Shown here: in pieces, positions 1 to 64,000 of the stretch
How positions within the stretch are numbered: position 1 is the stretch's first letter
Layout of the letters: every line of letters starts with the position of its first letter
Virus record (IMG/VR): IMGVR_UViG_3300004369_000002
Coordinates: 40,840-104,839 of that record
Reading direction: 5' to 3' (one strand)
DNA: 64,000 nucleotides
DNA from: a virus
The notes under the pieces: model-generated
The model's database searches: none
Seen by the model: only the letters and a program-made list of their open reading frames with translations
What the model was told of the DNA's origin: nothing
Program-made: the position numbers and the translations under genes

Positions 1-650
1 ATGAGACCGAGCGAATGATCGCTGGCTTTGGCACTGCACTTGACCCGCTGGAACAAGGGATGGCCACATTCAATAACAATATCAACTTGTTGATTGCTGC
101 AGTCGGCGGCAACCCGAGCGGTTCTTCATCTAGCGCGACGACAACCAGCACATCGACGGCTAGGAACACTAGGACTGGACGGGGGCAAACAGATGGCGAT
201 ACATCATCGCCCCGATGGAATATCTTGCAGACACTTGGCAAACACTCGTCATTTGATATGGGTATCGCCGGAACGCGACAGATTTCATCTGGGCTGCGTA
301 ACTACAATCTTGGCTCCTTGTCCTCCGATCATGCCATGGGACGCGCCTATGACCTGACCGGACAAAACCTTGGCGCATACCAGTCAGCAGTGCGGGCAGC
401 AGGAGGCCTGGCCGAGTTCCATGGCCGAGGTGGAAGCCGTCATCTACACGTTGTTCCTGGCGCTGGCCCGGTCGGTGACAGTGCGACGCCATACATGGGA
501 GCGCCCTCGGGAGGCGGATCGATCACAACCAACGATTCATACAGCATTGTTGTGAATGCGACGCCAGGCATGGATGTCAAGCAGTTGGCAGATGAGGTCA
601 TGAGCCGCCTGGAACGCAAGCAGCGCGACATGTACGAGAGGCGGCAGTAA
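1..650 (+). CDS. Tape-measure protein, C-terminal part, with M15-type peptidase domain (partial)
   Basis: The reading frame is open to the left edge (codons before position 15 read ETER), so this is the C-terminus of a longer gene. The end (VVNATPGMDVKQLADEVMSR followed by a charged helix) is typical of tape-measure C-termini. Around 310-460 it carries an M15-like D,D-peptidase signature: SDHAMGRAYD matches SxHxxGxAxD, and RHLHV supplies the last zinc ligand. Ser/Thr-rich linkers flank the domain. Inference: the tape measure carries a peptidoglycan hydrolase used when DNA enters the cell. It overlaps the next gene by one base (TAATG). Seen: motifs and position before the baseplate genes; the rest of the protein is outside the window. 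Confidence 0.7.
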   Translation, partial: ETERMIAGFGTALDPLEQGMATFNNNINLLIAAVGGNPSGSSSSATTTSTSTARNTRTGRGQTDGDTSSPRWNILQTLGKHSSFDMGIAGTRQISSGLRNYNLGSLSSDHAMGRAYDLTGQNLGAYQSAVRAAGGLAEFHGRGGSRHLHVVPGAGPVGDSATPYMGAPSGGGSITTNDSYSIVVNATPGMDVKQLADEVMSRLERKQRDMYERRQ

Positions 651-1372
651 TGGCTAGTCAGTCGTCAGATCTTCGTAAGATTCGTGTTACGCCGCAATTA
701 GCGCGAGTGAGCGCGGGCGTCCCATCTATTCGCACACGCAATAACTCAGTCGCTCAGAAAGCATTGATCAAGTACCCGCAGATGATCGCTGCAAAAACTC
801 AGGGTACAGAAGAAGAACTGGAGTTCACATTCCCGTTCCCTCCACAGTCTGTTTCGTATCGCGATTTAGCGCCGGAAATGTCGCAGATCGCGCGCCCTGG
901 ACGTACACCAATTGTTGCTTTTAGTCGTTACAAGGCACGCCAGGTGGATCTACAGTTTTTGGTTGCCGTGCCCACAGATGGTCTTTTTATCGATGTTGAA
1001 AACGACGTGCGGCTTTTGCAGTTTATGGCGGCAACCGGTCGTCCAGTTTGGTTTTACAACTTTGACAAGTTTCTTGGCAACACGTTCTCGGAAATTACAA
1101 TCGGACAGATCACGTTTTTTTGGACGATCACCGATCTGAACTTCACGTCAATTCGTCGTAATTCGGCGCAAAGAATTGTGCAGGCAGAAGTATCGATGAG
1201 TATTGTTGAAAATAACAATCCAAAAATTGTGGTTGCGCAGTTGCCGAAGATCACTTACGGGGAGAATCCTCCCGCTAGATCAAATCGTCCGAGCACCGCT
1301 CCGCCAGAGCAGGAGTTTGTGGAGTGGACTGACGTTTGGGAGACGGGCAACTCGCGAGCAGGATCCCCCTAA
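650..1372 (+). CDS. Tail/baseplate protein between tape measure and hub
   Basis: A 240-residue protein I do not recognise as a named family. Its position, between the tape measure and the gpD-like hub, is where myophages encode a tail-tube or baseplate connector (LysM/gp53-like proteins). Residues about 60-190 look beta-rich (TFPFPPQSVSYRDLAPEM, TPIVAFSRYKARQVDLQFLV), and the C-terminus is Pro/Ser-rich and polar (ENPPARSNRPSTAPPEQEF). Start ATG overlaps the preceding stop by one base, which implies translational coupling. A structural role is inferred from context only. Confidence 0.5.
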   Translation: MASQSSDLRKIRVTPQLARVSAGVPSIRTRNNSVAQKALIKYPQMIAAKTQGTEEELEFTFPFPPQSVSYRDLAPEMSQIARPGRTPIVAFSRYKARQVDLQFLVAVPTDGLFIDVENDVRLLQFMAATGRPVWFYNFDKFLGNTFSEITIGQITFFWTITDLNFTSIRRNSAQRIVQAEVSMSIVENNNPKIVVAQLPKITYGENPPARSNRPSTAPPEQEFVEWTDVWETGNSRAGSP

Positions 1373-1374
1373 AA

Positions 1375-2955
1375 ATGAGTTCGTTCATTCCGATCGATAA
1401 AGACTTGTTCCAGATTGGTGATATTGCCACCAATGTTATGAATGACATATCTGAATATGTTTCATCGTTTGATGTGTCGTTTAGTATGGATGGAACATCA
1501 GAATTGGCGATTGAGATAGTTGACCCGAACTTCCAGTTTGGAAACAATAATTATTTCCAGATTCGACGTGACATCTTGTACAACCGCAATATGTTTGAAA
1601 TTGCGGCAGTCGAAGTTCGTCAATCCGAGTCAGTTCATCCGGTGTACCGCATTCAGGCTAGGAATAAAGCGGTTCAGATGATGAAACGTGATAAGACGCC
1701 GGAAGCGTATCGCGGCACGTCAGCATCGGATTATGCCAGGACCGTAGCGAAACGGTTCAACATGGATGTCGTTATTGAGGAAACCGCCAAGAAGCAGTCC
1801 ATCGTGAAAGGGCGGAGCGGGAAAAATGACGAGTCGGTTTGGGACGTTCTTCAACGGTCAGCCGGTGATGCGCAGTTCGTGTGTTTTGAAGTGGACAACA
1901 TTCTCTTCTTTTGTTCTCAAACGTTCCTTCTGGGTAAATGGGGTGACCCTAAGTACAAGTGGGGTGATGGGACGTTTGTTCCTTATGGGTGGCCGAACCC
2001 AAACGAAGAAGCGTTTCCGGGAGCCACGGAAAAGTACATGTTGATCGACATGCCGACGGTTCGCCGTTCGGACGACAATCCAATGGATGCTGAAGGCATG
2101 ATAAATGTTGAGCGAACCAACGGGCGTTTGCTTCGTCCGGGTATGACGATCGTATTGACTGGCATCCCAGATTTTGAGGGTTTCTTTCTTATTGACTCGG
2201 TTGATTTTGCGGAAGGTAGCCCGGACCCGGTTCGGATTTCGTTTAGGACACCTGTCAAGCCGAAAGAGGATCAGAAGAGGAACACTGGAACATCGCAAAG
2301 TAGCCAGAACAGCGGTGGAGGTTTGGCTCCTACTGCTTTGCCGACAGATATTGCGAACAAGATTCGTGATTATGTTTCGCGAAATTATCCTCGGGCCGAG
2401 TTCACTACGCCTGATGGGTTTGCCCAAAAGATAATGGCCGCAGCCAATGAGGCGGTGGCGTGGGCAACGTTCATTTATGTCAACGGTAAGACTGTTGCTC
2501 AGCAGAACGAGTTGCTGGAGAAGTATGCGACTTCGCTGGCCGGAGGTAAGGGCAATATTCGATGGAGGGCAGTTGCGAGCGTGAAGTCGTTGTTAAGAGG
2601 GAGCACGATCAATGCGTTGGCTCAGGCTTATGCTTCGGCGTTGCCTTCGTCGGCGTACAACGGGATTGTTCGTTACTTTTCCAGTCAGGCAGTGGCGAGC
2701 GAACGAGACCGACTGGTTCAACTGGCCAGAATTGATGCGTACACTATTTACAAAGCGACTACCAAGTCAGAACAAGACAAACTTTTCACTAAGTTCAGAA
2801 ATCAATACGGCACTAACAGCCCCAGTTATCTCGTTCTTGTTAATATCAGAGGCACAATCTCACGAACCGGAACCACAAATCTGGACAATGCATTCCCACC
2901 AACCACGCTAGTGGGTTCCTCCAGAAGTGGTGGCGGCGGAATCTCTTACAGGTGA
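1375..2955 (+). CDS. Baseplate hub protein, gpD/XkdQ-like
   Basis: A 526-residue protein beginning MSSFIPIDKDLFQIGDI at the ATG two bases after the previous stop. The N-terminal 300 residues resemble the late-control gpD/XkdQ hub family: an early beta domain with a FDVSFSMDGTSELAIEIVDP pattern, then SASDYARTVAKRFNMDVVIE and SVWDVLQRSAGDAQFVCFEV, which are typical of these hubs. The C-terminal 200 residues, after a Ser/Gly linker near residue 320, are mostly helical and unlike standard hubs; they may be a phage-specific extension. The hub is expected to sit at the baseplate centre around the spike. Order and motifs support the call; no structure comparison was done. Confidence 0.6.
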   Translation: MSSFIPIDKDLFQIGDIATNVMNDISEYVSSFDVSFSMDGTSELAIEIVDPNFQFGNNNYFQIRRDILYNRNMFEIAAVEVRQSESVHPVYRIQARNKAVQMMKRDKTPEAYRGTSASDYARTVAKRFNMDVVIEETAKKQSIVKGRSGKNDESVWDVLQRSAGDAQFVCFEVDNILFFCSQTFLLGKWGDPKYKWGDGTFVPYGWPNPNEEAFPGATEKYMLIDMPTVRRSDDNPMDAEGMINVERTNGRLLRPGMTIVLTGIPDFEGFFLIDSVDFAEGSPDPVRISFRTPVKPKEDQKRNTGTSQSSQNSGGGLAPTALPTDIANKIRDYVSRNYPRAEFTTPDGFAQKIMAAANEAVAWATFIYVNGKTVAQQNELLEKYATSLAGGKGNIRWRAVASVKSLLRGSTINALAQAYASALPSSAYNGIVRYFSSQAVASERDRLVQLARIDAYTIYKATTKSEQDKLFTKFRNQYGTNSPSYLVLVNIRGTISRTGTTNLDNAFPPTTLVGSSRSGGGGISYR

Positions 2956-3392
2956 CAATCGTGTACAACCTCATTTCCCCAGATAAAGCCGCTTCCGTTG
3001 AACTGGAGAAAAACGGCCTATTTGTCGGCACCGTTACCCTGGTTGAGGACAAGAAGGTGTACGTAGAGATTCCCCAGTTGACACCTGGGTTCAGTTACGG
3101 GCCCTGCATGGTGGTTGCCAACAACCTGAATGTGACGCTGACACGCGCTACGGCTGTAACCGAGACGGTTGAGACAACGGGAAGTGCGATCGTTTCGGTC
3201 TCGGGCGGGGGAACAAGTCCTGTGACGTCGACGTCATCGACTTTCGTCAAATCCGTAAGCGACAACACAAATGAGTTTGTCGTTCTGGTTGACATCGAAA
3301 TGGTTGTTCCGCCCGTAGGAAGTTTGGTTCTCTGCGGCTTCCTCAACAACAGCCTGGACGAAATAATCGTCCTCGGATCCATACTCTCATAG
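2952..3392 (+). CDS. Small baseplate protein (possible spike/gpV-like)
   Basis: A 146-residue beta-rich protein starting at GTG and overlapping the hub stop by four bases (GTGA). The segment VGTVTLVEDKKVYVEIPQL followed by GP and a Gly/Ser/Thr-rich stretch, then FVVLVDIEMVVPPVGSLVLC, fits an OB-fold or spike-base protein such as gpV/gp5-like subunits. Its place between hub and gp25 is where such genes lie. The family is not identified with certainty. Residues 75-100 are low-complexity Thr/Ser. Confidence 0.4.
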   Translation: MTIVYNLISPDKAASVELEKNGLFVGTVTLVEDKKVYVEIPQLTPGFSYGPCMVVANNLNVTLTRATAVTETVETTGSAIVSVSGGGTSPVTSTSSTFVKSVSDNTNEFVVLVDIEMVVPPVGSLVLCGFLNNSLDEIIVLGSILS

Positions 3393-3418
3393 CCCTCTGG
3401 GCGTGGCAAAATTAAAGA

Positions 3419-3715
3419 ATGGACACCTTGCGCATTCCACTTCGTTTTCGTAACGGTGAGGCAGAAAAACTCACCGAAGGCTCAGACGAATACTTTGCGC
3501 AACTCCTGGCCCTGACCGCCCAAATTTTGCCCGGTGAACTGCCCCTGAACCCCAACTACGGGGTAGACGACCCCACGTTCAGTGAAGCGGCCCGTCGATC
3601 TTTGGCTTTCGTAGCAGGGGCTTTTATCCCAGAAATCGTATTGGAAAACGTAGAAATTATTGACACAGACTCGGGCAGGTCACAAATTGACATTGCCTTC
3701 ACGGTAAGGACCTAA
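3419..3715 (+). CDS. Baseplate wedge protein, gpW/gp25-like
   Basis: A 98-residue protein with the gp25 signature RIPLRFRNGEAEKLTEGSDE, followed by LLALTAQILPGELPLNPNYG and a DPTF motif. In myophages this protein is the conserved wedge subunit that helps connect baseplate and sheath. Length is normal for the family. It lies directly before gpJ, two bases away, as in P2-like and T4-like baseplates. No strong Shine-Dalgarno is visible upstream (GGCAAAATTAAAGA), so translation may depend on the upstream gene. Confidence 0.8.
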   Translation: MDTLRIPLRFRNGEAEKLTEGSDEYFAQLLALTAQILPGELPLNPNYGVDDPTFSEAARRSLAFVAGAFIPEIVLENVEIIDTDSGRSQIDIAFTVRT

Positions 3716-3716
3716 A

Positions 3717-5150
3717 ATGCCGTCTCCGGATTTCAGCGAATACATTGACCTCACCATCAACGACCTCCAACCGGAGGACGTTTACAACGGTGCCGTCGAA
3801 TACGCCAGGGAGGCACTGCCGGAATTTGATCCTCGGGCAGGGACCGTTGAAGATGCGCTGCTTCAGGCCATGTCATATGTGTCTGGCGAGGTTATGGGGG
3901 CTATCAACCGTTTGCCCAATGGTTTGATGGAAGGCATTTTGCGGTTGATGGGTTTTGCCCGCTCCGAAGACACCTTTGCAACTGGTGCTGTTATTTTCAC
4001 AACGATTGACGACACGGGATTGTCGATCCCCGCTGGAACCCAAGTCGCATTCACCGAAATCACAGCAACAGGCAGCATCCAGCACATCTTCGAAACAACC
4101 GAGAGTGCACAAATAAGTTTCGGATCCACCACCTCATCCGCCGTTCCCATGGTCGCAATTGATACAGGAGAAAAACCGGCAATTGCTGACGGAGATGGGA
4201 TGATCATCTTAACCGCCTCTAACAAACTGTTTTCAGCAGTATTTTCTGGTTCCCTTACGCAAGGAGCCGTCGGAGAATCAGATTCCGACTACTTCCAGAG
4301 AGGCGTACGTTACCTGCAGAGCCTTTCCAGCGCCCTCGCCACACCCACACAAATAGCCGCCTATGTCCTCACAAACTATTTAGAGGTATACAGGGCGAAC
4401 GCCATTGATTTAAGTGACCTTGATGAACTGACAGGAATCACCATCTTCGAAAGTGGAGGCCTAATTGGGGCATCTTTGACACCCAACGTGACCACGGTTG
4501 CCCCCGTAGTCAACCCAGGCGACCTGATTCGGATTTATGGGGCGACACCGGAATATTTCAATGGCATATTCGAAATTGACAGCGTTGACCCGTATCCGGG
4601 TTCGACAATCTATTTCAGTAACACCGTTGGAGCATCGTCCGGCGAAACACACAGCGGCACGTACACCTTGGAACTGTTGGAAGGCTTGAAGAAAACGACA
4701 GCAGACAATCTGGGGTCAGTGACAGTGGTGGTCAACAGCGTCGAAGCCGGAGACCTAACAAACACATATAGAAACACCATTAAGAGTGGCGTTTCTCAAA
4801 AAATTATTGGGGGAATAAGCCTAAAGGTAGTCAATGCCCTCATCCTTGATTTTGATGTCAATATTACGATTGGTCTCAGATCTGGCTATGCGGAACTTGA
4901 CGTGCGAACAGCAGTCGATACCGCAATCACCAACTACCTCTCCCCTCTACAGTGGGATTGGTCTGACGAAATCCGTTTGACGACATTAACCACTCTCATC
5001 GCCGAAATCGGAGGCGTTGACTACGTGGATAGTGTCTCCATGACGCTTCAAGCAGGAGAACTGCTTGCTCAGCAGTTGGTTAACGGAAACATCCAATTCC
5101 TATACCACGGCATGCTGCCTCGCGCATCTGTAACGGTAGGCGTGGTGTGA
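3717..5150 (+). CDS. Baseplate protein J (gpJ/gp47-like)
   Basis: A 477-residue protein with the gpJ organisation: an N-terminal helical part (FDPRAGTVEDALLQAMSYVS, INRLPNGLMEGILRLMGF), a beta domain beginning AVIFTTIDDTGLSIPAGTQV, and the family-typical SGSLTQGAVGESDSDYFQRG near residue 180. The later SLKVVNALILDFDVNITIGL and a C-terminal LTTLIAEIGGVDYVDSVS match the wedge-core domain. It forms baseplate wedges with gp25 and gpI. About 80 residues (about 235-315, from ITIFESGG to GTYTLELLEG) look like an inserted small beta domain compared with minimal gpJ proteins. Confidence 0.85.
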   Translation: MPSPDFSEYIDLTINDLQPEDVYNGAVEYAREALPEFDPRAGTVEDALLQAMSYVSGEVMGAINRLPNGLMEGILRLMGFARSEDTFATGAVIFTTIDDTGLSIPAGTQVAFTEITATGSIQHIFETTESAQISFGSTTSSAVPMVAIDTGEKPAIADGDGMIILTASNKLFSAVFSGSLTQGAVGESDSDYFQRGVRYLQSLSSALATPTQIAAYVLTNYLEVYRANAIDLSDLDELTGITIFESGGLIGASLTPNVTTVAPVVNPGDLIRIYGATPEYFNGIFEIDSVDPYPGSTIYFSNTVGASSGETHSGTYTLELLEGLKKTTADNLGSVTVVVNSVEAGDLTNTYRNTIKSGVSQKIIGGISLKVVNALILDFDVNITIGLRSGYAELDVRTAVDTAITNYLSPLQWDWSDEIRLTTLTTLIAEIGGVDYVDSVSMTLQAGELLAQQLVNGNIQFLYHGMLPRASVTVGVV

Positions 5151-5151
5151 T

Positions 5152-6633
5152 ATGGCCCACGAACTTGATGACATCGTAGATGGACCGCTGACAAGCAACA
5201 AACTGTCGGGAGATAACGCGAGTTTTGTGACTTCAGTCGGAGGCTGGACTTCCACCAACTCCAACCTTGCACCAGAATTCGATTTCAAAAAATACGACAA
5301 CATCAACTCCCTGAAAATAACACCAACCGCATATGACCCAATCGTTCTTTCATTGAACGGCACAAACACTTCTCTCAGGGAAGCGAACGACAACATCGAC
5401 CTACATTTTTGGATGTGGTCCACTAATGACGTTCTGGTGACGGTGGATCTATCTCTTGGATCGGACGAGACTTCAACCATCTCCCAAACATACGCTGGGG
5501 GAATATGGAATGTCGTACGAGCAAACCCGATCGATGTTCCACTGTCCTCTGAAACATATCCGATAGGTATAACCATCACTCTAACTAATCATGGTGGCGG
5601 AGCCGTATGGCTTTCAAACCCGGTCTTATACCAAGAATATAATTTCACTAGAAATCGGTTCGTAAGAGAAACCGTACCTTTGATACCCCGCATTTTCACG
5701 GAACTGGACAAGATTCAAACTCGTCCCACGTTCCCCATGTATCGGATGATGGAAATTGGCTTGGCATACGCCGGAGTCGCATTCGAACAACAGGAACATT
5801 TCAGATATCGGGATGTGGCAGGAGGAAAAAAAACTGCCAACCGCGAGACGTTGAGTGGGTTGGTCGACCCAACAGTTGCTGATGTAGCCATTCTTCCGTG
5901 GCTTTCCCAGTTCACGGGAACTCAGTACATCGACCCCACTATCCGCACAACACCATGGGGCAACCTGCCCGAGACCTGGCTGCAAGTCATGCAGGACATC
6001 GACGAAGCAGTCGACATCGTTCTGAACGTCACCTCTTTGACCCGTACATCAAACGTAGTTTCAGCAGTTCTAGATGGCGACGTCACAGACTACGCGATCG
6101 GCCAAACAGTTCTTGTTAGCGGTGCTGGCACATTTGATGGGCAGTTCTTAATCACAGGACAAAATATTGGGACATCTACTATCGAATGGTCGCAGGACGG
6201 CTCAGATGACACCATTTTGACAGGCACAGTGTCTCTCGTTGATCAATCGTGGATTGAACTGGAATCGTTCCGAATTGACATCACGAACCGTGTTGAGTTC
6301 CTGCGTTGGCAGGTGGAAAACCAGTATTACGGGGTGAGGGCTGGAACTTTGGAGGCTTTGGCGGAGGCCACGAAGTTTTACCTGAGCGGCACTAAGACTG
6401 TCAACATTTTTCCGAAGCATCAAGGCGTACCGTTTTTGATCAAGATCTTCACGAAAACGTCGGAAACCCCCGGTGGTGTAGAAGGTGAAGAGTCCTTGGA
6501 ATTAGCCCAAGCCCTACAGAAAGCAAAGCCCGCAGGGTTTAAAATAGTCCATGAATGTAATAGCGATGGAACGGATTCGCTATTTGTTTTGGGTAGTTCA
6601 ACTGATGGACTTTTGTCTAGCAGTCTTCTGTAA
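5152..6633 (+). CDS. Tail protein I-like baseplate protein with N-terminal beta domain
   Basis: A 493-residue protein following gpJ by one base, in the gpI position. The middle and C-terminal parts (FPMYRMMEIGLAYAGVAFEQ, VADVAILPWLSQFTGTQYID, LRWQVENQYYGVRAGTLEAL, FYLSGTKTVNIFP) are typical of gpI-type proteins, which attach fibres to the baseplate. The first 170 residues (NASFVTSVGGWTSTNSNLAP, GGIWNVVRANPIDVP, NHGGGAVWLSNPVLYQ) look like a carbohydrate-binding-type beta sandwich. A second small beta insert lies at residues about 295-355. The call rests on gene order plus the gpI-like core; the N-terminal domain assignment is inference. Confidence 0.65.
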   Translation: MAHELDDIVDGPLTSNKLSGDNASFVTSVGGWTSTNSNLAPEFDFKKYDNINSLKITPTAYDPIVLSLNGTNTSLREANDNIDLHFWMWSTNDVLVTVDLSLGSDETSTISQTYAGGIWNVVRANPIDVPLSSETYPIGITITLTNHGGGAVWLSNPVLYQEYNFTRNRFVRETVPLIPRIFTELDKIQTRPTFPMYRMMEIGLAYAGVAFEQQEHFRYRDVAGGKKTANRETLSGLVDPTVADVAILPWLSQFTGTQYIDPTIRTTPWGNLPETWLQVMQDIDEAVDIVLNVTSLTRTSNVVSAVLDGDVTDYAIGQTVLVSGAGTFDGQFLITGQNIGTSTIEWSQDGSDDTILTGTVSLVDQSWIELESFRIDITNRVEFLRWQVENQYYGVRAGTLEALAEATKFYLSGTKTVNIFPKHQGVPFLIKIFTKTSETPGGVEGEESLELAQALQKAKPAGFKIVHECNSDGTDSLFVLGSSTDGLLSSSLL

Positions 6634-6642
6634 GGAGTAGTT

Positions 6643-7383
6643 ATGGCTGGTGCAGGTTTTCGAACATGGGTAGACGAGGAGCCTCTATATGCGGCTGATG
6701 TCGTTTCGTATCTCATGGAGCAGTCGGTTATGGTGTTTGCGTCCACGAGTGCCAGAGATGCCGCAATCTCTGTTCCGACGGAAGGAATGATCTCCTACAC
6801 CAAGGATGACAATGTGATCCGTTACTTCGATGGGACGTTGTGGAATGCCATTGGGGAGATCACTGGTGGCTCAGGTATTTCGGTTTCAGAGTCAACATCG
6901 TCGTTCACAATTTCGTTGAATGTTGATGCTAAGGGTGATTTGCTGGTTGGTACCGCCAACGACACGGTGGCTCGTATCCCTGTCGGTTCCGATGGTCAGG
7001 TTTTGACTGCCGCGTCAGGAGAGACAACTGGTGTGGCTTGGCAAGATGGCTTCACTTATGCGTCGCCTTTAACAACACAGACAAAGTCAGCGTCTTACAC
7101 GCTTAGTTCTGCTGATGCCGGAAAGTTGTCTTGGATTGATACAACCGCTGGTGATGTGATTATTACGCTCCCTGATGGCGCTACAGATCCTGGCTTGGAT
7201 GACGGTCACCAATTCATGTTTCTAAGTATCAGTTCTGCGAACGATGTTATTTTCCAGGGCAATGGCACATCAAATGTCGTTAGTAAAAATGCCTTTCTGA
7301 CCATGAAGGGCGCATATCATGCTGTAACAGCAGTATTCTACGCTACATCTGATACTTGGATTCTGGTAGGCGATCTGGGATAA
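6643..7383 (+). CDS. Tail fibre/minor tail protein with DAKGD module
   Basis: A 246-residue protein whose first 70 residues (GFRTWVDEEPLYAADVVSYL, QSVMVFASTSARDAAISVPT) form a common actinophage minor-tail N-terminus with a tandem-Trp end (DGTLWN). Residues about 94-140 carry the repeated DAKGDLLVGTANDTVARIPV module found in six other proteins here. The last 100 residues (SADAGKLSWIDTTAGDVIIT to DTWILVGDLG) form a fibre-tip domain that resembles the C-termini of the proteins at 19395 and 34634. A Shine-Dalgarno AAGGAG lies at 6612-6617 but is too far for certainty; TAAGGAGTAGTT precedes ATG. Probably the first fibre or adaptor attached to the baseplate. Confidence 0.65.
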   Translation: MAGAGFRTWVDEEPLYAADVVSYLMEQSVMVFASTSARDAAISVPTEGMISYTKDDNVIRYFDGTLWNAIGEITGGSGISVSESTSSFTISLNVDAKGDLLVGTANDTVARIPVGSDGQVLTAASGETTGVAWQDGFTYASPLTTQTKSASYTLSSADAGKLSWIDTTAGDVIITLPDGATDPGLDDGHQFMFLSISSANDVIFQGNGTSNVVSKNAFLTMKGAYHAVTAVFYATSDTWILVGDLG

Positions 7384-7385
7384 TC

Positions 7386-9014
7386 ATGCCTAACTTCTCC
7401 TATTATCTAGCGTCGCAGGCTGTTTCGGGTCGTGAAGTCAATGTGTATCTTCTCGTTCATCGACTTGATACGACTGGAACCAACAAATTAACGGATCTTG
7501 TCAATGTTGGCCCGTACGATGTAAATGGTCGCGATACCTATGATCAAGTGGCGCTAGGAATAAAAAATGATGGAGGTTTTGATTCTGATGGTCCATTTGA
7601 TTACTGGCATATTTACGCGCCCCATAGTCGTGGGGACTCATTCTGGGGTCCTCTAAGTCCAACTGCAAACTTCAACATCAGTGCACCGCAATACGACGGA
7701 GTTTACAGCGGTGGCGCAACATCATCAGAGCCAACAACAAGACTCACAGCGCTCAATCAAAACATGCATGTGTATCAGGCTCTGGCTCAAGAAGTTATTG
7801 CCAATAACGACTATGACATGGTTGTTCTGGCGTGGATGTACGACGACCTGGTTTTGGGGCCGCTTATTGGTGTGCCACTGTATCAATGGGGAAGAAAAAT
7901 TACTGCTGGTTCAGGGGACAGGTTTTTAAGTAATTTGTATTTTGACAATTGGAATACATACCTCTACTGGGGTTTGCACGGCACTACCACATCGCTAGGT
8001 CAGACATATATGTACCTGCGAAAGTACAACCAGTCTGGCACATTGATCTGGCATCGACGATTGCAGTCAACCGTAACATCGCCGACTCGTAATCAGATGG
8101 GAACCTTGGCGGGTTTTGACACTGGCCGAATAGTCGTGCCAATTACTGTTGCCGCCTCGTCCACGGAATACAAGTTTGGCCTTGCTTATTATGACGCGTC
8201 AGGCAACCTAGAGGCGAACTCTATTTACTACTCTTGGGACAGCCCTGCTGTGAGTGGCTATGCGAGTCCAGCATCATCAGTAGTTTCGTCGCGCCCAGCG
8301 TGGGATCGACAATATTTTGGTTGGCACTGGTATGACTTTGATTACACTCAGGCTCAAACAAATTTCATCGCGGCACTTGGAGCCAGTGTTGGCACATTCT
8401 TTTTCACGCAGACCACCGCACCAGGTTTGATGGTGTCTGGTGCCATTGAGACTCTTGGTTCTGATCCGGGCGATGCAATTTTCCTCTGCCTTAACGATGA
8501 AACAGGGTTTGCTGCCACATCGCTTGTTTTGATCAAATTGGATTTTGACGGTGATGTTATTTGGCAAAGAAAACTCACTGTAAGAGGGCAGTATGAAACT
8601 GGTGGCGCAGTCACCAGTGGAACAACAACGATTTCCCAAGCGAAAATTAACTGGCGTGACGAAGAGGGATTTTCCTTGGCCCTCACAGTGAAGGAAGAAT
8701 CCGGCTGGGGTGGGGATCCCGACTCTCCGGAAATTACCGCTTTCATGTCTTTCCCCTCTGATGGTTCGGGATTGACGGGAGAGTATGTCAAACTTGAATT
8801 TGATCAGGGATTCAACTCAAGCCTAAATCCTCTGGTGTCACTAGCGTATAAATATGAAGAATCAAACTTTGTGTTTAGTGAACCAGTATTGATCAGCGAG
8901 ACTCAAGTTGGGGCGACGAGCGCTACCACCAACCCGTTTAGCCAAACTAATGTCACATCTAGTCCAACGAAGACTGAGTTTTCGGTTGAATCGGCGAACG
9001 GAGTGTATCGATGA
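7386..9014 (+). CDS. Large tail-tip protein, probable beta-propeller
   Basis: A 542-residue protein, start ATG directly after the previous stop. Two internal segments, KYNQSGTLIWHRRL and KLDFDGDVIWQRKL, follow the K-x-D/N-x-x-G-x-x-x-W-x-R-x-L blade pattern of propeller-type repeats seen in secreted and phage receptor-binding proteins. There are no catalytic motifs that I recognise and no signal peptide. It is followed by a small chaperone-like gene that overlaps its stop by four bases, suggesting a structural protein plus helper pair. Inference: receptor-binding tip. Whether the fold is a full propeller needs structure prediction. Confidence 0.5.
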   Translation: MPNFSYYLASQAVSGREVNVYLLVHRLDTTGTNKLTDLVNVGPYDVNGRDTYDQVALGIKNDGGFDSDGPFDYWHIYAPHSRGDSFWGPLSPTANFNISAPQYDGVYSGGATSSEPTTRLTALNQNMHVYQALAQEVIANNDYDMVVLAWMYDDLVLGPLIGVPLYQWGRKITAGSGDRFLSNLYFDNWNTYLYWGLHGTTTSLGQTYMYLRKYNQSGTLIWHRRLQSTVTSPTRNQMGTLAGFDTGRIVVPITVAASSTEYKFGLAYYDASGNLEANSIYYSWDSPAVSGYASPASSVVSSRPAWDRQYFGWHWYDFDYTQAQTNFIAALGASVGTFFFTQTTAPGLMVSGAIETLGSDPGDAIFLCLNDETGFAATSLVLIKLDFDGDVIWQRKLTVRGQYETGGAVTSGTTTISQAKINWRDEEGFSLALTVKEESGWGGDPDSPEITAFMSFPSDGSGLTGEYVKLEFDQGFNSSLNPLVSLAYKYEESNFVFSEPVLISETQVGATSATTNPFSQTNVTSSPTKTEFSVESANGVYR

Positions 9015-9331
9015 GTCTTTACATGGATCCGAATGGGAATTTTCCTCGTCATTCAGGTGATGTTCGTCTTGCTAATGGTCGTTGGAAGAAGGGTGATCCT
9101 CTGCCTGACGGTTGGAGGGAAGTTACCCAAACTCCCCCGCCACAGGTTCCAGGCAAGGTCGTCACATACGGCATTCCAGTTGAGGTTGATGGGGTACTCT
9201 CCACCACCTACGAACTCGTTGACATGAAGCCTAAGTCAATTGCGGATTTGAGCGATGACGAGATTCGTAAGGCATTGGGTCCGGAAGCCTATAGGGCTTA
9301 TCAGGAACACCTAGAATCTAAACTACAATAG
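9011..9331 (+). CDS. Small protein after fibre gene, possible tail-fibre chaperone
   Basis: A 106-residue acidic protein, ATGA overlap with the upstream fibre gene. The first part (MYMDPNG-like start, LANGRWKKGDPLPDGWREVT) describes a short beta-rich domain. The C-terminus (SIADLSDDEIRKALGPEAYR, then EHLESK) is helical and charged. Small genes of this sort directly behind fibre genes are often chaperones or short fibre caps. No family is recognised; the functional suggestion rests on position only. Confidence 0.4.
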   Translation: MSLYMDPNGNFPRHSGDVRLANGRWKKGDPLPDGWREVTQTPPPQVPGKVVTYGIPVEVDGVLSTTYELVDMKPKSIADLSDDEIRKALGPEAYRAYQEHLESKLQ

Positions 9332-9351
9332 TTTCAGTGCAGGAGTAAAAA

Positions 9352-10368
9352 ATGACCGTTTCCCAGACAACCCGATTTGGTATCTACCGCTGGAGTGAAG
9401 ATACTGATGCCTTCACGCGTCAGCAAATGGACTCTAGCCACGACTCCATCGAATCAAAAGGGGCCATTTTTACCTCGGGGACAACAATCCCTGCACCAAA
9501 CCCCGAGCACGCCCGATCGTTCTTCTTCAAAACAGACACCCAAACGCTCTACTACTTCAACGGCACAGATAATACGGGGTCGTGGGTGGCTATCGGCCAG
9601 TTCGGAAACACAGGCCAAATGGCCACTCTCGCATACGGCCAATCGAACAGTGCAGGCGTCGTCGATGCTGTGGCCCGAATTGACCATGTCCACGAACTGC
9701 CCACGATTGACACGACGGCTCTGATCCCAAAAAATATTTTGACAAGCAAGGGCGATCTGATAGCCGGAGCAGGTCCCTCAACTCCAACAGTTCAGGGTGT
9801 GGGTGCGGACGGCCAGTTTCTGAAGGCTGACTCCTCATCGGCGACAGGTCTTTCTTGGGGAACCGTAGTAACGACTGGTTTTCTGTCATCGACCGTGGTC
9901 GACGCGAAGGGCGATTTGCTGGTTGGAACAGGAAACGACACGGTTGCTCGTCGTTCTGTTGGGACAAACGGCCAACTTCTTATTGCCGACTCATTTCAAT
10001 CAACCGGCTTGCGCTGGGGGAATGATCCTCAGTTCCAGAAGTACAGTGAAGGCTTGCTTTCAGTTGGCTCCTATTCTGGTTCCACTGTCGGCGATCAGGC
10101 CAACGTGTATTACATTGAATTGGGATCCAGTCAAACGTTGACCCTGTCTGCAGGTGTTGCGACAGCAAATACTGCGTATTCGCTGTCCCTGATCATCAAG
10201 AACACGGCAGCCAGCGTCACAATGACTTTTCCTGCTTCGGTGAAATGGCCCAACGGCACGCGACCGACAGAAGATACAGGTCTTAACAAGACGAACCTGT
10301 GGACACTGATCACTTACGATCAGGGCACTACCTGGCTTGGCTTTTTGGCAGGACGAGGGTTCTCGTGA
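9352..10368 (+). CDS. Tail fibre protein with two DAKGD modules
   Basis: A 338-residue protein with Shine-Dalgarno GGAG about nine bases before ATG. N-terminal part (TTRFGIYRWSEDTDAFTRQQ) is followed by SFFFKTDTQTLYYFNGTDNT, a common fibre N-terminal motif. Two copies of the repeat module follow: TSKGDLIAGAGPSTPTVQGV near residue 132 and DAKGDLLVGTGNDTVARRSV near residue 183, each ending in TGL(S/R)WG. The last 110 residues form a beta-rich tip (ANVYYIELGSSQTLTLSAGV). The stop overlaps the next start (GTGA). Trimeric fibre role inferred. Confidence 0.65.
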   Translation: MTVSQTTRFGIYRWSEDTDAFTRQQMDSSHDSIESKGAIFTSGTTIPAPNPEHARSFFFKTDTQTLYYFNGTDNTGSWVAIGQFGNTGQMATLAYGQSNSAGVVDAVARIDHVHELPTIDTTALIPKNILTSKGDLIAGAGPSTPTVQGVGADGQFLKADSSSATGLSWGTVVTTGFLSSTVVDAKGDLLVGTGNDTVARRSVGTNGQLLIADSFQSTGLRWGNDPQFQKYSEGLLSVGSYSGSTVGDQANVYYIELGSSQTLTLSAGVATANTAYSLSLIIKNTAASVTMTFPASVKWPNGTRPTEDTGLNKTNLWTLITYDQGTTWLGFLAGRGFS

Positions 10369-11342
10369 GCCATTTTGGTGTTGGTGGTGCTGGCCGTTTT
10401 AGGCCAAACATTGGGTATTTGCAGCGAAACCCTACTGCGCTTGGTTCGGGTTCCTCCATTGGAGGGGACATCGAACAAAATGGTAGTGGGGCAGCAAACC
10501 CTTACATTAGAATTGGTTCAGGTTTTAGGCCAGGGAACTCCCTGACGCAAACAAGCAACAGTCACGCTTTGTGGAATGTGTACTCGCCAAACGCTGACAT
10601 TTCGTCCAACATGATTGTCCCTGATGGTAGCGGAATCTATTTCCGGTACAAAGACATCAATAGGATGTGGCGTTTGATTATGGGCGAATATCTGTATAAC
10701 TACTACACTGTTCCCGCTTTTTACCAAGAAGCGACATGCACGGGCTGCTATTTGACCAGTTACTCAACAACACAACAAGAATTCTCATACGAGTGCACGT
10801 CAATATACTCATACGGAACCGTATACACATCCAGCAACTACAGTTACTGTAGTTATGGCGGATACAGCCAACTATACGATTATAGTCGCGTTTGGAAATC
10901 GTATTGCGACTCATCTTGCGGATGCAACCCAACATACGCAAACCTATACGGCTGCGCAGGAAAATGCCAGGACTTTATTACCCGCACCTACTACCAGTGT
11001 ACGGGCGGAACATCGGGAACATACATCGCTGGTTCACAAACACCAAACTATCGTCCCCGGCTTTTCTTGCAATACCGGAATGGCTCTTCGACGTGGACCA
11101 ATCACGGAACAATCAATCTGACCGGTGCTGAGGTTGGCGGACTTAGGGTACGGCTCGTTGGTAACTCCATCGTTGTTTACAAGGGAACGTATGGTCAAAC
11201 ATCGGGGTGGACGCAAATCGGATCATATACGTCGTCTATTCACAATGACGGTCTCTTTCATGGGATTGGGATAGGCAGCGAGAACCCCCAAAACCGTGGA
11301 GTAAGCAGCGGTATAGGCGCATTTACCATCGAAGGAATCTGA
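10365..11342 (+). CDS. Fibre-tip protein with Cys/Tyr-rich domain
   Basis: A 325-residue protein starting at GTG inside the previous stop (GTGA). An upstream in-frame extension to 10299 only overlaps the preceding fibre gene and is rejected. Residues 125-212 hold ten cysteines within a Tyr/Ser-rich stretch (CTGCY, YSYCSYGGY, CDSSCGCNP, GCAGKC), unique in the window. The C-terminal 100 residues (PRLFLQYRNGSSTWTNHG, LRVRLVGNSIVVYKG) resemble a laminin-G/concanavalin-like sandwich. Inference: extracellular receptor-binding protein with a disulfide- or metal-stabilised insert. Confidence 0.55.
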   Translation: MSHFGVGGAGRFRPNIGYLQRNPTALGSGSSIGGDIEQNGSGAANPYIRIGSGFRPGNSLTQTSNSHALWNVYSPNADISSNMIVPDGSGIYFRYKDINRMWRLIMGEYLYNYYTVPAFYQEATCTGCYLTSYSTTQQEFSYECTSIYSYGTVYTSSNYSYCSYGGYSQLYDYSRVWKSYCDSSCGCNPTYANLYGCAGKCQDFITRTYYQCTGGTSGTYIAGSQTPNYRPRLFLQYRNGSSTWTNHGTINLTGAEVGGLRVRLVGNSIVVYKGTYGQTSGWTQIGSYTSSIHNDGLFHGIGIGSENPQNRGVSSGIGAFTIEGI

Positions 11343-11343
11343 G

Positions 11344-11589
11344 ATGGCTCAAATTTTTGAGATTTCGGACGAAACATTCCACGCAATAGCGGCCGGGGAA
11401 AAAAACGTGTACGCTATCAAAAAGTCGCGTTATAAAACGTTGGATGGGTGGGAAAAAGCGGGATCAAAAATCAGCATTTGTGTTGTCCGTGACGACTACA
11501 CTGTGCGAGAGGAACTTCGGATTCCTATTTCAAAAATTGAGTCAGCACACCAGAGGTTAAGTAATGGTGATGGTACAGAAGCGCAATGA
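11344..11589 (+). CDS. Small hypothetical protein
   Basis: An 81-residue mixed-charge protein, start ATG one base after the previous stop. MAQIFEISDETFHAIAAGEK, then a Lys-rich middle (NVYAIKKSRYKTLDGWEKAG) and VVRDDYTVREELRIPISKIE. No family recognised. It lies between fibre genes and a holin-like gene and overlaps the next gene by 26 bases. Could be a helper or a regulator of lysis; nothing in the sequence decides. Confidence 0.45.
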   Translation: MAQIFEISDETFHAIAAGEKNVYAIKKSRYKTLDGWEKAGSKISICVVRDDYTVREELRIPISKIESAHQRLSNGDGTEAQ

Positions 11590-11974
11590 CGTCCCTGAAA
11601 AAACGTTAATTGCCATTGTTTCTGATGTAACTTTGGTTCAATTAATGGAGATGGACCACGCTGCGGTCTATTGGGGTGTTATTACGGAAGATTTCCCGCG
11701 CGAGGAATGGAATCGTGTTTCCCGAGTTATGAACTTTGTTCAACTGGGAACATATGAAGAATTCGTTGTCGACGAGGAAGGTATTGTCACTTTTGGTTGG
11801 TCCGAAATTCGTATTATTTCAAACCGCCAGAATCTTCATTTGGATCGTCGGCTTTTGGAAGCGGACAATATTCCGACGATTTCAGCAAAACCGTCTACTA
11901 GCGAGGGTAAGCGCAAGTTCCGTTTGCCTGGGTTTATCAGAAAATCAAAACCCGATTGTGGATGTGGAGGTTGA
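11564..11974 (+). CDS. Hypothetical protein with Cys-rich C-terminus
   Basis: A 136-residue protein. Residues 20-90 look alpha/beta (LIAIVSDVTLVQLMEMDHAA, EEFVVDEEGIVTFGWSEIRI). The C-terminus is basic and ends KSKPDCGCGG, a CxC tail that recurs in many phage small proteins and could bind metal or a partner. Overlaps the upstream gene by 26 bases, with start ATG-GTG-ATG (MVMV); the exact start is uncertain by two codons. No function recognised. Confidence 0.45.
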   Translation: MVMVQKRNDVPEKTLIAIVSDVTLVQLMEMDHAAVYWGVITEDFPREEWNRVSRVMNFVQLGTYEEFVVDEEGIVTFGWSEIRIISNRQNLHLDRRLLEADNIPTISAKPSTSEGKRKFRLPGFIRKSKPDCGCGG

Positions 11975-11976
11975 CA

Positions 11977-12216
11977 ATGGAGGGTGAACAGAACGAGGAA
12001 ATGGCCAAAATGGTTGACGATGCCTTTCCCGAAAGCATGGTCCTCAACTGGATTGTCATAGCCGAAACTGTCAACAGTGATGAAAGACATCTACAAATGG
12101 CGACAAGCGACGGCATGACAACATGGCTGGCGACCGGAATGCTAAACTGTGCCAACGAGATAGTGATCAATCAGCACTACACCAATCAAGAGGAGTTTGA
12201 CGATGGCGACAACTAA
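11977..12216 (+). CDS. Small acidic hypothetical protein
   Basis: A 79-residue protein. The ATG at 11977 is chosen because GGAGGTT ends five bases upstream; an in-frame GTG at 11956 would lie inside the preceding gene. Central segment MVLNWIVIAETVNSDERHLQ, then MTTWLATGMLNCANEIVI, resembles short conserved actinophage proteins of unknown role. The C-terminus is acidic (NQEEFDDGDN) and overlaps the holin-like gene by 14 bases. Confidence 0.5.
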   Translation: MEGEQNEEMAKMVDDAFPESMVLNWIVIAETVNSDERHLQMATSDGMTTWLATGMLNCANEIVINQHYTNQEEFDDGDN

Positions 12217-12535
12217 GCGCAAGCGAGCCAAGAAGAGCCAGGTCGGAGACCAGATGGCAAAAGGCGGCATCATGGCGCTCGTGGTCTACTTTGCCAACAA
12301 GGGCGACATCGACCCGGAACTCGTTGCAATCTGCATGCCCCTGATCGCAGGAATCATGGCAGTGGTCTCAACAAAAATTGGAGACCCCGCAATCGCATCG
12401 TTCTTCGATGTGGGCAAGAAGGACGCCGCAATTCCGGCTCCTGCAGCAGCGGAAGCAGCCCCCAAGGCCGAAGAGGCAGCCGCACCCGCAAAGAAGTCCG
12501 CAGGGCGACCCAAGAAGGCCGCACCCAAGAAGTAA
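12203..12535 (+). CDS. Holin-like membrane protein
   Basis: A 110-residue protein. ATG at 12203 is preceded by GAGGAG at six to seven bases, so the TTG two codons upstream is not used. A basic N-terminus (KRKRAKKSQ) is followed by two hydrophobic segments at about residues 20-32 (GIMALVVYFA) and 40-56 (LVAICMPLIAGIMAVVSTKI), then an Ala/Lys/Pro-rich tail (residues 75-110). This layout matches small actinophage holins, which make lesions in the membrane for lysis. It is followed by a strong terminator. No endolysin is next to it; a transglycosylase gene lies at the right edge of the window. Confidence 0.5.
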   Translation: MATTKRKRAKKSQVGDQMAKGGIMALVVYFANKGDIDPELVAICMPLIAGIMAVVSTKIGDPAIASFFDVGKKDAAIPAPAAAEAAPKAEEAAAPAKKSAGRPKKAAPKK

Positions 12536-12561
12536 ACCAATCTCCGACAAGGGACGGTGGG

Positions 12562-12583
12562 CGAGGCAGGTTATCCTGCCTCG
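12562..12583 (+). terminator. Hairpin terminator after holin-like gene
   Basis: Perfect 9-bp stem CGAGGCAGG / CCTGCCTCG with a TTAT loop, followed by TTTGCCGTT. It sits 27 bases after the stop of the holin-like gene and before the next operon of fibre genes. Confidence 0.8.
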
Positions 12584-12659
12584 TTTGCCGTTATCGGCAC
12601 ACTAGAAGTGATCCTTCTTGGGCTAAAATTATGCCAGGTAAACAGTTGGAGGGCTAACT

Positions 12660-13007
12660 GTGATCGCTGGCGTCTATAACATCAATCTTGACCAGGGCGC
12701 TACGTTCGAACGCCTACTCACGGTAAAAGACGCTGCCGATGCCCTCTATGACTTTACTGACCATACGGCACGAATGCAGATTCGCGCCGAACTGGAAGAC
12801 ACTGATGTCCTGGCAGAACTGACGACCGAAAACGGCTACATAACGCTCGGGGGATCAGCGGGGACGATCAACCTCATGCTTCCACCCGTAGTGACGGCAA
12901 CACTGGATCGTGATTGCGTCTACGACCTGGAAATCATCGACGGTCTCGGTCGCGTCTATCGACTCCTTAAAGGAATTGTTCGTGTAGATGCCGAGGTCAC
13001 CAGATGA
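12660..13007 (+). CDS. Tail-associated protein, fibre-operon leader
   Basis: A 115-residue protein with GTG start; GGAGG lies eight bases upstream. DQGATFERLLTVKDAADALY, then HTARMQIRAELEDTDVLAEL, fits a widespread short phage tail protein (the DQGATFxRxLTWKD type) that precedes fibre genes. It is beta-rich and lacks catalytic motifs. It overlaps the next gene by four bases. First gene after the terminator at 12.57 kb, so it probably opens a new transcription unit, but I see no clear promoter. Confidence 0.5.
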   Translation: MIAGVYNINLDQGATFERLLTVKDAADALYDFTDHTARMQIRAELEDTDVLAELTTENGYITLGGSAGTINLMLPPVVTATLDRDCVYDLEIIDGLGRVYRLLKGIVRVDAEVTR

Positions 13008-13540
13008 GCAGCATTTCGGGATCAAAGATCGATGTAGAGGCACAAAATCTTCGCAACCGGGTCACGGTTGAAGAGCCGGAAGTTTCGGTAAATGTTGAGC
13101 AGATCAACAACATCATTTCCGTTACCGAAGAACCGACCGAAGTTCTAATCTCGCTTTTAGGGAGCCAAGGTCCTCGCGGTGGAACCATTTTGTATGGGAC
13201 GACTTCTCCGCCGTCAATACAGTTGGGTGTTCCCGGGGATATTTACTTCGACCAAAACCAGTACCAGTTCTGGGGACCAAAGTATGTGGATCCTGCTGAC
13301 GGCGCAGCAAAATGGCCCCAATTCCCATTTTTCACCATTTCGGTATCTCGGAGATATGTCCACACACAAACAACCCCCAGCAACACCTGGCTGATCAACC
13401 ACGACCTTGGTGGAGAACCTTCAATCTCAGTAGTGGATAGCGCAAAAACTATGGTCATCGGCGAGGTAAGATATATTAGTACAACGCAAATTGAGGTGCA
13501 ATTTACCTCACCGTTTTCAGGGTTCGCATACCTAACGTAA
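13004..13540 (+). CDS. Tail fibre protein, short
   Basis: A 178-residue protein, ATG overlapping the previous stop. N-terminal acidic, helical part (KIDVEAQNLRNRVTVEEPEV), then a collagen-like GSQGPRGG turn and a fibre-type region IQLGVPGDIYFDQNQYQFWG. The C-terminus (NTWLINHDLGGEPSISVVDS) matches a frequent phage fibre tip motif (W-x-I-x-H-x-L-G). Structural role inferred. Confidence 0.55.
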   Translation: MSSISGSKIDVEAQNLRNRVTVEEPEVSVNVEQINNIISVTEEPTEVLISLLGSQGPRGGTILYGTTSPPSIQLGVPGDIYFDQNQYQFWGPKYVDPADGAAKWPQFPFFTISVSRRYVHTQTTPSNTWLINHDLGGEPSISVVDSAKTMVIGEVRYISTTQIEVQFTSPFSGFAYLT

Positions 13541-13556
13541 AGTGAGAGGGCGCTAA

Positions 13557-15056
13557 ATGGCGACTAGATTCGTAACAAATCTTGATCTGGTACAGAACCA
13601 GATCCTCAACGGACGCTTCGAAAGCGTTGCCAGCGACCCCAATACCGGCAACTTCGAAGGCCGGATGATCTATAACACCACCGAAGACACCATCAAGGTG
13701 TACTCGGGGTCCGCATGGCGGAAGATGCTGTGGGAAATCACCTCCGGAACCACAGCCCTCGTCCCCAGCGAAACCAACGGAAGCGTCGCCCTCACAATTG
13801 CCAATGTGACCAGCACCGTCGACGGCTTGATGTCCGCGACCGACAAGGTCAAACTGGATGCCTCCACCTCAAACAACACGGCCTCAACAATTGTTTTCCG
13901 AGATACCAACGGAGACTTCTCGGCTAATACCATCACTGCAGGAAAAGTAACTGGACTCAACGCCCCTAGCGCTGATACGGACGCAGCCAACAAGGCCTAT
14001 GTTGACGCTGCCAGGTCAGGGTTGGATGTCAAGGCATCCGTTCGCGTTGCAACGACAGGAGACATCTCCCTGTCCAACGCCACAACCACCGTCGACAACA
14101 TCACCCTAAATGACGGAGACCGAATCCTAGTCAAAGACCAGAACACAGGCTCCGAAAACGGCATCTACATCGTCTCCACCAGCGGAAACTGGTCACGAGC
14201 CACCGATGCCGATTCCAGCGCCGAAGTCACCTCCGGTTTGTTCACATTCGTTGCCGAAGGCGACGCCAACGCTGACTCCGGCTGGGTTTTGGCCACCAAC
14301 GACACAATCGTCCTGGACACCACCAACCTGGTCTTCAACAAGTTCTCGGGTGCTGGCCAGATTATCGCTGGTCTCGGCCTGTCCAAGAGCGGCGTTCAGT
14401 CTAACCAACTGGATGTGAATACCGATGGGACATCCATTGAAATCGACGGCAACGACGATGTTCGCATCGCTTCTGGGGCTGCTGGTGACGGCCTCGGTTG
14501 GAATACTGGTGTCCTGAGCATCAACATCGCCGCAACAGGTGGTTTGCAACTCACCTCGGACGAAATTGAAATCAAACTCAACTCTGGGGTGTCGGGTCTC
14601 AACACGACCGCCAACGGTCTTGCGCTTGACTCGTCAATGGCTGGAACCGGCCTCACCTTCACGACCGGAGTGCTGTCGGTCAACACGATTGACCTGACGA
14701 GCGCATCGGGTAACGGTGTTTCGGGTCTTCTACCCATCGCCAATGGTGGTACGAACGCTTCAACCGAGGCCGCCGCCCGAAGCACTCTTGCTTTTACCCC
14801 CGCTGGTTACAACACGAGCCAGGCAGTTCTTGCTCGTATCGCTGCGGTTGACTGCTCGGCTTCATCGGGAACCACCTCTGTCACTGCCGTGACACACAAT
14901 TTCAATACCGCTGATGTTGTTGTGCAGGTATACGACACAGTTACCAACGACACAGTTATTGCTGATGTTGTTCGTGCAAACGCCAATGCGGTCACGGTCA
15001 CAATCAATGGCTCGTTAATTGCCTCAGGTGACTACCGAATTGTTGTGACAGGCTAA
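13557..15056 (+). CDS. Long tail fibre protein
   Basis: A 499-residue protein of classic fibre composition (Thr/Ser/Asn/Gly, few Lys or Cys). Recognisable fibre motifs include VSTVDGLMSATDKVKLD-like text, NAPSADTDAANKAYVDAA, DGDRILVKDQNTGSENGIYI and LLPIANGGTNAS. These occur in many long tail fibres. RBS GAGGG lies eight bases upstream. Strand composition changes inside the gene: C/A-rich up to about 14.35 kb and G/T-rich after it, suggesting a recombined C-terminal half. Confidence 0.75.
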   Translation: MATRFVTNLDLVQNQILNGRFESVASDPNTGNFEGRMIYNTTEDTIKVYSGSAWRKMLWEITSGTTALVPSETNGSVALTIANVTSTVDGLMSATDKVKLDASTSNNTASTIVFRDTNGDFSANTITAGKVTGLNAPSADTDAANKAYVDAARSGLDVKASVRVATTGDISLSNATTTVDNITLNDGDRILVKDQNTGSENGIYIVSTSGNWSRATDADSSAEVTSGLFTFVAEGDANADSGWVLATNDTIVLDTTNLVFNKFSGAGQIIAGLGLSKSGVQSNQLDVNTDGTSIEIDGNDDVRIASGAAGDGLGWNTGVLSINIAATGGLQLTSDEIEIKLNSGVSGLNTTANGLALDSSMAGTGLTFTTGVLSVNTIDLTSASGNGVSGLLPIANGGTNASTEAAARSTLAFTPAGYNTSQAVLARIAAVDCSASSGTTSVTAVTHNFNTADVVVQVYDTVTNDTVIADVVRANANAVTVTINGSLIASGDYRIVVTG

Positions 15057-15108
15057 GATTTCCACATAGGGCTTGAGGGCCCACTAACAAAGAGAAACGG
15101 TTGAGGTC

Positions 15109-15561
15109 GTGGCTCAGAGATTCACAACGCCAATATCTATCGCGCAGTTATCTTCTGCGTCATCAGATGCTATCTCTGTGCTTGTCGACGGCGATGTCAG
15201 CCCTCGGGTCAAAGTAGAAGCAGGGGGACGCCTCACGTGGGGTGATGGAACATCTTCCGGCGATGTTGTTCTATATCGTGACTCTGCAAATCTCCTCAAA
15301 ACTGATGACACCTTTCAGGCCACTGGCGGTGTCGCCACTATTACGAACCCCGGTCCTCCCCCGAACGCTCTTGTTCGCCCAGTCGGAACACTTCTCGTTG
15401 ACTCAACCAACGACACCTTCTACTTCTATGGAACGCTCGGCTGGACGCAAATCGTCGGCGGAGAAGGCGGCGGTGGCGGTGGCGAACAAATCAATCTTGA
15501 CGGTGGCGACTCCGACGAAATTTTCGGTGGCATCGTAAGCATTGATGGAGGAACCGCCTGA
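15109..15561 (+). CDS. Tail fibre-like protein
   Basis: A 150-residue protein with GTG start (AQRFTTPISIAQLSSASSDA). DGDVSPRVKVEAGGRLTWGD and VGTLLVDSTNDTFYFYGTLG followed by W are fibre-type repeats. A Gly run (GEGGGGGGE) links to an acidic C-terminus. It overlaps the following fibre gene by one base, so both probably form one assembly. Confidence 0.5.
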   Translation: MAQRFTTPISIAQLSSASSDAISVLVDGDVSPRVKVEAGGRLTWGDGTSSGDVVLYRDSANLLKTDDTFQATGGVATITNPGPPPNALVRPVGTLLVDSTNDTFYFYGTLGWTQIVGGEGGGGGGEQINLDGGDSDEIFGGIVSIDGGTA

Positions 15562-17285
15562 TGGGTACCCGCATACAATTCCGTCGTGATTCATCGTCCA
15601 ACTGGACAATAAATAACCCCGTTCTGGCCGAAGGAGAAATGGGGCTAGAACTTGATACACGACGTATCAAAATCGGTAACGGTTTAGACAACTGGAACAA
15701 CCTGCCGTACGGCATTGCGACTATTGGCATTGACGAACTTGTTGATGTCACAATCACCGACCCGCAAGACGGCGAACTCATCGTTTACGACAGTGCAACT
15801 AGCACATGGGTCAATACATCAGCATCACTCGTAGCCGAACAAAATGACCTAACCGACACGGTCATCACCAACCCACAGCCGGGCCAATACCTTCAGTACG
15901 ACGGCACACAATGGGTTAACGGGGTCAGCCCGACCGGTGAACCCCTGGGCCACGAGGACAGAACCACCAGTCACATTGCATTCGACTCTGGAACTCTCAC
16001 GTTCTCCATTGAACCAAAGTTACCAGTAACAGAATTTGTGGTCTGGGTTGGTGGCATCAAATACACCTACACAACCACGCAAAGCGTCACAATCCCTGAT
16101 GTCACCGGCCTCTACTACTTCTACTTTAATTTGTCTGGTGCGCTGGCATACAAGACCACCTACTTTGACTGGCCCGTTGAAGCGCCGACTGCCTACCTAT
16201 ACTGGAACGCAACGACAAGCACCGCAACATTCTTTGCTGACGAACGGCATGGCATCGTCCTTGACTGGCAAACCCACGAATACCTCCATCGAACACGAGG
16301 TGCGGCATTCGCAGCAGGCTTCAACATTTCGGGCGTCATCACTAATGGCGACGGAACCCTTGACACCCATGTTGAGTTCAGCCTAAGCAACGGAACATTT
16401 TTTGACGAAGACCTACAGGTCGACATCGTCGATTCAGCAACACCAACAGTTGACACCTGGGAGCAAGACCTATCCCCAGCGTCAATTCCTCTCTACTACC
16501 TGGATGGTACAGAGTGGGTGCGCGATTCAGCCAGCACTAATCCCGTCAAAAAGGGAACGACCTTCGCTGTCTACAACGAACTTTCACTTGGCTCATGGCA
16601 ACTTACAGAAGTCGCCAACGGTGCTTACGTTATTTCTTGGATTGTCGCAACAAACCAACTCAACACCCCGGTTATCGCCATCATGGGACAAGGCGAATAC
16701 ACCAACATCGGGGACGCCGAGGACGAAATCTGGGAAACAGTCAACCTAGACGACTTCCCAGCCTTTGAATTCCGACCGCTGTACAAACTCATCTACCAGA
16801 CTGGCTCTTATGGAAATACCACAAACTCGCGGCTCAGGGGAGTCAATGACCTTCGTGGCGGAGGTACCTCAGGGAGTTCTGGGGCAGGGACAACCGACCA
16901 CGGACTCCTCACTGGGTTGGCAGACGACGACCACACCCAGTACCTCAACAATTCACGGCACAACAACCTTGACCATTCGGACGCACTGGCAACAGCCTCA
17001 CTGAGCGACCTGGGCGATGTCACTCTCGCTTCTATCAACACCGATGAACTTCTTCGGTGGAGTGGTACCGCCTGGGTGAACACCGATGGCATTACGATTG
17101 CGTCCACGGGTGCTGTCACCTTCAACGGCGTCAACACCTTCCCAACCGCCGCAGGTGGACTCGGCCAGTATCTGGCATCTGATGGTGCAGGGAATCTCGT
17201 TTGGACAAACGCAGGCTCAACAGCCGGTGGAATCATTAACAGTTCCTCATCAGGTGCTGTTCTCATCATGGAGATTGGACCGTAA
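15561..17285 (+). CDS. Tail fibre protein with hyaluronidase-type N-terminus
   Basis: A 574-residue protein. The N-terminal 45 residues (GTRIQFRRDSSSNWTINNPV, LAEGEMGLELDTRRIKIGNG) are the widespread phage fibre motif in which a short LAxGExGxExDTxxxKxGDG unit starts many hyaluronidase-like fibres. It is followed by repeat-type text (GELIVYDSATSTWVNTSASL) and, near residue 440, GAGTTDHGLLTGLADDDHTQ, a common GLxDDDHTQY segment. No active-site motif seen. Start overlaps the upstream stop by one base. Confidence 0.65.
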   Translation: MGTRIQFRRDSSSNWTINNPVLAEGEMGLELDTRRIKIGNGLDNWNNLPYGIATIGIDELVDVTITDPQDGELIVYDSATSTWVNTSASLVAEQNDLTDTVITNPQPGQYLQYDGTQWVNGVSPTGEPLGHEDRTTSHIAFDSGTLTFSIEPKLPVTEFVVWVGGIKYTYTTTQSVTIPDVTGLYYFYFNLSGALAYKTTYFDWPVEAPTAYLYWNATTSTATFFADERHGIVLDWQTHEYLHRTRGAAFAAGFNISGVITNGDGTLDTHVEFSLSNGTFFDEDLQVDIVDSATPTVDTWEQDLSPASIPLYYLDGTEWVRDSASTNPVKKGTTFAVYNELSLGSWQLTEVANGAYVISWIVATNQLNTPVIAIMGQGEYTNIGDAEDEIWETVNLDDFPAFEFRPLYKLIYQTGSYGNTTNSRLRGVNDLRGGGTSGSSGAGTTDHGLLTGLADDDHTQYLNNSRHNNLDHSDALATASLSDLGDVTLASINTDELLRWSGTAWVNTDGITIASTGAVTFNGVNTFPTAAGGLGQYLASDGAGNLVWTNAGSTAGGIINSSSSGAVLIMEIGP

Positions 17286-17617
17286 TGGCAGTAGGAGATC
17301 GTTCTGAACTCAGGTTGGCTGGACCGGCTGGTATCGGCACTACCACAACCACAATGATGACTGTTCCTGCGGGGAGCGTCTATGTGACCAAGCAGGTTCT
17401 GTTCACCAACACAAACGGTATTGATGCGTATATTACTGTCGCTATAGGCGACCCGGCTACGGCATCAAATTGTATTTTCTACAACCTTCCTATAGCGGGA
17501 TTTGATACAACCGTCTTTGACACGGCTTTGGTTATTGATACCGGCGAAACCATTCAGGCTTTTGCTGATCGTGCCGGTGTAAACATGACGATCACCGGTT
17601 GGGACAAGGAGGTCTAA
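17285..17617 (+). CDS. Small beta-sandwich fibre protein, paralogue family A
   Basis: A 110-residue protein (TTMMTVPAGSVYVTKQVLFT, VNMTITGWDKEV). It shares length and pattern (xTVPxG, then a hydrophobic V-x-N strand, then ETIQAFAD or NSIKAYSD) with the protein at 30261 and the N-terminal 105 residues of the one at 19395. One-base overlaps on both sides (TAATG). Probably a fibre cap or chaperone-like subunit; the family relation is by eye. Confidence 0.45.
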   Translation: MAVGDRSELRLAGPAGIGTTTTTMMTVPAGSVYVTKQVLFTNTNGIDAYITVAIGDPATASNCIFYNLPIAGFDTTVFDTALVIDTGETIQAFADRAGVNMTITGWDKEV

Positions 17618-18360
17618 TGCCTCTTGATTCCGCTTTGGGTTTGCCTGGACAACGTCCAGGAGTTGTCACTTCAGTTACCCGACCAGTTAATCCTTTTGTC
17701 GGTCAGATGATCGTAGAGACCGATACGGGTCGACTAATGGTTTATACCTCTTCCGGCGAATGGCGACAGGCGACAACCGGAACAGACGTCACCGCCACCC
17801 CGCCCGCAGGAGCCATCACAGGCGACTTGTGGTTTGATAACGAGTCCGCCGCCATGTACTGCTACTACGACGGCTTTTGGGTTGAAGTCACTGGGGTGGC
17901 ATCAACAGAGGTTGCGGATGGCCAGATCACTTCAGCAAAACTTGCATCTGATGTTACAACAACTCACTACGGAAAAGTTTTTTACGATTCATTCCCTGCG
18001 GTAGTTGACAACTCTTCTGGTACAGCGGCATATCAAACTCTCACTGATATGACAACTGCTTCTGGTGAAGGTTCAATGTCCTGGAACGCCACTAACGGCG
18101 AGTGGACAATTCCAGTAGACGGAGTTTATGCAGTTGAATTCATCACCAAAATGGGTGACGGAGCAACCTACGGTGACCTGAATGTGCGTGTGGATGTAAA
18201 TGGGACTCAGGCGGGTACGACACTCACTGGCTTTGAAACCAACGACACCGTTTCCGAGAAGTGGCTACTCCCCTTGAGCGCCAATGACCTGGTTTCATTT
18301 GTTTATCGTGGTCAGATGCTTTATCCGCGAGCCAACATATACAAGATTTCGGTTGGGTGA
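17617..18360 (+). CDS. Tail fibre protein with shared N-terminal module
   Basis: A 247-residue protein; AAGGAGG lies eight bases before ATG at 17617, so the longer frame from 17599 is rejected. The N-terminus (GVVTSVTRPVNPFVGQMIVE followed by TDTGRLMVY) is shared with the proteins at 18366 and 29639. The C-terminal half (SFPAVVDNSSGTAAYQTLTD, WTIPVDGVYAVEFITKMG) has the sequence style of a C1q/TNF-like jelly-roll receptor-binding domain. Fold assignment is inference. Confidence 0.6.
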   Translation: MPLDSALGLPGQRPGVVTSVTRPVNPFVGQMIVETDTGRLMVYTSSGEWRQATTGTDVTATPPAGAITGDLWFDNESAAMYCYYDGFWVEVTGVASTEVADGQITSAKLASDVTTTHYGKVFYDSFPAVVDNSSGTAAYQTLTDMTTASGEGSMSWNATNGEWTIPVDGVYAVEFITKMGDGATYGDLNVRVDVNGTQAGTTLTGFETNDTVSEKWLLPLSANDLVSFVYRGQMLYPRANIYKISVG

Positions 18361-18365
18361 TGTAA

Positions 18366-19391
18366 ATGGGCTTGAAATCAACCGTACCTAACTCCCTGGC
18401 CCAGCCTGGCGTCTGCACTTCGATCACCCGACCCCTCGCCCCCTACGAGGGTCAAATAATCTACGAAACCGACACCGACAACGCCATGGTCTGGAACGGA
18501 TCTGCGTGGATATTCATCCACGACGGAGCCTGGACAGCCAAAGGTGACCTGTTCGTCGGAACCGCCGACTCAGACGGAGACATCATTGGGGTTGGAGCCA
18601 ACAACACCCTACTGACCGCAGACAACTCCACCCCAACCGGCTTGGCGTGGAAATCAGACATCAACGTAACATCAGTTACAACGAATGTTTTGTCCGCAGC
18701 AGACATAACCGGAGCAATCAGCGGCCAGATCATTATCAACGCCGTCAACAACACTGCGTCCACGTTGACTAAAGGCTCCATTGTTTACATTTCTGGCGTC
18801 AACGCTTCGGCAACGCCAGAAGTAGAACTGTGTGACTACAACATTTCTTCAACCCTCCCGCCAGCAGGTTTAGTGTTCGCCGATATTACGGCTGGCCAAA
18901 TAGGTCATGTTGTCGTGTTCGGTTTAGTGAGCGGCTTGGATACATCAGCCTTTGCGGCAAATACGCAATTGTGGATGGATCCTGCTGGTGGACTTTCGGT
19001 AAACCAACCGATGGGCCCGGCAGAAGACATCTACACCATTGGTCGCGTGGTTGTTTCTGATGCCACAAATGGCTCAATTCTTGTCACAAGCGGAATACCC
19101 AAAACAATTACTCCGAACACAATTAGTGTTGACGGTCCAATAACTACAGCCCTGTCCATCACGTCGGATACAGCAAATGTGACGACGCATATATACGGTT
19201 TGGACATTACGGCCACGGGAACAATAACTGGGGCCAACCTTGCAGCAACCAATTCGCTCACCGTCAACTCGGTAGAAATCGACCCTACTGGCGCGGACAT
19301 CGATGAGGTGCTCGTGTTTAACGGAACAAAATTCGTACCAGCAAACATCGATACAGGCGGAAAAGCATTCGCCTACTTTATGGGAGCCTAA
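18366..19391 (+). CDS. Tail fibre protein with shared N-terminus and DAKGD module
   Basis: A 341-residue protein. N-terminal module GVCTSITRPLAPYEGQIIYE is followed by a repeat copy (TAKGDLFVGTADSDGDIIGV to TGLAWK) at residues about 57-97. The central region (NAVNNTASTLTKGSIVYISG, LPPAGLVFADITAGQIGHVV) resembles a common fibre domain. The C-terminus ends near DEVLVFNGTKFVPANIDTGG. Fibre role inferred. Confidence 0.65.
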   Translation: MGLKSTVPNSLAQPGVCTSITRPLAPYEGQIIYETDTDNAMVWNGSAWIFIHDGAWTAKGDLFVGTADSDGDIIGVGANNTLLTADNSTPTGLAWKSDINVTSVTTNVLSAADITGAISGQIIINAVNNTASTLTKGSIVYISGVNASATPEVELCDYNISSTLPPAGLVFADITAGQIGHVVVFGLVSGLDTSAFAANTQLWMDPAGGLSVNQPMGPAEDIYTIGRVVVSDATNGSILVTSGIPKTITPNTISVDGPITTALSITSDTANVTTHIYGLDITATGTITGANLAATNSLTVNSVEIDPTGADIDEVLVFNGTKFVPANIDTGGKAFAYFMGA

Positions 19392-19394
19392 ACA

Positions 19395-20201
19395 ATGGCA
19401 GAAACATTCAAACTTCTCGGGTCGTTTGACTCTGCGAGCGACAACGTCTTAGATCCTTTTTATACGGTTCCGTCTGGGCGTTCGTTTGTTGGGCGCGTAT
19501 TCATAGCAAATAACTCACCGAGTGACGTGACAGTATCGCTCGCATTCAAGCCATCTAGTGGCGCACAGAAAACTGTTATTCCCAACGTCACAATCGCTGG
19601 ATATTCGGTGATGGATTTCAATGGTCTTGCCGGTACTGCTGGCGACGCCATTTACGCCGACACGACCGCTTCCAATGTCACCTACACGGTGTTCGGCACG
19701 GAGATGTACGCGTCATCGGGCGATGTTTCAGTTGGCGGGTCGATCCTGGATTCAATCGTTAACGCCAAGGGTGACCTGATTGTAGGATCTAGCGATAACG
19801 CTGTCGCTCGTTTCGGCGTAGGCGCTGACGGCTATGCCTTGGTGGCTGATGCTTCAACATTGTCGGGTCTTCGGTGGGATAACCTGCGCGCCCAAACGGT
19901 GTCCGTCAAGAGCACCGCGACGCACACTCTGGCCTTAGAGGATTCCAGTGAGATTTTGGAGTTCACGAACGCTGGCGGATGCCAAATCACCATCCCGACC
20001 AATGCGTCTGTCAACTTTCCAGTTGGTTCGCAAATCACGCTGGTTCAGGCGGCTGCTGGACCGATTGAAGTCATTGCTGCTGGTGGCGTGACCCTGAACT
20101 CCAAGCAGGGGTACCGGGTTTCTGCTTTCCAATGGGTTGGTCTCGTCTTGTACCAGCGTGAAGTTGATAATTGGGTGCTGTTGGGAGACTTGGTGCCGTG
20201 A
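19395..20201 (+). CDS. Tail fibre protein: family A head, DAKGD module, tip domain
   Basis: A 268-residue composite. Residues 1-105 resemble the stand-alone family A proteins at 17285 and 30261. Residues about 120-160 hold NAKGDLIVGSSDNAVARFGV to SGLRWDN. Residues 165-268 (TATHTLALEDSSEILEFTNA to NWVLLGDLVP) form a tip domain also present at 6643 and 34634. It is the clearest example here of three separately reused modules. Stop overlaps the next GTG start. Confidence 0.65.
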   Translation: MAETFKLLGSFDSASDNVLDPFYTVPSGRSFVGRVFIANNSPSDVTVSLAFKPSSGAQKTVIPNVTIAGYSVMDFNGLAGTAGDAIYADTTASNVTYTVFGTEMYASSGDVSVGGSILDSIVNAKGDLIVGSSDNAVARFGVGADGYALVADASTLSGLRWDNLRAQTVSVKSTATHTLALEDSSEILEFTNAGGCQITIPTNASVNFPVGSQITLVQAAAGPIEVIAAGGVTLNSKQGYRVSAFQWVGLVLYQREVDNWVLLGDLVP

Positions 20202-20764
20202 GTGTTTTTGCCGGGATTGTAAGTTCCAGCGGCACTGATGTGCCCGCCCAGGACTGGACGCTCATTGGAGAAGACCACATTGATGCGGGTACATCCAATG
20301 AACTTGCCGTGCTAGGTGGTGCGCTTTCCTATTCGTCAGTGAAGTTCATTGCTGACATTGATTCCTCGGCATCGCAGACTTTGACAATTCATTTCCCGGA
20401 TGACCCCAGCGATGCCAAATATTACGAGCAGACAATAACTGAATCAGGAATTTCAGAGGTTGGATGGGTCATCACAACAGTCTCAACACCTGGTGGTGGG
20501 CTTGCTTGCAATTTAGATTCAGCAGGTCGATATGTAATTTTTGGGGAAATAACACAATCCGACATTCCGGGCACTTATGGGCGGGTCGTCATAAATCTTC
20601 AGCGCACAAATAGTGCCAGTGATTATCAGATGACCACCATTGAGGGGTGGATGATGACTGCTGGGCCATGGTCAACTGCAAACTTCACGATGAGTGGTAC
20701 TACAGGCTTTAAAACTGGAAGTCGACTTTCCGTTTATTCATCACCTGCGAGCGTGACGGGATGA
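20198..20764 (+). CDS. Jelly-roll-type tail protein, paralogue family B
   Basis: A 188-residue protein starting at GTG in a GTGA overlap; the longer frame from 20171 lies inside the previous gene. WTLIGEDHIDAGTSNELAVL, GGALSYSSVKFIADIDSS and the C-terminal GFKTGSRLSVYSS place it in a group of about 180-residue beta proteins (20198, 20761, 21297, 30581, 31228, 31811, 33539, 34090) that end in a (F/A)xAGxxxxxYG-like strand. Probably small adhesin subunits. Confidence 0.5.
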   Translation: MSVFAGIVSSSGTDVPAQDWTLIGEDHIDAGTSNELAVLGGALSYSSVKFIADIDSSASQTLTIHFPDDPSDAKYYEQTITESGISEVGWVITTVSTPGGGLACNLDSAGRYVIFGEITQSDIPGTYGRVVINLQRTNSASDYQMTTIEGWMMTAGPWSTANFTMSGTTGFKTGSRLSVYSSPASVTG

Positions 20765-21294
20765 GCGCAGTTCTTTTGGATGTTCTTGGGCCACCTGCGG
20801 CTGGCTGGGGCAACTGGGATATACCGTTGGATTATGTCGGTTTCAAACATATAGGAATCAAAGCATGTTTGAGGTCTAACGACCCAGAGGGAATTTCAAT
20901 TATATTTTTGAACAGCCTATTAGACCCAATTACCCAGGTGGAGTACGGGCAAATGTCTCGCACCAACCCTTCCTTTAATTTGCCAAACGGGATAAGCCTT
21001 GATTACCCTCCTCCAACGTTCTGTTACGTCGCTGGGTCAAGCGACCTATTTCCAACCTATCTTGATATAACAATTTATGATTTTTCAACCTCTGATACAT
21101 TTTCGTCAGCCACCTGCACTGCATTGACCCCATCGGTTGACTCTACAGAGGAAATTGTATCCGGACAGGCACAACTACTGACTACGGACCCAGTGTCATA
21201 CATTCGTTTACCTCACGCTAGTGAGTTTGGAGAGGGAGAAGTTCTGGGGTATGACGCACTCAGCGAAGTAAAAGTATTCGGTTACAGAGGTTAG
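20761..21294 (+). CDS. Family B beta protein
   Basis: A 177-residue member of the repeated small beta-protein group. Begins AVLLDVLGPPAAGWGNWDIP; ends with DALSEVKVFGYRG. Four-base ATGA overlap with the upstream member implies coupled translation and equal dosage. The middle contains several aromatic residues (FCYVAGSSDLFPTYLDITIY). No catalytic motif. More divergent than its neighbours. Confidence 0.4.
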   Translation: MSAVLLDVLGPPAAGWGNWDIPLDYVGFKHIGIKACLRSNDPEGISIIFLNSLLDPITQVEYGQMSRTNPSFNLPNGISLDYPPPTFCYVAGSSDLFPTYLDITIYDFSTSDTFSSATCTALTPSVDSTEEIVSGQAQLLTTDPVSYIRLPHASEFGEGEVLGYDALSEVKVFGYRG

Positions 21295-21296
21295 TT

Positions 21297-21842
21297 ATGT
21301 CTCTTACACTCATGCAAAAAGTAGACCTATCTTCGGATACAGCAGAAATCAACTTTAGCAATATTGGCGGTTTCTCTAATCTGATGATTATCGCGAGTCT
21401 ACGAAGCAACTACGCAACATCTAGTACAGATGGTATTGCAATCCGACTTAACCAAATAGCAACTGGATTCCAGTCAATTGACGTTAAATCTCAAGTAAGT
21501 TTTGACAGAGATCTTTTTGAGGACAACAGCACGTTCTATCAAAATGCTCCAATCATCACCAATGAAGCCGCTGGCGGTCGAACTGCAACAGCCTTAAGTA
21601 CATCAGGGGTCAAGGGAACATCTCAAATTCTCTTTCCGTCATACTCTGAATCTGGTTGGTTGAAGTGCATTATGGCTGAGTACAAGTTTTATGAATCGAC
21701 TAGCACAGACTTTGTGATGGGTAAAGTTGGAACAACCTGGAACAGCACTGTCCCCATCAACACCATCACCCTCTACCCAGCAGACGGCTCAGCCTGGGAA
21801 GCAGGTTCTGTCGCCACCCTCTACGGACTCCAAGCATCATAA
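21297..21842 (+). CDS. Family B beta protein
   Basis: A 181-residue protein (LMQKVDLSSDTAEINFSNIG, LMIIASLRSNYATSSTDGIA). The start pattern (K-V-D-L-S-S-D-T-A) is shared with 31228 (FTLASDTASVAIGNL) and 34090 (SELASDTSNVTLSNL), strong evidence of paralogy. C-terminus INTITLYPADGSAWEAGSVA then LYG. Probable adhesin subunit with jelly-roll fold; inference. Confidence 0.5.
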   Translation: MSLTLMQKVDLSSDTAEINFSNIGGFSNLMIIASLRSNYATSSTDGIAIRLNQIATGFQSIDVKSQVSFDRDLFEDNSTFYQNAPIITNEAAGGRTATALSTSGVKGTSQILFPSYSESGWLKCIMAEYKFYESTSTDFVMGKVGTTWNSTVPINTITLYPADGSAWEAGSVATLYGLQAS

Positions 21843-21851
21843 GGATTCGCC

Positions 21852-23183
21852 ATGGCCATCAATGTCACCCCCCAACCAGAACTTCTCAGGGACACCTATC
21901 CGCTTCCGCTTTTTGGTGTCTGGTCAAACTACAACAACAACCCAGTGATGCATGTGTACGACTCCGACTTCGCTCCAGTGTCTATCAGTACAACACCAAC
22001 CTACGCTTACACATCCATGGAATTGTATTCGGCGTTCACCACCCAGAATTACACGCAGTCCCTGGTCGGCACAAACACCTCCAACTACACCATCGCCTCC
22101 TGCTTCAACAACAGTTTTGCCGGACACCAGTTCGTTAATGGTGGTGCGTCGGGAGCGTTCTCCCACCAACATGTTGACAACGTGGCTGCATCAATCTTGG
22201 ACGCCGGTAACACCCTTCATTCCGTTCCGGGCTATCGACCCGACTGGTACATCGCCCAGAACAACCTGACCCTTCAGATGCGGACACGAAACACACACGT
22301 GCCCCTAGACAGTCTGACGATCAGTTCGACGTATGCGACAGCACCCACCGGAACCTCCAGGGGCATGGTGTGCTACAACGACACAACCCGACGTTTGATT
22401 GCGATTACGGCCCTGGATACATCTAACAACTACCGGATGCATGTCTGGACAGCACCTAACGACCGGCTCACCGGCAAGGCAGGAGAACTCCATACTTTCC
22501 TCACCAATGCTAAAAACGAACTAAACGGAGGGTCGTACCAGTATCGCGACTTCTCGCATGCGACCACTGGCTCGGGTAACTATAACGAGTCGCGCTACCG
22601 GATGAGCGTCATCCTTGACGATTTGGGCAACGTGGGATTGGTGCGATTTACTCCATCGACAAATCTTAATTATGCGATCCTGCTCAAGGCTGGGGCGGGA
22701 TGGAATACTCCAGTCGTGTATGAAACCTTGGCTGCCACGACCTCCTACGGATATGAGCAAGGCAACCGGTATGGCATTCGAAGCAATATGACCTGGGATA
22801 ACAACTGGGTGGCCTCCTACGCTCCGTATTACTACTATGGCTCAGGTGTCAACGTTTTCTTCGTTGATTCCAGAAACTGTCAAAATTACTATCACTACTC
22901 AAATACCAGCACTTCAGTCGGCCACCAGTTTGCACCTGCCAAGGAATCTGGGTTTGTCATCGGAATCTCCAATAACGCTGACGGAACGGTGGGCATGAGG
23001 CACGATTTTGTTGACCTGCAAGCCATTCAGGATTCTGGTCGCTTGCCGAATGGGACGACAATTGCGAACGGAGAAACCCTGTCATCCATCTCTAACCGTC
23101 TGTACAGCATTGACACGGGTTACAACTCCACCAACTACCCGTGCATTATCACCATGGCATCATGGAGAACCTGGAAGTCATAA
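21852..23183 (+). CDS. Large tail-tip protein, Tyr/Asn-rich
   Basis: A 443-residue protein with start ATG eight bases after AAGGA. Composition is rich in Tyr, Asn, Ser and Thr (YTSMELYSAFTTQNYTQSLV, YYYYGSGVNVFFVDSRNCQN). Several segments (MVCYNDTTRRLIAITALDTS, RMSVILDDLGNVGLVRFTPS) suggest repeated propeller-like blades. Followed by a small chaperone-like gene overlapping its stop, the same arrangement as at 7386/9011. Receptor-binding role inferred. Confidence 0.5.
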   Translation: MAINVTPQPELLRDTYPLPLFGVWSNYNNNPVMHVYDSDFAPVSISTTPTYAYTSMELYSAFTTQNYTQSLVGTNTSNYTIASCFNNSFAGHQFVNGGASGAFSHQHVDNVAASILDAGNTLHSVPGYRPDWYIAQNNLTLQMRTRNTHVPLDSLTISSTYATAPTGTSRGMVCYNDTTRRLIAITALDTSNNYRMHVWTAPNDRLTGKAGELHTFLTNAKNELNGGSYQYRDFSHATTGSGNYNESRYRMSVILDDLGNVGLVRFTPSTNLNYAILLKAGAGWNTPVVYETLAATTSYGYEQGNRYGIRSNMTWDNNWVASYAPYYYYGSGVNVFFVDSRNCQNYYHYSNTSTSVGHQFAPAKESGFVIGISNNADGTVGMRHDFVDLQAIQDSGRLPNGTTIANGETLSSISNRLYSIDTGYNSTNYPCIITMASWRTWKS

Positions 23184-23434
23184 TGAGCGAAAAACTTTAC
23201 ACTCACGCCTTCTATGTAGGTGGGCAATTCTTGCTAACCGAAAATGGTGACATTGAACTCCCCACCCCCAGTGCCCTAGGACATAGATTCATCATGGGAG
23301 AATCCGGCGTTGAAGACCTCTACGGCGGGATTGACGACGATGCAGTACGACTCAAAGACTGGGAAGATGGGGTAGCAGCCGCTGAAGCCGCTGGCGAAGA
23401 ACCGCCCCCGGATTTCCGAATCCCCAGCGAATGA
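23183..23434 (+). CDS. Small acidic protein, possible fibre chaperone
   Basis: An 83-residue acidic protein; ATG overlaps the preceding stop by one base. THAFYVGGQFLLTENGDIEL, FIMGESGVEDLYGGIDDD, then DWEDGVAAAEAAGEEPPPDF. The position directly after a tip protein and the acidic helical C-terminus suggest a chaperone, but no family is recognised. Confidence 0.4.
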   Translation: MSEKLYTHAFYVGGQFLLTENGDIELPTPSALGHRFIMGESGVEDLYGGIDDDAVRLKDWEDGVAAAEAAGEEPPPDFRIPSE

Positions 23435-23531
23435 CCAGATAAACGACCATTTCCCCCCATAAACCAACCCAAGATAAATAATGCCATTGTGGTATTATCA
23501 GACAGGGAGTTCTTCGGTTTGGAGAAACGTG

Positions 23532-23885
23532 ATGACAGTAAAAAATGACTACTCTCTTGTCTTCGACAAAGAAAGCAAAGAGGGTTTTCGCTGGATTTCC
23601 CCAACCGAAGATCCCGGCATTGACGCCAAGGGCGACCTCATGGTCGGAACCCATGACGACAACATGGCCCGCCTCCCCGTGGGGTCTAATGGATCACTAC
23701 TGGTGGCAGACTCATCCCATACAACCGGCATGAGATGGGACTCTTCAGTGGAAGTCACCGCCAGTACCTTCGACTTCGGTGGAAAAGCGTTGGGTGGGAT
23801 CAATGATCCCGTCCAGCCCAGTGATGTTTCAACAAAAAACTATGTCGACTTGACGGCGGCAGCATTAGCGATTGCATTGGGCTGA
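23532..23885 (+). CDS. Short fibre protein with DAKGD module
   Basis: A 117-residue protein starting at ATG 23532, with GGAGAA 6-11 bases upstream; the longer frame from 23481 includes an intergenic region. It is little more than one copy of the repeat (DAKGDLMVGTHDDNMARLPV to TGMRWD) followed by the common fibre end NDPVQPSDVSTKNYVDL. It directly precedes the 1913-residue protein and may be its N-terminal partner. Confidence 0.55.
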   Translation: MTVKNDYSLVFDKESKEGFRWISPTEDPGIDAKGDLMVGTHDDNMARLPVGSNGSLLVADSSHTTGMRWDSSVEVTASTFDFGGKALGGINDPVQPSDVSTKNYVDLTAAALAIALG

Positions 23886-23893
23886 GGTTCTAA

Positions 23894-26800
23894 ATGGCAA
23901 AAGAATTAATTCACAACTATCGCTTTAATCCGGCGACAAACACCATTTACCTGCGTGGAAACATTACGCCCGAAAAGTTTTTGTTGATCACCAACATCAC
24001 ACGCAACGAACCCCTTTACCTCTTTAACTCGCCAGCATACGGATTTGTCACAGTAGTCTTCGACCAAGAAACCGAAGAGACAGAAGTCATTCTGGTCGCA
24101 GACTGCTCAGCAATGTCTGCAAGCGACAAACTTCAGGTTTTCGTTGAATCATACGCCCAAGAATTCAGACCCACCAAAGAATTCATCGACCCTGTTCAAA
24201 AACTCAGAGTTTCTAACCCAGAAAACCTGATCGACACAGACTTCGAATATGGACTGCAGTCAACCAAGTGGGAAACCCTCCAGACTGTCAATAACATCCC
24301 GACGGTCTATTCTTCCTCTGGCGACCTTCCCGTGGAAGCAATCACATCAGTAGAGTCAATTGCCGGTTCAAAGCAGATTCGTGTGTCTACAGGAAGCCCT
24401 CACGGCGTGTCTCTTGGAGACCCGATCTCGGTGCAGGGCCTGACCCAATATCAGGCAGAAGGATATTTCACTGTCTCTGGCGTCCCAGACCCTCTGACTT
24501 TCTTCTACGAACTGGATGTCCCCGCTACTACAACCGGCGACATCTCTGGCGGCTACACGACGATCATCCCCGCAAAGTTTTTTGACGGATCCGCCCTTCC
24601 AATCAATATTGAAGACGGAGCACTGTCAGACGAAAATAGCCCCTCTTTGTTGAGCGTCACCACGAACGAAACTCACGGATTTTCCGCCGGAACCAAAGTC
24701 TATCTACGCAACACCGTAGGGCCAAAAGACCTCATCATTGTCGACCCAACAGGCACAGCGCCAGACAATAGGCCATACATCGATACTCAGCCGTCGTTTT
24801 CCATTTCATTGTCAGTTGACAACACGGCCTCTACAGGACGTGGAACATTCCGTGAACCGCAAACCGTGTCATGGGACTGGGAATCCACTTACGTAAAGTA
24901 TCTTGCGACCAACGATTTCAACGGTGCAACCGACGAGGTGAACTGGCCCAACCATGGACTCCATGACCGGGCGTGCCTGTTGTTCAACACTCCGATTCAA
25001 GGCAATGACAATGGTGGCCTCACAGACGGATACGTGTACTACGTTAAAGTGGTTGATCAAGACAAAATTCAGTTGTGCACAGACTATGAGCAACTGCTCA
25101 ACGTGGTTCCTCTTTCGCTTTTGGACAACGACTTTGGTCCTTCGCGTCTAGGTCTTGTATACAAGGTTGAAAGAAACAGCGGCACTACAAGGTATACGGC
25201 GAGTAACACACGCGGCGTTTCTTCAACTCAGACTTACTTGTATCACTACGGAAATAACACCACGTACAACCATAATTTATCTCAATACACTGGCGGACAA
25301 AAGCCAGATTCGGTAAGAATCACCCAAGTTTATGGTTATAGCGGATATTATTGGGGCTATACATACCACTATATTGGAAGGAATGGTTCGGCAGGCACGA
25401 ACTTTGTTACTACATATCCGTACAGCGGAAGCGGGTACTGGTATGGCAATTATGACGCTACCAGTTGGCTTTGGCAGTCCGGAAACGTATGGTATATCAC
25501 GGGTCGTTCTTACTCTCCTTGGGGTTTTTATGGCTCGTCGTGGTTCAACACGACAGTTTCCTACACCGATCCAAATGGGGGCGCCGATCAGTCCGGCTAC
25601 GACCTACGAACAGCCGTTTTCGGCCTCGGTTCAGACGACCCTGACAGAATGATCGCGTTCCAGGGGCGCACACCAGGGTCTTACAGCGCCTCGTCTGAGA
25701 ACTTCTCGTATCTAGCCAACACGCGAACAAACGGTAGATATGGCGTTCTTGCCATCCCATACCAAAATGACGTAGTCTCAGCCTCAACCCTTGATGGAAC
25801 TTTCGTCAGCGACTACAACGACTCTGGTCTTGAAAGTTTCCCAACCAACTCGGAGATTTTCTACGGATTCGCCCGAACCCTGACTTCCGACCGAAATACC
25901 GTCTACTCACCCAACCACGGAATTGAAGAGCAAACAAACGCCACAATACAAGTCGACGCAACCGACTACTTGAATGGCGACCGATTTGCGTACGCCGATT
26001 CCCAGGGAACAATAACGACAATCAACAGCCAAACAATAAATATTCAAATTATTCCGGTAAACAACGATCTGTTTCGCATGCAGATTATTGGGGCACCAAA
26101 CACCGACAATATCGTTCGTTACCCTCGCCGGTACTCCGTCTCTTACATCCAGGCCAACGACTTCTACAACACCATTTATGTTAGCAACCATAAAGTTGTA
26201 GGTACTGAAGAAGCCGTCTACTCACACTCTGGGTACGATCCGGAACGAATCATCGAATACGCGGTTACCAATGACGGAGTGTCGGCCTACGTATTCACCT
26301 CTTCCGATACAAACATGGATGGATCGGCGCTAGTTACCGGTTCCAATCCAACACTTTCCCTCTACCGTGGAGTCACATACCATTTCACGTTAAATGCGCC
26401 CAGTCACCCTTTCTACATCAAAACATCCCCAACAACCGGGTCCGGAGATCAATACACAACAGGTGTTTCAGGTAACGGCAGTGATGTGGGCGTTGTTTTG
26501 TTTACCGTTCCGGCAGACGCCCCACCCACCCTGTATTACGCCTGTGGCGTCCACGCTGCTATGCAGGGAGAAATAACCATCACCGAAATGCCCAACAACA
26601 TCGGTGGACTTTCTTTCGGAGATACATACAACCTGAACCGAGTCAACGATTCGCGACTGGAAGTCATCGCAGCAATCAGTCAGGACGCATCTGCAACCAC
26701 ATCTGCCTACGGCTACCCGAATAATGCGACCCAAACTTTCTATGTGGATGTTGAAACTCCGCTAGGGATTGACCCTGCCGCCTGCACCATCGTCGGAATC

Positions 26801-29635
26801 GAATTCCGTGGCGACTTCAGCGACCGAAACGAATATTTGCTGTTGACATTTGATGATGGTGACCAGTATTTCGTGGGCGTCAACGGCTCCGACTCTGCCA
26901 TTTGGCAGCCCGAAACCGGTTTTGGCGTCAAGGACATCACTTCCCTACTTTCCGTTCAGGGAGGCAAGAAATCATTCCGTGTCACAGTCGACCCAACCAA
27001 CCAGGTGAACTTCTATTACCTCGGGCAGTGGAACGCTTCCAACCTGTGGGAAATCCGTTTCATTGTTTCTGGCGATACAGGCACAATCGGACTGTCTAGT
27101 GGAGGTGTCGGCGAGCAGAAGTTCTCCATCCCAACACTCCTTGGAGCATATGACGGCGTTTATGGGGTTACGGACGTAACTTCACAAAACACCTTCGACT
27201 TGCAAACGGACTTTACGATACCTCGCCGCAAGTACCTGTTCACATCATCTGATGTTGATAATGTCAGCAATACAATTACTTTTGCCAGCCCCCACAACCT
27301 GCTCACGGGCGAAGAAATTCAATACGATCCGAATGGAAATCAATCTATTTTCGATCAAATGTGGGATTCCCTCTACGCGATTGTAGTTGACGCCACGACA
27401 ATTAAAATAGCGGTCAGTTCATTGTCGGCGATCAACAATGATTCACTAAACATAACCCCGCAAAGTGGAGCGCACCTTTTTTACACCACCAACGTAATAA
27501 AAGGCAACACCGGGTCGGGAATTGTCACGACGGTGGCAGGCGAAAAGGAAGTAACTGGATCCGGAACACGCTTCCTGTCGACCTTCAAAAGATTTGACCC
27601 TATTTGGATTGTAGAGAATGGCGTATCCAACCGCTACACCGTTGACGTCATCACAACCGAAGAGGCGATGGTCCTATTTGAAGCAGTAGAAACATCTCAA
27701 GTCGACGTCAACTACTTCTTCTCCACGCAAATAATTCTAAGGCCTGACGGATTCTCTCTTCACAAACCATTCGACGGCGGAGTCGACATTACGGCTGGAA
27801 CCTCCCCCAATAGCAAGATTGTCCGCCAGTCACGCAAATACTTCCGTTACCAGTCCGGTAAAGGCATTCAAAACTCCTTTGCAATCAACCTCAACCCGCC
27901 GCGACTGGTCGGTCAGTTGTCTCACTCCGGTTCCGGTATTGCCCTAGTCGAAACACAAGAAATTCACAACCTGAAGGCGGGCAACCTTTTCGTCATGAAG
28001 GATGCCACGGTTACCTCTGGACAAAACCCGTACAACGGAGAATTCACCGTCCTTCAAGTTATTGACCCATTCACCTTTACCTACGATATGGGTGCCGTTC
28101 CCACACAAACCAAGGCCGGAGGATACCCAACCTATTATCGGCGTTCCTGGAATGATGCATACGTTCGGGCTGGAATGTTTGACGATCAAAACGGCTTCTT
28201 CTACGAGTACGACGGAAACAAGATTTACTGCGTTCGCCGTTCGTCGACTCAACAAATCGGCGGAACAGTCAACGTTACACGTGGTTCGCAGGTCATTACG
28301 GGCAACAGAACATCGTTCACAAGTCAACTAGGAGTTGGCAACAAGGTCGTAGTTCGCGGACAGTCTTATCTGATCGTAGAAATATCTTCTGACACTCGCA
28401 TGGTCGTACAGCCTGCATATCGTGGCGTTGACGCCCGAAACGTGAAGGCAACAATTACTGTCGATACCAGGGTCCCCCAAGAGGACTGGAGCATTGATCC
28501 CTGTGATGGGACAGGGCCTACCGGGTTTATTTTGAACGTCAACAAAATTCAAATGGGCTATGCCGATTACTCTTGGTACGGTGCCGGTAAGATCCGTTTT
28601 GGATGGAAAGATCAGAACGGTGAAGTTCGTTACGTTCACGAGTTCAAACACAACAACCGTTTAGACGAATCGTATTTCCGTACAGGTAACTTGCCTGGCC
28701 GCTACGAAATCGAAAACGGCTCCAACGCAAACCACGCGCCAACCTTGTTTCACTTTGGTACGTCGATCATTATGGACGGAACATTCGACGACGACAAGGC
28801 GTACCTATTCACAGCACAGTCAAAGCCGTTTGCTTTCACCAACGGTACCAGCATTTCGTTTAATACTAACGCTGGATCCTCTTATCAGTTGGTGACTCTG
28901 AACGGGCGGCGAGTCTGGGTGTATGCCCTTCCCGTACCTGAGGCTAACGCCCAGTCGGTGAGCACCGGTACTCTGATTCGGGATAACGGGAACGTAAGAT
29001 TGCCTGAGGGCACTTATGTGACTCAGGTCAAACTAGATGGAGCGAATTCGCTGATCTATACCTCGTATCCGGCGACGTCCACAGAACCTGGACCGCCCAC
29101 TTACACCGACATTCCCAGCAGCACAAGCATCATTGCTGGTGAAACGACTGCAATTGACTTGACGCGTCCTCTTCCGCTGATCTCAATTCGTTTGGCCCCA
29201 TCCGTGGACTCGTCTCTGACGGGAGCGATCGGCGAACGTGAAATCATTAATCGAATGCAGTTGCAGTTACGTCAGGCTGGTGTGACTGCGAACCAGGACA
29301 TTCTGGTGTTCTTGATTCTGAATGCCCTTCCGTCGTCGTTGCATTTCGACAAAGTCCAGCAGCCTTCCCTCTCCGAGTTGATTGAACATAATGCCGGAGA
29401 GACCCTTCTGAATGGTACGACCATCTATTCATTGAAGGCTTCGGCCGGTTCAACCGAGATCGACTTGAGCGAACTGCTAGAGATGGGTAACTCCATATTG
29501 GGTGGTGATGGAATCTTCCCATCTGGCCCAGACTTGTTGACTGTTGCTGTTCAACCCCAGAACACGGCGGGCATTTCGGGGTCTACTCCGTTCTTCGTGT
29601 CAGGGAAAATCTCGTGGTCGGAAAGCCAGGCATAG
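23894..29635 (+). CDS. Giant tail protein (1913 residues) with cupredoxin-like domain
   Basis: The largest protein in the window. N-terminal 140 residues (NYRFNPATNTIYLRGNITPE) may attach it to the tail. Residues about 447-560 form a Tyr/Gly/Ser-rich stretch. Residues about 800-900 resemble a cupredoxin: H838 in SHPF, then C884, H887 and M890 in YYACGVHAAMQG, the complete type-1 copper ligand set with C-x2-H-x2-M spacing. Later parts include repeated HNLxxGxxFxM-type beta repeats (LVETQEIHNLKAGNLFVMKD) and a C-terminal 250-residue region (GREIINRMQLQL-like) common in marine phage tail proteins. Composition shifts to G/T-rich after about 28.85 kb. Probably the main long fibre or side-tail protein. 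Confidence 0.7.
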   Translation: MAKELIHNYRFNPATNTIYLRGNITPEKFLLITNITRNEPLYLFNSPAYGFVTVVFDQETEETEVILVADCSAMSASDKLQVFVESYAQEFRPTKEFIDPVQKLRVSNPENLIDTDFEYGLQSTKWETLQTVNNIPTVYSSSGDLPVEAITSVESIAGSKQIRVSTGSPHGVSLGDPISVQGLTQYQAEGYFTVSGVPDPLTFFYELDVPATTTGDISGGYTTIIPAKFFDGSALPINIEDGALSDENSPSLLSVTTNETHGFSAGTKVYLRNTVGPKDLIIVDPTGTAPDNRPYIDTQPSFSISLSVDNTASTGRGTFREPQTVSWDWESTYVKYLATNDFNGATDEVNWPNHGLHDRACLLFNTPIQGNDNGGLTDGYVYYVKVVDQDKIQLCTDYEQLLNVVPLSLLDNDFGPSRLGLVYKVERNSGTTRYTASNTRGVSSTQTYLYHYGNNTTYNHNLSQYTGGQKPDSVRITQVYGYSGYYWGYTYHYIGRNGSAGTNFVTTYPYSGSGYWYGNYDATSWLWQSGNVWYITGRSYSPWGFYGSSWFNTTVSYTDPNGGADQSGYDLRTAVFGLGSDDPDRMIAFQGRTPGSYSASSENFSYLANTRTNGRYGVLAIPYQNDVVSASTLDGTFVSDYNDSGLESFPTNSEIFYGFARTLTSDRNTVYSPNHGIEEQTNATIQVDATDYLNGDRFAYADSQGTITTINSQTINIQIIPVNNDLFRMQIIGAPNTDNIVRYPRRYSVSYIQANDFYNTIYVSNHKVVGTEEAVYSHSGYDPERIIEYAVTNDGVSAYVFTSSDTNMDGSALVTGSNPTLSLYRGVTYHFTLNAPSHPFYIKTSPTTGSGDQYTTGVSGNGSDVGVVLFTVPADAPPTLYYACGVHAAMQGEITITEMPNNIGGLSFGDTYNLNRVNDSRLEVIAAISQDASATTSAYGYPNNATQTFYVDVETPLGIDPAACTIVGIEFRGDFSDRNEYLLLTFDDGDQYFVGVNGSDSAIWQPETGFGVKDITSLLSVQGGKKSFRVTVDPTNQVNFYYLGQWNASNLWEIRFIVSGDTGTIGLSSGGVGEQKFSIPTLLGAYDGVYGVTDVTSQNTFDLQTDFTIPRRKYLFTSSDVDNVSNTITFASPHNLLTGEEIQYDPNGNQSIFDQMWDSLYAIVVDATTIKIAVSSLSAINNDSLNITPQSGAHLFYTTNVIKGNTGSGIVTTVAGEKEVTGSGTRFLSTFKRFDPIWIVENGVSNRYTVDVITTEEAMVLFEAVETSQVDVNYFFSTQIILRPDGFSLHKPFDGGVDITAGTSPNSKIVRQSRKYFRYQSGKGIQNSFAINLNPPRLVGQLSHSGSGIALVETQEIHNLKAGNLFVMKDATVTSGQNPYNGEFTVLQVIDPFTFTYDMGAVPTQTKAGGYPTYYRRSWNDAYVRAGMFDDQNGFFYEYDGNKIYCVRRSSTQQIGGTVNVTRGSQVITGNRTSFTSQLGVGNKVVVRGQSYLIVEISSDTRMVVQPAYRGVDARNVKATITVDTRVPQEDWSIDPCDGTGPTGFILNVNKIQMGYADYSWYGAGKIRFGWKDQNGEVRYVHEFKHNNRLDESYFRTGNLPGRYEIENGSNANHAPTLFHFGTSIIMDGTFDDDKAYLFTAQSKPFAFTNGTSISFNTNAGSSYQLVTLNGRRVWVYALPVPEANAQSVSTGTLIRDNGNVRLPEGTYVTQVKLDGANSLIYTSYPATSTEPGPPTYTDIPSSTSIIAGETTAIDLTRPLPLISIRLAPSVDSSLTGAIGEREIINRMQLQLRQAGVTANQDILVFLILNALPSSLHFDKVQQPSLSELIEHNAGETLLNGTTIYSLKASAGSTEIDLSELLEMGNSILGGDGIFPSGPDLLTVAVQPQNTAGISGSTPFFVSGKISWSESQA

Positions 29636-29638
29636 CCC

Positions 29639-30259
29639 ATGGGCGTCAATTCCAATAACCCGATGAATGTCAGTGCAGGTGTCTGCACGACTCTTACTAA
29701 GCCGACTAATCCTTATGAGGGTCAGATGGTGTATGTCACTGATCTTCAAGAGTTGCAGGTTTGGAATGGAACGGTCTGGTTTTCCATTTACAGTGATACA
29801 ACCCCTATTGAAACGGCCATTGCACAAAACACGTCAGATATCGCCTCCATAGAAGTAACTCTTACTGTTTATGGTTCAAATATTTCGGCAAATGCTTCCG
29901 CAATAGCCGAAATTGAAAGCGACCTAGTTCTTTTTGATTCACAAATCCAATCGAACGCTTCCACCATTGCTTCATTGCCCGTCTTGCCGAATGGAGGTGG
30001 GGCCAGCAGCGTATTGGTGAAAAACTCTTCGGTGGATTATGACGTGGCTTGGATTCCCATAGTCACCGATGGTGTCTCCAGAACTCTTGTCGATGCCAAG
30101 GGGGACATTTTGGTTGCATCGGCTAATGACAATGTTGTTCGTCTAGGGGTTGGCTCTGACGGACAAGCCCTAGTTGCTGACTCGTCCACGGCGACTGGCT
30201 TGAACTGGGCAGATATTGCCGACCCGATACCGTTGATTTTGGCGCTTGGAGGACTCTGA
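29639..30259 (+). CDS. Tail fibre protein with shared N-terminus and DAKGD module
   Basis: A 206-residue protein. N-terminal GVCTTLTKPTNPYEGQMVYV is shared with 17617 and 18366. The middle (TAIAQNTSDIASIEVTLTVY, NASAIAEIESDLVLFDSQI) is a short coiled-coil, suitable for trimerisation. The C-terminal part carries the repeat DAKGDILVASANDNVVRLGV to TGLNW. Followed one base later by a family A gene. Confidence 0.65.
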   Translation: MGVNSNNPMNVSAGVCTTLTKPTNPYEGQMVYVTDLQELQVWNGTVWFSIYSDTTPIETAIAQNTSDIASIEVTLTVYGSNISANASAIAEIESDLVLFDSQIQSNASTIASLPVLPNGGGASSVLVKNSSVDYDVAWIPIVTDGVSRTLVDAKGDILVASANDNVVRLGVGSDGQALVADSSTATGLNWADIADPIPLILALGGL

Positions 30260-30260
30260 A

Positions 30261-30581
30261 ATGGCTAATACCTTTACGAACACGCGCGCAGCGTTGACGG
30301 GGTCATCTGCGGTTGTTTACACCGTTCCGGTTGGGGCTACGGCCATCGTCCTTCTCGCTCAAGCAGCAAATGTCGATAACACTGGAGCGACTCCAGTAAC
30401 TTTGATTTGGAACAACGGAACCGACGATACTCACTTGACAAAAGAAGTTTCTATTCCTGCATACGCTGCCATCGGCTTACTGCAGGGCAAACTTGTTTTG
30501 AACCAGGGCAATAGCATTAAAGCGTACAGCGACGCCTCGTCTCGTGTGGAACTAACACTTTCGGTTCTGGAGATCACCTAA
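30261..30581 (+). CDS. Small beta-sandwich fibre protein, family A
   Basis: A 106-residue protein with GGAGG nine bases before ATG at 30261; the frame from 30246 is not used. NTRAALTGSSAVVYTVPVGA, then NTGATPVTLIWNNGTDDTHL and GNSIKAYSDASSRVELTLSV. Resembles 17285 and the head of 19395. Its stop overlaps the next start by one base. Confidence 0.5.
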   Translation: MANTFTNTRAALTGSSAVVYTVPVGATAIVLLAQAANVDNTGATPVTLIWNNGTDDTHLTKEVSIPAYAAIGLLQGKLVLNQGNSIKAYSDASSRVELTLSVLEIT

Positions 30582-31231
30582 TGTCTGGCTATATCGGTAC
30601 GGTGCCAGATCCGACCGACGTAGCCGCTCCAGGGGTTTGGTCTATCAATGATGTTGCTTCCGGGGAAGCGGAGTCGCTTTGGCCAACGAATGAATCGTAT
30701 GTTCACATTGCACGCACATTTGCCGGTGCTGGAGCCACCAGTTTGGTTCTAAATAATATCCCAGCAAATTTCACTGATTTGATGTTGTGTGGGACATTCA
30801 CCTTTCAGGCTGGTGCTTTTGGTGGTTCGCAGCCTGGAGATTTGTTTCTTCAGTTGAACTATACGACACCAGGTATCGCCTATAACTTTCTTCGTTTTTC
30901 GCAGGATCAGGCGGGTGTCATTTCTAATAGGGCATCCGGTTCACCCAACACAATTCAATTAAATAATCTCCCTCTTGCAATTGATTCACTTGTTGCAGTA
31001 ACCATCAATATCCACGATTATCGTTCTGGCACCCCAAGTATAAATATTTCTGGTGAAGTGAACGTTACAGATGTATCAAACTCAACTACAGAGGTAAATA
31101 TAATTAGCGCATGCGCCGAGGTCAGCGCATTGTCAAGCATCCAAATATATTCCGACTATTTGCTTTTCGCCAGCAACTACTCTATAACTAATACTGTTGA
31201 TTTGTATGGAACTAGACGGGTAACGCCATGA
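30581..31231 (+). CDS. Family B beta protein with N-terminal extension
   Basis: A 216-residue protein. The first 35 residues (GYIGTVPDPTDVAAPGVWSI) resemble the N-terminus of 32705 (PSTSGDVGIW) and probably dock it to a common partner. The remainder (FTDLMLCGTFTFQAGAFGGS, AVTINIHDYRSGTPSINISG) belongs to the jelly-roll-like family B. C-terminus SNYSITNTVDLYGTRR. Overlaps the next gene by four bases. Confidence 0.5.
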   Translation: MSGYIGTVPDPTDVAAPGVWSINDVASGEAESLWPTNESYVHIARTFAGAGATSLVLNNIPANFTDLMLCGTFTFQAGAFGGSQPGDLFLQLNYTTPGIAYNFLRFSQDQAGVISNRASGSPNTIQLNNLPLAIDSLVAVTINIHDYRSGTPSINISGEVNVTDVSNSTTEVNIISACAEVSALSSIQIYSDYLLFASNYSITNTVDLYGTRRVTP

Positions 31232-31809
31232 CGTACGCGTACCAGCATATTCAAACATTTACTCTTGCTTCAGACACGGCGAGCGTTGCCATAGGAAACC
31301 TCGCAGACGCGATGGCCATACCTGAAGTCAAGTCTATAGAACTACGAATTGAAGGCATTTCTACAGCAACTTCCGGAGACTACGACTTCGTTTCTCATAC
31401 AATTGTAAGTTCAGGATCCGTTTGGGATTCAAGTTTTATCGCATGGGACGACTCCCTTTTCTTTATGCAGTCAAATGCGGCATACAATCAAACTGGTGGA
31501 ATCATAGGTCAGTTGCCAACCCAATTAACCAGCCCTCAGACGCCGGGTTCGATTGTCTGTTTGTACCCCCACGTATATCGGTACGACGATTCGTTCAACC
31601 CAGGTCAAATCGGCTACGGAATGCTTACCGGTTTATCCAAGTCAAATTACATGGAAACCAACCCGACTCGTCCGATTTTGGCTTACTCTAATATGAGTTA
31701 CACGACAACGGGCTACATGACATCGCTTTTCAATTCCTCGGCTAGATTCCAGTTACAAAACGGCTCTTTCAAAGCCGGAACAAAGTTCTCTTTTTACGGG
31801 TGGTGCTGA
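31228..31809 (+). CDS. Family B beta protein
   Basis: A 193-residue protein. The start (AYQHIQTFTLASDTASVAIG) matches the KVDLSSDTA/SELASDT motif of 21297 and 34090. The end FKAGTKFSFYGWC parallels FAAGSKFTFYQIT of 34090, so these two are close paralogues at both ends while differing in the middle, as expected of variable adhesins. Confidence 0.55.
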   Translation: MTYAYQHIQTFTLASDTASVAIGNLADAMAIPEVKSIELRIEGISTATSGDYDFVSHTIVSSGSVWDSSFIAWDDSLFFMQSNAAYNQTGGIIGQLPTQLTSPQTPGSIVCLYPHVYRYDDSFNPGQIGYGMLTGLSKSNYMETNPTRPILAYSNMSYTTTGYMTSLFNSSARFQLQNGSFKAGTKFSFYGWC

Positions 31810-31810
31810 G

Positions 31811-32380
31811 ATGGGACAGCATGTTGAATTCATCGCCCAATTACGACCTGCTGGAACGACTGTGACCTCAATGGGGTGGGCTGATATTCCGCAGACCTAT
31901 GAAGATCTCGTGATTCACTACACCGCCAAATCCACGACAACGGTAACCCAACAAGGAGGGGCTCCCGCTCCGCAAGTTCGGGTTGATCTCATCAGTTCCC
32001 CTTTCCCTACCACGTTGCAGACTGAAGTTTTTCAACTAGATCAACCCGAGTACGACTACCTAAGTCAGGCTGTTCCTGATATCAACCTTTTAGCCACAGA
32101 CTCCAGATCCGCGCATTCGGTGGGCTGCGGGTGGATTAAAATATACAACTATTCTTTTGCTAACGGATCGCCCGTTTTTAAGGTGGAAGCATTTTCGGCA
32201 CTTCCAGAATTTGCGTCAAACACAAACGACAATAAGCCGAGTCTATACGTTCATGGGACAGGAAGCGCGGAGGGATTGCCGGTGACAGATATAAATTTTG
32301 TTATATCAACAGGCTATTTTTCTACTTCGGCATTCATGAACTCCACATTTCGTTTATACGGAATCATAAACCGATTTTAA
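31811..32380 (+). CDS. Family B beta protein
   Basis: A 189-residue protein beginning QHVEFIAQLRPAGTTVTSMG and WADIPQTYEDLVIHYTAKST. The motif W-x-x-I-P-Q-x-Y-x-D-L is typical of small phage jelly-roll tail proteins and also occurs as NIPANFTDLMLCGTF at 30581 and NIPQDYNHLYMLIDT at 32705. C-terminus STFRLYGI. Adhesin subunit inferred. Confidence 0.55.
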   Translation: MGQHVEFIAQLRPAGTTVTSMGWADIPQTYEDLVIHYTAKSTTTVTQQGGAPAPQVRVDLISSPFPTTLQTEVFQLDQPEYDYLSQAVPDINLLATDSRSAHSVGCGWIKIYNYSFANGSPVFKVEAFSALPEFASNTNDNKPSLYVHGTGSAEGLPVTDINFVISTGYFSTSAFMNSTFRLYGIINRF

Positions 32381-32393
32381 GTAAGGAGAAACA

Positions 32394-32696
32394 ATGGAAC
32401 AGTACCCCATGAAAACAATATTTGACATCAAGACGGGCCAAACGGAAACGGTTCCGTTTACCGCCGAAGAATATGCGGAACTTGAACAACGACGAGAAGC
32501 CGCTGATCTAAACATGAGCGGAATCCGATCTCGTCGAAACTCACTTTTGTCAGCATCCGACTGGACCCAACTGGCCGACTCCCCCTTGGACGATGACACC
32601 AAATCGGCATGGGCCACATACCGCCAGGAACTACGTGACCTGACAACAACATACTCGCGTGTTTCTGAAGTGGTCTGGCCAACTCCTCCGAGTTGA
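32394..32696 (+). CDS. Tail fibre assembly chaperone-like protein (XkdW/DUF-type)
   Basis: A 100-residue protein with AAGGAG eight bases before ATG. The C-terminal half reads RRNSLLSASDWTQLADSPLD then WATYRQELRDLT and VVWPTPP, the typical pattern of the short phage tail-fibre assembly/XkdW-like proteins (R-xx-LL-xx-SDWTQ-x-x-D ... W-x-x-YRQ-x-LR-D). It probably helps fold or join neighbouring fibres; it would not be in the virion if it is a true chaperone. Confidence 0.65.
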   Translation: MEQYPMKTIFDIKTGQTETVPFTAEEYAELEQRREAADLNMSGIRSRRNSLLSASDWTQLADSPLDDDTKSAWATYRQELRDLTTTYSRVSEVVWPTPPS

Positions 32697-32704
32697 GGTG
32701 AATC

Positions 32705-33538
32705 ATGGGACAGGGTGGAGTAATAGGACAACCGAACCGACCTTCAACATCTGGGGATGTTGGGATTTGGCAAAACTGGAATCCGTCTTCCAATCTATTC
32801 ACTCAACAGTCATTTGACATAAGTTCAAGACATGCAAGTGGCGTGTGGGATCTTGCCTCTATGGCGCAATTCACCGGCAACAATCAGTGGCCGGTTCCCG
32901 TGGAATCCATGGTTCATCTATTCAACGCCAAGTCTAGTGTATTTTCTGGTATTTCGCTAAACCTCACAAATATTCCGCAAGACTACAATCATCTATATAT
33001 GTTAATTGACACCGTTGGTGATGCAGGAAGTTTTCACACAGACACCCAGTTTTGGTACCACCCATTAGCCCTTACTCTTTTCAACACGACTACTGCAACT
33101 GGAAGTTCTTTGACCGGTGGGCGTACGCGATTCTGGCTCCGATACTGGTCTAAAGAGGGAGGAAATTCTTACCAAGAGTTTTCGGACTTGAACACCACCC
33201 AAAACACTCATCCAATAGGAGTTATTGCACCAATCAATTGGGCGAACCAAATAGGATCACAGTTTGGTGGCTATAGCCTAACCTCACTAACTGAGTTATG
33301 GTTAATGAACTACTCAAAAACCGACTTTGACTCGGTGCGCAGTATTTTTAGCACATCTTTTGGAATCGGGTCTTATGCGGGCTGGCCCGAAAATGCTTAT
33401 CCCATATTTCATTCGACAACTTACGGAGACGCTGGATCATCATCAATACGATCCCTTGCTTTTCGGACATTTAATAATGGAGGAACAACCGGGAATGATC
33501 CAATAATGATAAGAGTTGCTGCGTTTGGGGTGAAATAA
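32705..33538 (+). CDS. Family B beta protein, long form
   Basis: A 277-residue protein. Residues 1-75 (PNRPSTSGDVGIWQNWNPSS) resemble the N-terminus at 30581. Residues 80-277 form the family B domain (SGISLNLTNIPQDYNHLYML to ASIRSLAFRTFNNGG-like text). RBS GAGG lies near the start. Ends immediately before the next member. Confidence 0.5.
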   Translation: MGQGGVIGQPNRPSTSGDVGIWQNWNPSSNLFTQQSFDISSRHASGVWDLASMAQFTGNNQWPVPVESMVHLFNAKSSVFSGISLNLTNIPQDYNHLYMLIDTVGDAGSFHTDTQFWYHPLALTLFNTTTATGSSLTGGRTRFWLRYWSKEGGNSYQEFSDLNTTQNTHPIGVIAPINWANQIGSQFGGYSLTSLTELWLMNYSKTDFDSVRSIFSTSFGIGSYAGWPENAYPIFHSTTYGDAGSSSIRSLAFRTFNNGGTTGNDPIMIRVAAFGVK

Positions 33539-34087
33539 ATGATCGGGTTTGAAAAAATTTCCTCTTGGCGTTCAACGTCTCAAATCATAAGCAGTTCTAT
33601 TACCATAAATAATCTGCCAAGTATTTATAAAAACTTTAGAATATTTTACTCATCCAACTACAACGGCGGAACTTCCAATAACCTTTTCATAATAAAGTTA
33701 GAAACTTCTGCCAATCCGATTTCTCGGCTCCGCAGTGGCGACATAGTCGGTTTTACCGGCGATTTTCAAAACTATAGTACGCAGAGTCTTCCAAATAGCG
33801 ACGACTACGTGACGATTGGTGAAGGCGGTAGCCGAGGTAAAATTGCCGCTCAAATTGATTTATCTTACGTAGGGGATAATGGGCCCTACACTGATCGCGT
33901 GCTTGTGTCTAGTCGATCTTTTTTTCACAATCTAAGCAACTTCTCAGTTTCCGGATTCAAGGCTAATGGCACGATAGAACTTGCATCGCCCTCTGATCGA
34001 ATAAGGAGCATAACAATTTCAGCGCCCGCTGACACTTTTGAAATAGATGTATACCAATACAGTTTTGAAATTTATGGAATGCGGTAG
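33539..34087 (+). CDS. Family B beta protein
   Basis: A 182-residue protein (GFEKISSWRSTSQIISSSIT, INNLPSIYKNFRIFYSSN). The NLP-x-x-Y-x-N-F pattern is the family B signature. C-terminus EIDVYQYSFEIYGMR. It is rich in AUA isoleucine codons (for example near 33590 and 33610), which is relevant to the phage tRNA-Ile(UAU). Starts directly after the previous stop. Confidence 0.5.
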   Translation: MIGFEKISSWRSTSQIISSSITINNLPSIYKNFRIFYSSNYNGGTSNNLFIIKLETSANPISRLRSGDIVGFTGDFQNYSTQSLPNSDDYVTIGEGGSRGKIAAQIDLSYVGDNGPYTDRVLVSSRSFFHNLSNFSVSGFKANGTIELASPSDRIRSITISAPADTFEIDVYQYSFEIYGMR

Positions 34088-34089
34088 TT

Positions 34090-34617
34090 ATGGCATACAA
34101 ATTACTGGGCTCATCAGAACTAGCCTCCGATACATCTAATGTAACACTCTCCAATCTTTCATTTGACGGGCATACTATTGGCGTCAGGTATGACCTTACC
34201 GCGAGCCTGGCGGGTGCGAGCATTTTAACCGTAACCACCAATCAGGGTGTAAGTACAAGCAATTACAATTTTTATGGTTTTGGCGATGTGGAGGCAAATT
34301 CTTTTTATGATGACAACAACACGGTTTTGCAAACATTTTATTGCAGTTCTACAACCCTCCGAATGGTAGGCGATTTAACAATATACACATACGGACCAGA
34401 CGCCTCAGGCGGAAATTACACCAATGAAAGAAATGTAACAATACGCAATAAGTACAACTCCTTCGGTCCTGATAGTCTGCCAAACCCCAGCGATGAGTTC
34501 TACATTTATCGAAACCTCACATTCCAAACGCCGGACTCAGTCACAATATCAATACAAAAACAGCAAGGAACATTTGCGGCGGGCAGCAAATTCACCTTCT
34601 ACCAGATCACCAACTAA
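34090..34617 (+). CDS. Family B beta protein
   Basis: A 175-residue protein (AYKLLGSSELASDTSNVTLS). N-terminus and C-terminus (FAAGSKFTFYQI) match 31228; the middle differs. Asn/Ser/Thr-rich. AUA codons are frequent near 34380-34440 and 34540. Last member of the run of small beta proteins. Confidence 0.55.
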   Translation: MAYKLLGSSELASDTSNVTLSNLSFDGHTIGVRYDLTASLAGASILTVTTNQGVSTSNYNFYGFGDVEANSFYDDNNTVLQTFYCSSTTLRMVGDLTIYTYGPDASGGNYTNERNVTIRNKYNSFGPDSLPNPSDEFYIYRNLTFQTPDSVTISIQKQQGTFAAGSKFTFYQITN

Positions 34618-34633
34618 AAGGTAAAATAGAACC

Positions 34634-35623
34634 ATGGCAGCAGTAGATTTCCCCGATACCCCCACGACAGGGCAGGTTTTCCAGGTTGGCACCCGACGCT
34701 GGGAATATGACGGCACCAAGTGGAAAGCCAAGCCGTTCGGCAATGAGCCATTCACCGCCAACACCGTCACAGCGACAACTGTCAACGCCACAACCCTAAA
34801 TGTTGACAGTACCGAGATTGACCTCACCGGCACAACAACCGGCGACACCCTCGTCTACGACGGAACCAAATACTCCCCAAGCGCCTTCAGCGCAAAAATC
34901 GATGCCTCCCTCTACAGCGCCAAAGGAAGCATACTCACCGCAGATGGCCTCCCCGCAATAACCGAATTGGCAGTCGGCGCAAACGGAACGGTACTCACAG
35001 CCGATAGCAGTACAGCCACCGGGCTGACCTGGGATGTCATCACCGATGACACAAAAATCGCCAAATCCACCCTACTCGCCAAGGGTTCCCTCATAACAGC
35101 CACCTCTTCGGGAACGCCCGTAAACTTTGGTGTCGGAACCGACGGAAACATTTTGCTTGCCGACTCCACCCAGGGTTCTGGTTTGCGTTGGGGAGCAATC
35201 TCCTCCTCTTCAATCGGCGACGACACCATAGATACAGCCAAAATAGTCGATCTTGCCGTAACAACAGGCAAACTGGCGGCCTACAGCGTAACGTCTGACA
35301 AAATGGGGCCCCTAACACTAAATTACGTTAGTTTGGCCTCTTACCTGCTAATTGGTGCAGACCGAAACAAAGTTATCATAATGAATAGCAGTGTATCCAA
35401 CCAAACTCTCACCATACCCGCAGACGCCTCAGTGTTCTTCGAAACCGGAACCCAAATAGCAGTAATCCGTGGAACAACCAACGAAGTAACCATCGCGGGT
35501 GACACCGGAGTAACCATCCGAAGCGACGGCAACAAAAAGCGAATCAGCCAAACTTGGACTTCAGTATCGTTGATCAAACTTGCGCCAGATGAGTGGTTTT
35601 TGGCAGGATCCGTCAAGACATGA
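34634..35623 (+). CDS. Tail fibre protein with two DAKGD modules and tip domain
   Basis: A 329-residue protein. The N-terminus (VDFPDTPTTGQVFQVGTRRW then EYDGTKWKA) is a very common phage fibre/tail start. Two repeat copies follow: SAKGSILTADGLPAITELAV and LAKGSLITATSSGTPVNFGV, each ending in (S/T)GL(T/R)W. The last 100 residues (SNQTLTIPADASVFFETGTQ to EWFLAGSVKT) are the tip domain shared with 6643 and 19395. Overlaps the glycine-rich gene by four bases. Confidence 0.65.
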   Translation: MAAVDFPDTPTTGQVFQVGTRRWEYDGTKWKAKPFGNEPFTANTVTATTVNATTLNVDSTEIDLTGTTTGDTLVYDGTKYSPSAFSAKIDASLYSAKGSILTADGLPAITELAVGANGTVLTADSSTATGLTWDVITDDTKIAKSTLLAKGSLITATSSGTPVNFGVGTDGNILLADSTQGSGLRWGAISSSSIGDDTIDTAKIVDLAVTTGKLAAYSVTSDKMGPLTLNYVSLASYLLIGADRNKVIIMNSSVSNQTLTIPADASVFFETGTQIAVIRGTTNEVTIAGDTGVTIRSDGNKKRISQTWTSVSLIKLAPDEWFLAGSVKT

Positions 35624-36390
35624 GACTTCTCAAATGGTTCGGAATTCTCTCTGGTGGCGGGCCCATCGAAGCCACCGGAGGCACAATAACCACCTCGGGG
35701 AACTATCGAATTCACTCATTCACCTCAACCTCCAACTTCGTCATCACGTCCGGAACGGGCATAGTTGAATATCTCATCGTTGGTGGTGGCGGAGGAGCAG
35801 GCAGCAACGGTGAACAGTCCGGAGGAGGCGGAGGCGGATCCGTCAGAACTGGCTCCTTTGAGATGTCATCCGGAACATATCTAGTCACAGTTGGAACATC
35901 GGTCGGAGCAAACAGCAACGGAAACGCCTCCGCACTTAACGGTATAACCGCCCCTGGTGGCGGACGAGGCTCATGGAGTTCTGGTCCACCCGGTAGTAGC
36001 GGAACTGGAGGCGGGGGATCTCCCTGGTATCCCGCTGGTGGTACTGGTAGCCCTGGCGGTAACGGCTATCAGTATGGCGACAACAGCGCAGGAGGTGGCG
36101 GCGGTGGTGCAGGAACCAGTGCCACCAGTCGAAACGGAGGTTCAGGGTTCCTCTCGGCTATCACCGGAACAAATACCTACTATGGCGGCGGCGGAGGCGG
36201 CGCTGGATGCTGCTATAACAAATGTTCTGGTGGAGGAAACTCTGGTGGAGCCGGAGGAGCCGGAGGCGGAGGTAACGGTTACCTAAACGGCGGCCCAACA
36301 AGCGGAACAAATGGCCTCGGAGGGGGTGGAGGCGCAGGCGGAGGCAACGGCGGATCTGGTATTGTCATCGTCAGATACCTAATCGAATAG
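35620..36390 (+). CDS. Glycine-rich adhesin-like tail protein
   Basis: A 256-residue protein starting at ATG 35620 in an ATGA overlap. Residues 20-60 (GGTITTSGNYRIHSFTSTSN, VEYLIVGGGGGAG) form the usual head of phage glycine-rich tail proteins. The rest is dominated by runs of glycine (for example SGGGGGGSV, GGGGGAG) and ends with GGSGIVIVRYL, the family's usual C-terminus. Such sequences can fold as polyglycine-II sandwiches, as in the gp38 adhesin of T-even-like phages. A CCYNKC cluster sits near residue 200. Receptor-binding tip inferred. Confidence 0.65.
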   Translation: MRLLKWFGILSGGGPIEATGGTITTSGNYRIHSFTSTSNFVITSGTGIVEYLIVGGGGGAGSNGEQSGGGGGGSVRTGSFEMSSGTYLVTVGTSVGANSNGNASALNGITAPGGGRGSWSSGPPGSSGTGGGGSPWYPAGGTGSPGGNGYQYGDNSAGGGGGGAGTSATSRNGGSGFLSAITGTNTYYGGGGGGAGCCYNKCSGGGNSGGAGGAGGGGNGYLNGGPTSGTNGLGGGGGAGGGNGGSGIVIVRYLIE

Positions 36391-36398
36391 GAAGCGCC

Positions 36399-37562
36399 AT
36401 GCCACTTTTCGCACAAATAGATAACACCCGAGTTGTTGCAACCCTGAGCACACCAGAGGATATTCCAACAGAAGATGCGCACACATTTCTTGGTGCCAAC
36501 TACGGGGAATCCTTTCTCTACGTTCCGATTGATGGCATAACGACAACCAACGGCACCACCATTGGCGACGACTGCACCTATAACGCAGCCAATGATGTTT
36601 TTATATCTGGACAACCATCAGGTGCCCATGCTCTTAACGAAAATTTTGAATGGGTGATCGCAAAGCCTATTGATGTTTCGCATCGTGGACTTCAGCATCT
36701 GCACCATCCGGTTTGGAATGAAGAGCACCAAAAATGGCACTTTGTCAACGTTACGACAGCCGCAAAGAAAGACTCAACAAATAGGCAAGGCATTTTTGTT
36801 TTGTGTAAAGCAACGCAACTTTTTGCCGGAGAAACTATTAAGACTATTTTTCCCTTAATGTCCTCTGATCCGCCAATTTGCTTCTTTGGGAATGGTCCTT
36901 ATAACAGTGATGGAACCGCCAAAGAGGACATGTGGGAAGTATGTGCTCCCGATTTTGAGCGTGGAACAACCCCGGAGATTTTCCAAGCAACGAATATTTT
37001 CCGTGACTATGGTGTTGACATCACAGACGCCGACGCTGACAACAATCATGGTTGGCATACGATCAATAAATTCCTTTACATTCTTGATGGTTCGCCATAC
37101 TTCTATGTTGTCCATTTGGAGTTATTGAATTTGCGTTCCGGACATCCCGAATATGACGGTGTCATGGAACACTCGGAGGCTTTTGAACAGGCGCTCAGGA
37201 GATTCCCTCCGGCGCGGATGGCCAACTCCATGGCCGAACTGATTCGACTAATAGCGGAATGGGACTGGGCGTATCACCATCTTGACAGTGTTGAACCAAT
37301 GGCGAAACTCTCGCACGACTTCTTTGCAACAGTCGATATGCCACAAGACGTTTACGATGCACTCATTGAGGGCGTAGACGAAAGCCCGCTTGCTCGCTGG
37401 CTTAACGGCGACACCGACGCATACGCCCTCCCAGATGAGCGCTCGCCTATTCCTTCGATTGTTCAAGAATGGATTGATGAAAAGGTTTGGGACTTGCGTC
37501 ATCGTATTGAACCCGCTCCTTTCAATGTGGCCACTTATAATGAGGAGCATTACCGGCTGTGA
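36399..37562 (+). CDS. Phage protein with IGDxYxxxxDxFI N-terminus and unknown C-terminal domain
   Basis: A 387-residue protein with AGGAAG before ATG. The first 75 residues (FAQIDNTRVVATLSTPEDI, TIGDDCTYNAANDVFISGQP) resemble a short protein common in marine phages near tail genes. The remaining 310 residues are unlike fibres: charged, aromatic, with His-rich HRGLQHLHHPVWNEEHQKWH near residue 95 and helical AELIRLIAEWDWAYHHLD. I recognise no family. It is the last gene of the structural run and could be a tail protein or an enzyme. Confidence 0.45.
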   Translation: MPLFAQIDNTRVVATLSTPEDIPTEDAHTFLGANYGESFLYVPIDGITTTNGTTIGDDCTYNAANDVFISGQPSGAHALNENFEWVIAKPIDVSHRGLQHLHHPVWNEEHQKWHFVNVTTAAKKDSTNRQGIFVLCKATQLFAGETIKTIFPLMSSDPPICFFGNGPYNSDGTAKEDMWEVCAPDFERGTTPEIFQATNIFRDYGVDITDADADNNHGWHTINKFLYILDGSPYFYVVHLELLNLRSGHPEYDGVMEHSEAFEQALRRFPPARMANSMAELIRLIAEWDWAYHHLDSVEPMAKLSHDFFATVDMPQDVYDALIEGVDESPLARWLNGDTDAYALPDERSPIPSIVQEWIDEKVWDLRHRIEPAPFNVATYNEEHYRL

Positions 37563-37783
37563 GTAACGACGGCGAAAATATGGACATTGATCTCAAGGAA
37601 ATCATCAACGATATCCTTGAACAGAACAAGAATCTGACGCTGAATAACGCCATGCTTCGCACCGCCGTCAAGCAGTTGCAGGAGCAGAACCGCATTTTGG
37701 TTCAAGCGAACAAGCAAATCGAAAGGGAGACTGCGGTTCTTCTTGAAAAGAGTAGGCAGGCGAATGAGTCTGACTCTGAATGA
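37559..37783 (+). CDS. Small coiled-coil protein
   Basis: A 74-residue protein overlapping the previous stop by four bases. Residues 10-65 (DLKEIINDILEQNKNLTLNN, AVKQLQEQNRILVQANKQIE) show heptad-like leucine/isoleucine spacing, so a coiled coil is likely. It overlaps the dioxygenase gene by 20 bases. Function unknown; it may couple the fibre operon to the following enzyme genes. Confidence 0.5.
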   Translation: MSNDGENMDIDLKEIINDILEQNKNLTLNNAMLRTAVKQLQEQNRILVQANKQIERETAVLLEKSRQANESDSE

Positions 37784-38564
37784 CCTGACAGAACCAGCAC
37801 CCCCTGTTGGTCCACGAGACTGGAACGACGAAGGCGTCGTCATCATCAAAAACTTCTTTCCGGAAGACTTGATGGTTGCGTACGAGAACTGTTGGCGGGA
37901 AGCAAATAGCAAGAGACCCAACGGCTGGCCAGACCCAGTGCCCTACATGCGTCACCCGGAGTTGCGTGACATCCTTTGCTGGCAGCCACTCAACGACCTT
38001 CTGACCGACCTGATCGGTGAACCACCAGGACTTCATCTGAACCTGACCGGCTGGGTATCAACCGAACGCGACTGGCACCAAGACTCGTACCTTAACCCTC
38101 CGTGGGTGGGCGATTCGTATGCTGCCGTATGGATCGCCTTCGCCGACATTCACCCCGACTCCGGCCCTTTCCAATATGTTCCCGGATCACATCGATGGCC
38201 TCAGGTCACCCGACAAAAGATTCTTGACGTATTGGAACCCGATCAGCGCGATCACAGGTGGCCCAAATTTTCTGAACTCATTTTGACACCACTGTTTGAG
38301 CAAGAAATCATAAACCGAAACGCTGAAGTGGCGACGTATCTTCCGAAACGTGGGGACTTGCTTGTGTGGAACGGGCGCATTCTTCACCGTGGATCACGAG
38401 CAAAGGTGCGGGGGCTTGAGCGCCGTTCGTTAATTGCGCACTACTCCGGCATCCACCATCGACACGAAATGCCTGCACCCGAACAGCACCTTGGGCAAGG
38501 ATTTTACTTCCCAATCGAAACTGATCTGCAAATGTACTACGGACCCGAGGACGTTAACCACTGA
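37764..38564 (+). CDS. PhyH-family Fe(II)/2-oxoglutarate dioxygenase
   Basis: A 266-residue protein; ATG 37764 (MSLTLNDLTEPAPP) is preferred over the TTG at 37743. The cupin-type Fe(II) triad is visible: H105-x-D107 in DWHQDSYLNPPW and H208 in LHRGSRAK, with AFADIHPDSGPFQYVPGSHR being typical of phytanoyl-CoA dioxygenase-like enzymes. Arginines after H208 could bind 2-oxoglutarate. These enzymes hydroxylate small molecules, lipids, proteins or nucleobases; substrate unknown. Its stop overlaps the methyltransferase start, so the two are probably translated together. Confidence 0.8.
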   Translation: MSLTLNDLTEPAPPVGPRDWNDEGVVIIKNFFPEDLMVAYENCWREANSKRPNGWPDPVPYMRHPELRDILCWQPLNDLLTDLIGEPPGLHLNLTGWVSTERDWHQDSYLNPPWVGDSYAAVWIAFADIHPDSGPFQYVPGSHRWPQVTRQKILDVLEPDQRDHRWPKFSELILTPLFEQEIINRNAEVATYLPKRGDLLVWNGRILHRGSRAKVRGLERRSLIAHYSGIHHRHEMPAPEQHLGQGFYFPIETDLQMYYGPEDVNH

Positions 38565-39139
38565 TGATGCTTTTGAATGCAGGGTGTGGAACTCACTACG
38601 TAAAAGGTTGGGTGAACTGCGATGTGTGGGAGAGTGATACAACCAAACCCGACGTGAAAGTCACCGCCGGAGAACCGTACCCGTTCGACGATGATTACTT
38701 TGATGCGATCTACCTTGGGCACGTGTTGGAACATGTCGATTGGCGTGAAGTCCCATTGTTCCTTGATGACATGCACCGAATTGCCAAACCTGATGCTCCA
38801 ATGTTGATTGTTGGCCCAGACATCATCAAAACAATTCAACGCTGGTCGGACGGTGCCGAACCGTGGCACATGGTGATGTCCACGCTGGAACATCAGGATT
38901 TTAATTGGCAGCCCGGTCGACAAACCGAATTTTGGGATGGCGCAACACATCATTGGAATTGCCATCATGAACGGGTTTGGAACATTCTGAATGACATGGG
39001 CTTCAAGAATCTTGTCGACTACTTTGATCGGATTCCCAACTCCACTCAAATGACATCGTGGCACGATGAGACGACGGGGATCACCTGGCCTGTTGTCGCC
39101 AAATGGCATTGGCAGTTCGCCATCCACGCAACGTGCTGA
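38564..39139 (+). CDS. Class I SAM-dependent methyltransferase
   Basis: A 191-residue protein. Motif I is LLNAGCGTHYVKGWVNCD (G-x-G-type SAM loop with a following acidic residue), and motif IV-like text is FDAIYLGHVLEHVDW, as in Methyltransf_11/SAM-dependent O/C/N-methyltransferases. Residues 100-190 carry several aromatic and His residues (WHMVMSTLEHQDFNWQP). No DNA-methylase DPPY/NPPF motif, so a small-molecule or glycan substrate is more likely than DNA. Coupled to the dioxygenase by one base overlap. Confidence 0.75.
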   Translation: MMLLNAGCGTHYVKGWVNCDVWESDTTKPDVKVTAGEPYPFDDDYFDAIYLGHVLEHVDWREVPLFLDDMHRIAKPDAPMLIVGPDIIKTIQRWSDGAEPWHMVMSTLEHQDFNWQPGRQTEFWDGATHHWNCHHERVWNILNDMGFKNLVDYFDRIPNSTQMTSWHDETTGITWPVVAKWHWQFAIHATC

Positions 39140-39251
39140 TGCCTCTGGCATAGATGTCCGGACACCTGATGTACCGTCTCTGACCAGGTGTGGTTACACG
39201 GGTGTACTGTCCTTCTGGCAAGCCACCCGTCGGCTTGGGAACAGGAGTGTT

Positions 39252-39770
39252 ATGGAAATTCAATCTGGTTACGACGACAACTTTTTTCGGAAAGAAGCCG
39301 AAATAGGCCAAACGTTTTCTGAAATAGTTGCCAAATATCTCAACTACAATGGGGTCAAGTGCCGAGCAACGGAACTTGAATTCGCCAAAGACGTTGCCGA
39401 CAGAGAACGCTTCAAAACCCACGAACAAGACATCATCTTCGACCTCATGCCAGGATGCCTGGAAGTCAAAAGTCGACGCCTTCAATTTTTCCCCGACCCA
39501 GAATCGTATCCCTACGGCACTGCATTCGTCGACACGGTGTCCGGATGGGACGCAAAAGCCGTTGTCCCTCTCGGTGTCGTCCTCATCTCGCAGATGACGT
39601 CGTGCATGCTGGTAGTTCCACCGTCCAGCCAAAACCTTTGGACCGAGTACAGTTCTTACGACAGATTCAGGCGGATCCACGAAACCTGGTATCAGTGCCC
39701 CAAATCGGCATTAAAGCACATCGATCTTCTCGTGGATTTCCTGGTAAAACGCCAGGCCCTGTACTCGTAG
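39252..39770 (+). CDS. PD-(D/E)XK-like nuclease
   Basis: A 172-residue protein. ATG 39252 is chosen because CAGGAG lies eight bases upstream; the frame is open back to 39066 but that part is inside the methyltransferase gene. The core E (AEIGQTFSEIVAKYL), then D-I-I-F-D and LEVKSRRLQF give the E...D...E-x-K pattern of restriction-like endonucleases. The C-terminus is helical. Possible jobs: recombination/repair nuclease or attack on host DNA; undetermined. An inverted repeat (ACACCTG/CAGGTGT, 39162-39191) lies upstream. Confidence 0.5.
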   Translation: MEIQSGYDDNFFRKEAEIGQTFSEIVAKYLNYNGVKCRATELEFAKDVADRERFKTHEQDIIFDLMPGCLEVKSRRLQFFPDPESYPYGTAFVDTVSGWDAKAVVPLGVVLISQMTSCMLVVPPSSQNLWTEYSSYDRFRRIHETWYQCPKSALKHIDLLVDFLVKRQALYS

Positions 39771-39787
39771 CCATTCACTATGTGGAT

Positions 39788-39801
39788 CTAACGATCGTTA
39801 G
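39788..39801. promoter_or_regulatory. 14-bp perfect palindrome upstream of oxygenase
   Basis: CTAACGATCGTTAG is its own reverse complement. It ends ten bases before the oxygenase start codon and follows the nuclease stop by 17 bases. It is a plausible operator for a dimeric repressor; no other copy was noticed. Confidence 0.45.
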
Positions 39802-39811
39802 GCTAATCCCC

Positions 39812-40624
39812 ATGAAACAGGTGAATATCGAACAGCCAGCCTGGATGAAGGATCTTCATGAACGAATGCTCCCCTACCCCACCCCAGCCTCACTGGATGA
39901 ACTCTCATCCGAACCGTACACAGATCCTATATTTTCTGAGATCGATCTTTGGCTCCGAACCAGTGCAAGCCGGTTCGGAAGCGTATACGGATACGCCCAA
40001 GAACAAAATGGGGCCACAGTGCAAAACCTGTTCCCCATACAGAAGGACGCGACCGAGCAAATATCATCGTCATCAGCGGTAACGCTGGAGATGCACACGG
40101 AAACCGCATTTCATCGATACAAGCCCACAACGTTCCTTTTGTTGTGCGTCCGTGAGGACGTCAACGCAGGTACGAATATTGCAAAACTGGCCGATATTCT
40201 TCCGAAACTAGATTCGCAAACAAAAACAGCGCTCAAAAAATACGATTTCATCACCGAGATCGACGCCAGTTTCCGGTCCGGGGACTGTCCGCAACAGCCA
40301 ATGATGATGCAGGTTCTCAACGAATCCGAAACAGCGATCACTTATGATCGTGCATTAATGGTCGGCACGACACCCGAGGCAGAACGAGCATTAAGCGCTC
40401 TGTCTGACGCAATCGACGCAGTGACAACGACCATTTATCTAAACACAGGCGACCTGCTAATAACGGACAACAAACGGATTATCCACGGTCGAACGCCGTT
40501 CACTGCCCGGTTTGACGGAACGGATCGATGGTTGAAGCGTGTGATGGTGACCACGGAAAACATCCCTGGCGATCAGGTCGAATACCGCCAGGGACGTTAC
40601 CGCGTGGTGACAACACCGCTCTAA
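39812..40624 (+). CDS. AsnO/VioC-type (clavaminate synthase-like) 2-oxoglutarate oxygenase
   Basis: A 270-residue protein starting MKQVNIEQPAW; the frame is open to 39455 but overlaps the nuclease gene, so the later ATG is chosen. NLFPIQKDATEQ and LEMHTETAFHRYKPTTFLLL give the Fe ligands H95-x-E97; GDLLITDNKRIIHGRTPFTA gives H225; R239 in DGTDRWLKR is the expected 2-oxoglutarate arginine. This set is characteristic of free amino-acid beta-hydroxylases (asparagine oxygenase, arginine beta-hydroxylase). Substrate in the phage is unknown. Its stop codon overlaps that of the convergent RNR gene. Confidence 0.8.
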   Translation: MKQVNIEQPAWMKDLHERMLPYPTPASLDELSSEPYTDPIFSEIDLWLRTSASRFGSVYGYAQEQNGATVQNLFPIQKDATEQISSSSAVTLEMHTETAFHRYKPTTFLLLCVREDVNAGTNIAKLADILPKLDSQTKTALKKYDFITEIDASFRSGDCPQQPMMMQVLNESETAITYDRALMVGTTPEAERALSALSDAIDAVTTTIYLNTGDLLITDNKRIIHGRTPFTARFDGTDRWLKRVMVTTENIPGDQVEYRQGRYRVVTTPL

Positions 40625-42549
40625 CGAATCGGGCACGCTCCGGTAGCGCACTCGCTCGGATCAAGTTCTGTGCCTGACGCATCCAGCACCAACGGAACCG
40701 AGAAGTCAACCTTCGCAACCATCTTCTTGTACTCGTCCTCAGTGATTTCCTCGTAGGGCGGTAGGGGGAAGTTGTGATCCGAGTGAAGTAGGAACGAGAC
40801 GCTCTTCACGCTGTCGGTGTAGTTCTTGCTCAACCATTCTTTGATCTCGGACAGTTCTTCCTTGCGGTAATAGACGGTGACCGAGACGGCATTATCTGCC
40901 CAGTCTGTCTGCATCCGCTTTACCCATTCCAACTGTTCCACCGCAGTCATATCCTTAGCAAGAACAGCACCTTCCGGTGATTCTGCCGGGAACTCCACGA
41001 CATAGCGAGTGTGATCCTCTCGCCCATCAAGACCAACATCCCACTTCACTACATAGCCTCGCCGACGACATGCTTCTACAAGCGGATCCGCCGCACCGAA
41101 CCGAACACGTCGAATGTAGTGACGAGCATATGCCGGATGGATTCCTGGCGTGTTGCCGGGCAGAAGAGACAGCGTTCCCGAAGGTTGAACCGTCGTCAGG
41201 CGAACGCTCACAGGGAAATTGTGTTCAGCGGAGTACTCAACATCAACATCATGCAAGTACTCATAAACCGGCGACAGCCACGACAGTTTCGTCGAATCAC
41301 ACTGAAGGACACCGGTAATCGACTGTCCCAAACGGGCGTTCTTCTGAACGATCTTGTTGGTCTTGTCGTACGGATAGTTCATCCGAGTGATGTGCTTCTG
41401 GGTCATGTACAAAAGCCGGGAAATGTCCTTGAACTGCTCCAACGATTCAATATTGGGGAGAAACACCGTGGCAAGGTTGCAGGACTCGCCATCACCCAAG
41501 GCAATCTCGGCGCACGGGTTGTAGCCCTCAATTGTAGGGTCGGGTCGCTTGTCTCCGAGGCGTCCATACTGACGGGCCAACTTGCGGTTTACCAGACCGT
41601 AGGGTTCGCCCGTTCCGTCGTAGCCCTTCCAAACATCTGGCATGATCTCGTCCCACGCATCAGCGTAAACGCTGTTGTTACTGTTAGCGCGCCACGCTGG
41701 AATTGTTCCGGTCGACCAGTTCTTCGCTCGCAAGAACAACATGTCGTCCGGGTCGCCGATAGCGATCTGGGCTGAGCGTCGGGACGAACCAGAAACAACG
41801 ATTCGACCAATGATGTTGCATATATCCAACACGTCAACTGAACGCAATTTCTTGCCTGCTCGGTTGTCCATCACCTTACAGATGTCATTTATTCCATCGA
41901 TCAGGGCACCAGGGCCTGATGCCGTTCCACCGAACGACTTCAATGGGGCACCAAACTCGCGTACCAGGATCGTGGAATAAGTAAAGGACTTGCCGGTGTG
42001 GAAGTACGACTTGAGGACCGAGTGGAGCATCCGGCTCCACCCTTGACGGGAATCGGGGACAATGATGTCGGCGTCATTGCTTCGTTCGTGCGAAATCTTC
42101 ACGCCAGTCTTCACTTTGGGAAGTTCGTGAATCTTCGCTCGTTCAACTGAAAACCCGACGCCTCCGCCGAGCATCAGATGGTCAAAAAGAAACTCAAAGT
42201 CTTCCACTGTTTCGATGTTGACGAAATAACAGTTATTCAGCGATGCCGCGTTGAATTTCTTCACCAAGGGCGTACCCAACTGCCACAGGGCCCGCCCCGA
42301 GTACGAGCACCGCAAGTTGAACATGTGATCAAAGAGCCGTTCGGCTTCGTCCTGGGTGTAGGGAACGCCAATTTCAATTGCTCCATTAATTACCCGCTGA
42401 ATTGTTTCGGGCCACATTTCATTGCGCCCAAGATGCTCCAGCGGTCGGCTGTAGGTGCGGAGATAAACAATCTCGCCCAGACCACCAAACCCCCAAGGAG
42501 CCTGTTTTGAGGCGTACTTAGCCACGAAATCATCTGTTATAAAAGTCAC
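40621..42549 (-). CDS. nrdJ: Class II (B12-dependent) ribonucleotide reductase
   Basis: A 642-residue enzyme that makes deoxyribonucleotides using adenosylcobalamin. GTG at 42549 (VTFITDDFVAKY) is chosen because AAGGGG lies ten bases upstream and the preceding stop is 13 bases away; longer frames overlap the upstream gene. Key motifs: NNCYFVN, NPCAEIALGDGESCNLATVF with the radical cysteine and CxE, and TVQPSGTLSLLPGNTPGIHP. The C-terminus ends CATGACPIR, a C-x4-C redox pair. Close to Lactobacillus-type RTPR in layout. With ThyX and SSB it supports phage DNA synthesis. Confidence 0.9.
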   Translation of the reverse strand: MTFITDDFVAKYASKQAPWGFGGLGEIVYLRTYSRPLEHLGRNEMWPETIQRVINGAIEIGVPYTQDEAERLFDHMFNLRCSYSGRALWQLGTPLVKKFNAASLNNCYFVNIETVEDFEFLFDHLMLGGGVGFSVERAKIHELPKVKTGVKISHERSNDADIIVPDSRQGWSRMLHSVLKSYFHTGKSFTYSTILVREFGAPLKSFGGTASGPGALIDGINDICKVMDNRAGKKLRSVDVLDICNIIGRIVVSGSSRRSAQIAIGDPDDMLFLRAKNWSTGTIPAWRANSNNSVYADAWDEIMPDVWKGYDGTGEPYGLVNRKLARQYGRLGDKRPDPTIEGYNPCAEIALGDGESCNLATVFLPNIESLEQFKDISRLLYMTQKHITRMNYPYDKTNKIVQKNARLGQSITGVLQCDSTKLSWLSPVYEYLHDVDVEYSAEHNFPVSVRLTTVQPSGTLSLLPGNTPGIHPAYARHYIRRVRFGAADPLVEACRRRGYVVKWDVGLDGREDHTRYVVEFPAESPEGAVLAKDMTAVEQLEWVKRMQTDWADNAVSVTVYYRKEELSEIKEWLSKNYTDSVKSVSFLLHSDHNFPLPPYEEITEDEYKKMVAKVDFSVPLVLDASGTELDPSECATGACPIR

Positions 42550-42562
42550 AGGTTGCCCCTTA

Positions 42563-42898
42563 TTAGTTATTTTTGGTAAAAATGCCCAATTCTTTAGCCT
42601 GAGCCAATGGGATATGCCGACCAGCACGAACGACAAGAACACGCGCTTTCGTGAAAGGAGTTATCTGGCGTTCCTCCCAAATATCCTCTTCAACAAGCAC
42701 GGTTTGACTGTCCTCCATGGACGGAACGTCACCCAAGCCCCAGACGTGATGCGGAGGACCGGAATCCCCCTTGCAATCCCCCGTTGGATGCCCACATACC
42801 GGACAAGGCTGACGATCGGCAAGCGACACAATAACCTCACCTAAACGGACTTGTCCGGGGGAAAGGCCAAAATTTGTGCTCATCTGTCGATGGTACAT
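42563..42898 (-). CDS. Small zinc-motif protein
   Basis: A 111-residue protein located 13 bases upstream of the RNR start, so it is probably co-transcribed. CPVCGHPTGDCKGDSG near residue 35 is a C-x2-C-x5-C zinc-type motif; it is followed by a His/Pro segment (PPHHVWGLGDVP) and, at the end, beta-type text (QITPFTKARVLVVRAGRHIP). ATG 42898 or 42883 are both possible and neither has a clear Shine-Dalgarno. Could be a regulator or a helper of RNR; not recognised. Confidence 0.55.
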   Translation of the reverse strand: MYHRQMSTNFGLSPGQVRLGEVIVSLADRQPCPVCGHPTGDCKGDSGPPHHVWGLGDVPSMEDSQTVLVEEDIWEERQITPFTKARVLVVRAGRHIPLAQAKELGIFTKNN

Positions 42899-42934
42899 CA
42901 ATTTGGGTGCGCCGACAGCAACTCCATAAAAGGA

Positions 42935-42958
42935 AAAAGGCCCCCGAAGGGGCCTTTT
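42935..42958 (-). terminator. Hairpin terminator between small genes
   Basis: Stem AAAAGGCCCC / GGGGCCTTTT around CGAA. Read on the minus strand it follows the stop of the basic-protein gene by about 20 bases and ends in T-rich sequence. It should separate that gene from the zinc-motif/RNR pair. Confidence 0.8.
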
Positions 42959-42977
42959 ACCAGGACTTTTGCGTTTG

Positions 42978-43232
42978 TCAGATGGCGTCCGAGTAACGCG
43001 GATCCTTGTTCTTGAGGTTTTGCAATTCCTGCTGGAAAGTCTCGTTGAATTCGTTCTCGTAGCGGTACTGGAGAACCAGGTAGGCGCGGCGACGAGCCTC
43101 GTTGCGAAGACGGTTCTTGGCGTTCTGCGCCTTCTTCCGCTCTTCCTTCTGCTCGGGCGTCAACACGCTGGGTCGGCCACGTCGGGCTCCGCCAAGACGC
43201 ATCTCCTGGATGCGCTCAAACTCCGTTGTCAT
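42978..43232 (-). CDS. Small basic helical protein
   Basis: An 84-residue protein. ATG 43232 is chosen for AAGGAG nine bases upstream; the frame extends to 43343 without a reason to use it. The middle RLGGARRGRPSVLTPEQKEE then KAQNAKNRLRNEARRRAYLV is very basic, with an AT-hook-like GRRGRP-type core (RRGRPS). Probable DNA-binding or packaging-associated protein. No family recognised. Confidence 0.55.
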   Translation of the reverse strand: MTTEFERIQEMRLGGARRGRPSVLTPEQKEERKKAQNAKNRLRNEARRRAYLVLQYRYENEFNETFQQELQNLKNKDPRYSDAI

Positions 43233-43282
43233 TATTGTCTCCTTGTTAGAGGTCAGTAACTGTGCCCGTAAAGGCAGAAGCG

Positions 43283-43312
43283 ACTGTAGCGCCACACCTT
43301 GACCCAAAGCAA
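43283..43312 (-). promoter_or_regulatory. Candidate promoter for minus-strand genes
   Basis: On the minus strand TTGCTT (43312-43307) is followed after 18 bases by TACAGT (43288-43283), about 50 bases before the start of the basic protein. A weak but reasonable vegetative promoter. Confidence 0.4.
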
Positions 43313-43380
43313 CCTCACCTTTAAAAAAAAATCGCTGATGCATCCCCAGCAGACAGCATGTCGGATTTTATGATCGAACT

Positions 43381-43656
43381 ATGTCCGAAAACGAACGACA
43401 AAATGCTTACTCAATGTTGCAAGAAGCAATCGACTGCGCTAATGGAGGAAACGGCGAACGGGCCCGAACCCTCGCCCTAATTTCCATAGCGGCCTCACTC
43501 CTCGGTAACCAGAACAACCACTCCCACGCGCCGCACATCGACTCGGTCATCGCCGACCTCGCCGACACCTTCTTTAACGCTCCTGAAGAAACAACTTTTG
43601 CCAACCTTCAGTTAGCACTAAATAGCCGGAAAAATATTTCCGGAGGAAATGCTTGA
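43381..43656 (+). CDS. Hypothetical protein, probably leaderless
   Basis: A 91-residue helical protein (RQNAYSMLQEAIDCANGGNG, ARTLALISIAASLLGNQNNH). No Shine-Dalgarno precedes the ATG; a TATGAT hexamer ends six bases upstream (43369-43374), which would place the transcript start at the ATG. Function not recognised. First + strand gene after the divergent promoter region. Confidence 0.5.
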   Translation: MSENERQNAYSMLQEAIDCANGGNGERARTLALISIAASLLGNQNNHSHAPHIDSVIADLADTFFNAPEETTFANLQLALNSRKNISGGNA

Positions 43657-43681
43657 CTCCCGTTTGCGAAACCGATACAAA
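43653..43681 (+). promoter_or_regulatory. Promoter TTGACT-N17-TACAAA
   Basis: TTGACT at 43653-43658 and TACAAA at 43676-43681, 17 bases apart, at the end of the preceding ORF. It would start transcription near 43688, about 30 bases upstream of the next gene's ATG and Shine-Dalgarno. Confidence 0.5.
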
Positions 43682-43717
43682 GGACCATTCGTATTCCTAC
43701 GATGGACCGGAGGGGCA

Positions 43718-44077
43718 ATGACAGAAGTGTTTAACTGGGAAGAAGAATTCCGACCGTTGGATGATGACGCAGTTGATTCGTTGATGCATATCGCCCACGA
43801 ATTGCGTTCTTTTAAGGAAAACAAGTGGGTTTCGGACGAAGATCACGAAACATTTGAGATCGCCGCACATCAACTGGAACGGTTGACCGCAATGACCGTT
43901 GGTGGCTTCGCTTTGTACATACAATCGTTCGAACACGCTGAAGCGTTATCTGCTGAAGTCGAACGCTTGATGGAACTGTGCAATAAGGCCGACATCGATG
44001 AGTTTCAATCGTGGTCGATTGCGAACGAAGCATTCAAGGTGTTCAAGAAGGAACTGAACTTGAATGATGATGAATGA
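43718..44077 (+). CDS. Acidic helical hypothetical protein
   Basis: A 119-residue protein starting MTEVFNWEEEFRPLDDDAVD. GGAGGGG lies just upstream of ATG 43718; the upstream ATG at 43649 has its GGAGG too close and gives an unnatural N-terminus. Helical and acidic throughout (DSLMHIAHELRSFKENKWVS, ALSAEVERLMELCNKADIDE). Overlaps the next gene by 14 bases. No family recognised. Confidence 0.5.
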   Translation: MTEVFNWEEEFRPLDDDAVDSLMHIAHELRSFKENKWVSDEDHETFEIAAHQLERLTAMTVGGFALYIQSFEHAEALSAEVERLMELCNKADIDEFQSWSIANEAFKVFKKELNLNDDE

Positions 44078-44294
44078 TCTTTTCGAATCGGACATTGTGG
44101 ACGAACTCCATGATCTTTACGGCGTAAGCGGAGACCCACTGATCGGTCGCGCTGCTACCGAGTATGCGATTGTTCGCTCTATCAGCAAACAGTTGTATGA
44201 GTCGCTCCTTGACTTGTCATCACGTTGCGGTGTTGACGTGGAAAACAACGATGGGATCTTTTGGTTTGAGTACTTCTTCGGCAAAACGGTGTGA
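44064..44294 (+). CDS. Small acidic hypothetical protein
   Basis: A 76-residue protein with three successive ATG codons at the start (MMMNDLF). LYGVSGDPLIGRAATEYAIV then KQLYESLLDLSSRCGVDVEN. Overlaps the upstream gene, so probably coupled. Nothing identifies its role; ends FWFEYFFGKTV. Confidence 0.45.
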   Translation: MMMNDLFESDIVDELHDLYGVSGDPLIGRAATEYAIVRSISKQLYESLLDLSSRCGVDVENNDGIFWFEYFFGKTV

Positions 44295-44371
44295 GTGATT
44301 TTTAAATCTGCCTATAAAATGATCGCTACCACTGAATGTGGGGCTCGTATAAATGAAAGGAGGACGAGCAC

Positions 44372-44851
44372 ATGACACCCGAACAAATCACAGCAATCCA
44401 AACCAGAAACGAATCACAATTCAAAGAACTCATCGACGCCGAGTACAAGACCAACTTTCACAACGACCCAACCCGTCGTGAATACCACACAGAAGTTCAC
44501 CGCGCCAAATGGGTCCTCTTCATCAACCCAACCGAAGACTGGGGCAAAAGCCTCCGACGCAACGCCATCGCCAGAAGCATCATCGAAGAACTGACCGGAC
44601 AAGAAGTCGTTATAGAAAAAAAGGAACGACGAACCGACAAGTATCAAAAACTCATTGAATGGTGCAAAGAAAACCACCTTCGCCAATTCACAGCGCAAGA
44701 CCTCTGCGAAGTAGCGGATATCTCATACCCAACCGCACTCAAATTCACAAAAGATCGCCCAGACCTGGTCCACAAGATCAAAAAGGGTCTGTACGAAGCG
44801 CGTGACCCAGAAATCATGCGCAAAGAAGAAAAAGATCGTCAAAACAAATAA
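44372..44851 (+). CDS. DNA-binding-like protein with C-terminal HTH
   Basis: A 159-residue charged protein with GAAAGGAGG upstream. Residues about 105-140 (RQFTAQDLCEVADISYPTAL followed by KFTKDRPD) look like a winged helix-turn-helix. The N-terminal half (EYHTEVHRAKWVLFINPTED, AIARSIIEELTGQEVVIEKK) is helical and Lys/Glu-rich. Directly precedes the WhiB gene, so a regulatory pair is possible. Family not recognised. Confidence 0.5.
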   Translation: MTPEQITAIQTRNESQFKELIDAEYKTNFHNDPTRREYHTEVHRAKWVLFINPTEDWGKSLRRNAIARSIIEELTGQEVVIEKKERRTDKYQKLIEWCKENHLRQFTAQDLCEVADISYPTALKFTKDRPDLVHKIKKGLYEARDPEIMRKEEKDRQNK

Positions 44852-44868
44852 AACATAACGGAGGGGAC

Positions 44869-45222
44869 GTGACGACAAAACAAAAAATCGATATGGAATG
44901 GATCGAACAAGGTGCATGCCGAGATCAGCCCACTATCAATTTTTTTGCTGAAAACACATCTGCCAGGGGGCGCCTAGAGCAAAAAGCAGCAATATCGCTT
45001 TGCCAAAACTGCCCGGTTCTCTACTCGTGCCGAGAGTACGCACTGAAATACGAGCGATTCGGCGTTTGGGGCGGACTAACCGAAATCCAACGAACCAAAG
45101 AGCGTCGACGCCTCAAGATCAAACCCGAACTTGATCGCTTCAACATGCAAATGTTCCTACCCCGAGCAAACCGTCCAGACAACAAGGTGAAAGGAAACAT
45201 GGGTGAACGACATCAATTCTGA
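44869..45222 (+). CDS. WhiB-family iron-sulfur transcription factor
   Basis: A 117-residue protein with GTG start behind GGAGGGG. C17, C45, C48 and C54 give the WhiB pattern C-x27-C-x2-C-x5-C that holds a [4Fe-4S] cluster, followed by the diagnostic turn FGVWGGLTEIQR and a basic tail (TKERRRLKIK) that binds DNA or the sigma factor. WhiB proteins are restricted to Actinobacteria and their phages, which is strong host evidence; phage copies such as TM4 WhiB can repress host whiB genes. Overlaps thyX by 20 bases. Confidence 0.9.
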   Translation: MTTKQKIDMEWIEQGACRDQPTINFFAENTSARGRLEQKAAISLCQNCPVLYSCREYALKYERFGVWGGLTEIQRTKERRRLKIKPELDRFNMQMFLPRANRPDNKVKGNMGERHQF

Positions 45223-45919
45223 CAACCCCCGAACACACTCCACGTTCCGCTCCGGGCCATGGGGCTACGTGATTCTGGATGCCCGAATGGCTGACGACCT
45301 TTCCGTAGTAAACAGCGCTCGCGTTTCCTTCGATCGCCACTCGGACGATCTGGGACCCCGAGAACTCGGATTAATCGCATTCCTAATGCGTGAGCAACAC
45401 GGAACACCATTCGAACATAACTCGTTCCGCTTCATCGCCAAAACGCCGATTTTTGTTGCCCGGGAATGGTTCCGCCATCGCGTCGGCTGGTCGTACAACG
45501 AGTTCTCCGCCAGATATTCAGAGATGAAAGAAGAATGGTACGTGCCCGAACTGTCAGCGGTTCGCACCCAAGTCGGCAAACCTGGCTCGTATTCATTTGA
45601 ACCAATCGTCAGACCGCAGTCAGAGGAAATCCTTGAAACCATTGACGAAGCGCAGTCGCAGGCGTTTCGTACCTACTCTTGGCTACTATCGCAAGGATGC
45701 GCAAAAGAACTCGCCCGAACGGTATTGCCCGTTGGCATGTTCACGAAGTTTTACGCAACCTGCAACGCTCGGTCGCTCATGCATTTCGTTGCGCTTCGTA
45801 ACCACCCGAACGCCCAATACGAGATTCGCCAAGCAGCGAACGCAGTAGAAGAAATCTTCGCAGAAATCATGCCCCACACATACACGGCATTTTTGAACAA
45901 TGAGAGGACAGCACCATGA
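45203..45919 (+). CDS. thyX: Flavin-dependent thymidylate synthase ThyX
   Basis: A 238-residue enzyme making dTMP from dUMP with FAD, NADPH and methylenetetrahydrofolate. The signature RHRVGWSYNEFSARY (RHRxxSxxxxSxR type) is near residue 90, and HGTPFEHNSFRF and NARSLMHFVALRNHPNAQYE are also characteristic. GTG start at 45203 lies inside the WhiB gene, behind AAGGAAA. Length is normal. Followed by a four-base ATGA overlap with a micro-gene. Confidence 0.9.
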   Translation: MNDINSDNPRTHSTFRSGPWGYVILDARMADDLSVVNSARVSFDRHSDDLGPRELGLIAFLMREQHGTPFEHNSFRFIAKTPIFVAREWFRHRVGWSYNEFSARYSEMKEEWYVPELSAVRTQVGKPGSYSFEPIVRPQSEEILETIDEAQSQAFRTYSWLLSQGCAKELARTVLPVGMFTKFYATCNARSLMHFVALRNHPNAQYEIRQAANAVEEIFAEIMPHTYTAFLNNERTAP

Positions 45920-46059
45920 GTGCCGACCGTAGCCGCACCTACGAAAAAAACGCTTTCACTCCACTGGAACTGATGAAAGCGCGAGGCGCAAGCGACGCTG
46001 AAATTCGTGCATATTTGAAAAAGCGCGAACAAGGCATTTGGAAGACGAAAGCCAAGTAA
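45916..46059 (+). CDS. Micro-protein between thyX and primase-helicase
   Basis: A 47-residue basic protein (SADRSRTYEKNAFTPLELMK, SDAEIRAYLKKREQGIWKT) overlapping thyX by four bases. FTPLELMKARGASDAEIRAY is helical with a turn typical of small DNA/RNA-associated proteins. The stop is three bases before the next start. No function assigned. Confidence 0.55.
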   Translation: MSADRSRTYEKNAFTPLELMKARGASDAEIRAYLKKREQGIWKTKAK

Positions 46060-46062
46060 CGC

Positions 46063-47808
46063 GTGACTCAACAGCCCCAGTCCGAACAAGTAGCACGGTT
46101 CCTCGGGAGACTCCAAGGCGTTCGATCTAACGGCGCTGGATGGTCGGCCCGATGCCCTTGCCGGAACGACGACCAAAATCCTTCGCTGTCCATTGGCCAA
46201 GGAAACGATGGCCGTGTTCTCGTCACCTGTCATCGTGGAATACCATGTTCCGTCGATCAAATTTGCAGTTCGGTTGGAATAACGGTCACAGACCTTATGC
46301 CACCGCGTGACAAATCCGAATACACAGCGAATAAGTCTTCGACCACCAATTGGACGCACACATACGACTATCGCGACGAGAACGGAACGCTGATCTATCA
46401 AAAACAGCGTGGCATTCGTGACGGAAAAAAGACATTCCGAATACGCAGACCTGACGGTCAAGGTGGCTACGAGTACAACGCCAACGGCGTTCAGAAAATC
46501 CTTTACAACTTACCGATGGTTGTTCGCGCTGTCGCAGACAAAAACACGGTGTTCGTTGTCGAAGGAGAAAAAGATGCCGACACTCTGATTGAAGCCGGAT
46601 TCATCGCAACGACCGTTCCCTTTGGTGCAGGACCAGGAAAATGGATTCCCGAGTACACCGCACCTCTCGCCGGATCTGATGTCGTTGTTATCGCCGACAA
46701 AGACGACTCGGGCCGTGAGTTCGCCACGGAAATTCGTGACTGTCTTGTGGAAGCGGGATGCTCCGTCGAACTTTTGATTGCCCCAGGACCTGATAATGAC
46801 GGAATCAAGGACGTCACCGACCTGCTGACTGCCGGACGAAGCCTTACCGAACTTGTGCCGTTCGACGGCTCATACAAATCCGATCCTCTTGAAGAAAAAG
46901 TCGACGAGATCACCCCGATTCTCAGCAAAATCAGGGAAATTCTGGAACGTGACGACCTTGACAATCTCAACAAGGTCACTCGCGCCGAAATCGCCCTTAA
47001 TGGCCTCCTTCCACAAACGGGCGCTCGCCCGGAAGGTCGTCTCGTCAAGTGGGACGAATTTGTCAATGAGGACGATGACGATTCTTATGACTGGGTGATT
47101 CCGAACGTCCTGGAACGCCAAGAGCGACTTATGGTTGTCGCCAGCGAAGGTGTCGGCAAAACGTTCCTTGCCCGCCAGGTGGCACTCTTGTCAGCCGCCG
47201 GAATTCACCCATTCACCCTGGAAAGAATCAAACCGATTCGAACCCTGACGGTCGACCTAGAGAACCCTCCCCGGATTATTCGTCGAACATCACGAAACAT
47301 CCAGCGAACAGCCAACGAATACGGATTCTGTTCCCAGCCTGAGGCCCATCTGCTGATCAAACCCGATGGTTTGGACTTGATGAAAACAGGAGATCGGGCG
47401 TTCCTGGAAGAAGCGATCGAATCGACCAAGCCCGACATCTTGTTTTTGGGGCCCATCTACAAATCTTTCATTGACCCTGGGGGACGCACTAGCGAATCCA
47501 TCGCTATCGAAATAGCCAAATACTTTGATAGCCTCAGAACGTTCTACAACATGGCAATGTGGTTCGAACACCACGCACCCCTCGGAAACAGCATGTCCTC
47601 CCGAGACCTCCGCCCATTCGGATCCGCAGTTTGGTCACGATGGCCCGAATTTGGCCTCAGCCTCCAACCCGACCCCACAGCCACCGAAGGATACGTCTAC
47701 GAGGTCAAACATTTCCGAGGTGCCCGTGACAGACGCCAATTCCCAACTAAAATAAAACGAGGCACTCTTTTCCCGTTTGAAGTGCTGGAATTCGCCCGAA
47801 TGGACTAA
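46063..47808 (+). CDS. DNA primase-helicase (CHC2/TOPRIM plus RecA-type ATPase)
   Basis: A 581-residue protein starting at GTG. N-terminal zinc part has C31, C33, C56 and C62 (WSARCPCRNDDQNPSLS, VTCHRGIPCS). A TOPRIM domain follows: VVEGEKDADTLIEAG near residue 170 and VVVIADKDDSGREFA near 210. The C-terminal half is a RecA-like ATPase with Walker A SEGVGKTFLA and a Walker B-type PDILFLGPIY. This architecture matches phage replicative primase-helicases of the RepA/DnaB-like type. It is the main replication gene in the window. Confidence 0.85.
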   Translation: MTQQPQSEQVARFLGRLQGVRSNGAGWSARCPCRNDDQNPSLSIGQGNDGRVLVTCHRGIPCSVDQICSSVGITVTDLMPPRDKSEYTANKSSTTNWTHTYDYRDENGTLIYQKQRGIRDGKKTFRIRRPDGQGGYEYNANGVQKILYNLPMVVRAVADKNTVFVVEGEKDADTLIEAGFIATTVPFGAGPGKWIPEYTAPLAGSDVVVIADKDDSGREFATEIRDCLVEAGCSVELLIAPGPDNDGIKDVTDLLTAGRSLTELVPFDGSYKSDPLEEKVDEITPILSKIREILERDDLDNLNKVTRAEIALNGLLPQTGARPEGRLVKWDEFVNEDDDDSYDWVIPNVLERQERLMVVASEGVGKTFLARQVALLSAAGIHPFTLERIKPIRTLTVDLENPPRIIRRTSRNIQRTANEYGFCSQPEAHLLIKPDGLDLMKTGDRAFLEEAIESTKPDILFLGPIYKSFIDPGGRTSESIAIEIAKYFDSLRTFYNMAMWFEHHAPLGNSMSSRDLRPFGSAVWSRWPEFGLSLQPDPTATEGYVYEVKHFRGARDRRQFPTKIKRGTLFPFEVLEFARMD

Positions 47809-47811
47809 CAA

Positions 47812-48459
47812 ATGAGCAATCAAAAAGGGCTCACACGAGAATTCTTAGCCGAACGCGACCTCCGTATTTTTAAAATGCGTCAGGCAGGCGTACCTCCGGC
47901 AGAAATCGGCCGCAGATTCTCAATGTCAACAGCGGCGGTCAATACCGCCATACGTCGGCAACTAGAAAAACTCAACCGAGAAGCACTCATGGCGTACCCG
48001 GAAGTTCTCCGCATGGAACTGGAACGCCTGGACGCACTACAGCAATCAATCTGGCCCCTCACCCAACACCGGAAAGTCAAAATGGACGACGGAAGCGAAG
48101 TCCAACTAGAACCCGACCTAAAAGCAATCCAACAGGTTCTCGCAATCATGGACCGCCGATCCCGCCTCCTCGGCATGGAACAAACAACAGTCAGCCTCCA
48201 GGTCGAACAGGTCGAACCACAACGAGCGGTGCTCGCAGGTGCCAACAACAACCAGGCCGCCGACGTCAACGCATTCAACCCCGAAACCGAAGCCCGTCAA
48301 CTCATGCAAATCATGCGCGACGCCGGAGTGCTCCCTCAAGAAGTCATCGACCAAATCCTGGCCGACAACGAACAAGCCGCACTACCACCAGGCACGCCCA
48401 ACGATCTACCAATAATCGACATCGAAGAGACAGAGGAAGTAGAAATCCGCTATGGATGA
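47812..48459 (+). CDS. Terminase small subunit-like HTH protein
   Basis: A 215-residue protein. Residues about 20-55 (LRIFKMRQAGVPPAEIGRRF followed by SMSTAAVNTAIRRQ) form a helix-turn-helix, followed by helical YPEVLRMELERLDALQQSIW and VLAIMDRRSRLLGMEQTT, the order seen in actinophage small terminase proteins. The C-terminus is acidic (DIEETEEVEIRYG). No large terminase is next to it, so this remains a likeness; it could be another DNA-binding protein. Confidence 0.45.
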   Translation: MSNQKGLTREFLAERDLRIFKMRQAGVPPAEIGRRFSMSTAAVNTAIRRQLEKLNREALMAYPEVLRMELERLDALQQSIWPLTQHRKVKMDDGSEVQLEPDLKAIQQVLAIMDRRSRLLGMEQTTVSLQVEQVEPQRAVLAGANNNQAADVNAFNPETEARQLMQIMRDAGVLPQEVIDQILADNEQAALPPGTPNDLPIIDIEETEEVEIRYG

Positions 48460-48766
48460 CAAACAAGACAACATCGAAGCCGCAATGAACAAAGTTGCCG
48501 AGGACATAAAACCCACTCGCCCAGCCAACACAAACACCGCAGACGGCGAAACAACCAATAAACAAGTCCTCATCCGTGCCACCGAACTAGACCAGTCGCG
48601 ATGGAAAGCCGCAGCAGCCAAAAAAGACATTTCCATGAGCGAATTCATCAGAAATGCTTGTAACGCAGCCGCAGCCGAACTACTTGACTGCCAGCACCCA
48701 GAACACATGCGACGCACATACCCCTGGTCGGATACCTGTCTCAAATGCGGAACAAGGTTGAAGTGA
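48452..48766 (+). CDS. Ribbon-helix-helix protein with zinc motif
   Basis: A 104-residue protein. Residues 38-68 (LIRATELDQSRWKAAAAKKD, ISMSEFIRNACN) match the MetJ/Arc-type RHH fold of mobilisation and plasmid repressors. The C-terminus adds CQHPEHMRRTYPWSDTCLKC, a C...C-x2-C zinc-type knuckle. Likely a DNA-binding regulator. Overlaps the preceding gene by eight bases and precedes the 845-residue gene by one. Confidence 0.6.
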   Translation: MDDKQDNIEAAMNKVAEDIKPTRPANTNTADGETTNKQVLIRATELDQSRWKAAAAKKDISMSEFIRNACNAAAAELLDCQHPEHMRRTYPWSDTCLKCGTRLK

Positions 48767-48767
48767 C

Positions 48768-51305
48768 ATGGCAGTCGGCCGATTTCGCTTACGCGTAGAA
48801 CCATACGACCCAGACGCAATCGACGCCGACAACGACGGCATCGTCCAAGAAGGCACAGCCTGGGAACGCCCAGGAGGAACTCGCATCGTCGACAGTCTTC
48901 TGAACGAAATACGCCGTGGAATGACGTCCACGAACCGGTCAAGTCAATTCCGAGTTGTTGACCGAAGCGGCAAACCGGTTAGTTACACCCCGACCTATAT
49001 GAGGGGTGCTGGACCACAAGCAGTTGCCCCAGAATCCGGCAAGCCGCTATCTGCACTCGGAGCCACTCTGCGCGAGCGGGGTTTGCGCCCTATCGGTGAA
49101 GGCAGAACGCTCAAAGACCGATTTGATGCGGCACAAGCCGCTGCTGCCGCCTCTAGATCAGTGGACGCTGGCGAACAAGAACGACGCGAAATCTTTGTGG
49201 CCGCACAAAGCGCAACCCAATCCCTATCGCTTCGTCGCGCCACAATGCTCGCTGACGTCATGACACCAGAGGAAGCACGCTTCCACGCTCAACTGGATCT
49301 TCAAGCCCAACAACTGCTCAATGCTGAACCCATCCCTGCAGTAGATCGTGCTGCTGCCCAAACACTCGTCCTCGCAGGAACATATTGGGCCACCTACCTT
49401 TTTGGCGGAGGAGAACTCGGCGGCGTTCTCAACGACATTGCGACAGGTGTTGGTGATGCTGGAATTCAAGAACAATTGGATGTTCTTTCCAGCATGTTCG
49501 TCATCGGTGGTGCAATCGGATTGAAAGCGGCTTTGGGCGGACTCACCGAACGTTACGGAACATCCAAAGAAAAAATCAGCGAGTTCGTTGACCGTTTTGC
49601 CGAAAGAATGCGCGCTCAGGGCGTGAAGTTCCAGGAGATGCGCGAAGACGTCGCCGAATCAATTCGTAACGTGATGAGGCAACTCGGAGCGTTGATGCGT
49701 CTCGGACCGAACCGTGATAGCAACAAGCCAGCAGCCGAAGAGATCGCCGAAGCAGCAGAACGTGCCGCCGAAGTGTCCGCAGACGCCCAACGAATTCTGG
49801 ACCGAAACGCTGAGATTGCCGACCGTATCGCTGAACTCGGCGGATCTCTCACCAACGACATCGACGACGCGTTCATCGAAAAAAACGGACCGTTTTCGGG
49901 GGCCGCTGCACTTGAACCAAAATCGCAAGCATTCGATCGTCGCCGTCGACGAATGGCAGCCGACTTCGACGCAGTTCGACGAGCAATTAGCAATGGTGGA
50001 ATTGTTGAAGACAACTCGCCAAACGTCAGGACGATAGAAGACCGGTTGGGGCATGGCAAGACAACACCAAAACTTAGTCAATTTCAATTTGATGGGATCA
50101 GCCCAGAAGTTAAGGAACTCATTGCAACAAAAACCGACGAAGAACTTTTTGAAATTATGGAACGTCGCGCCCTTGAATTCAATCAAGGATTAGATAAACG
50201 AGTTCGTGTCCGAGCCAGCCACGGCACCCTCCTCCGACTCGCCGAAGATGGGCGATATAAAACAACCCATGAAGCAAAAAGCCAACACAGCGGAGCAGCC
50301 ATCCGAGCAGGTTACGAAGTCCACCTTGGAATACCATACGAAGCCGAGGCCGAACTTCGGCCCGCCTCCGGCTATGTTCTTCACCCCGACTGGGAACGAA
50401 CACAGGCTGATCACCTGCGTCCAAACCTACGCAACATGTCCGACGAAGACATCAACAAGTTTTTATTTCCAGACGTAAGCAAAAATCCCGCCGGAAACGT
50501 CGCTATTTACGGGGAGACGGAAATTGTGTTAAAACCCGAGGTTTCCGGTCGCACGCAATATGGGCGTGGTGACTCCCTCACATCAAACCTTCGGCCCACA
50601 CAAATGGAATCCGACAATCCAGAAGACATTATGCATGCGTTGAACTGGTCCGGAGGACAGACAGACAGCGAGAGTGTCAAATATGCCACCAACCTTCTCC
50701 AAACGGAAGTTGATGGGCATTTTGGCAACCTCAACCTCTACCACCCTAAATACAATCCAGATGGAACGCGCAACACCGAAAACCTTCAACGCGGATATTT
50801 CGAAGCGTTGATTGGCGGATCATTCAGTGTCGACGACATCGAAAAAGTTCGGGTCAGCGTAAAAGACATGGACTCAATGACCAAAGGTGACGACGACTTG
50901 AGCGATGAAGGTTTTGTAGACGCGATCGCCAACCCCGACCGCCTGCGGGGCCTCGGTTTTAGCGACGAAGAGATCGCCTACATCATGGCCAATAAAGGTG
51001 CATATAACTTTTCGTCATGGTTCCAGGACTACAGGAATTTCAAACGACGCGAACGTGCTAAAGAAACACTGGACAACTTGGGATTTCCCGTGGAATACAT
51101 CCAGGATCTTCCCGGTGGTAAAGACCCATTCGACCTGGACTCTTACCGAGGGCGAGAAGAATACTCTTCAATTGAAGACCTTCTGGTAGCACGATCGCGA
51201 GAGAACGTGCTACAGGCAATGGAACAAGAGCGGCAGCGGGCGGAACGTCAAGCGTTGATCGATACCGGAATGCTTGTTGAGGATGAAGAGGAGAGTGTCG
51301 CGTGA
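48768..51305 (+). CDS. 845-residue protein, DxDxDG N-terminus, possible ART-like C-terminal part
   Basis: N-terminal IDADNDGIVQEGTAWERP gives a Ca-binding DxDxDG loop common in actinophage virion-associated proteins. A hydrophobic stretch (LVLAGTYWATYLFGGGELGG near residue 205, MFVIGGAIGLKAALG near 240) follows, then an Ala/Glu-rich helical region. Residues about 475-720 run VRASHGTLLRLAEDGRYKTT, SQHSGAAI, YGETEIVLKPEVSGRTQYGR, YFEALIGGSFSVDDIEKVRV: an R...S...E order that may fit an ADP-ribosyltransferase-like fold as in MuF/minor-head fusions. The function is inference. Ends in acidic residues. Confidence 0.5.
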   Translation: MAVGRFRLRVEPYDPDAIDADNDGIVQEGTAWERPGGTRIVDSLLNEIRRGMTSTNRSSQFRVVDRSGKPVSYTPTYMRGAGPQAVAPESGKPLSALGATLRERGLRPIGEGRTLKDRFDAAQAAAAASRSVDAGEQERREIFVAAQSATQSLSLRRATMLADVMTPEEARFHAQLDLQAQQLLNAEPIPAVDRAAAQTLVLAGTYWATYLFGGGELGGVLNDIATGVGDAGIQEQLDVLSSMFVIGGAIGLKAALGGLTERYGTSKEKISEFVDRFAERMRAQGVKFQEMREDVAESIRNVMRQLGALMRLGPNRDSNKPAAEEIAEAAERAAEVSADAQRILDRNAEIADRIAELGGSLTNDIDDAFIEKNGPFSGAAALEPKSQAFDRRRRRMAADFDAVRRAISNGGIVEDNSPNVRTIEDRLGHGKTTPKLSQFQFDGISPEVKELIATKTDEELFEIMERRALEFNQGLDKRVRVRASHGTLLRLAEDGRYKTTHEAKSQHSGAAIRAGYEVHLGIPYEAEAELRPASGYVLHPDWERTQADHLRPNLRNMSDEDINKFLFPDVSKNPAGNVAIYGETEIVLKPEVSGRTQYGRGDSLTSNLRPTQMESDNPEDIMHALNWSGGQTDSESVKYATNLLQTEVDGHFGNLNLYHPKYNPDGTRNTENLQRGYFEALIGGSFSVDDIEKVRVSVKDMDSMTKGDDDLSDEGFVDAIANPDRLRGLGFSDEEIAYIMANKGAYNFSSWFQDYRNFKRRERAKETLDNLGFPVEYIQDLPGGKDPFDLDSYRGREEYSSIEDLLVARSRENVLQAMEQERQRAERQALIDTGMLVEDEEESVA

Positions 51306-51577
51306 GTGACAAGGTATTGGCCTGTCGAATCGAAGGTCAAGATGTTTATTTCATTAAACGTCCGAAGCCAGGAGAACAAAACGGATTCATTCGCAAAGAG
51401 TTCGGGGATCGCCCCATCGATTTCTGGTCATTCATCAGTCGATTCCCCGATATCGAAATCATCGACAACAGCGACTATCTGAAAGAACTGTGGTTCGGCG
51501 ACACCCAAACACGGGAGTGGGAAGCCGAATACCTCTACCACGGCAACCCACCCTCTGAGAATGTAGACAATAAGTGA
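51302..51577 (+). CDS. Small hypothetical protein
   Basis: A 91-residue protein with a four-base overlap (GTGA) with the 845-residue gene. VLACRIEGQDVYFIKRPKPG, then IDFWSFISRFPDIEIIDNSD and WEAEYLYHGNPPSENVD. Possibly an immunity or partner protein for the upstream protein if that is a toxin-like enzyme; this is only positional. No family recognised. Confidence 0.45.
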   Translation: MSDKVLACRIEGQDVYFIKRPKPGEQNGFIRKEFGDRPIDFWSFISRFPDIEIIDNSDYLKELWFGDTQTREWEAEYLYHGNPPSENVDNK

Positions 51578-51648
51578 TGAATGCGCTATATTTATTGCCC
51601 CTACCGTTTTTGCTGATCCTAATCATGGTCCTCACTAACTGGGAATAA
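51577..51648 (+). CDS. Micro-gene, 23-residue hydrophobic peptide
   Basis: ATG overlaps the preceding stop by one base (TGATG). MNALYLLPLPFLLILIMVLT is almost wholly hydrophobic, one membrane helix. Too short for routine gene calling. Translational coupling is the main evidence; it may be a small membrane modulator. Not proven to be expressed. Confidence 0.35.
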   Translation: MNALYLLPLPFLLILIMVLTNWE

Positions 51649-51677
51649 AATCAGCAAATTACCCAAAATCAATCATT

Positions 51678-52007
51678 ATGGATATTTCTAAACAACTTCG
51701 CTATGAAGCGACAGGTGAAAACGGTGTGCTCCCCCCGCCCAGATATATCCCCCTAATGCTCAGTGCCGCCAACGAAATCGACGACCTCAACCACCAACTC
51801 CAAAAAAGTGACTCTGAATACGTCGACAACGCCCTCCGAGCACTCCAACAACTAGACGAAGAAACACGCAACGCCGACCGCCTCGCCGACGCCCTACATT
51901 TGCTCGCTGGTGCCAAAGGAGTACCCGCCCATCTGGTAGACATAGTTTTCGACGCCATCGAAAATTACGACAATTTGCGCCAAATTCGCCCAATATCAGA
52001 CACCTAG
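51678..52007 (+). CDS. Helical hypothetical protein
   Basis: A 109-residue protein, ISKQLRYEATGENGVLPPPR, then LMLSAANEIDDLNHQLQKSD and a long acidic helix (RALQQLDEETRNADRLADAL). No Shine-Dalgarno is visible. The helical middle has leucine spacing compatible with a coiled coil. No function recognised. Confidence 0.45.
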   Translation: MDISKQLRYEATGENGVLPPPRYIPLMLSAANEIDDLNHQLQKSDSEYVDNALRALQQLDEETRNADRLADALHLLAGAKGVPAHLVDIVFDAIENYDNLRQIRPISDT

Positions 52008-52017
52008 AAGGATAATC

Positions 52018-52488
52018 ATGAAAATGCGTTTACTAGCCGCCGCAACAGTCTCCGGACTACTCGGTTTGACCGCCTGCGGAGGAACCGAGACCGTCTACAT
52101 CGTTAGCGAAACCGCACCAGCCAGCGAAACAAAAGCGCCGGAAACAACTGTCGCCCGAACCACAACGACCCGCCCAGTAGAAACACGACCGCCCGCAAAC
52201 GTACCGTCCTACTCAGGCGATTACGACCCTGAAATGTACGACGATTTCCTGTGGACAAGCGTTAATGACTTCTGGTGGCTGTTCAGCAAAGATCAACTCC
52301 TGACGATGGGACTGCTCGTCTGTGAAGCCTTCGATTCGGGAGCCACGCTAGACGACGTCACCAATGAACTGCTCAGCGCAATGGCCAACACAAGCACCAT
52401 CTACCTGATGGAAGGACTCGCCGCCGTCACCGCTGGAGCAGTCACCTTCCTCTGTCCGGAACACGCCTGGTGGCTCAACACCATCTAA
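52018..52488 (+). CDS. Lipoprotein with DUF732-like domain
   Basis: A 156-residue protein with GAAGGA before ATG. Signal peptide MKMRLLAAATVSGLLGLTAC carries a lipobox (LTAC, lipidated C20). A Thr/Pro-rich linker (residues 30-65) leads to a helical domain with paired cysteines, MGLLVCEAFDSGATL and VTFLCPEHAWWL, as in the DUF732 family of actinobacterial exported proteins. It should sit on the outer face of the membrane. In phages and prophages such lipoproteins are candidates for superinfection exclusion; that role is inference. Confidence 0.65.
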   Translation: MKMRLLAAATVSGLLGLTACGGTETVYIVSETAPASETKAPETTVARTTTTRPVETRPPANVPSYSGDYDPEMYDDFLWTSVNDFWWLFSKDQLLTMGLLVCEAFDSGATLDDVTNELLSAMANTSTIYLMEGLAAVTAGAVTFLCPEHAWWLNTI

Positions 52489-52497
52489 CAACTATCT

Positions 52498-52515
52498 AGA
52501 TAAATCTATCCGCAC
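52498..52515 (+). promoter_or_regulatory. AGATAAATC motif, copy 1
   Basis: AGATAAATCTATCCGCAC lies directly before the ATG at 52516. Nearly the same 18-mer recurs at 53569 and related cores occur at 54381 and 61783. May be a regulatory site or promoter element. Confidence 0.45.
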
Positions 52516-52797
52516 ATGAACGATATTCAAAAATACTTGGACCGAACACTTCGAACCTCTGTCGAAGCAGCCCAACTCACGCGCCTCAACGCGTCACGAC
52601 TCGCATCCTGGGCCCAAGCACACCAAATCCCCCACATGCACACCCAAGACACCCTCACTACACCAATCTCACTCCACATCTACGGGCGAACAAAAATGCT
52701 CATCGCCCGAGAGGGCGACTGGATCATTAAACACCCCACCCGCGGCTACGACGTCCTACCCGCCCCCATCTTCACCCACAACTACACAACAACATGA
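52516..52797 (+). CDS. PGDYG-like phage protein
   Basis: A 93-residue protein. The C-terminal part MLIAREGDWIIKHPTRGYDV followed by LPAPIFTHNY matches a widespread short phage domain (x-x-x-G-D-W-I-x ... G ... P-x-x-F-x-x-x-Y). The N-terminus is helical (RTLRTSVEAAQLTRLNASRL). No Shine-Dalgarno; the AGATAAATC motif abuts the start. Role unknown. Overlaps the next gene by four bases. Confidence 0.55.
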   Translation: MNDIQKYLDRTLRTSVEAAQLTRLNASRLASWAQAHQIPHMHTQDTLTTPISLHIYGRTKMLIAREGDWIIKHPTRGYDVLPAPIFTHNYTTT

Positions 52798-53051
52798 TCT
52801 CCTACTTCAAACGACGCAAACTCAAACACCAACCAATCGTCGACCTCACCACCTACAACATCTACGAAGACGTCATCACCGAATACCAATGGCTACACCG
52901 CCAATACCGGTACATCTCCGCCCGAGCCATCGCCCAACTGGAATGCAACCCCACCTGCGCCTGCGACGAAACCCTCCCCATCACCGGAATCCAATGCGAA
53001 ACCTGCCAAATCATCGAAGACTACGAAAGACTCACCAAATATGACAAGTAA
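52794..53051 (+). CDS. Small Cys-rich (zinc-type) protein
   Basis: An 85-residue protein. CNPTCACDETLPITGIQCETC near residue 50 gives cysteines spaced C-x3-C-x-C and C-x2-C, a likely zinc site. The N-terminus is basic (KRRKLKHQP). Overlaps both neighbours by 4 to 11 bases. Its + strand is extremely rich in C and A. No family recognised. Confidence 0.5.
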   Translation: MISYFKRRKLKHQPIVDLTTYNIYEDVITEYQWLHRQYRYISARAIAQLECNPTCACDETLPITGIQCETCQIIEDYERLTKYDK

Positions 53052-53313
53052 CGAAACCGCCGACTACCAATACTTCTACAGTGACAGCACCTACAGCCTG
53101 ATGCGTCTCTCCGAACACAACCACGGGCTCAGAGAAAAAAATGCGGCCCTTTACAACGCCCTCGTCGGGCTACGAGACGCCGTCACCAACCACAACGAAC
53201 CCAACAAAACGCTCAAACAAACACTCGGGCGACACCGAAGCGAATGGCCCTACCTGTGGGACCAAATCGACCGAGCGTTAGACACCCTCAACGATTATGA
53301 ACAAAATTTTTGA
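53041..53313 (+). CDS. Small helical protein
   Basis: A 90-residue protein beginning MTSNETADYQYFYSDSTYSL. LSEHNHGLREKNAALYNALV, then RHRSEWPYLWDQIDRALDTL suggest amphipathic helices. Overlaps the upstream gene by 11 bases and the downstream membrane micro-gene by 17 bases. Not recognised. Confidence 0.45.
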   Translation: MTSNETADYQYFYSDSTYSLMRLSEHNHGLREKNAALYNALVGLRDAVTNHNEPNKTLKQTLGRHRSEWPYLWDQIDRALDTLNDYEQNF

Positions 53314-53401
53314 CATCATCCTGACTAGCGTCGCAATCGGCGCCTTCATCGCGTTCTGCTTCGCTCTCGCCAAAGCAGTCACCAGCCAAGATGACTTTTG
53401 A
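53297..53401 (+). CDS. Micro-gene, 34-residue membrane peptide
   Basis: MNKIFDIILTSVAIGAFIAF then CFALAKAVTSQDDF: one membrane helix (residues 5-25). Start lies 17 bases inside the previous gene; stop overlaps the next micro-gene. Tight tandem overlaps favour real translation. Function unknown; possibly lysis- or membrane-related. Confidence 0.4.
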   Translation: MNKIFDIILTSVAIGAFIAFCFALAKAVTSQDDF

Positions 53402-53480
53402 TACTTTCCTCACCGCAGCGTTGACAACCTACTTCATTTGCGGCATACTGATCGCCCTATGGAGCACACGACGCAAATAA
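53391..53480 (+). CDS. Micro-gene, 29-residue membrane peptide
   Basis: MTFDTFLTAALTTYFICGIL then IALWSTRRK: one membrane helix with a positive C-terminus, so the C-end is probably cytoplasmic. Overlaps the previous micro-gene by 11 bases and the next by 22. Second of two consecutive single-helix peptides. Confidence 0.4.
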   Translation: MTFDTFLTAALTTYFICGILIALWSTRRK

Positions 53481-53593
53481 GCAACGTGTTCGACCTCAGC
53501 GAATACCGCAACAAAAAAAATCGGGGCATCGAACAAGCAAAACAACAACACCCCACCAACCACAATCCAGATAAATCTAACCGCACCAAATGA
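53459..53593 (+). CDS. Micro-gene, 44-residue polar protein
   Basis: MEHTTQISNVFDLSEYRNKK then NRGIEQAKQQHPTNHNPDKS. An in-frame GTG at 53486 is an alternative start. Polar and basic; VFDLSEYR resembles a common small-phage N-terminus. Overlaps both neighbours; its stop overlaps the next ATG. The AGATAAATC copy at 53569 lies in its last codons. Confidence 0.4.
   Translation: MEHTTQISNVFDLSEYRNKKNRGIEQAKQQHPTNHNPDKSNRTK
53569..53586 (+). promoter_or_regulatory. AGATAAATC motif, copy 2
   Basis: AGATAAATCTAACCGCAC, one base different from copy 1 at 52498, three bases before the ATG at 53590. Shared position just upstream of a start codon supports a regulatory role. Confidence 0.45.
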
Positions 53594-54078
53594 TCACAAT
53601 AGAACTAGAACCCTGGGAATACGAACACGCCAGCAACGTCGGCATCCGCCGATACACAGCCAACTGGACCAAACCAGACGCCCCCCACTACAAAAAACAA
53701 CTCATGGAAGACGACCGCACCGCCCAAGTCGCAGCAGCCATCTGCGAACTCGCAGTCGCCAAACACACCAACCGCTACTGGCACGCCCACATCTGGCACC
53801 ACACCGAACACAACAAATACCGCGATCTCCCCGACGTCGGAAAAAACATCGAAGTCCGCCGCATCAGAACACAAAAACAAGCCGCAATCCGCAAACACCA
53901 ACTCGGCAAAAACCTCGTCATCTGGGTCGCCGAAACCATCCCACCCGAACTACGCCAAGTCAAACTCCACGGCTGGCTCAAACACGACGACGCCTGGGAA
54001 CAAGGAACCCCATCCACCTACTCCCCAGAAACCACACGAGTCATCTCAACCCAACAACTCAACCCCCCACAAATCTAA
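53590..54078 (+). CDS. PD-(D/E)XK-like hypothetical protein
   Basis: A 162-residue protein. TAQVAAAICELAVAKHTNRY (helix with a conserved Glu), then DLPDVGKNIEVRRIRTQKQA (D-x(n)-E-V-R) and KNLVIWVAETIPPELRQVKL plus HGWLK follow the layout of a widespread phage protein with a restriction-endonuclease-like fold. The canonical lysine after E-x is replaced by arginine, so catalysis is uncertain. Preceded by the AGATAAATC motif. The + strand composition is very C/A-rich. Confidence 0.45.
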   Translation: MITIELEPWEYEHASNVGIRRYTANWTKPDAPHYKKQLMEDDRTAQVAAAICELAVAKHTNRYWHAHIWHHTEHNKYRDLPDVGKNIEVRRIRTQKQAAIRKHQLGKNLVIWVAETIPPELRQVKLHGWLKHDDAWEQGTPSTYSPETTRVISTQQLNPPQI

Positions 54079-54095
54079 CCAAAAAGGAACACGCC

Positions 54096-54374
54096 ATCAA
54101 AAAATACACCCCCACCCCCAAAAACGAAATCATCCAACACCTCAACAACACCGAACAAACCACCATCACCTACGACAACCTAGACGAAGCCCTCATCGGC
54201 ATCGGAAGCCAACACACCAAACCCCCCATCGCCATCTACTCACACCAACTCATCATCGAAACACTCATCAAACAAGGCATGACACCCGACGAAGCCATCG
54301 AATACACCGACTACAACATCATCGGACAATGGATCGGCGACCAAACCCCCATCATCCTCTACGACCACCACTAA
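54096..54374 (+). CDS. Conserved phage small protein with apparent ATC start
   Basis: A 92-codon frame with no ATG, GTG or TTG at its beginning. AAAAAGGAA at 54081-54089 is a good Shine-Dalgarno and lies seven bases before ATC at 54096 (IKKYTPTPKNEIIQH). The C-terminal text MTPDEAIEYTDYNIIGQWIG then DQTPIILYD matches a common phage family (E-x-x-x-x-N-x-x-G-x-W-x-G-x-Q-T-P-I), so the frame is real. Either ATC is the start codon, the start was altered by mutation or base-call error, or translation starts at the internal ATG near residue 62. Confidence 0.6.
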   Translation: MKKYTPTPKNEIIQHLNNTEQTTITYDNLDEALIGIGSQHTKPPIAIYSHQLIIETLIKQGMTPDEAIEYTDYNIIGQWIGDQTPIILYDHH

Positions 54375-54380
54375 CCAATC

Positions 54381-54389
54381 AGATAAATC
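54381..54389 (+). promoter_or_regulatory. AGATAAATC motif, copy 3
   Basis: AGATAAATCCAACCAAAAC (54381-54399) shares 13 of the first 14 bases of copy 2 with one C/T change. It sits in the non-coding origin-like region. Confidence 0.4.
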
Positions 54390-54482
54390 CAACCAAAACA
54401 TCGGACAGAAAAATATGGCACAGCACCGCCGCCGGTTTTGGGGTGCGCTCCGAAAGTCCCGCAGGGGTAGGGGGGTGGGGTG

Positions 54483-54512
54483 GTCGAACGTGTGTTCGTC
54501 GAACGTGTGTTC
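54483..54512. repeat. Tandem 15-bp repeats with SOS-box-like core
   Basis: GTCGAACGTGTGTTC twice without gap. The inner CGAAC-GTGT-GTTCG is an inverted repeat; flanking T is present on the left of both and the expected A on the right is missing. Confidence 0.7.
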
Positions 54513-54619
54513 GGTTGGTTGTCCACAGGGTTTTCCACTGTTTTCACAGGGTTGGGGGGTGGTTTTGGGGTTTGTCCACAGGTTTTTGGTGTAGGTGGGG
54601 TTGCGTTTAGGCTTGTTTG

Positions 54620-54649
54620 TTGATAGGGTTGTGTTTGTTATTGTTATCT
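54620..54649 (+). promoter_or_regulatory. Candidate promoter of metallophosphoesterase gene
   Basis: TTGATA (54620-54625), an 18-base spacer and TTATCT (54644-54649), then GGAAGGAG (54659-54666) and ATG at 54673. Confidence 0.5.
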
Positions 54650-54672
54650 GATTCTTTTGGAAGGAGTTTGTT

Positions 54673-55425
54673 ATGCGTATCTTGTTTTGTGGTGACATTC
54701 ATGGGAATGCCACTCAGTTGCGTTTCGTGTACAAGACCGCCGAGGCGCATGGTTGCGAGTTGATCTGGTCGTGTGGTGACTTTGGGTATTGGCCTCACAT
54801 GGATAGGGGCCGATCGTTTTTGGACACCGTGGACGTACTGGAGGAGATGACGGGTATCCCGTTGTATTGGACTGACGGCAACCATGAGAACCACGATCTG
54901 TTAGATCGTTTGTTGTTGGAGCATGGCGATAGTGCGCCTATTGCGACGAGTGAGGGGTCGTCGTGGGTTCCTCGTGGATGTGTGGTGACCCTGGATGGGG
55001 TGACGTTCATGTCGTATGGGGGCGGGTATTCGGTGGACTGGCAACGACGCACGGAGGGGGTGTCGTGGTGGCGTCAGGAGTTGGTGGATGAGGGTCATGT
55101 GTTGGATGTGTCTGATTCACCCGTGGATGTTCTTGTGACGCATGACACGCCTTTGGGTAAGAGGTTGTCGTACAAGGATTCGATCCCGGAGTCCGTGGAT
55201 CAACGTCGAATCTTGACCGAGTTGGTGGATCGTGTTCAGCCTCGCCTCGTGTTCTCCGGCCATCATCACGTACGTGAGACGTTCCGTACTGCGACCCCTA
55301 AGGGGTGGGATGCGACTGTGCGTGTGTTGGGTCGTGATGGGATGGGTCGTGACAGTGTGTATGTGTTTGACACGAAACATTTGTTTAGGGATTCTTCTGA
55401 CATGGAGTTGACTTTTTCTGAGTGA
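54673..55425 (+). CDS. Calcineurin-like metallophosphoesterase
   Basis: A 250-residue enzyme with strong RBS GGAAGGAG. All two-metal motifs are present: GDIHGN (residues 8-13), GDFGYWP, DGNHEN, THD and GHHH, the order D-x-H / G-D / G-N-H-E / H / G-H-x-H. It hydrolyses phosphoesters (nucleotides, nucleic acid or protein phosphate); substrate not evident. Its coding strand is G/T-rich whereas genes on both sides are C/A-rich, so it may have been gained separately. Sits right beside the origin-like region. Confidence 0.85.
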   Translation: MRILFCGDIHGNATQLRFVYKTAEAHGCELIWSCGDFGYWPHMDRGRSFLDTVDVLEEMTGIPLYWTDGNHENHDLLDRLLLEHGDSAPIATSEGSSWVPRGCVVTLDGVTFMSYGGGYSVDWQRRTEGVSWWRQELVDEGHVLDVSDSPVDVLVTHDTPLGKRLSYKDSIPESVDQRRILTELVDRVQPRLVFSGHHHVRETFRTATPKGWDATVRVLGRDGMGRDSVYVFDTKHLFRDSSDMELTFSE

Positions 55426-55436
55426 GGCATTACACT
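55408..55436 (+). promoter_or_regulatory. Promoter TTGACT-N17-TACACT
   Basis: TTGACT 55408-55413, 17-base spacer, TACACT 55431-55436. Transcription would begin near 55443, at the ATG of 55444. Confidence 0.6.
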
Positions 55437-55479
55437 CACACCTATGAGCAATACACCTAACAATGAAAGGAACATCGAC

Positions 55480-55650
55480 ATGGACAAGCACCAGGAAGCA
55501 GGCATGGACCTGCGAGACCCCGCCCGAGACCACGCCCTCCGATTCGTCCAAGCATGGGTCGACCGAACCGGCGGAGACCCCCACGGACCCGACGCCGAAG
55601 CGATCTTCGAACAGGCCTACATCGACGCCATCATCGGAATGGAACTGTGA
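55480..55650 (+). CDS. Small acidic hypothetical protein
   Basis: A 56-residue protein (MDKHQEAGMDLRDPARDHAL, AWVDRTGGDPHGPDAEAIFE). AAAGGAA lies six bases before ATG 55480. An in-frame ATG at 55444 sits at the predicted transcript start and would add 12 residues as a leaderless start; both may be used. No family recognised. Stop overlaps the next start by one base. Confidence 0.55.
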   Translation: MDKHQEAGMDLRDPARDHALRFVQAWVDRTGGDPHGPDAEAIFEQAYIDAIIGMEL

Positions 55651-55814
55651 TGAGATACGACATCAAACACAACCACATCACCGGCAAGTACCAAGTCGTC
55701 GACACAGCCAACCGCAACGCCCCACTATGGGGTGAAGAGTTCTACCTTCGGGCGCAAGCCAACCTACGAGCCGACGAACTAAACGGACGTCGACGCAAGC
55801 AGGCAACCCGATGA
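55650..55814 (+). CDS. Small hypothetical protein
   Basis: A 54-residue basic protein (MRYDIKHNHITGKYQVVDTA, NRNAPLWGEEFYLRAQANLR). TGATG overlap upstream and ATGA overlap downstream, so it is part of a coupled three-gene unit. The GKYQVVD-x-A pattern recurs in small phage proteins but no function is known to me. Confidence 0.5.
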   Translation: MRYDIKHNHITGKYQVVDTANRNAPLWGEEFYLRAQANLRADELNGRRRKQATR

Positions 55815-56227
55815 TCGGACGAAACATCCCCCACTTCGGCCTCACCAAAGAGAGCGACTGGACAAGCACAGCGTCAGCAGTTGGCCTATTCTTCTACCGG
55901 CTATCTGTCTCTATCGACTCAGCGTTCCACTACCGGCATACAGGAGAACTTATCACCGACGACGGCGTCAACCACATCGTGTGCGACGAACTGGGCCTCA
56001 ACATCGACCAGTTCGAAGAACTGTTCGCCAAGGGAGCCAACATCATCGAACACGACGAAGATCTTGCCGAGTTCTACGAGGACTTCACTCGCCGTTGCGG
56101 ACAAATGCTCTCAGCCCTCGGATTCACAGAAGAAGAAATCGACATGATCGCCGACAAAGTCGACGAAACCGACAACACCGTCGACCTCCTCAACGAACTG
56201 TGGAACCTCCCAGAAGCCGACGCCTGA
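55811..56227 (+). CDS. Acidic hypothetical protein
   Basis: A 138-residue acidic protein (ITDDGVNHIVCDELGLNIDQ, FEELFAKGANIIEHDEDLAE, FTEEEIDMIADKVDETDNTV). Helical with many Asp/Glu; could mimic DNA, but there is no direct evidence. ATGA overlap with the upstream gene. Last gene before a 170-base non-coding stretch with small hairpins. Confidence 0.5.
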   Translation: MIGRNIPHFGLTKESDWTSTASAVGLFFYRLSVSIDSAFHYRHTGELITDDGVNHIVCDELGLNIDQFEELFAKGANIIEHDEDLAEFYEDFTRRCGQMLSALGFTEEEIDMIADKVDETDNTVDLLNELWNLPEADA

Positions 56228-56373
56228 TACACTGGCCAAGTCATAAGGCAACACGCCAGGGCCAGCACACACTAGCCATCTAGGTGGCCTCCTTTCAGTG
56301 CGAGGGTTGTCCTCCCACCTGCGCCTTACTTTCGGGTTGGGTTGCTAAGGCGAGTTGGGTGACACCTGGCAAC

Positions 56374-56401
56374 GAACCCCCCAGCCTCCACTGGGGGGTT
56401 C
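56374..56401 (-). terminator. Hairpin terminator
   Basis: GAACCCCCCAG / CTGGGGGGTTC, 11-bp perfect stem with a six-base loop. It ends next to the stop of the minus-strand membrane protein gene and may also end + strand transcripts from 55.4-56.2 kb. Confidence 0.75.
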
Positions 56402-56657
56402 ACTTATGTACGGCCTTCTCCACCCGACGCAACACATCCCACCTGGCAGGAAGCCACCTAAACAGGTGAGCAGTCAGATAACCCCACACGCAAAACAACC
56501 ACACTCTCCGTCGAACCCGCGTGGACGCCTGATAGAACGCCGACGACAACGTCTGACCTCCAAGACCCAAAGCCAACACATCGAACAACACCACATACCC
56601 CACAAGCCCCAGCCAACCAAACGAGCCAGACCTCGCAGGGCGGGACTCACCAGTCAT
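56400..56657 (-). CDS. Small membrane protein
   Basis: An 85-residue protein (SGSFGWLGLVGYVVLFDVLA, RRRVWLFCVWGYLTAHLF). Two hydrophobic segments separated by a polar loop with SSAFYQASTRVRRR, the layout of a short actinophage membrane protein family (WLxLxAYVxxxD ... TMSxAF ... TAHL). Overlaps the upstream gene by four bases. A holin or membrane modulator role is possible. Confidence 0.6.
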   Translation of the reverse strand: MTGESRPARSGSFGWLGLVGYVVLFDVLALGLGGQTLSSAFYQASTRVRRRVWLFCVWGYLTAHLFRWLPARWDVLRRVEKAVHK

Positions 56658-56827
56658 CGACCCGTCGGACCGTGGATGTCATGCGTTCGAAGCGGATGCC
56701 CGCCCGGAAGCAACACCCTCTTCTTCCCGGCCTTTGTTCCAGAAACCTGCTCCACTTCACCGGTCAGCGGGTTGACCCGAGTGCGCCCCTGGCCTGAACC
56801 GCCTCCGCCTTTTTTGCTTTTACCCAT
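56654..56827 (-). CDS. Small basic protein
   Basis: A 57-residue protein MGKSKKGGGGSGQGRTRVNP then LTGEVEQVSGTKAGKKRVLL. ATG 56827 is preferred; the longer frame runs through the tRNA. Gly/Lys-rich N-terminus and RVNPLTGE motif are seen in small actinophage proteins. Lies between the tRNA and the membrane protein; function unknown. Confidence 0.5.
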   Translation of the reverse strand: MGKSKKGGGGSGQGRTRVNPLTGEVEQVSGTKAGKKRVLLPGGHPLRTHDIHGPTGR

Positions 56828-56872
56828 CACACCAGAATGACAGACCATTGACATTTTTTGGGGAAGGCAACG

Positions 56873-56946
56873 TGCCGGGTACGGGAATCGAACCCGTCTA
56901 CGGGTATTTATAAGATACCTTGCGTCAACCGGACGCATCACCCGGC
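56873..56946 (-). tRNA. tRNA-Ile, anticodon UAU
   Basis: A 74-base cloverleaf on the minus strand: acceptor GCCGGGT / ACCCGGC, D-stem GCGT / ACGC, anticodon stem GGTAT / ATACC with loop CTTATAA (anticodon TAT), T-arm ACGGG-TTCGATT-CCCGT, discriminator A. CCA is not encoded. UAU reads AUA, which bacteria normally read with a lysidine-modified CAU anticodon. It lies 14 bases after a minus-strand gene and is probably cut from its transcript. Confidence 0.9.
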
Positions 56947-56960
56947 CTGGGCAACCCCGA

Positions 56961-57638
56961 TCATAGATCGTACTGGAGATAGAAACCGGCCTCCTCCGAC
57001 AAGCCAGTCGCCAAAGCCAAATAAAACGTGTCCGCATCCTCCGGCGCATCCATCGGCTCAACCTCATTCGCCAACATCATCATCGCCACATACGCCGAGT
57101 TCCTCAAAGTGTCCGTGGAATCCGACCTCAACAACGGCCCCCACTCAATTTCCTTACGCATCCGAATCCGGAACGGCACAGCACACACATCCAACGTGTC
57201 AGCCACATGATCCACATGAATAATGCTCAAACACTCAGTCACCCGCTGGCCCGTGTCCTGGACAAACGCCTCCAACAAGTCTTTGTCCTTACTGAACGCC
57301 GGGTCACGACTCACATAGCCCTCCGCCAGAAGCGTGAACGAGTCGCATCCCCAGCCCCGCCTCATCACAACCACAGCATCCGACACCCGACTGGCCTTGT
57401 CTTCCTCCCCGTAGTCCGGCCACGCCAAATCCATCTGGGCGACACACCTCAACTCCGGCCCCACCCAACCCATGATGTTCATTGCGAGTTCCTCGCCCAC
57501 CCCGTAGTCGTGAACCAACTGGGTTTTTGCGACCTTGCCAACGGAAAACGCCAAACTCACCTTTGACACAGGATCCGGATAGACGCTTTCCACGCAAATT
57601 ACTCTAATGTGGGGTTTCTGTATGGCGGGGAACCCCAC
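56961..57638 (-). CDS. Hypothetical protein
   Basis: A 225-residue protein, VSKVSLAFSVGKVAKTQLVH, then MDLAWPDYGEEDKASRVSDA, VVVMRRGWGCDSFTLLAEGY and a helical C-terminus. Alpha/beta with a beta-rich centre. GTG 57638 lacks a Shine-Dalgarno; an in-frame GTG at 57593 has TAGAGT ending seven bases upstream and could be a leaderless start. The text between them (IRVICVESVYPDP) looks like a real strand, so the longer form is given. No family recognised. Confidence 0.5.
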   Translation of the reverse strand: MGFPAIQKPHIRVICVESVYPDPVSKVSLAFSVGKVAKTQLVHDYGVGEELAMNIMGWVGPELRCVAQMDLAWPDYGEEDKASRVSDAVVVMRRGWGCDSFTLLAEGYVSRDPAFSKDKDLLEAFVQDTGQRVTECLSIIHVDHVADTLDVCAVPFRIRMRKEIEWGPLLRSDSTDTLRNSAYVAMMMLANEVEPMDAPEDADTFYLALATGLSEEAGFYLQYDL

Positions 57639-57639
57639 A
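57608..57639. repeat. Inverted repeat in divergent gene gap
   Basis: TGTGGGGTT / AACCCCACA, perfect 9-bp arms, 14-base loop. It lies between or over the starts of two divergently transcribed genes and could be an operator or an mRNA hairpin. Confidence 0.5.
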
Positions 57640-57653
57640 ACTAAACTGCGTCA

Positions 57654-57776
57654 ATGGCGGAACCCAAAAAGAAAAAAGCAAAACGTTCCCCCAAAGTCAT
57701 TCGGGTCAACGACGTCAAAGACCCCAACCTCAGAAAACGGATGCTCAAATGGTTTGAGTCGCCAGAATCGCCTTGA
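57654..57776 (+). CDS. Micro-gene, 40-residue Lys-rich peptide
   Basis: MAEPKKKKAKRSPKVIRVND then VKDPNLRKRMLKWFESPESP. The frame is closed by TGA at 57774 and overlaps the end of a convergent gene by 32 bases. TAAACT (57642-57647) ends six bases before ATG, consistent with leaderless translation. The basic N-terminus may bind nucleic acid. Prediction by eye only. Confidence 0.4.
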   Translation: MAEPKKKKAKRSPKVIRVNDVKDPNLRKRMLKWFESPESP

Positions 57777-58191
57777 TCTCCTGCGCCGACAACAACACCA
57801 CCCCGTACTGAAGCCTCAACACGCCGTCATCATCATGCTCCAAAGCGACGTCAACCGCCTCCAGCGGGACTCCAAAGTGAGCGACAAGAGCCGCACGCAC
57901 CTGCGCAGTCCGGGTCTCCGTCATCGCCAACTCAGACCCAAGTTCATCCAGAATGTCGTCATCGTTTCTGGACGAAACACTTGACTTTTCCATCTCCTTC
58001 TGATGGGTTTCAGCCAAAACACAGTTCGGACACGCCAAAACTGGGGTAGCGGCAGCCCGTTTACGCACCTCAATGTGGCCGCACTCCAAATAATGGTGGT
58101 ATTCGACCCGCCCCCACGAGCCAACCCGTTCAGTTCGAACAACTTTTTGGCGGGGAGCAGCCTTGCGGCTTACTGGTTCTCGGCCAGCCAC
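57745..58191 (-). CDS. Zinc-ribbon-type hypothetical protein
   Basis: A 148-residue protein. GTG 58191 is chosen, with GAAGGCAAGG just upstream; the earlier frame lies in the upstream gene. VEYHHYLECGHIEVRKRAAA and LACPNC form C-x-H and C-x2-C pairs, a likely zinc ribbon. The C-terminal half is helical, with VRAALVAHFGVPLEAVDVAL. Overlaps the upstream gene by 22 bases. Function unknown. Confidence 0.5.
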   Translation of the reverse strand: MAGREPVSRKAAPRQKVVRTERVGSWGRVEYHHYLECGHIEVRKRAAATPVLACPNCVLAETHQKEMEKSSVSSRNDDDILDELGSELAMTETRTAQVRAALVAHFGVPLEAVDVALEHDDDGVLRLQYGVVLLSAQEIKAILATQTI

Positions 58192-58520
58192 GCCTTGCCT
58201 TCTCGCACAGCGTCCGCTAGTCCCGCCGACCACCTAGCCCCCAAGTAGATCGCCCACTGAGACCCAACCCAACCGGGAAAACTGTCGGCAGACATTTCCG
58301 GCAAAGCCTTCGACACGGCCATCCCCTCCTCATACACCTTGTTCTGTTCCCCCACCCAGGAGATCAGAAAGTCTGAGGGTTCGCCCCCTTCGGCTGCCAG
58401 TTGGTTCACTTCGGCAACCACCTCGTCAGGAGGGAGCAGCAGTTGCCCTTCCTCCGAGTTAGGATCCAACCCCAAACCGCAAAGGCCTACGAGTTCATTG
58501 GGAATAATCGTTTCGCTCAT
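58170..58520 (-). CDS. Acidic hypothetical protein
   Basis: A 116-residue protein (IPNELVGLCGLGLDPNSEEG, LPPDEVVAEVNQLAAEGGEP, GWVGSQWAIYLGARWSAGLA). The C-terminal part is rich in Trp and Ala. TAATCT ends seven bases upstream of ATG on the minus strand, so it may be leaderless. Divergent from the gene at 58593. No family recognised. Confidence 0.5.
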   Translation of the reverse strand: MSETIIPNELVGLCGLGLDPNSEEGQLLLPPDEVVAEVNQLAAEGGEPSDFLISWVGEQNKVYEEGMAVSKALPEMSADSFPGWVGSQWAIYLGARWSAGLADAVREGKAWLAENQ

Positions 58521-58557
58521 ACCGGAAAGATTAGCCGAAAAAAGTTCGTGGAAATGC

Positions 58558-58586
58558 TTGACTCAACCCCCCAAAGTTCATACGTT
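58558..58586 (+). promoter_or_regulatory. Promoter TTGACT-N17-TACGTT
   Basis: TTGACT 58558-58563, 17-base spacer, TACGTT 58581-58586. The -10 ends six bases before ATG 58593, predicting a leaderless message. Confidence 0.55.
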
Positions 58587-58592
58587 GAGGCC

Positions 58593-58853
58593 ATGACCTA
58601 CTACCGCAAACCACACCCTCCGATCTACTACAAGATTCGAACAGTTGTTCGGGTCGGATTCTGGGGATCTGTCGCCGTCGGCGTCACGTCGTTCGCCTCA
58701 TGGTTCGCCCAGTTGGACGACAAGCCGGAATGTCCGATCACTCTCAACAGCGACTTCACCTACGACACCCACAGCGAGTTCGACCCAACCAAGTGTTCGG
58801 CAGGCCACAACGTCACCCTCATCGACGACCATCATTGGGGTTGGACAGACTGA
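58593..58853 (+). CDS. Small membrane protein
   Basis: An 86-residue protein starting MTYYRKPHPPIYYKIRTVVR; the frame extends upstream but the promoter position selects ATG 58593. One membrane helix (VGFWGSVAVGVTSFASWFA) is followed by an outside domain with two cysteines (ECPITLN, KCSAGHNVTL) and a His-rich end (DDHHWGWTD). An SOS-box-like CGAAC-N4-GTTCG lies in its coding sequence at 58638. Function unknown. Confidence 0.55.
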   Translation: MTYYRKPHPPIYYKIRTVVRVGFWGSVAVGVTSFASWFAQLDDKPECPITLNSDFTYDTHSEFDPTKCSAGHNVTLIDDHHWGWTD

Positions 58854-58857
58854 AAAG

Positions 58858-58886
58858 TTGCGGTTCCTTGATAGTGAACGTATAAT
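58858..58886 (+). promoter_or_regulatory. Promoter TTGCGG-N17-TATAAT
   Basis: TTGCGG 58858-58863, 17-base spacer, TATAAT 58881-58886. A short inverted repeat TAGGG-TTAG-CCCTA (58886-58899) covers the predicted start of transcription and may be an operator. Confidence 0.65.
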
Positions 58887-58914
58887 AGGGTTAGCCCTAC
58901 TACGAAAGGAACCT

Positions 58915-59076
58915 ATGACCGAGCAATTGGTCGACCTAAACAGCGAAGCAAAACGCCTCATCGACGACGCCCTCGCCGAGATCGCCAACGTCAACTTCGT
59001 CGAAGCCCCCAAAATGACAGACCTTCTGTTGGACATTCGACTTGCCCTGGGAGTAGCCGATGAAAGTGAAGCCTGA
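58915..59076 (+). CDS. Small acidic protein
   Basis: A 53-residue protein (MTEQLVDLNSEAKRLIDDAL, KMTDLLLDIRLALGVADESE) behind AAAGGAA. Helical and acidic. Overlaps the next gene by 17 bases. Function not recognised. Confidence 0.55.
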   Translation: MTEQLVDLNSEAKRLIDDALAEIANVNFVEAPKMTDLLLDIRLALGVADESEA

Positions 59077-59290
59077 CCTCACCTTCGACAAGTTCGTTAG
59101 CGAGGTCCAGGCATACCACAGCAAACTGAAAGCCGAAGACTGGACGATCAGATACGGACAAACATTGTTCCAATGCGTGTGGGACGTCCGCCCTGACATC
59201 GCCGACGAGTTACGAGGACACCTCCTTGACCCGTTCCACAAAGAAAAGGTCAGTGATGAAACCTACGAGTTCATCAAAGATCGCTGGTAA
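59060..59290 (+). CDS. Small hypothetical protein
   Basis: A 76-residue protein (MKVKPDLTFDKFVSEVQAYH, LFQCVWDVRPDIADELRGHL). The pattern W-x-x-R-x-G-Q-x-x-F-x-x-V-W is found in other short phage proteins; I do not know its role. Coupled to the upstream gene; followed by a terminator. Confidence 0.5.
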   Translation: MKVKPDLTFDKFVSEVQAYHSKLKAEDWTIRYGQTLFQCVWDVRPDIADELRGHLLDPFHKEKVSDETYEFIKDRW

Positions 59291-59312
59291 GTAGTAGGGC
59301 ATACCCAGCAAG

Positions 59313-59347
59313 CAAAGAACCCCGACCGCAAAGGCCGGGGTTCTTTG
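59313..59347. terminator. Bidirectional hairpin terminator
   Basis: CAAAGAACCCCG / CGGGGTTCTTTG, perfect 12-bp stem. It lies between the end of a + gene (59290) and the end of ssb on the - strand (59374), so it can stop both. Confidence 0.85.
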
Positions 59348-59373
59348 TTATCTCCGACAAGAGAGAAAACAGA

Positions 59374-59841
59374 TCAGAACGGTTCGTCTTCCTCAACGAC
59401 CATCGTCGCCTGCCCAGTCGTCCGACCAGCAGACTGGCGGGACTTCTGCGAACGAGCAGCCGCTGACGACGAAGAACCTTCCGCCGAACGCTGCTTGCGG
59501 GTCACCGACTCCAAACCACGAGCCGCCAAAGCGATCTCGTCGGCAACCAACTCAACGATCGAACGGTTCTGTCCGTCCTTATCTTCGTAAGTGCGCTGCT
59601 CAAGGCGACCCACCACGACGATCCGCATCCCCTTCTCCAACACGTTGGCTGCGTCTTCGGCCAGATTTCGCCACGCAACCACATTAAAGAACGAGGTCTT
59701 CTCCTGCTTCTCGCCGGACTGATCAGTCCAATAGTGCGAGCAGGCAACTCCGAGCGACAACTTGGCTGCGCCGCCCCCTGTGAACATCAACTTGGGTTCC
59801 TGAGTGATGTTCCCAACAAAATATGCTGGTGATGCTGACAT
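59374..59841 (-). CDS. ssb: Single-stranded DNA-binding protein
   Basis: A 155-residue protein with GAGGAGG before ATG. OB-fold text: YFVGNITQEPKLMFTGGGAA, KLSLGVACSHYW, KTSFFNVVAWRNLAEDAANV, KGMRIVVVGRLEQRTYEDKD. A flexible Ser/Ala/Gln/Arg linker (residues 118-148) leads to the acidic tip EEDEPF, the standard SSB contact for replication proteins. It coats single strands during phage replication. Length normal. Confidence 0.9.
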   Translation of the reverse strand: MSASPAYFVGNITQEPKLMFTGGGAAKLSLGVACSHYWTDQSGEKQEKTSFFNVVAWRNLAEDAANVLEKGMRIVVVGRLEQRTYEDKDGQNRSIVELVADEIALAARGLESVTRKQRSAEGSSSSAAARSQKSRQSAGRTTGQATMVVEEDEPF

Positions 59842-59907
59842 TGTTCGTATCCTCCTCTGCTAGGCGGGACTTCTCCGCCTTGCGCCCGACAGCATAGTGG
59901 ATCGGCT

Positions 59908-60147
59908 ATGGTTCCGCAGGTGAGTGACGCTTCTTTTTCTGATGAACGCCTCCTGGTGATCGGGCGGATCGCCCAGACTTTGCTGGAACTTGCCGTTGAT
60001 GTCGACCGGGTTGCCCCCTCCGAGGTGGAGAACCTGTTGGATCAGTTCAAATCTGTCGCAACTTTGATTGTCAACGACCTGAACTTCGAAATTTCTCGTG
60101 TTGATGGGCCAGAACTTGAGTGCCGGGTCATTCCCCGTTTGCCCTGA
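59908..60147 (+). CDS. Small helical protein
   Basis: A 79-residue protein (SDASFSDERLLVIGRIAQTL, LAVDVDRVAPSEVENLLDQF). Acidic and helical. No Shine-Dalgarno; CATAGT nine bases upstream is a weak -10. Divergent from ssb. Not recognised. Confidence 0.4.
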   Translation: MVPQVSDASFSDERLLVIGRIAQTLLELAVDVDRVAPSEVENLLDQFKSVATLIVNDLNFEISRVDGPELECRVIPRLP

Positions 60148-60185
60148 ATGCGGAGGTCAGTACGACCCCGCCGAGGAGACGCACA

Positions 60186-60578
60186 TTATTCTTGAGGGCC
60201 GTCCACTCCAACGATGCCTTCGGCTTTCAACACCTCATCGCAGGCCTTTGCCGCCGCCAGTCCCGAGCGATGAACCACATCGTTGAGAAAGTCGTTCCAA
60301 CTTTCGGTCATCTGCGCTTTGACGTACATCGAATCGTCGAACACCCCGTAGTTGCTGAACACATAGTCGTCGACTTCGTTGCGCTCCATGACCACAACTG
60401 ACGTGAACCGATCCATGTTGTCGATCGCAATCAGTATGTCAACCAAAGCCATGTCGCCGAAACGCTTGTAAAACTCCCGAACCATTGACTTCGCAGCCAT
60501 CCGCCGGAAATGCGCCTCAGGGTTGATCGCCGAGGACACCAAACTCTGAACATCCTCAGGGAGTTCATCTTCATCCAC
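60186..60578 (-). CDS. Hypothetical protein
   Basis: A 130-residue protein with GTG start and AGGGG upstream. INPEAHFRRMAAKSMVREFY, DMALVDILIAIDNMDRFTSV, then NEVDDYVFSNYGVFDDSMYV. Helical N-terminus followed by a mixed part. Lies downstream of the DUF932 gene on the same strand, probably one operon. No family recognised. Confidence 0.5.
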   Translation of the reverse strand: MDEDELPEDVQSLVSSAINPEAHFRRMAAKSMVREFYKRFGDMALVDILIAIDNMDRFTSVVVMERNEVDDYVFSNYGVFDDSMYVKAQMTESWNDFLNDVVHRSGLAAAKACDEVLKAEGIVGVDGPQE

Positions 60579-60644
60579 GACAGGCCCCTAACGACTTGTG
60601 GGGAGGTTTCCCTCCCCACAAGTCTACTTGATGTTGTTGTCAGA

Positions 60645-61673
60645 TCAGACGAGAGACAGGACTGCCTGCTGAGCCTCAATCTTTGTACGAGTCACCCAAC
60701 TGTTGTCGTCCAGCGACGCCATAGCCCGATCCTTCGGGTCGGCCTCCCGGTGGTGATCCAGGTATTCGCCGATGGCGTTGTAGATCGCCCAACCGTTGTA
60801 GCCGAAACCTCCGCCATTCTTGTCCGAATCGTAGATCGCACGAATCGTCATGTTCTGACGCTCCCGATTGTTGCGTTGACGCTCTGTCTCGCTACCTTTT
60901 TCCGGGAACACCGAGTTGAGGACCTTGTCCAACTGGCGAGACGAACGAGGCACAGACACGTTGAGCATCTGCTCCGCCATCCGCTGAAACTCCTTCGCCC
61001 AATCCGTGGAAATCTCCAACACCCGCTGAGCATCTTCGAACACCGAGTCAATGTTCTTGGTGTGGCGTGCTACGAACACCCGTTCGGCGTTGCTGAGACC
61101 GAGGCGAACTGTGTTGTTACACACCGCCCGAATGTCGGTATTGGCGTACCGGACAGGCCAGACTCCGTCGTGACCCGTGGAAACAACCAAGTAGCGGGCG
61201 ATCCGATCGTTCACGCCCGTCGGGTCAATGACCAGGGGTCCGAGGTTGATCGTCATGAAGAACCGCTTGCCGTCCAACAGGACACCAGCCGTATCGACGA
61301 CCGCATCTCCTCGTGATGCACCCACGACAGCGAGTGCTCGCTCGGCAACCTCAATGTTCTGCTTGACCGTGTATCGGGTTCCAACTGTGGCCAAACCATC
61401 GTACGAGCCGTCGTCGTTGGCTCGGATTGTTGCCCGGCTGTCTTCGATCACCACGGGAGTCCCGTCTGGGTTCCTGAGGACGTTGCCGTCGTCGTCGATA
61501 GCAACAACTTTGACAAGGCGTACCTCATAGTTGGCTTCGGCGGCTTCTAGCATCTGGTCAACTGTGGCAAGGCCAGCGAGGGGGACGCCCAGGCGATGCC
61601 AGGGTGCTCCTCCGGTGGATGCGTAGGCGAACTTGGCTGTGCCGTCCGCCTTGATTTCTAACTCGTGTGCCAT
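60645..61673 (-). CDS. DUF932 phage/plasmid-like protein
   Basis: A 342-residue protein. ATG 61673 (MAHELEIKADGTAKFAYAST) is chosen for GAGAGGAGA upstream. The order GGAPWHRLGVPL, NYEVRLVKVVAI, ATVGTRYTVKQNIEVAERAL, DTAGVLLDGKRFFMTINLGP, RYLVVSTGHDGVWPVRYANT and RAVCNNTVRLGLS is diagnostic of the DUF932/TIGR03299 family. These proteins are common in phages and plasmids; the molecular role is not established. A TTGGAT-N18-TAGTGT promoter is possible upstream. Confidence 0.85.
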   Translation of the reverse strand: MAHELEIKADGTAKFAYASTGGAPWHRLGVPLAGLATVDQMLEAAEANYEVRLVKVVAIDDDGNVLRNPDGTPVVIEDSRATIRANDDGSYDGLATVGTRYTVKQNIEVAERALAVVGASRGDAVVDTAGVLLDGKRFFMTINLGPLVIDPTGVNDRIARYLVVSTGHDGVWPVRYANTDIRAVCNNTVRLGLSNAERVFVARHTKNIDSVFEDAQRVLEISTDWAKEFQRMAEQMLNVSVPRSSRQLDKVLNSVFPEKGSETERQRNNRERQNMTIRAIYDSDKNGGGFGYNGWAIYNAIGEYLDHHREADPKDRAMASLDDNSWVTRTKIEAQQAVLSLV

Positions 61674-61772
61674 CGGTTTGTATCTCCTCTCATGATGGCT
61701 GGATTTGTCGGAAACCACACTAGCCGATGGTTCTGTACAAATCCAACCTAAATCAGAAAAATCTCTGGGTGG

Positions 61773-61801
61773 TTGACATTTCAGATAAATCCCCTTACAA
61801 T
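61773..61801 (+). promoter_or_regulatory. Promoter TTGACA-N17-TACAAT with AGATAAATC in spacer
   Basis: TTGACA 61773-61778, TACAAT 61796-61801, 17 bases apart; -10 ends seven bases before ATG 61809. AGATAAATC (61783-61791, copy 4 of the motif) lies in the spacer, where a bound repressor would block polymerase. Confidence 0.65.
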
Positions 61802-61808
61802 CAAAGTC

Positions 61809-62978
61809 ATGCCCAACCTGACCTACAACCTGAGCACCGCACTACAGGCTCACGAACAACGCCGTAGCGCACTCAAACAAGTCCAACAGGACGTCCAAGC
61901 AGGCCGAGAGCGCACCAACCGCAACGTCTGGCAGTCCGCCCGCCTCATGACCTGTATCTACCCTGACGCCACCGGCAGGACCGAGGCCCGCCTCACCAAC
62001 GGAGCAACAGTCTCAACAGTCCAAGACCGAGAACCCAACAACACTCATTTCAGTCTGGCCATCGGCAACCTCGCCAAAGAGCAACGCCTCCTCAACGAAC
62101 ACCCGATCACTTACGTCGGCCCGGAAGTCATGGATCTGCTCAACATCGCCATCGCCAAGATGGATTCCGATGTCATTCACCCCACCGACCTCACCGCCCC
62201 ATCCGGCTTCATCTACCTGAGCAAGCCCATCTACCTCCCTGACTTTCACCCCGAAACAGGTGAATACGACGAACGGGCCCAGTACGGCGTCCGAGCCATC
62301 TCCTGGCACATCGAACGAATCGGGAAAGCATACGGGACTGATGATGTCGGCCCAGGAGTGATCCTCAACCTGTACACGGACGCCGGGATCACCAAAGAGG
62401 TCATCGAACCCGGACTTCGACAGATTTGGGAGGACGAAAAGGACACCCCGTACCCTGGTATCGAACTGGACGCCCCCCACCACATGATGTTCCCCGGTGA
62501 TCAGCACGCTTGGGGTTTCGGTATGCCGTGGATCGTCAACTCTGACCTCACGGCCACGAAGATCACTGCGCTCGGCGACTCCACGGTGACCCCCATACCC
62601 GTTGCCAACGTTCGCAAGTGGTTCCTGGCTTTCATGCGGTTCTGTTGGCAGGAGATCATCATTCCTCGCCAGCCTTCCAATAGCGACATTCCTCGTCAGC
62701 AACGCCGGTCGTTTGAGCGAACAACGACGGTCGCTAACCCGATCAACGTCGTGTACCTACGACGCACCCGTGAGGACGGTGACACGGAGCCGACAGAGGG
62801 CTATTCGCTTGCTTATCGGGTTCTTGTCCGAGGGCATTGGCGTAACCAGTGGTATCCGTCGCTTGGGCCGGTTGATGACCCGATGTCGCATCGTCGCATC
62901 TGGATCGATCCCCATGTCAAGGGACCAGATCATGCCCCATTTAGGGATACTGTCAAGGTGACTGCGGTGGTCCGCTGA
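61809..62978 (+). CDS. Conserved actinobacterial phage/plasmid-type protein
   Basis: A 389-residue protein beginning MPNLTYNLSTALQAHEQRRS; the upstream ATG at 61773 overlaps the -35 and is rejected. The C-terminal text YRVLVRGHWRNQWYPSLGPV then HRRIWIDPHVKGPDHAPF matches a motif found in many uncharacterised actinobacterial phage and plasmid proteins. The N-terminal half has no motif I know. The coding strand turns from C-rich to G/T-rich at about 62.45 kb. Function unknown; divergent from DUF932. Confidence 0.6.
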   Translation: MPNLTYNLSTALQAHEQRRSALKQVQQDVQAGRERTNRNVWQSARLMTCIYPDATGRTEARLTNGATVSTVQDREPNNTHFSLAIGNLAKEQRLLNEHPITYVGPEVMDLLNIAIAKMDSDVIHPTDLTAPSGFIYLSKPIYLPDFHPETGEYDERAQYGVRAISWHIERIGKAYGTDDVGPGVILNLYTDAGITKEVIEPGLRQIWEDEKDTPYPGIELDAPHHMMFPGDQHAWGFGMPWIVNSDLTATKITALGDSTVTPIPVANVRKWFLAFMRFCWQEIIIPRQPSNSDIPRQQRRSFERTTTVANPINVVYLRRTREDGDTEPTEGYSLAYRVLVRGHWRNQWYPSLGPVDDPMSHRRIWIDPHVKGPDHAPFRDTVKVTAVVR

Positions 62979-63040
62979 GCAGGGTCATTCGCTGATACAG
63001 TTCGTGTTGCCGTGCTCGTCGCGGTTATCCCCACCACCAG

Positions 63041-63076
63041 CAAACCTCCGATGTCGATGATGGCGTCGGAGGTTTG
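63041..63076 (+). terminator. Hairpin terminator
   Basis: CAAACCTCCGA / TCGGAGGTTTG, perfect 11-bp stem, 14-base loop, followed by TCGTTATT. It lies 60 bases after the stop at 62978. Confidence 0.75.
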
Positions 63077-63120
63077 TCGTTATTGGTTGTGGGGTTGTAA
63101 CGAAAGTCTCACAAATCTAG

Positions 63121-63149
63121 TTGACATTCTTGGTTAGCCTCCTTATAAT
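63121..63149 (+). promoter_or_regulatory. Promoter TTGACA-N17-TATAAT
   Basis: TTGACA 63121-63126, 17-base spacer, TATAAT 63144-63149. Exact vegetative consensus. The -10 ends six bases before ATG 63156, so the mRNA is probably leaderless. Confidence 0.8.
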
Positions 63150-63155
63150 GTCGCT

Positions 63156-63434
63156 ATGTTCATTATCGGAGTTCGGTTGATCGCCGACAACATCGGTATC
63201 GACCCGTGGGACGTTGACCTCACCAAGGTTCGCCTATTCGCTCGCAAGAACGAAAAAGCCCCCACCAGTCGATTCTGGTTCGGTTCGCCGTGTCGTTTCG
63301 TCAGGAACATCGACTTCATCGTCCATGTCCTACTCCCCGAAATGATCGCCGAAAAGCACCCGACATGGGCCACCTACCTTCGTAGCACTAGCCCCCGATG
63401 GGGACGCTCATGGAGAACCTGGGAGGTGAACTAA
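63156..63434 (+). CDS. Hypothetical protein from a leaderless promoter
   Basis: A 92-residue protein (FIIGVRLIADNIGIDPWDVD, FGSPCRFVRNIDFIVHVLLP). Strong promoter and no Shine-Dalgarno. Basic C-terminus (RSTSPRWGRSWRTWEVN). Its stop overlaps the next start by one base. An early-expressed protein is likely; function unknown. Confidence 0.55.
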   Translation: MFIIGVRLIADNIGIDPWDVDLTKVRLFARKNEKAPTSRFWFGSPCRFVRNIDFIVHVLLPEMIAEKHPTWATYLRSTSPRWGRSWRTWEVN

Positions 63435-63544
63435 TGGGAGACATCATCTCAGCATTCATGGTTGTCGTCGGCATCATGACTGGCGGTTTCATCTTCATCA
63501 AAGCGTTGATTATGACCGCCGATAAGATCGCCGGAGATCTGTGA
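63434..63544 (+). CDS. Micro-gene, 36-residue membrane peptide
   Basis: MGDIISAFMVVVGIMTGGFI then FIKALIMTADKIAGDL: one membrane helix. TAATG coupling to the upstream gene. Translated with its partner from the strong early promoter; role unknown. Confidence 0.5.
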   Translation: MGDIISAFMVVVGIMTGGFIFIKALIMTADKIAGDL

Positions 63545-63673
63545 GGCTGTCGGCCTGTCAAGCCGGGAGTCAAATGAGGCAAGTAACAAAGGGGTGAGGC
63601 GAGCCGAGCGAGGGGACATTCCCGAGCGATGAAGCCAGCCACCTCGGAGCGAAAAGCCAAACCTCACAAAAGC

Positions 63674-63714
63674 AAGAACCCCGCCGAAAGAGGAAACGGG
63701 TCGGCGGGGTTCTT
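63674..63714. terminator. Hairpin terminator between convergent genes
   Basis: AAGAACCCCGCCGA / TCGGCGGGGTTCTT, perfect 14-bp stem. It separates the + micro-gene from the minus-strand transglycosylase and can act in both directions. Confidence 0.85.
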
Positions 63715-63736
63715 CGCTATCTGCGGGACTATCGAA

Positions 63737-64000
63737 TCAGGGATGTGGCTGAATCTTTGTGTACTTGTCGCAGGGTGTCGCCCACGGGCCACGCCATCCG
63801 CACCCATGCTTTGCTTCCCCATACATCCAGATCGCCAACCCCGCTCGGAGGTTGATCACCGGATCGTACAGGTCGTCGCACTCCGAAAGGATCCCTTGAT
63901 CCTGCAACCAGCCTGCCTTCGAATACTTCGTCGGCTTACACCAATAGCCGTTGATCTGCATCAGACCACGACTGCCCGACATCGGATCGGTCTTGTTGTG
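63737..64000 (-). CDS. Lytic transglycosylase (SLT-type), C-terminal part
   Basis: The frame is open to the right edge; residues TDPMSGSRGLMQINGYWCKP hold the S-x-G-L-M-Q-I-N core of the soluble lytic transglycosylase fold, and LYDPVINLRAGLAIWMYGEA is its typical helix. The catalytic Glu should lie upstream, beyond position 64000. It cleaves peptidoglycan glycan strands, either as the lysis enzyme or as a virion entry enzyme. Ends HGCGWRGPWATPCDKYTKIQ. Confidence 0.75.
   Translation of the reverse strand, partial: HNKTDPMSGSRGLMQINGYWCKPTKYSKAGWLQDQGILSECDDLYDPVINLRAGLAIWMYGEAKHGCGWRGPWATPCDKYTKIQPHP

Follow-up and report, generated by a model that had tools for sequence, protein, structure and literature searches.

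Tandem SOS-box-like repeats beside a putative replication origin of an actinobacterial virus, candidate operators for host LexA

Two abutting SOS-box-like repeats in a noncoding region of a 104,839-bp virus record raise the question of whether the virus is tied to the DNA damage response of its host. The window, that is, the whole 64-kb stretch of DNA that was analyzed, is the right part of this record. At 54484-54513 it carries two copies of TCGAACGTGTGTTCG with a gap of 0, each matching TCGAAC-N4-GTTCGA at 15 of 16 positions. The first-pass annotation was correct in describing gapless 15-bp repeats nearly identical to the actinobacterial SOS box; the interval it gave for them (54483-54512) captures this repeat in a register shifted by one base. 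Both copies are exact CGAAC-RNNY-GTTCG matches with the core GTGT, the RNNY type found at SOS genes. Since the copies are identical, they represent one site and its duplication rather than two independent matches.

The array is found in a 298-bp gap between the end of a small open reading frame (54374) and the start of a metallophosphoesterase (MPE) gene (Table 1), in which the composition of the plus strand changes from C/A-rich to G/T-rich at about 54430. Its placement left of the DnaA boxes and about 160 bp upstream of the MPE was also as first described: a TTGTCCACA match begins 5 bp to the right of the second copy and the measured distance to the MPE start is 159 bp. The 92-codon open frame to the left (54096-54374) has a good Shine-Dalgarno sequence, AAAAAGGA, and the apparent start ATC, with no ATG, GTG or TTG there. 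The AAGTCCCG/CGGGACTT element at 54453-54465 also occurs near LexA-type arrays or strand-composition switches in unrelated actinophages (L005, L048, L029, L038, L070, L141, L267, L348, L366 and L370), in 9 of 96 cases against 55 of 1840 (p=0.004, post hoc).

Table 1. Features of the array region and further LexA-type boxes, in window positions; bits are scores with the LexA matrix described in the text.
Feature	Position	Strand	Remarks
Intergenic control region with the array	54375..54672	.	C/A-rich strand leftward, G/T-rich strand rightward
AAAGTCCCGCAGG element	54453..54465	+	Also by LexA-type arrays of L005, L048 and other phages; AAGTCCCG form at the syntenic place in L348
LexA/SOS-type box, copy 1, TCGAACGTGTGTTCG	54484..54498	.	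16-mer TCGAACGTGTGTTCGT, 21.1 bits, top-scoring site of the 105-kb record
LexA/SOS-type box, copy 2, TCGAACGTGTGTTCG	54499..54513	.	Identical to and abutting copy 1; 16-mer with final G, 18.0 bits
DnaA-box match TTGTCCACA	54519..54527	+	Exact
DnaA-box match TTGTCCACA	54572..54580	+	Exact
AT-rich stretch, possible unwinding region	about 54616-54675	.	67-70% A+T, directly before the MPE start
Metallophosphoesterase (MPE; calcineurin-like, phrog_1649)	54673..55425	+	Pfam Metallophos 8e-19; next gene after the array
Weaker LexA-type site TCGAAGAACTGTTCGC	56013..56028	.	Within an ORF; 16.7 bits
Single LexA-type box TCGAACAGTTGTTCGG	58637..58652	.	About 45 bp into a small plus-strand ORF; L348 keeps the position (ACGAACAGTTGTTCGT, 24.7 bits)
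LexA-type box ACGAACACCCGTTCGG	61072..61087	.	Within the DUF932 gene; kept in L348

Assignment of the repeats to the LexA/SOS-box-like class is well founded, as the same CGAAC-RNNY-GTTCG 14-mer is found at SOS genes of Acidimicrobiia, the copies agree with the motif tCGAAC-N4-GNNCGa obtained by ChIP for Streptomyces venezuelae LexA (PMC9380542), and tandem copies recur in many phages. When 84,980 prokaryote genomes were screened for a DnaA box together with two LexA-type boxes, two Acidimicrobiia contigs were returned, one being a lexA operator from a Ca. Microthrix MAG. Boxes with RNNY cores lie, in this MAG and an Acidimicrobiaceae MAG, upstream of recA and lexA (each in both MAGs), ruvC, uvrA and SRAP, as well as near an imuB-type polymerase gene, and a tandem pair is present at lexA itself. 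From the recA, lexA, ruvC, uvrA, imuB-type and SRAP genes of the two MAGs, 11 boxes were combined into a LexA matrix; they were chosen by consensus, and the bits measure fit to that consensus rather than LexA affinity. The matrix scan that had been proposed for the locus yielded five sites of at least 16 bits in the 105-kb record (at 54484, 54499, 56013, 58637 and 61072), led by the first TCGAACGTGTGTTCG copy, while the next best site scored 11.4. All five lie in the last 10 kb, against none in the remaining 94.8 kb. Similarly, TCGAACN4GTTCG occurs three times in the entire 104,839-bp record, each time at the right. With two mismatches to the consensus permitted, the window holds 8 matches against 4.1 expected, which is not a clear enrichment.

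The virus encodes WhiB, so its host is likely an actinobacterium. Pfam scans of the two arms of the record, which may be incomplete, detected no LexA, S24 repressor, integrase or ParA, and tblastn with LexA found none in the record. Given WhiB, and with neither LexA nor an integrase or S24 repressor detected in the virus itself, the ligand of the array is likely host LexA, with the specificity taken from other actinobacteria and the host known as an actinobacterium only. The virus also encodes PhyH- and TauD-type dioxygenases, histone-deacetylase-like and PAPS-reductase-like proteins, and Rad52 and RuvC homologues (window 37743-40624; L169/L170).

Arrays of this kind are not limited to one virus. 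IMG/VR was scanned for two CGAACN4GTTCG boxes within 30 bp, with a scrambled palindrome as control. Raw counts of tandem palindromes were discarded as evidence, as the control also returned 72 contigs; because 47 of those 72 belong to one family, the comparison was restricted to independent families. On that basis, at least 93 independent families of viruses have tandem LexA-type boxes, against 18 for the scrambled palindrome. The RNNY type, which the search pattern does not require, makes up 89% of the cores in these families and 25% in the scrambled control, and arrays with three or more copies number at least 20 against 0. In addition, 72 contigs from 34 families, 31 of them showing an RNNY core, have TTATCCACA no more than 30 bp from a box, compared to 15 contigs for the scrambled control. 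A derivation of the viral arrays from contaminating host DNA or lexA operators was rejected, since LexA homologues are almost absent from the array loci in IMG/VR; several genes flanking the arrays encode terminases, a helicase and members of other PHROG families, which also argues against host contamination. Another palindrome, GTTAGG-N2..6-CCTAAC, which resembles part of an iron-regulator box, was observed beside LexA-type arrays in 8 of 96 independent array modules (L031, L032, L034, L036, L260, L285, L150 and L157) and in 0 of 1840 background stretches (p about 3e-11); it is missing from the window.

We propose, with moderate confidence, that the repeats are two abutting operators for host LexA that would make the control region SOS-responsive and act as a "deferment" switch for a virus in which no repressor of its own was detected. 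As long as the cell is undamaged, both boxes, and perhaps also the weaker sites within 6.6 kb rightward, would be occupied by LexA dimers, which would restrain the control region, including transcription into the MPE gene. Should the DnaA boxes alongside belong to an origin, as they seem to, LexA would also restrain DnaA-dependent initiation or its priming transcription. Upon activation of RecA by DNA damage, or by infection itself, LexA would cleave itself, the boxes would empty and the region would be released. The virus would in this way borrow the damage sensor of the host in place of a repressor of its own. In healthy cells its cycle may be postponed or slowed. The target of LexA may be transcription towards the MPE gene or initiation at the DnaA boxes, which are not separable here; gating of replication by LexA is possible.

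The first-pass annotation had placed the repeats beside an origin and suggested that replication or this promoter is wired to the damage response. The promoter found no support: a scan limited to the sigma-70 class gave no match in 54300-54750 and none overlapping the boxes, and the promoter reading of the array was set aside on that ground. The origin fared better. Two exact TTGTCCACA boxes lie 44 bp apart (other array phages have three to nine DnaA boxes), an AT-rich stretch adjoins them as expected of a DnaA-box origin, strand composition switches locally, and arrays accompany DnaA-box clusters in other phages. Against this, there is no genome-scale turn in GC skew at the array; the cumulative skew falls on through the site. 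An origin beside the array is plausible on these local features. In six other cases the boxes are interleaved with four to seven DnaA boxes (L064, L070, L106, L119, L141 and L142). Among arrays not selected for DnaA boxes, 4 of 70 have at least two strict DnaA boxes against 5 of 1340 elsewhere on the same contigs (p=6e-4), and at least three are found in 3 of 70 array modules against 0 of 1340. Arrays beside DnaA-box clusters are a real, small and significant minority. With only 4 of 70 arrays having two or more strict boxes, the link to an origin is not general, and DnaA boxes were rejected as a general companion of the arrays.

A direct block is possible, though unlikely: LexA bound beside the DnaA boxes would prevent DnaA loading or unwinding independently of transcription. 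The 5-bp distance between the second box and the DnaA box would suit such a block, as would the enrichment of modules with three or more strict DnaA boxes and the interleaved loci L064, L141, L142 and L106, for which three to nine DnaA boxes are counted. However, the region is a putative rather than a demonstrated origin, most arrays are without DnaA boxes, and at the syntenic place in L348, the closest relative, both kinds of box are absent.

Cultured isolates carry such arrays as well. In the Gordonia phages GTE5, Lollipop1437, Patio, Commandaria and NatB6, an intergenic region between divergent genes holds two to four tandem boxes; GTE5 and GRU1 have been described as lytic (PMC4524720). 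In Mycobacterium omegaviruses such as Redno2 and Optimus, tandem TCGAAC-NNNN-GTGCGA boxes, which fit the S. venezuelae motif, are found in the terminal 110 bp. At the omegavirus right end (L367 1-117 and L372 1-90), two to three tandem TCGAACRTGTGTGCGA repeats and TCGAACATACTTTCGA lie no further than 120 bp from the end of the genome, and omegavirus-like ends occur, unannotated, in about 48 sequenced mycobacteriophage records. An MPE operon as the conserved context of the array was rejected, as the MPE gene of the cultured omegaviruses is internal to a long operon with no array upstream.

The position of the isolates' arrays near a genome end is compatible with a role as a LexA sink, in which the boxes would titrate host LexA as viral copies build up, switching on host repair and nucleotide functions without damage, and proximity to an origin would provide early dosage only. 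Arrays of two to eight boxes without a recognizable promoter, and with no viral SOS gene adjoining, are also in keeping with titration. We consider it unlikely nonetheless: with two boxes per genome, a LexA pool of typical size could be titrated only at high copy number, the arrays lie in intergenic control regions rather than just anywhere, and single boxes also recur.

Relatives of the virus were found via the DUF932 protein, a search with primase and helicase giving nothing useful. The right end of the record is colinear with the closest of them, L348, whose DUF932 protein is 85% identical. The syntenic region of L348 retains the strand-composition switch and AAGTCCCG, while the LexA-type boxes, the DnaA boxes and the MPE gene are absent; another gene is present instead of the MPE, and other tandem repeats, TCGATGTTCCTG, occupy the syntenic place. 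In L005, whose MPE is 45% identical, there are DnaA boxes, and upstream of the MPE lie two copies weakened by degenerate left half-sites, TCGTACGTGTGTTCG and GTGCGTGTGTTCG; L001 has one box upstream of its MPE. Conservation in related phages, on which the SOS reading had been made to depend, is accordingly mixed, with the array absent at the syntenic place in L348 yet traceable upstream of the MPE in L005 and L001. Absent in one relative, weakened in another and single in the third, the array is a variable cassette that is not fixed in the lineage. The idea that the coding boxes at 58637 and 61072 are protected in L348 was also considered and set aside, being suggestive for 58637 only, and protein constraint could explain both. 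At 58637, all half-site codons are unchanged relative to L348 and synonymous changes are confined to outside the half-sites; conservation of the 61072 box may reflect the protein sequence alone.

These relatives bear on the idea that the repeats are iterons, 15-bp direct repeats bound by a virus-encoded replication or regulatory protein, with an accidental resemblance to SOS boxes. Abutting repeats with DnaA boxes and an AT-rich stretch do resemble an iteron origin, different tandem repeats are found at the syntenic place in L348, and in L005, L028 and L055 CGTGTGTTCG is constant while the left half varies. We regard this as improbable, however, because it is the RNNY-core palindrome rather than the direct repeat that is conserved across unrelated phages, spacings range from 12 to 44 bp, host SOS genes carry the same boxes, the direct repeats are not kept in L348, and the next gene is the MPE, with no adjoining initiator gene. 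Chance look-alike palindromes in a G+C-richer stretch, one of them duplicated, would account for the identical copies by a single duplication, for the three of five sites in coding sequence and for the absence of the array in L348, but are very unlikely given five sites of at least 16 bits against the 0.05-0.17 expected in the last 10 kb (Markov models of that 10 kb, order 1-4), the RNNY core and the independent recurrence in other phages.

Control of the region by host LexA would have precedents. In the Bacillus thuringiensis tectivirus GIL01, host LexA controls the P1 promoter at dinBox1/dinBox1b; like the present virus, GIL01 has two neighboring sites of the CGAAC-N4-GTTCG class, and it is without a CI-type repressor (PMC4551915), as the present virus, whose use of LexA is predicted from sequence, may also be. 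In GIL01 the boxes closely follow a mapped promoter start and gp7 is needed, whereas here the boxes abut, no promoter was found and DnaA boxes adjoin, in a large tailed virus of actinobacteria for which lysogeny is not known. Two Streptomyces tectiviruses scanned for LexA sites had none (PMC6950372). Paired LexA boxes, with LexA binding shown in vitro, are also known from the Bacillus subtilis prophage SPbeta (yolC/yolD and yorB), which differs in being integrated and in having its boxes at individual promoters (PMC8270828). The closest concept is the "lytic deferment" of CtrA phages of Alphaproteobacteria, where sites for a host master regulator are likewise dense in one intergenic region and evolved independently in several phages; there, however, the regulator is CtrA and the cue the cell cycle rather than LexA and DNA damage, and binding and regulation are experimental (PMC9437464). 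As cited in the same work, host LexA controls antirepressor or lytic genes in CTXphi, coliphage 186 and SPC32H (PMC9437464). These phages also place a decision under host LexA, which in the present case is a prediction from the boxes. They involve single promoters of temperate phages and are not known to have tandem arrays beside DnaA boxes.

Host LexA control was thus already known in phages that are temperate or plasmid-like and have their boxes at single promoters; new here are tandem abutting arrays, some of them among DnaA boxes, in viruses in which no lysogeny genes were detected, and their repeated independent occurrence in actinophages. No account of such arrays in actinophages was found in the literature searched, which had incomplete coverage. 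As a tentative generalization, many virulent actinophages, including this one, might use tandem boxes for host LexA, some interleaved with DnaA boxes, to hold replication or early expression until the SOS response, a lytic deferment governed by DNA damage without lysogeny genes. Since arrays are present in phages of Mycobacterium smegmatis mc2 155 and Gordonia terrae 3612, the proposal is directly testable in culture. If true, virulent phages would read the DNA damage state of their host, with arrays in dozens of independent families and in phages described as lytic (GTE5 and GRU1; PMC4524720).
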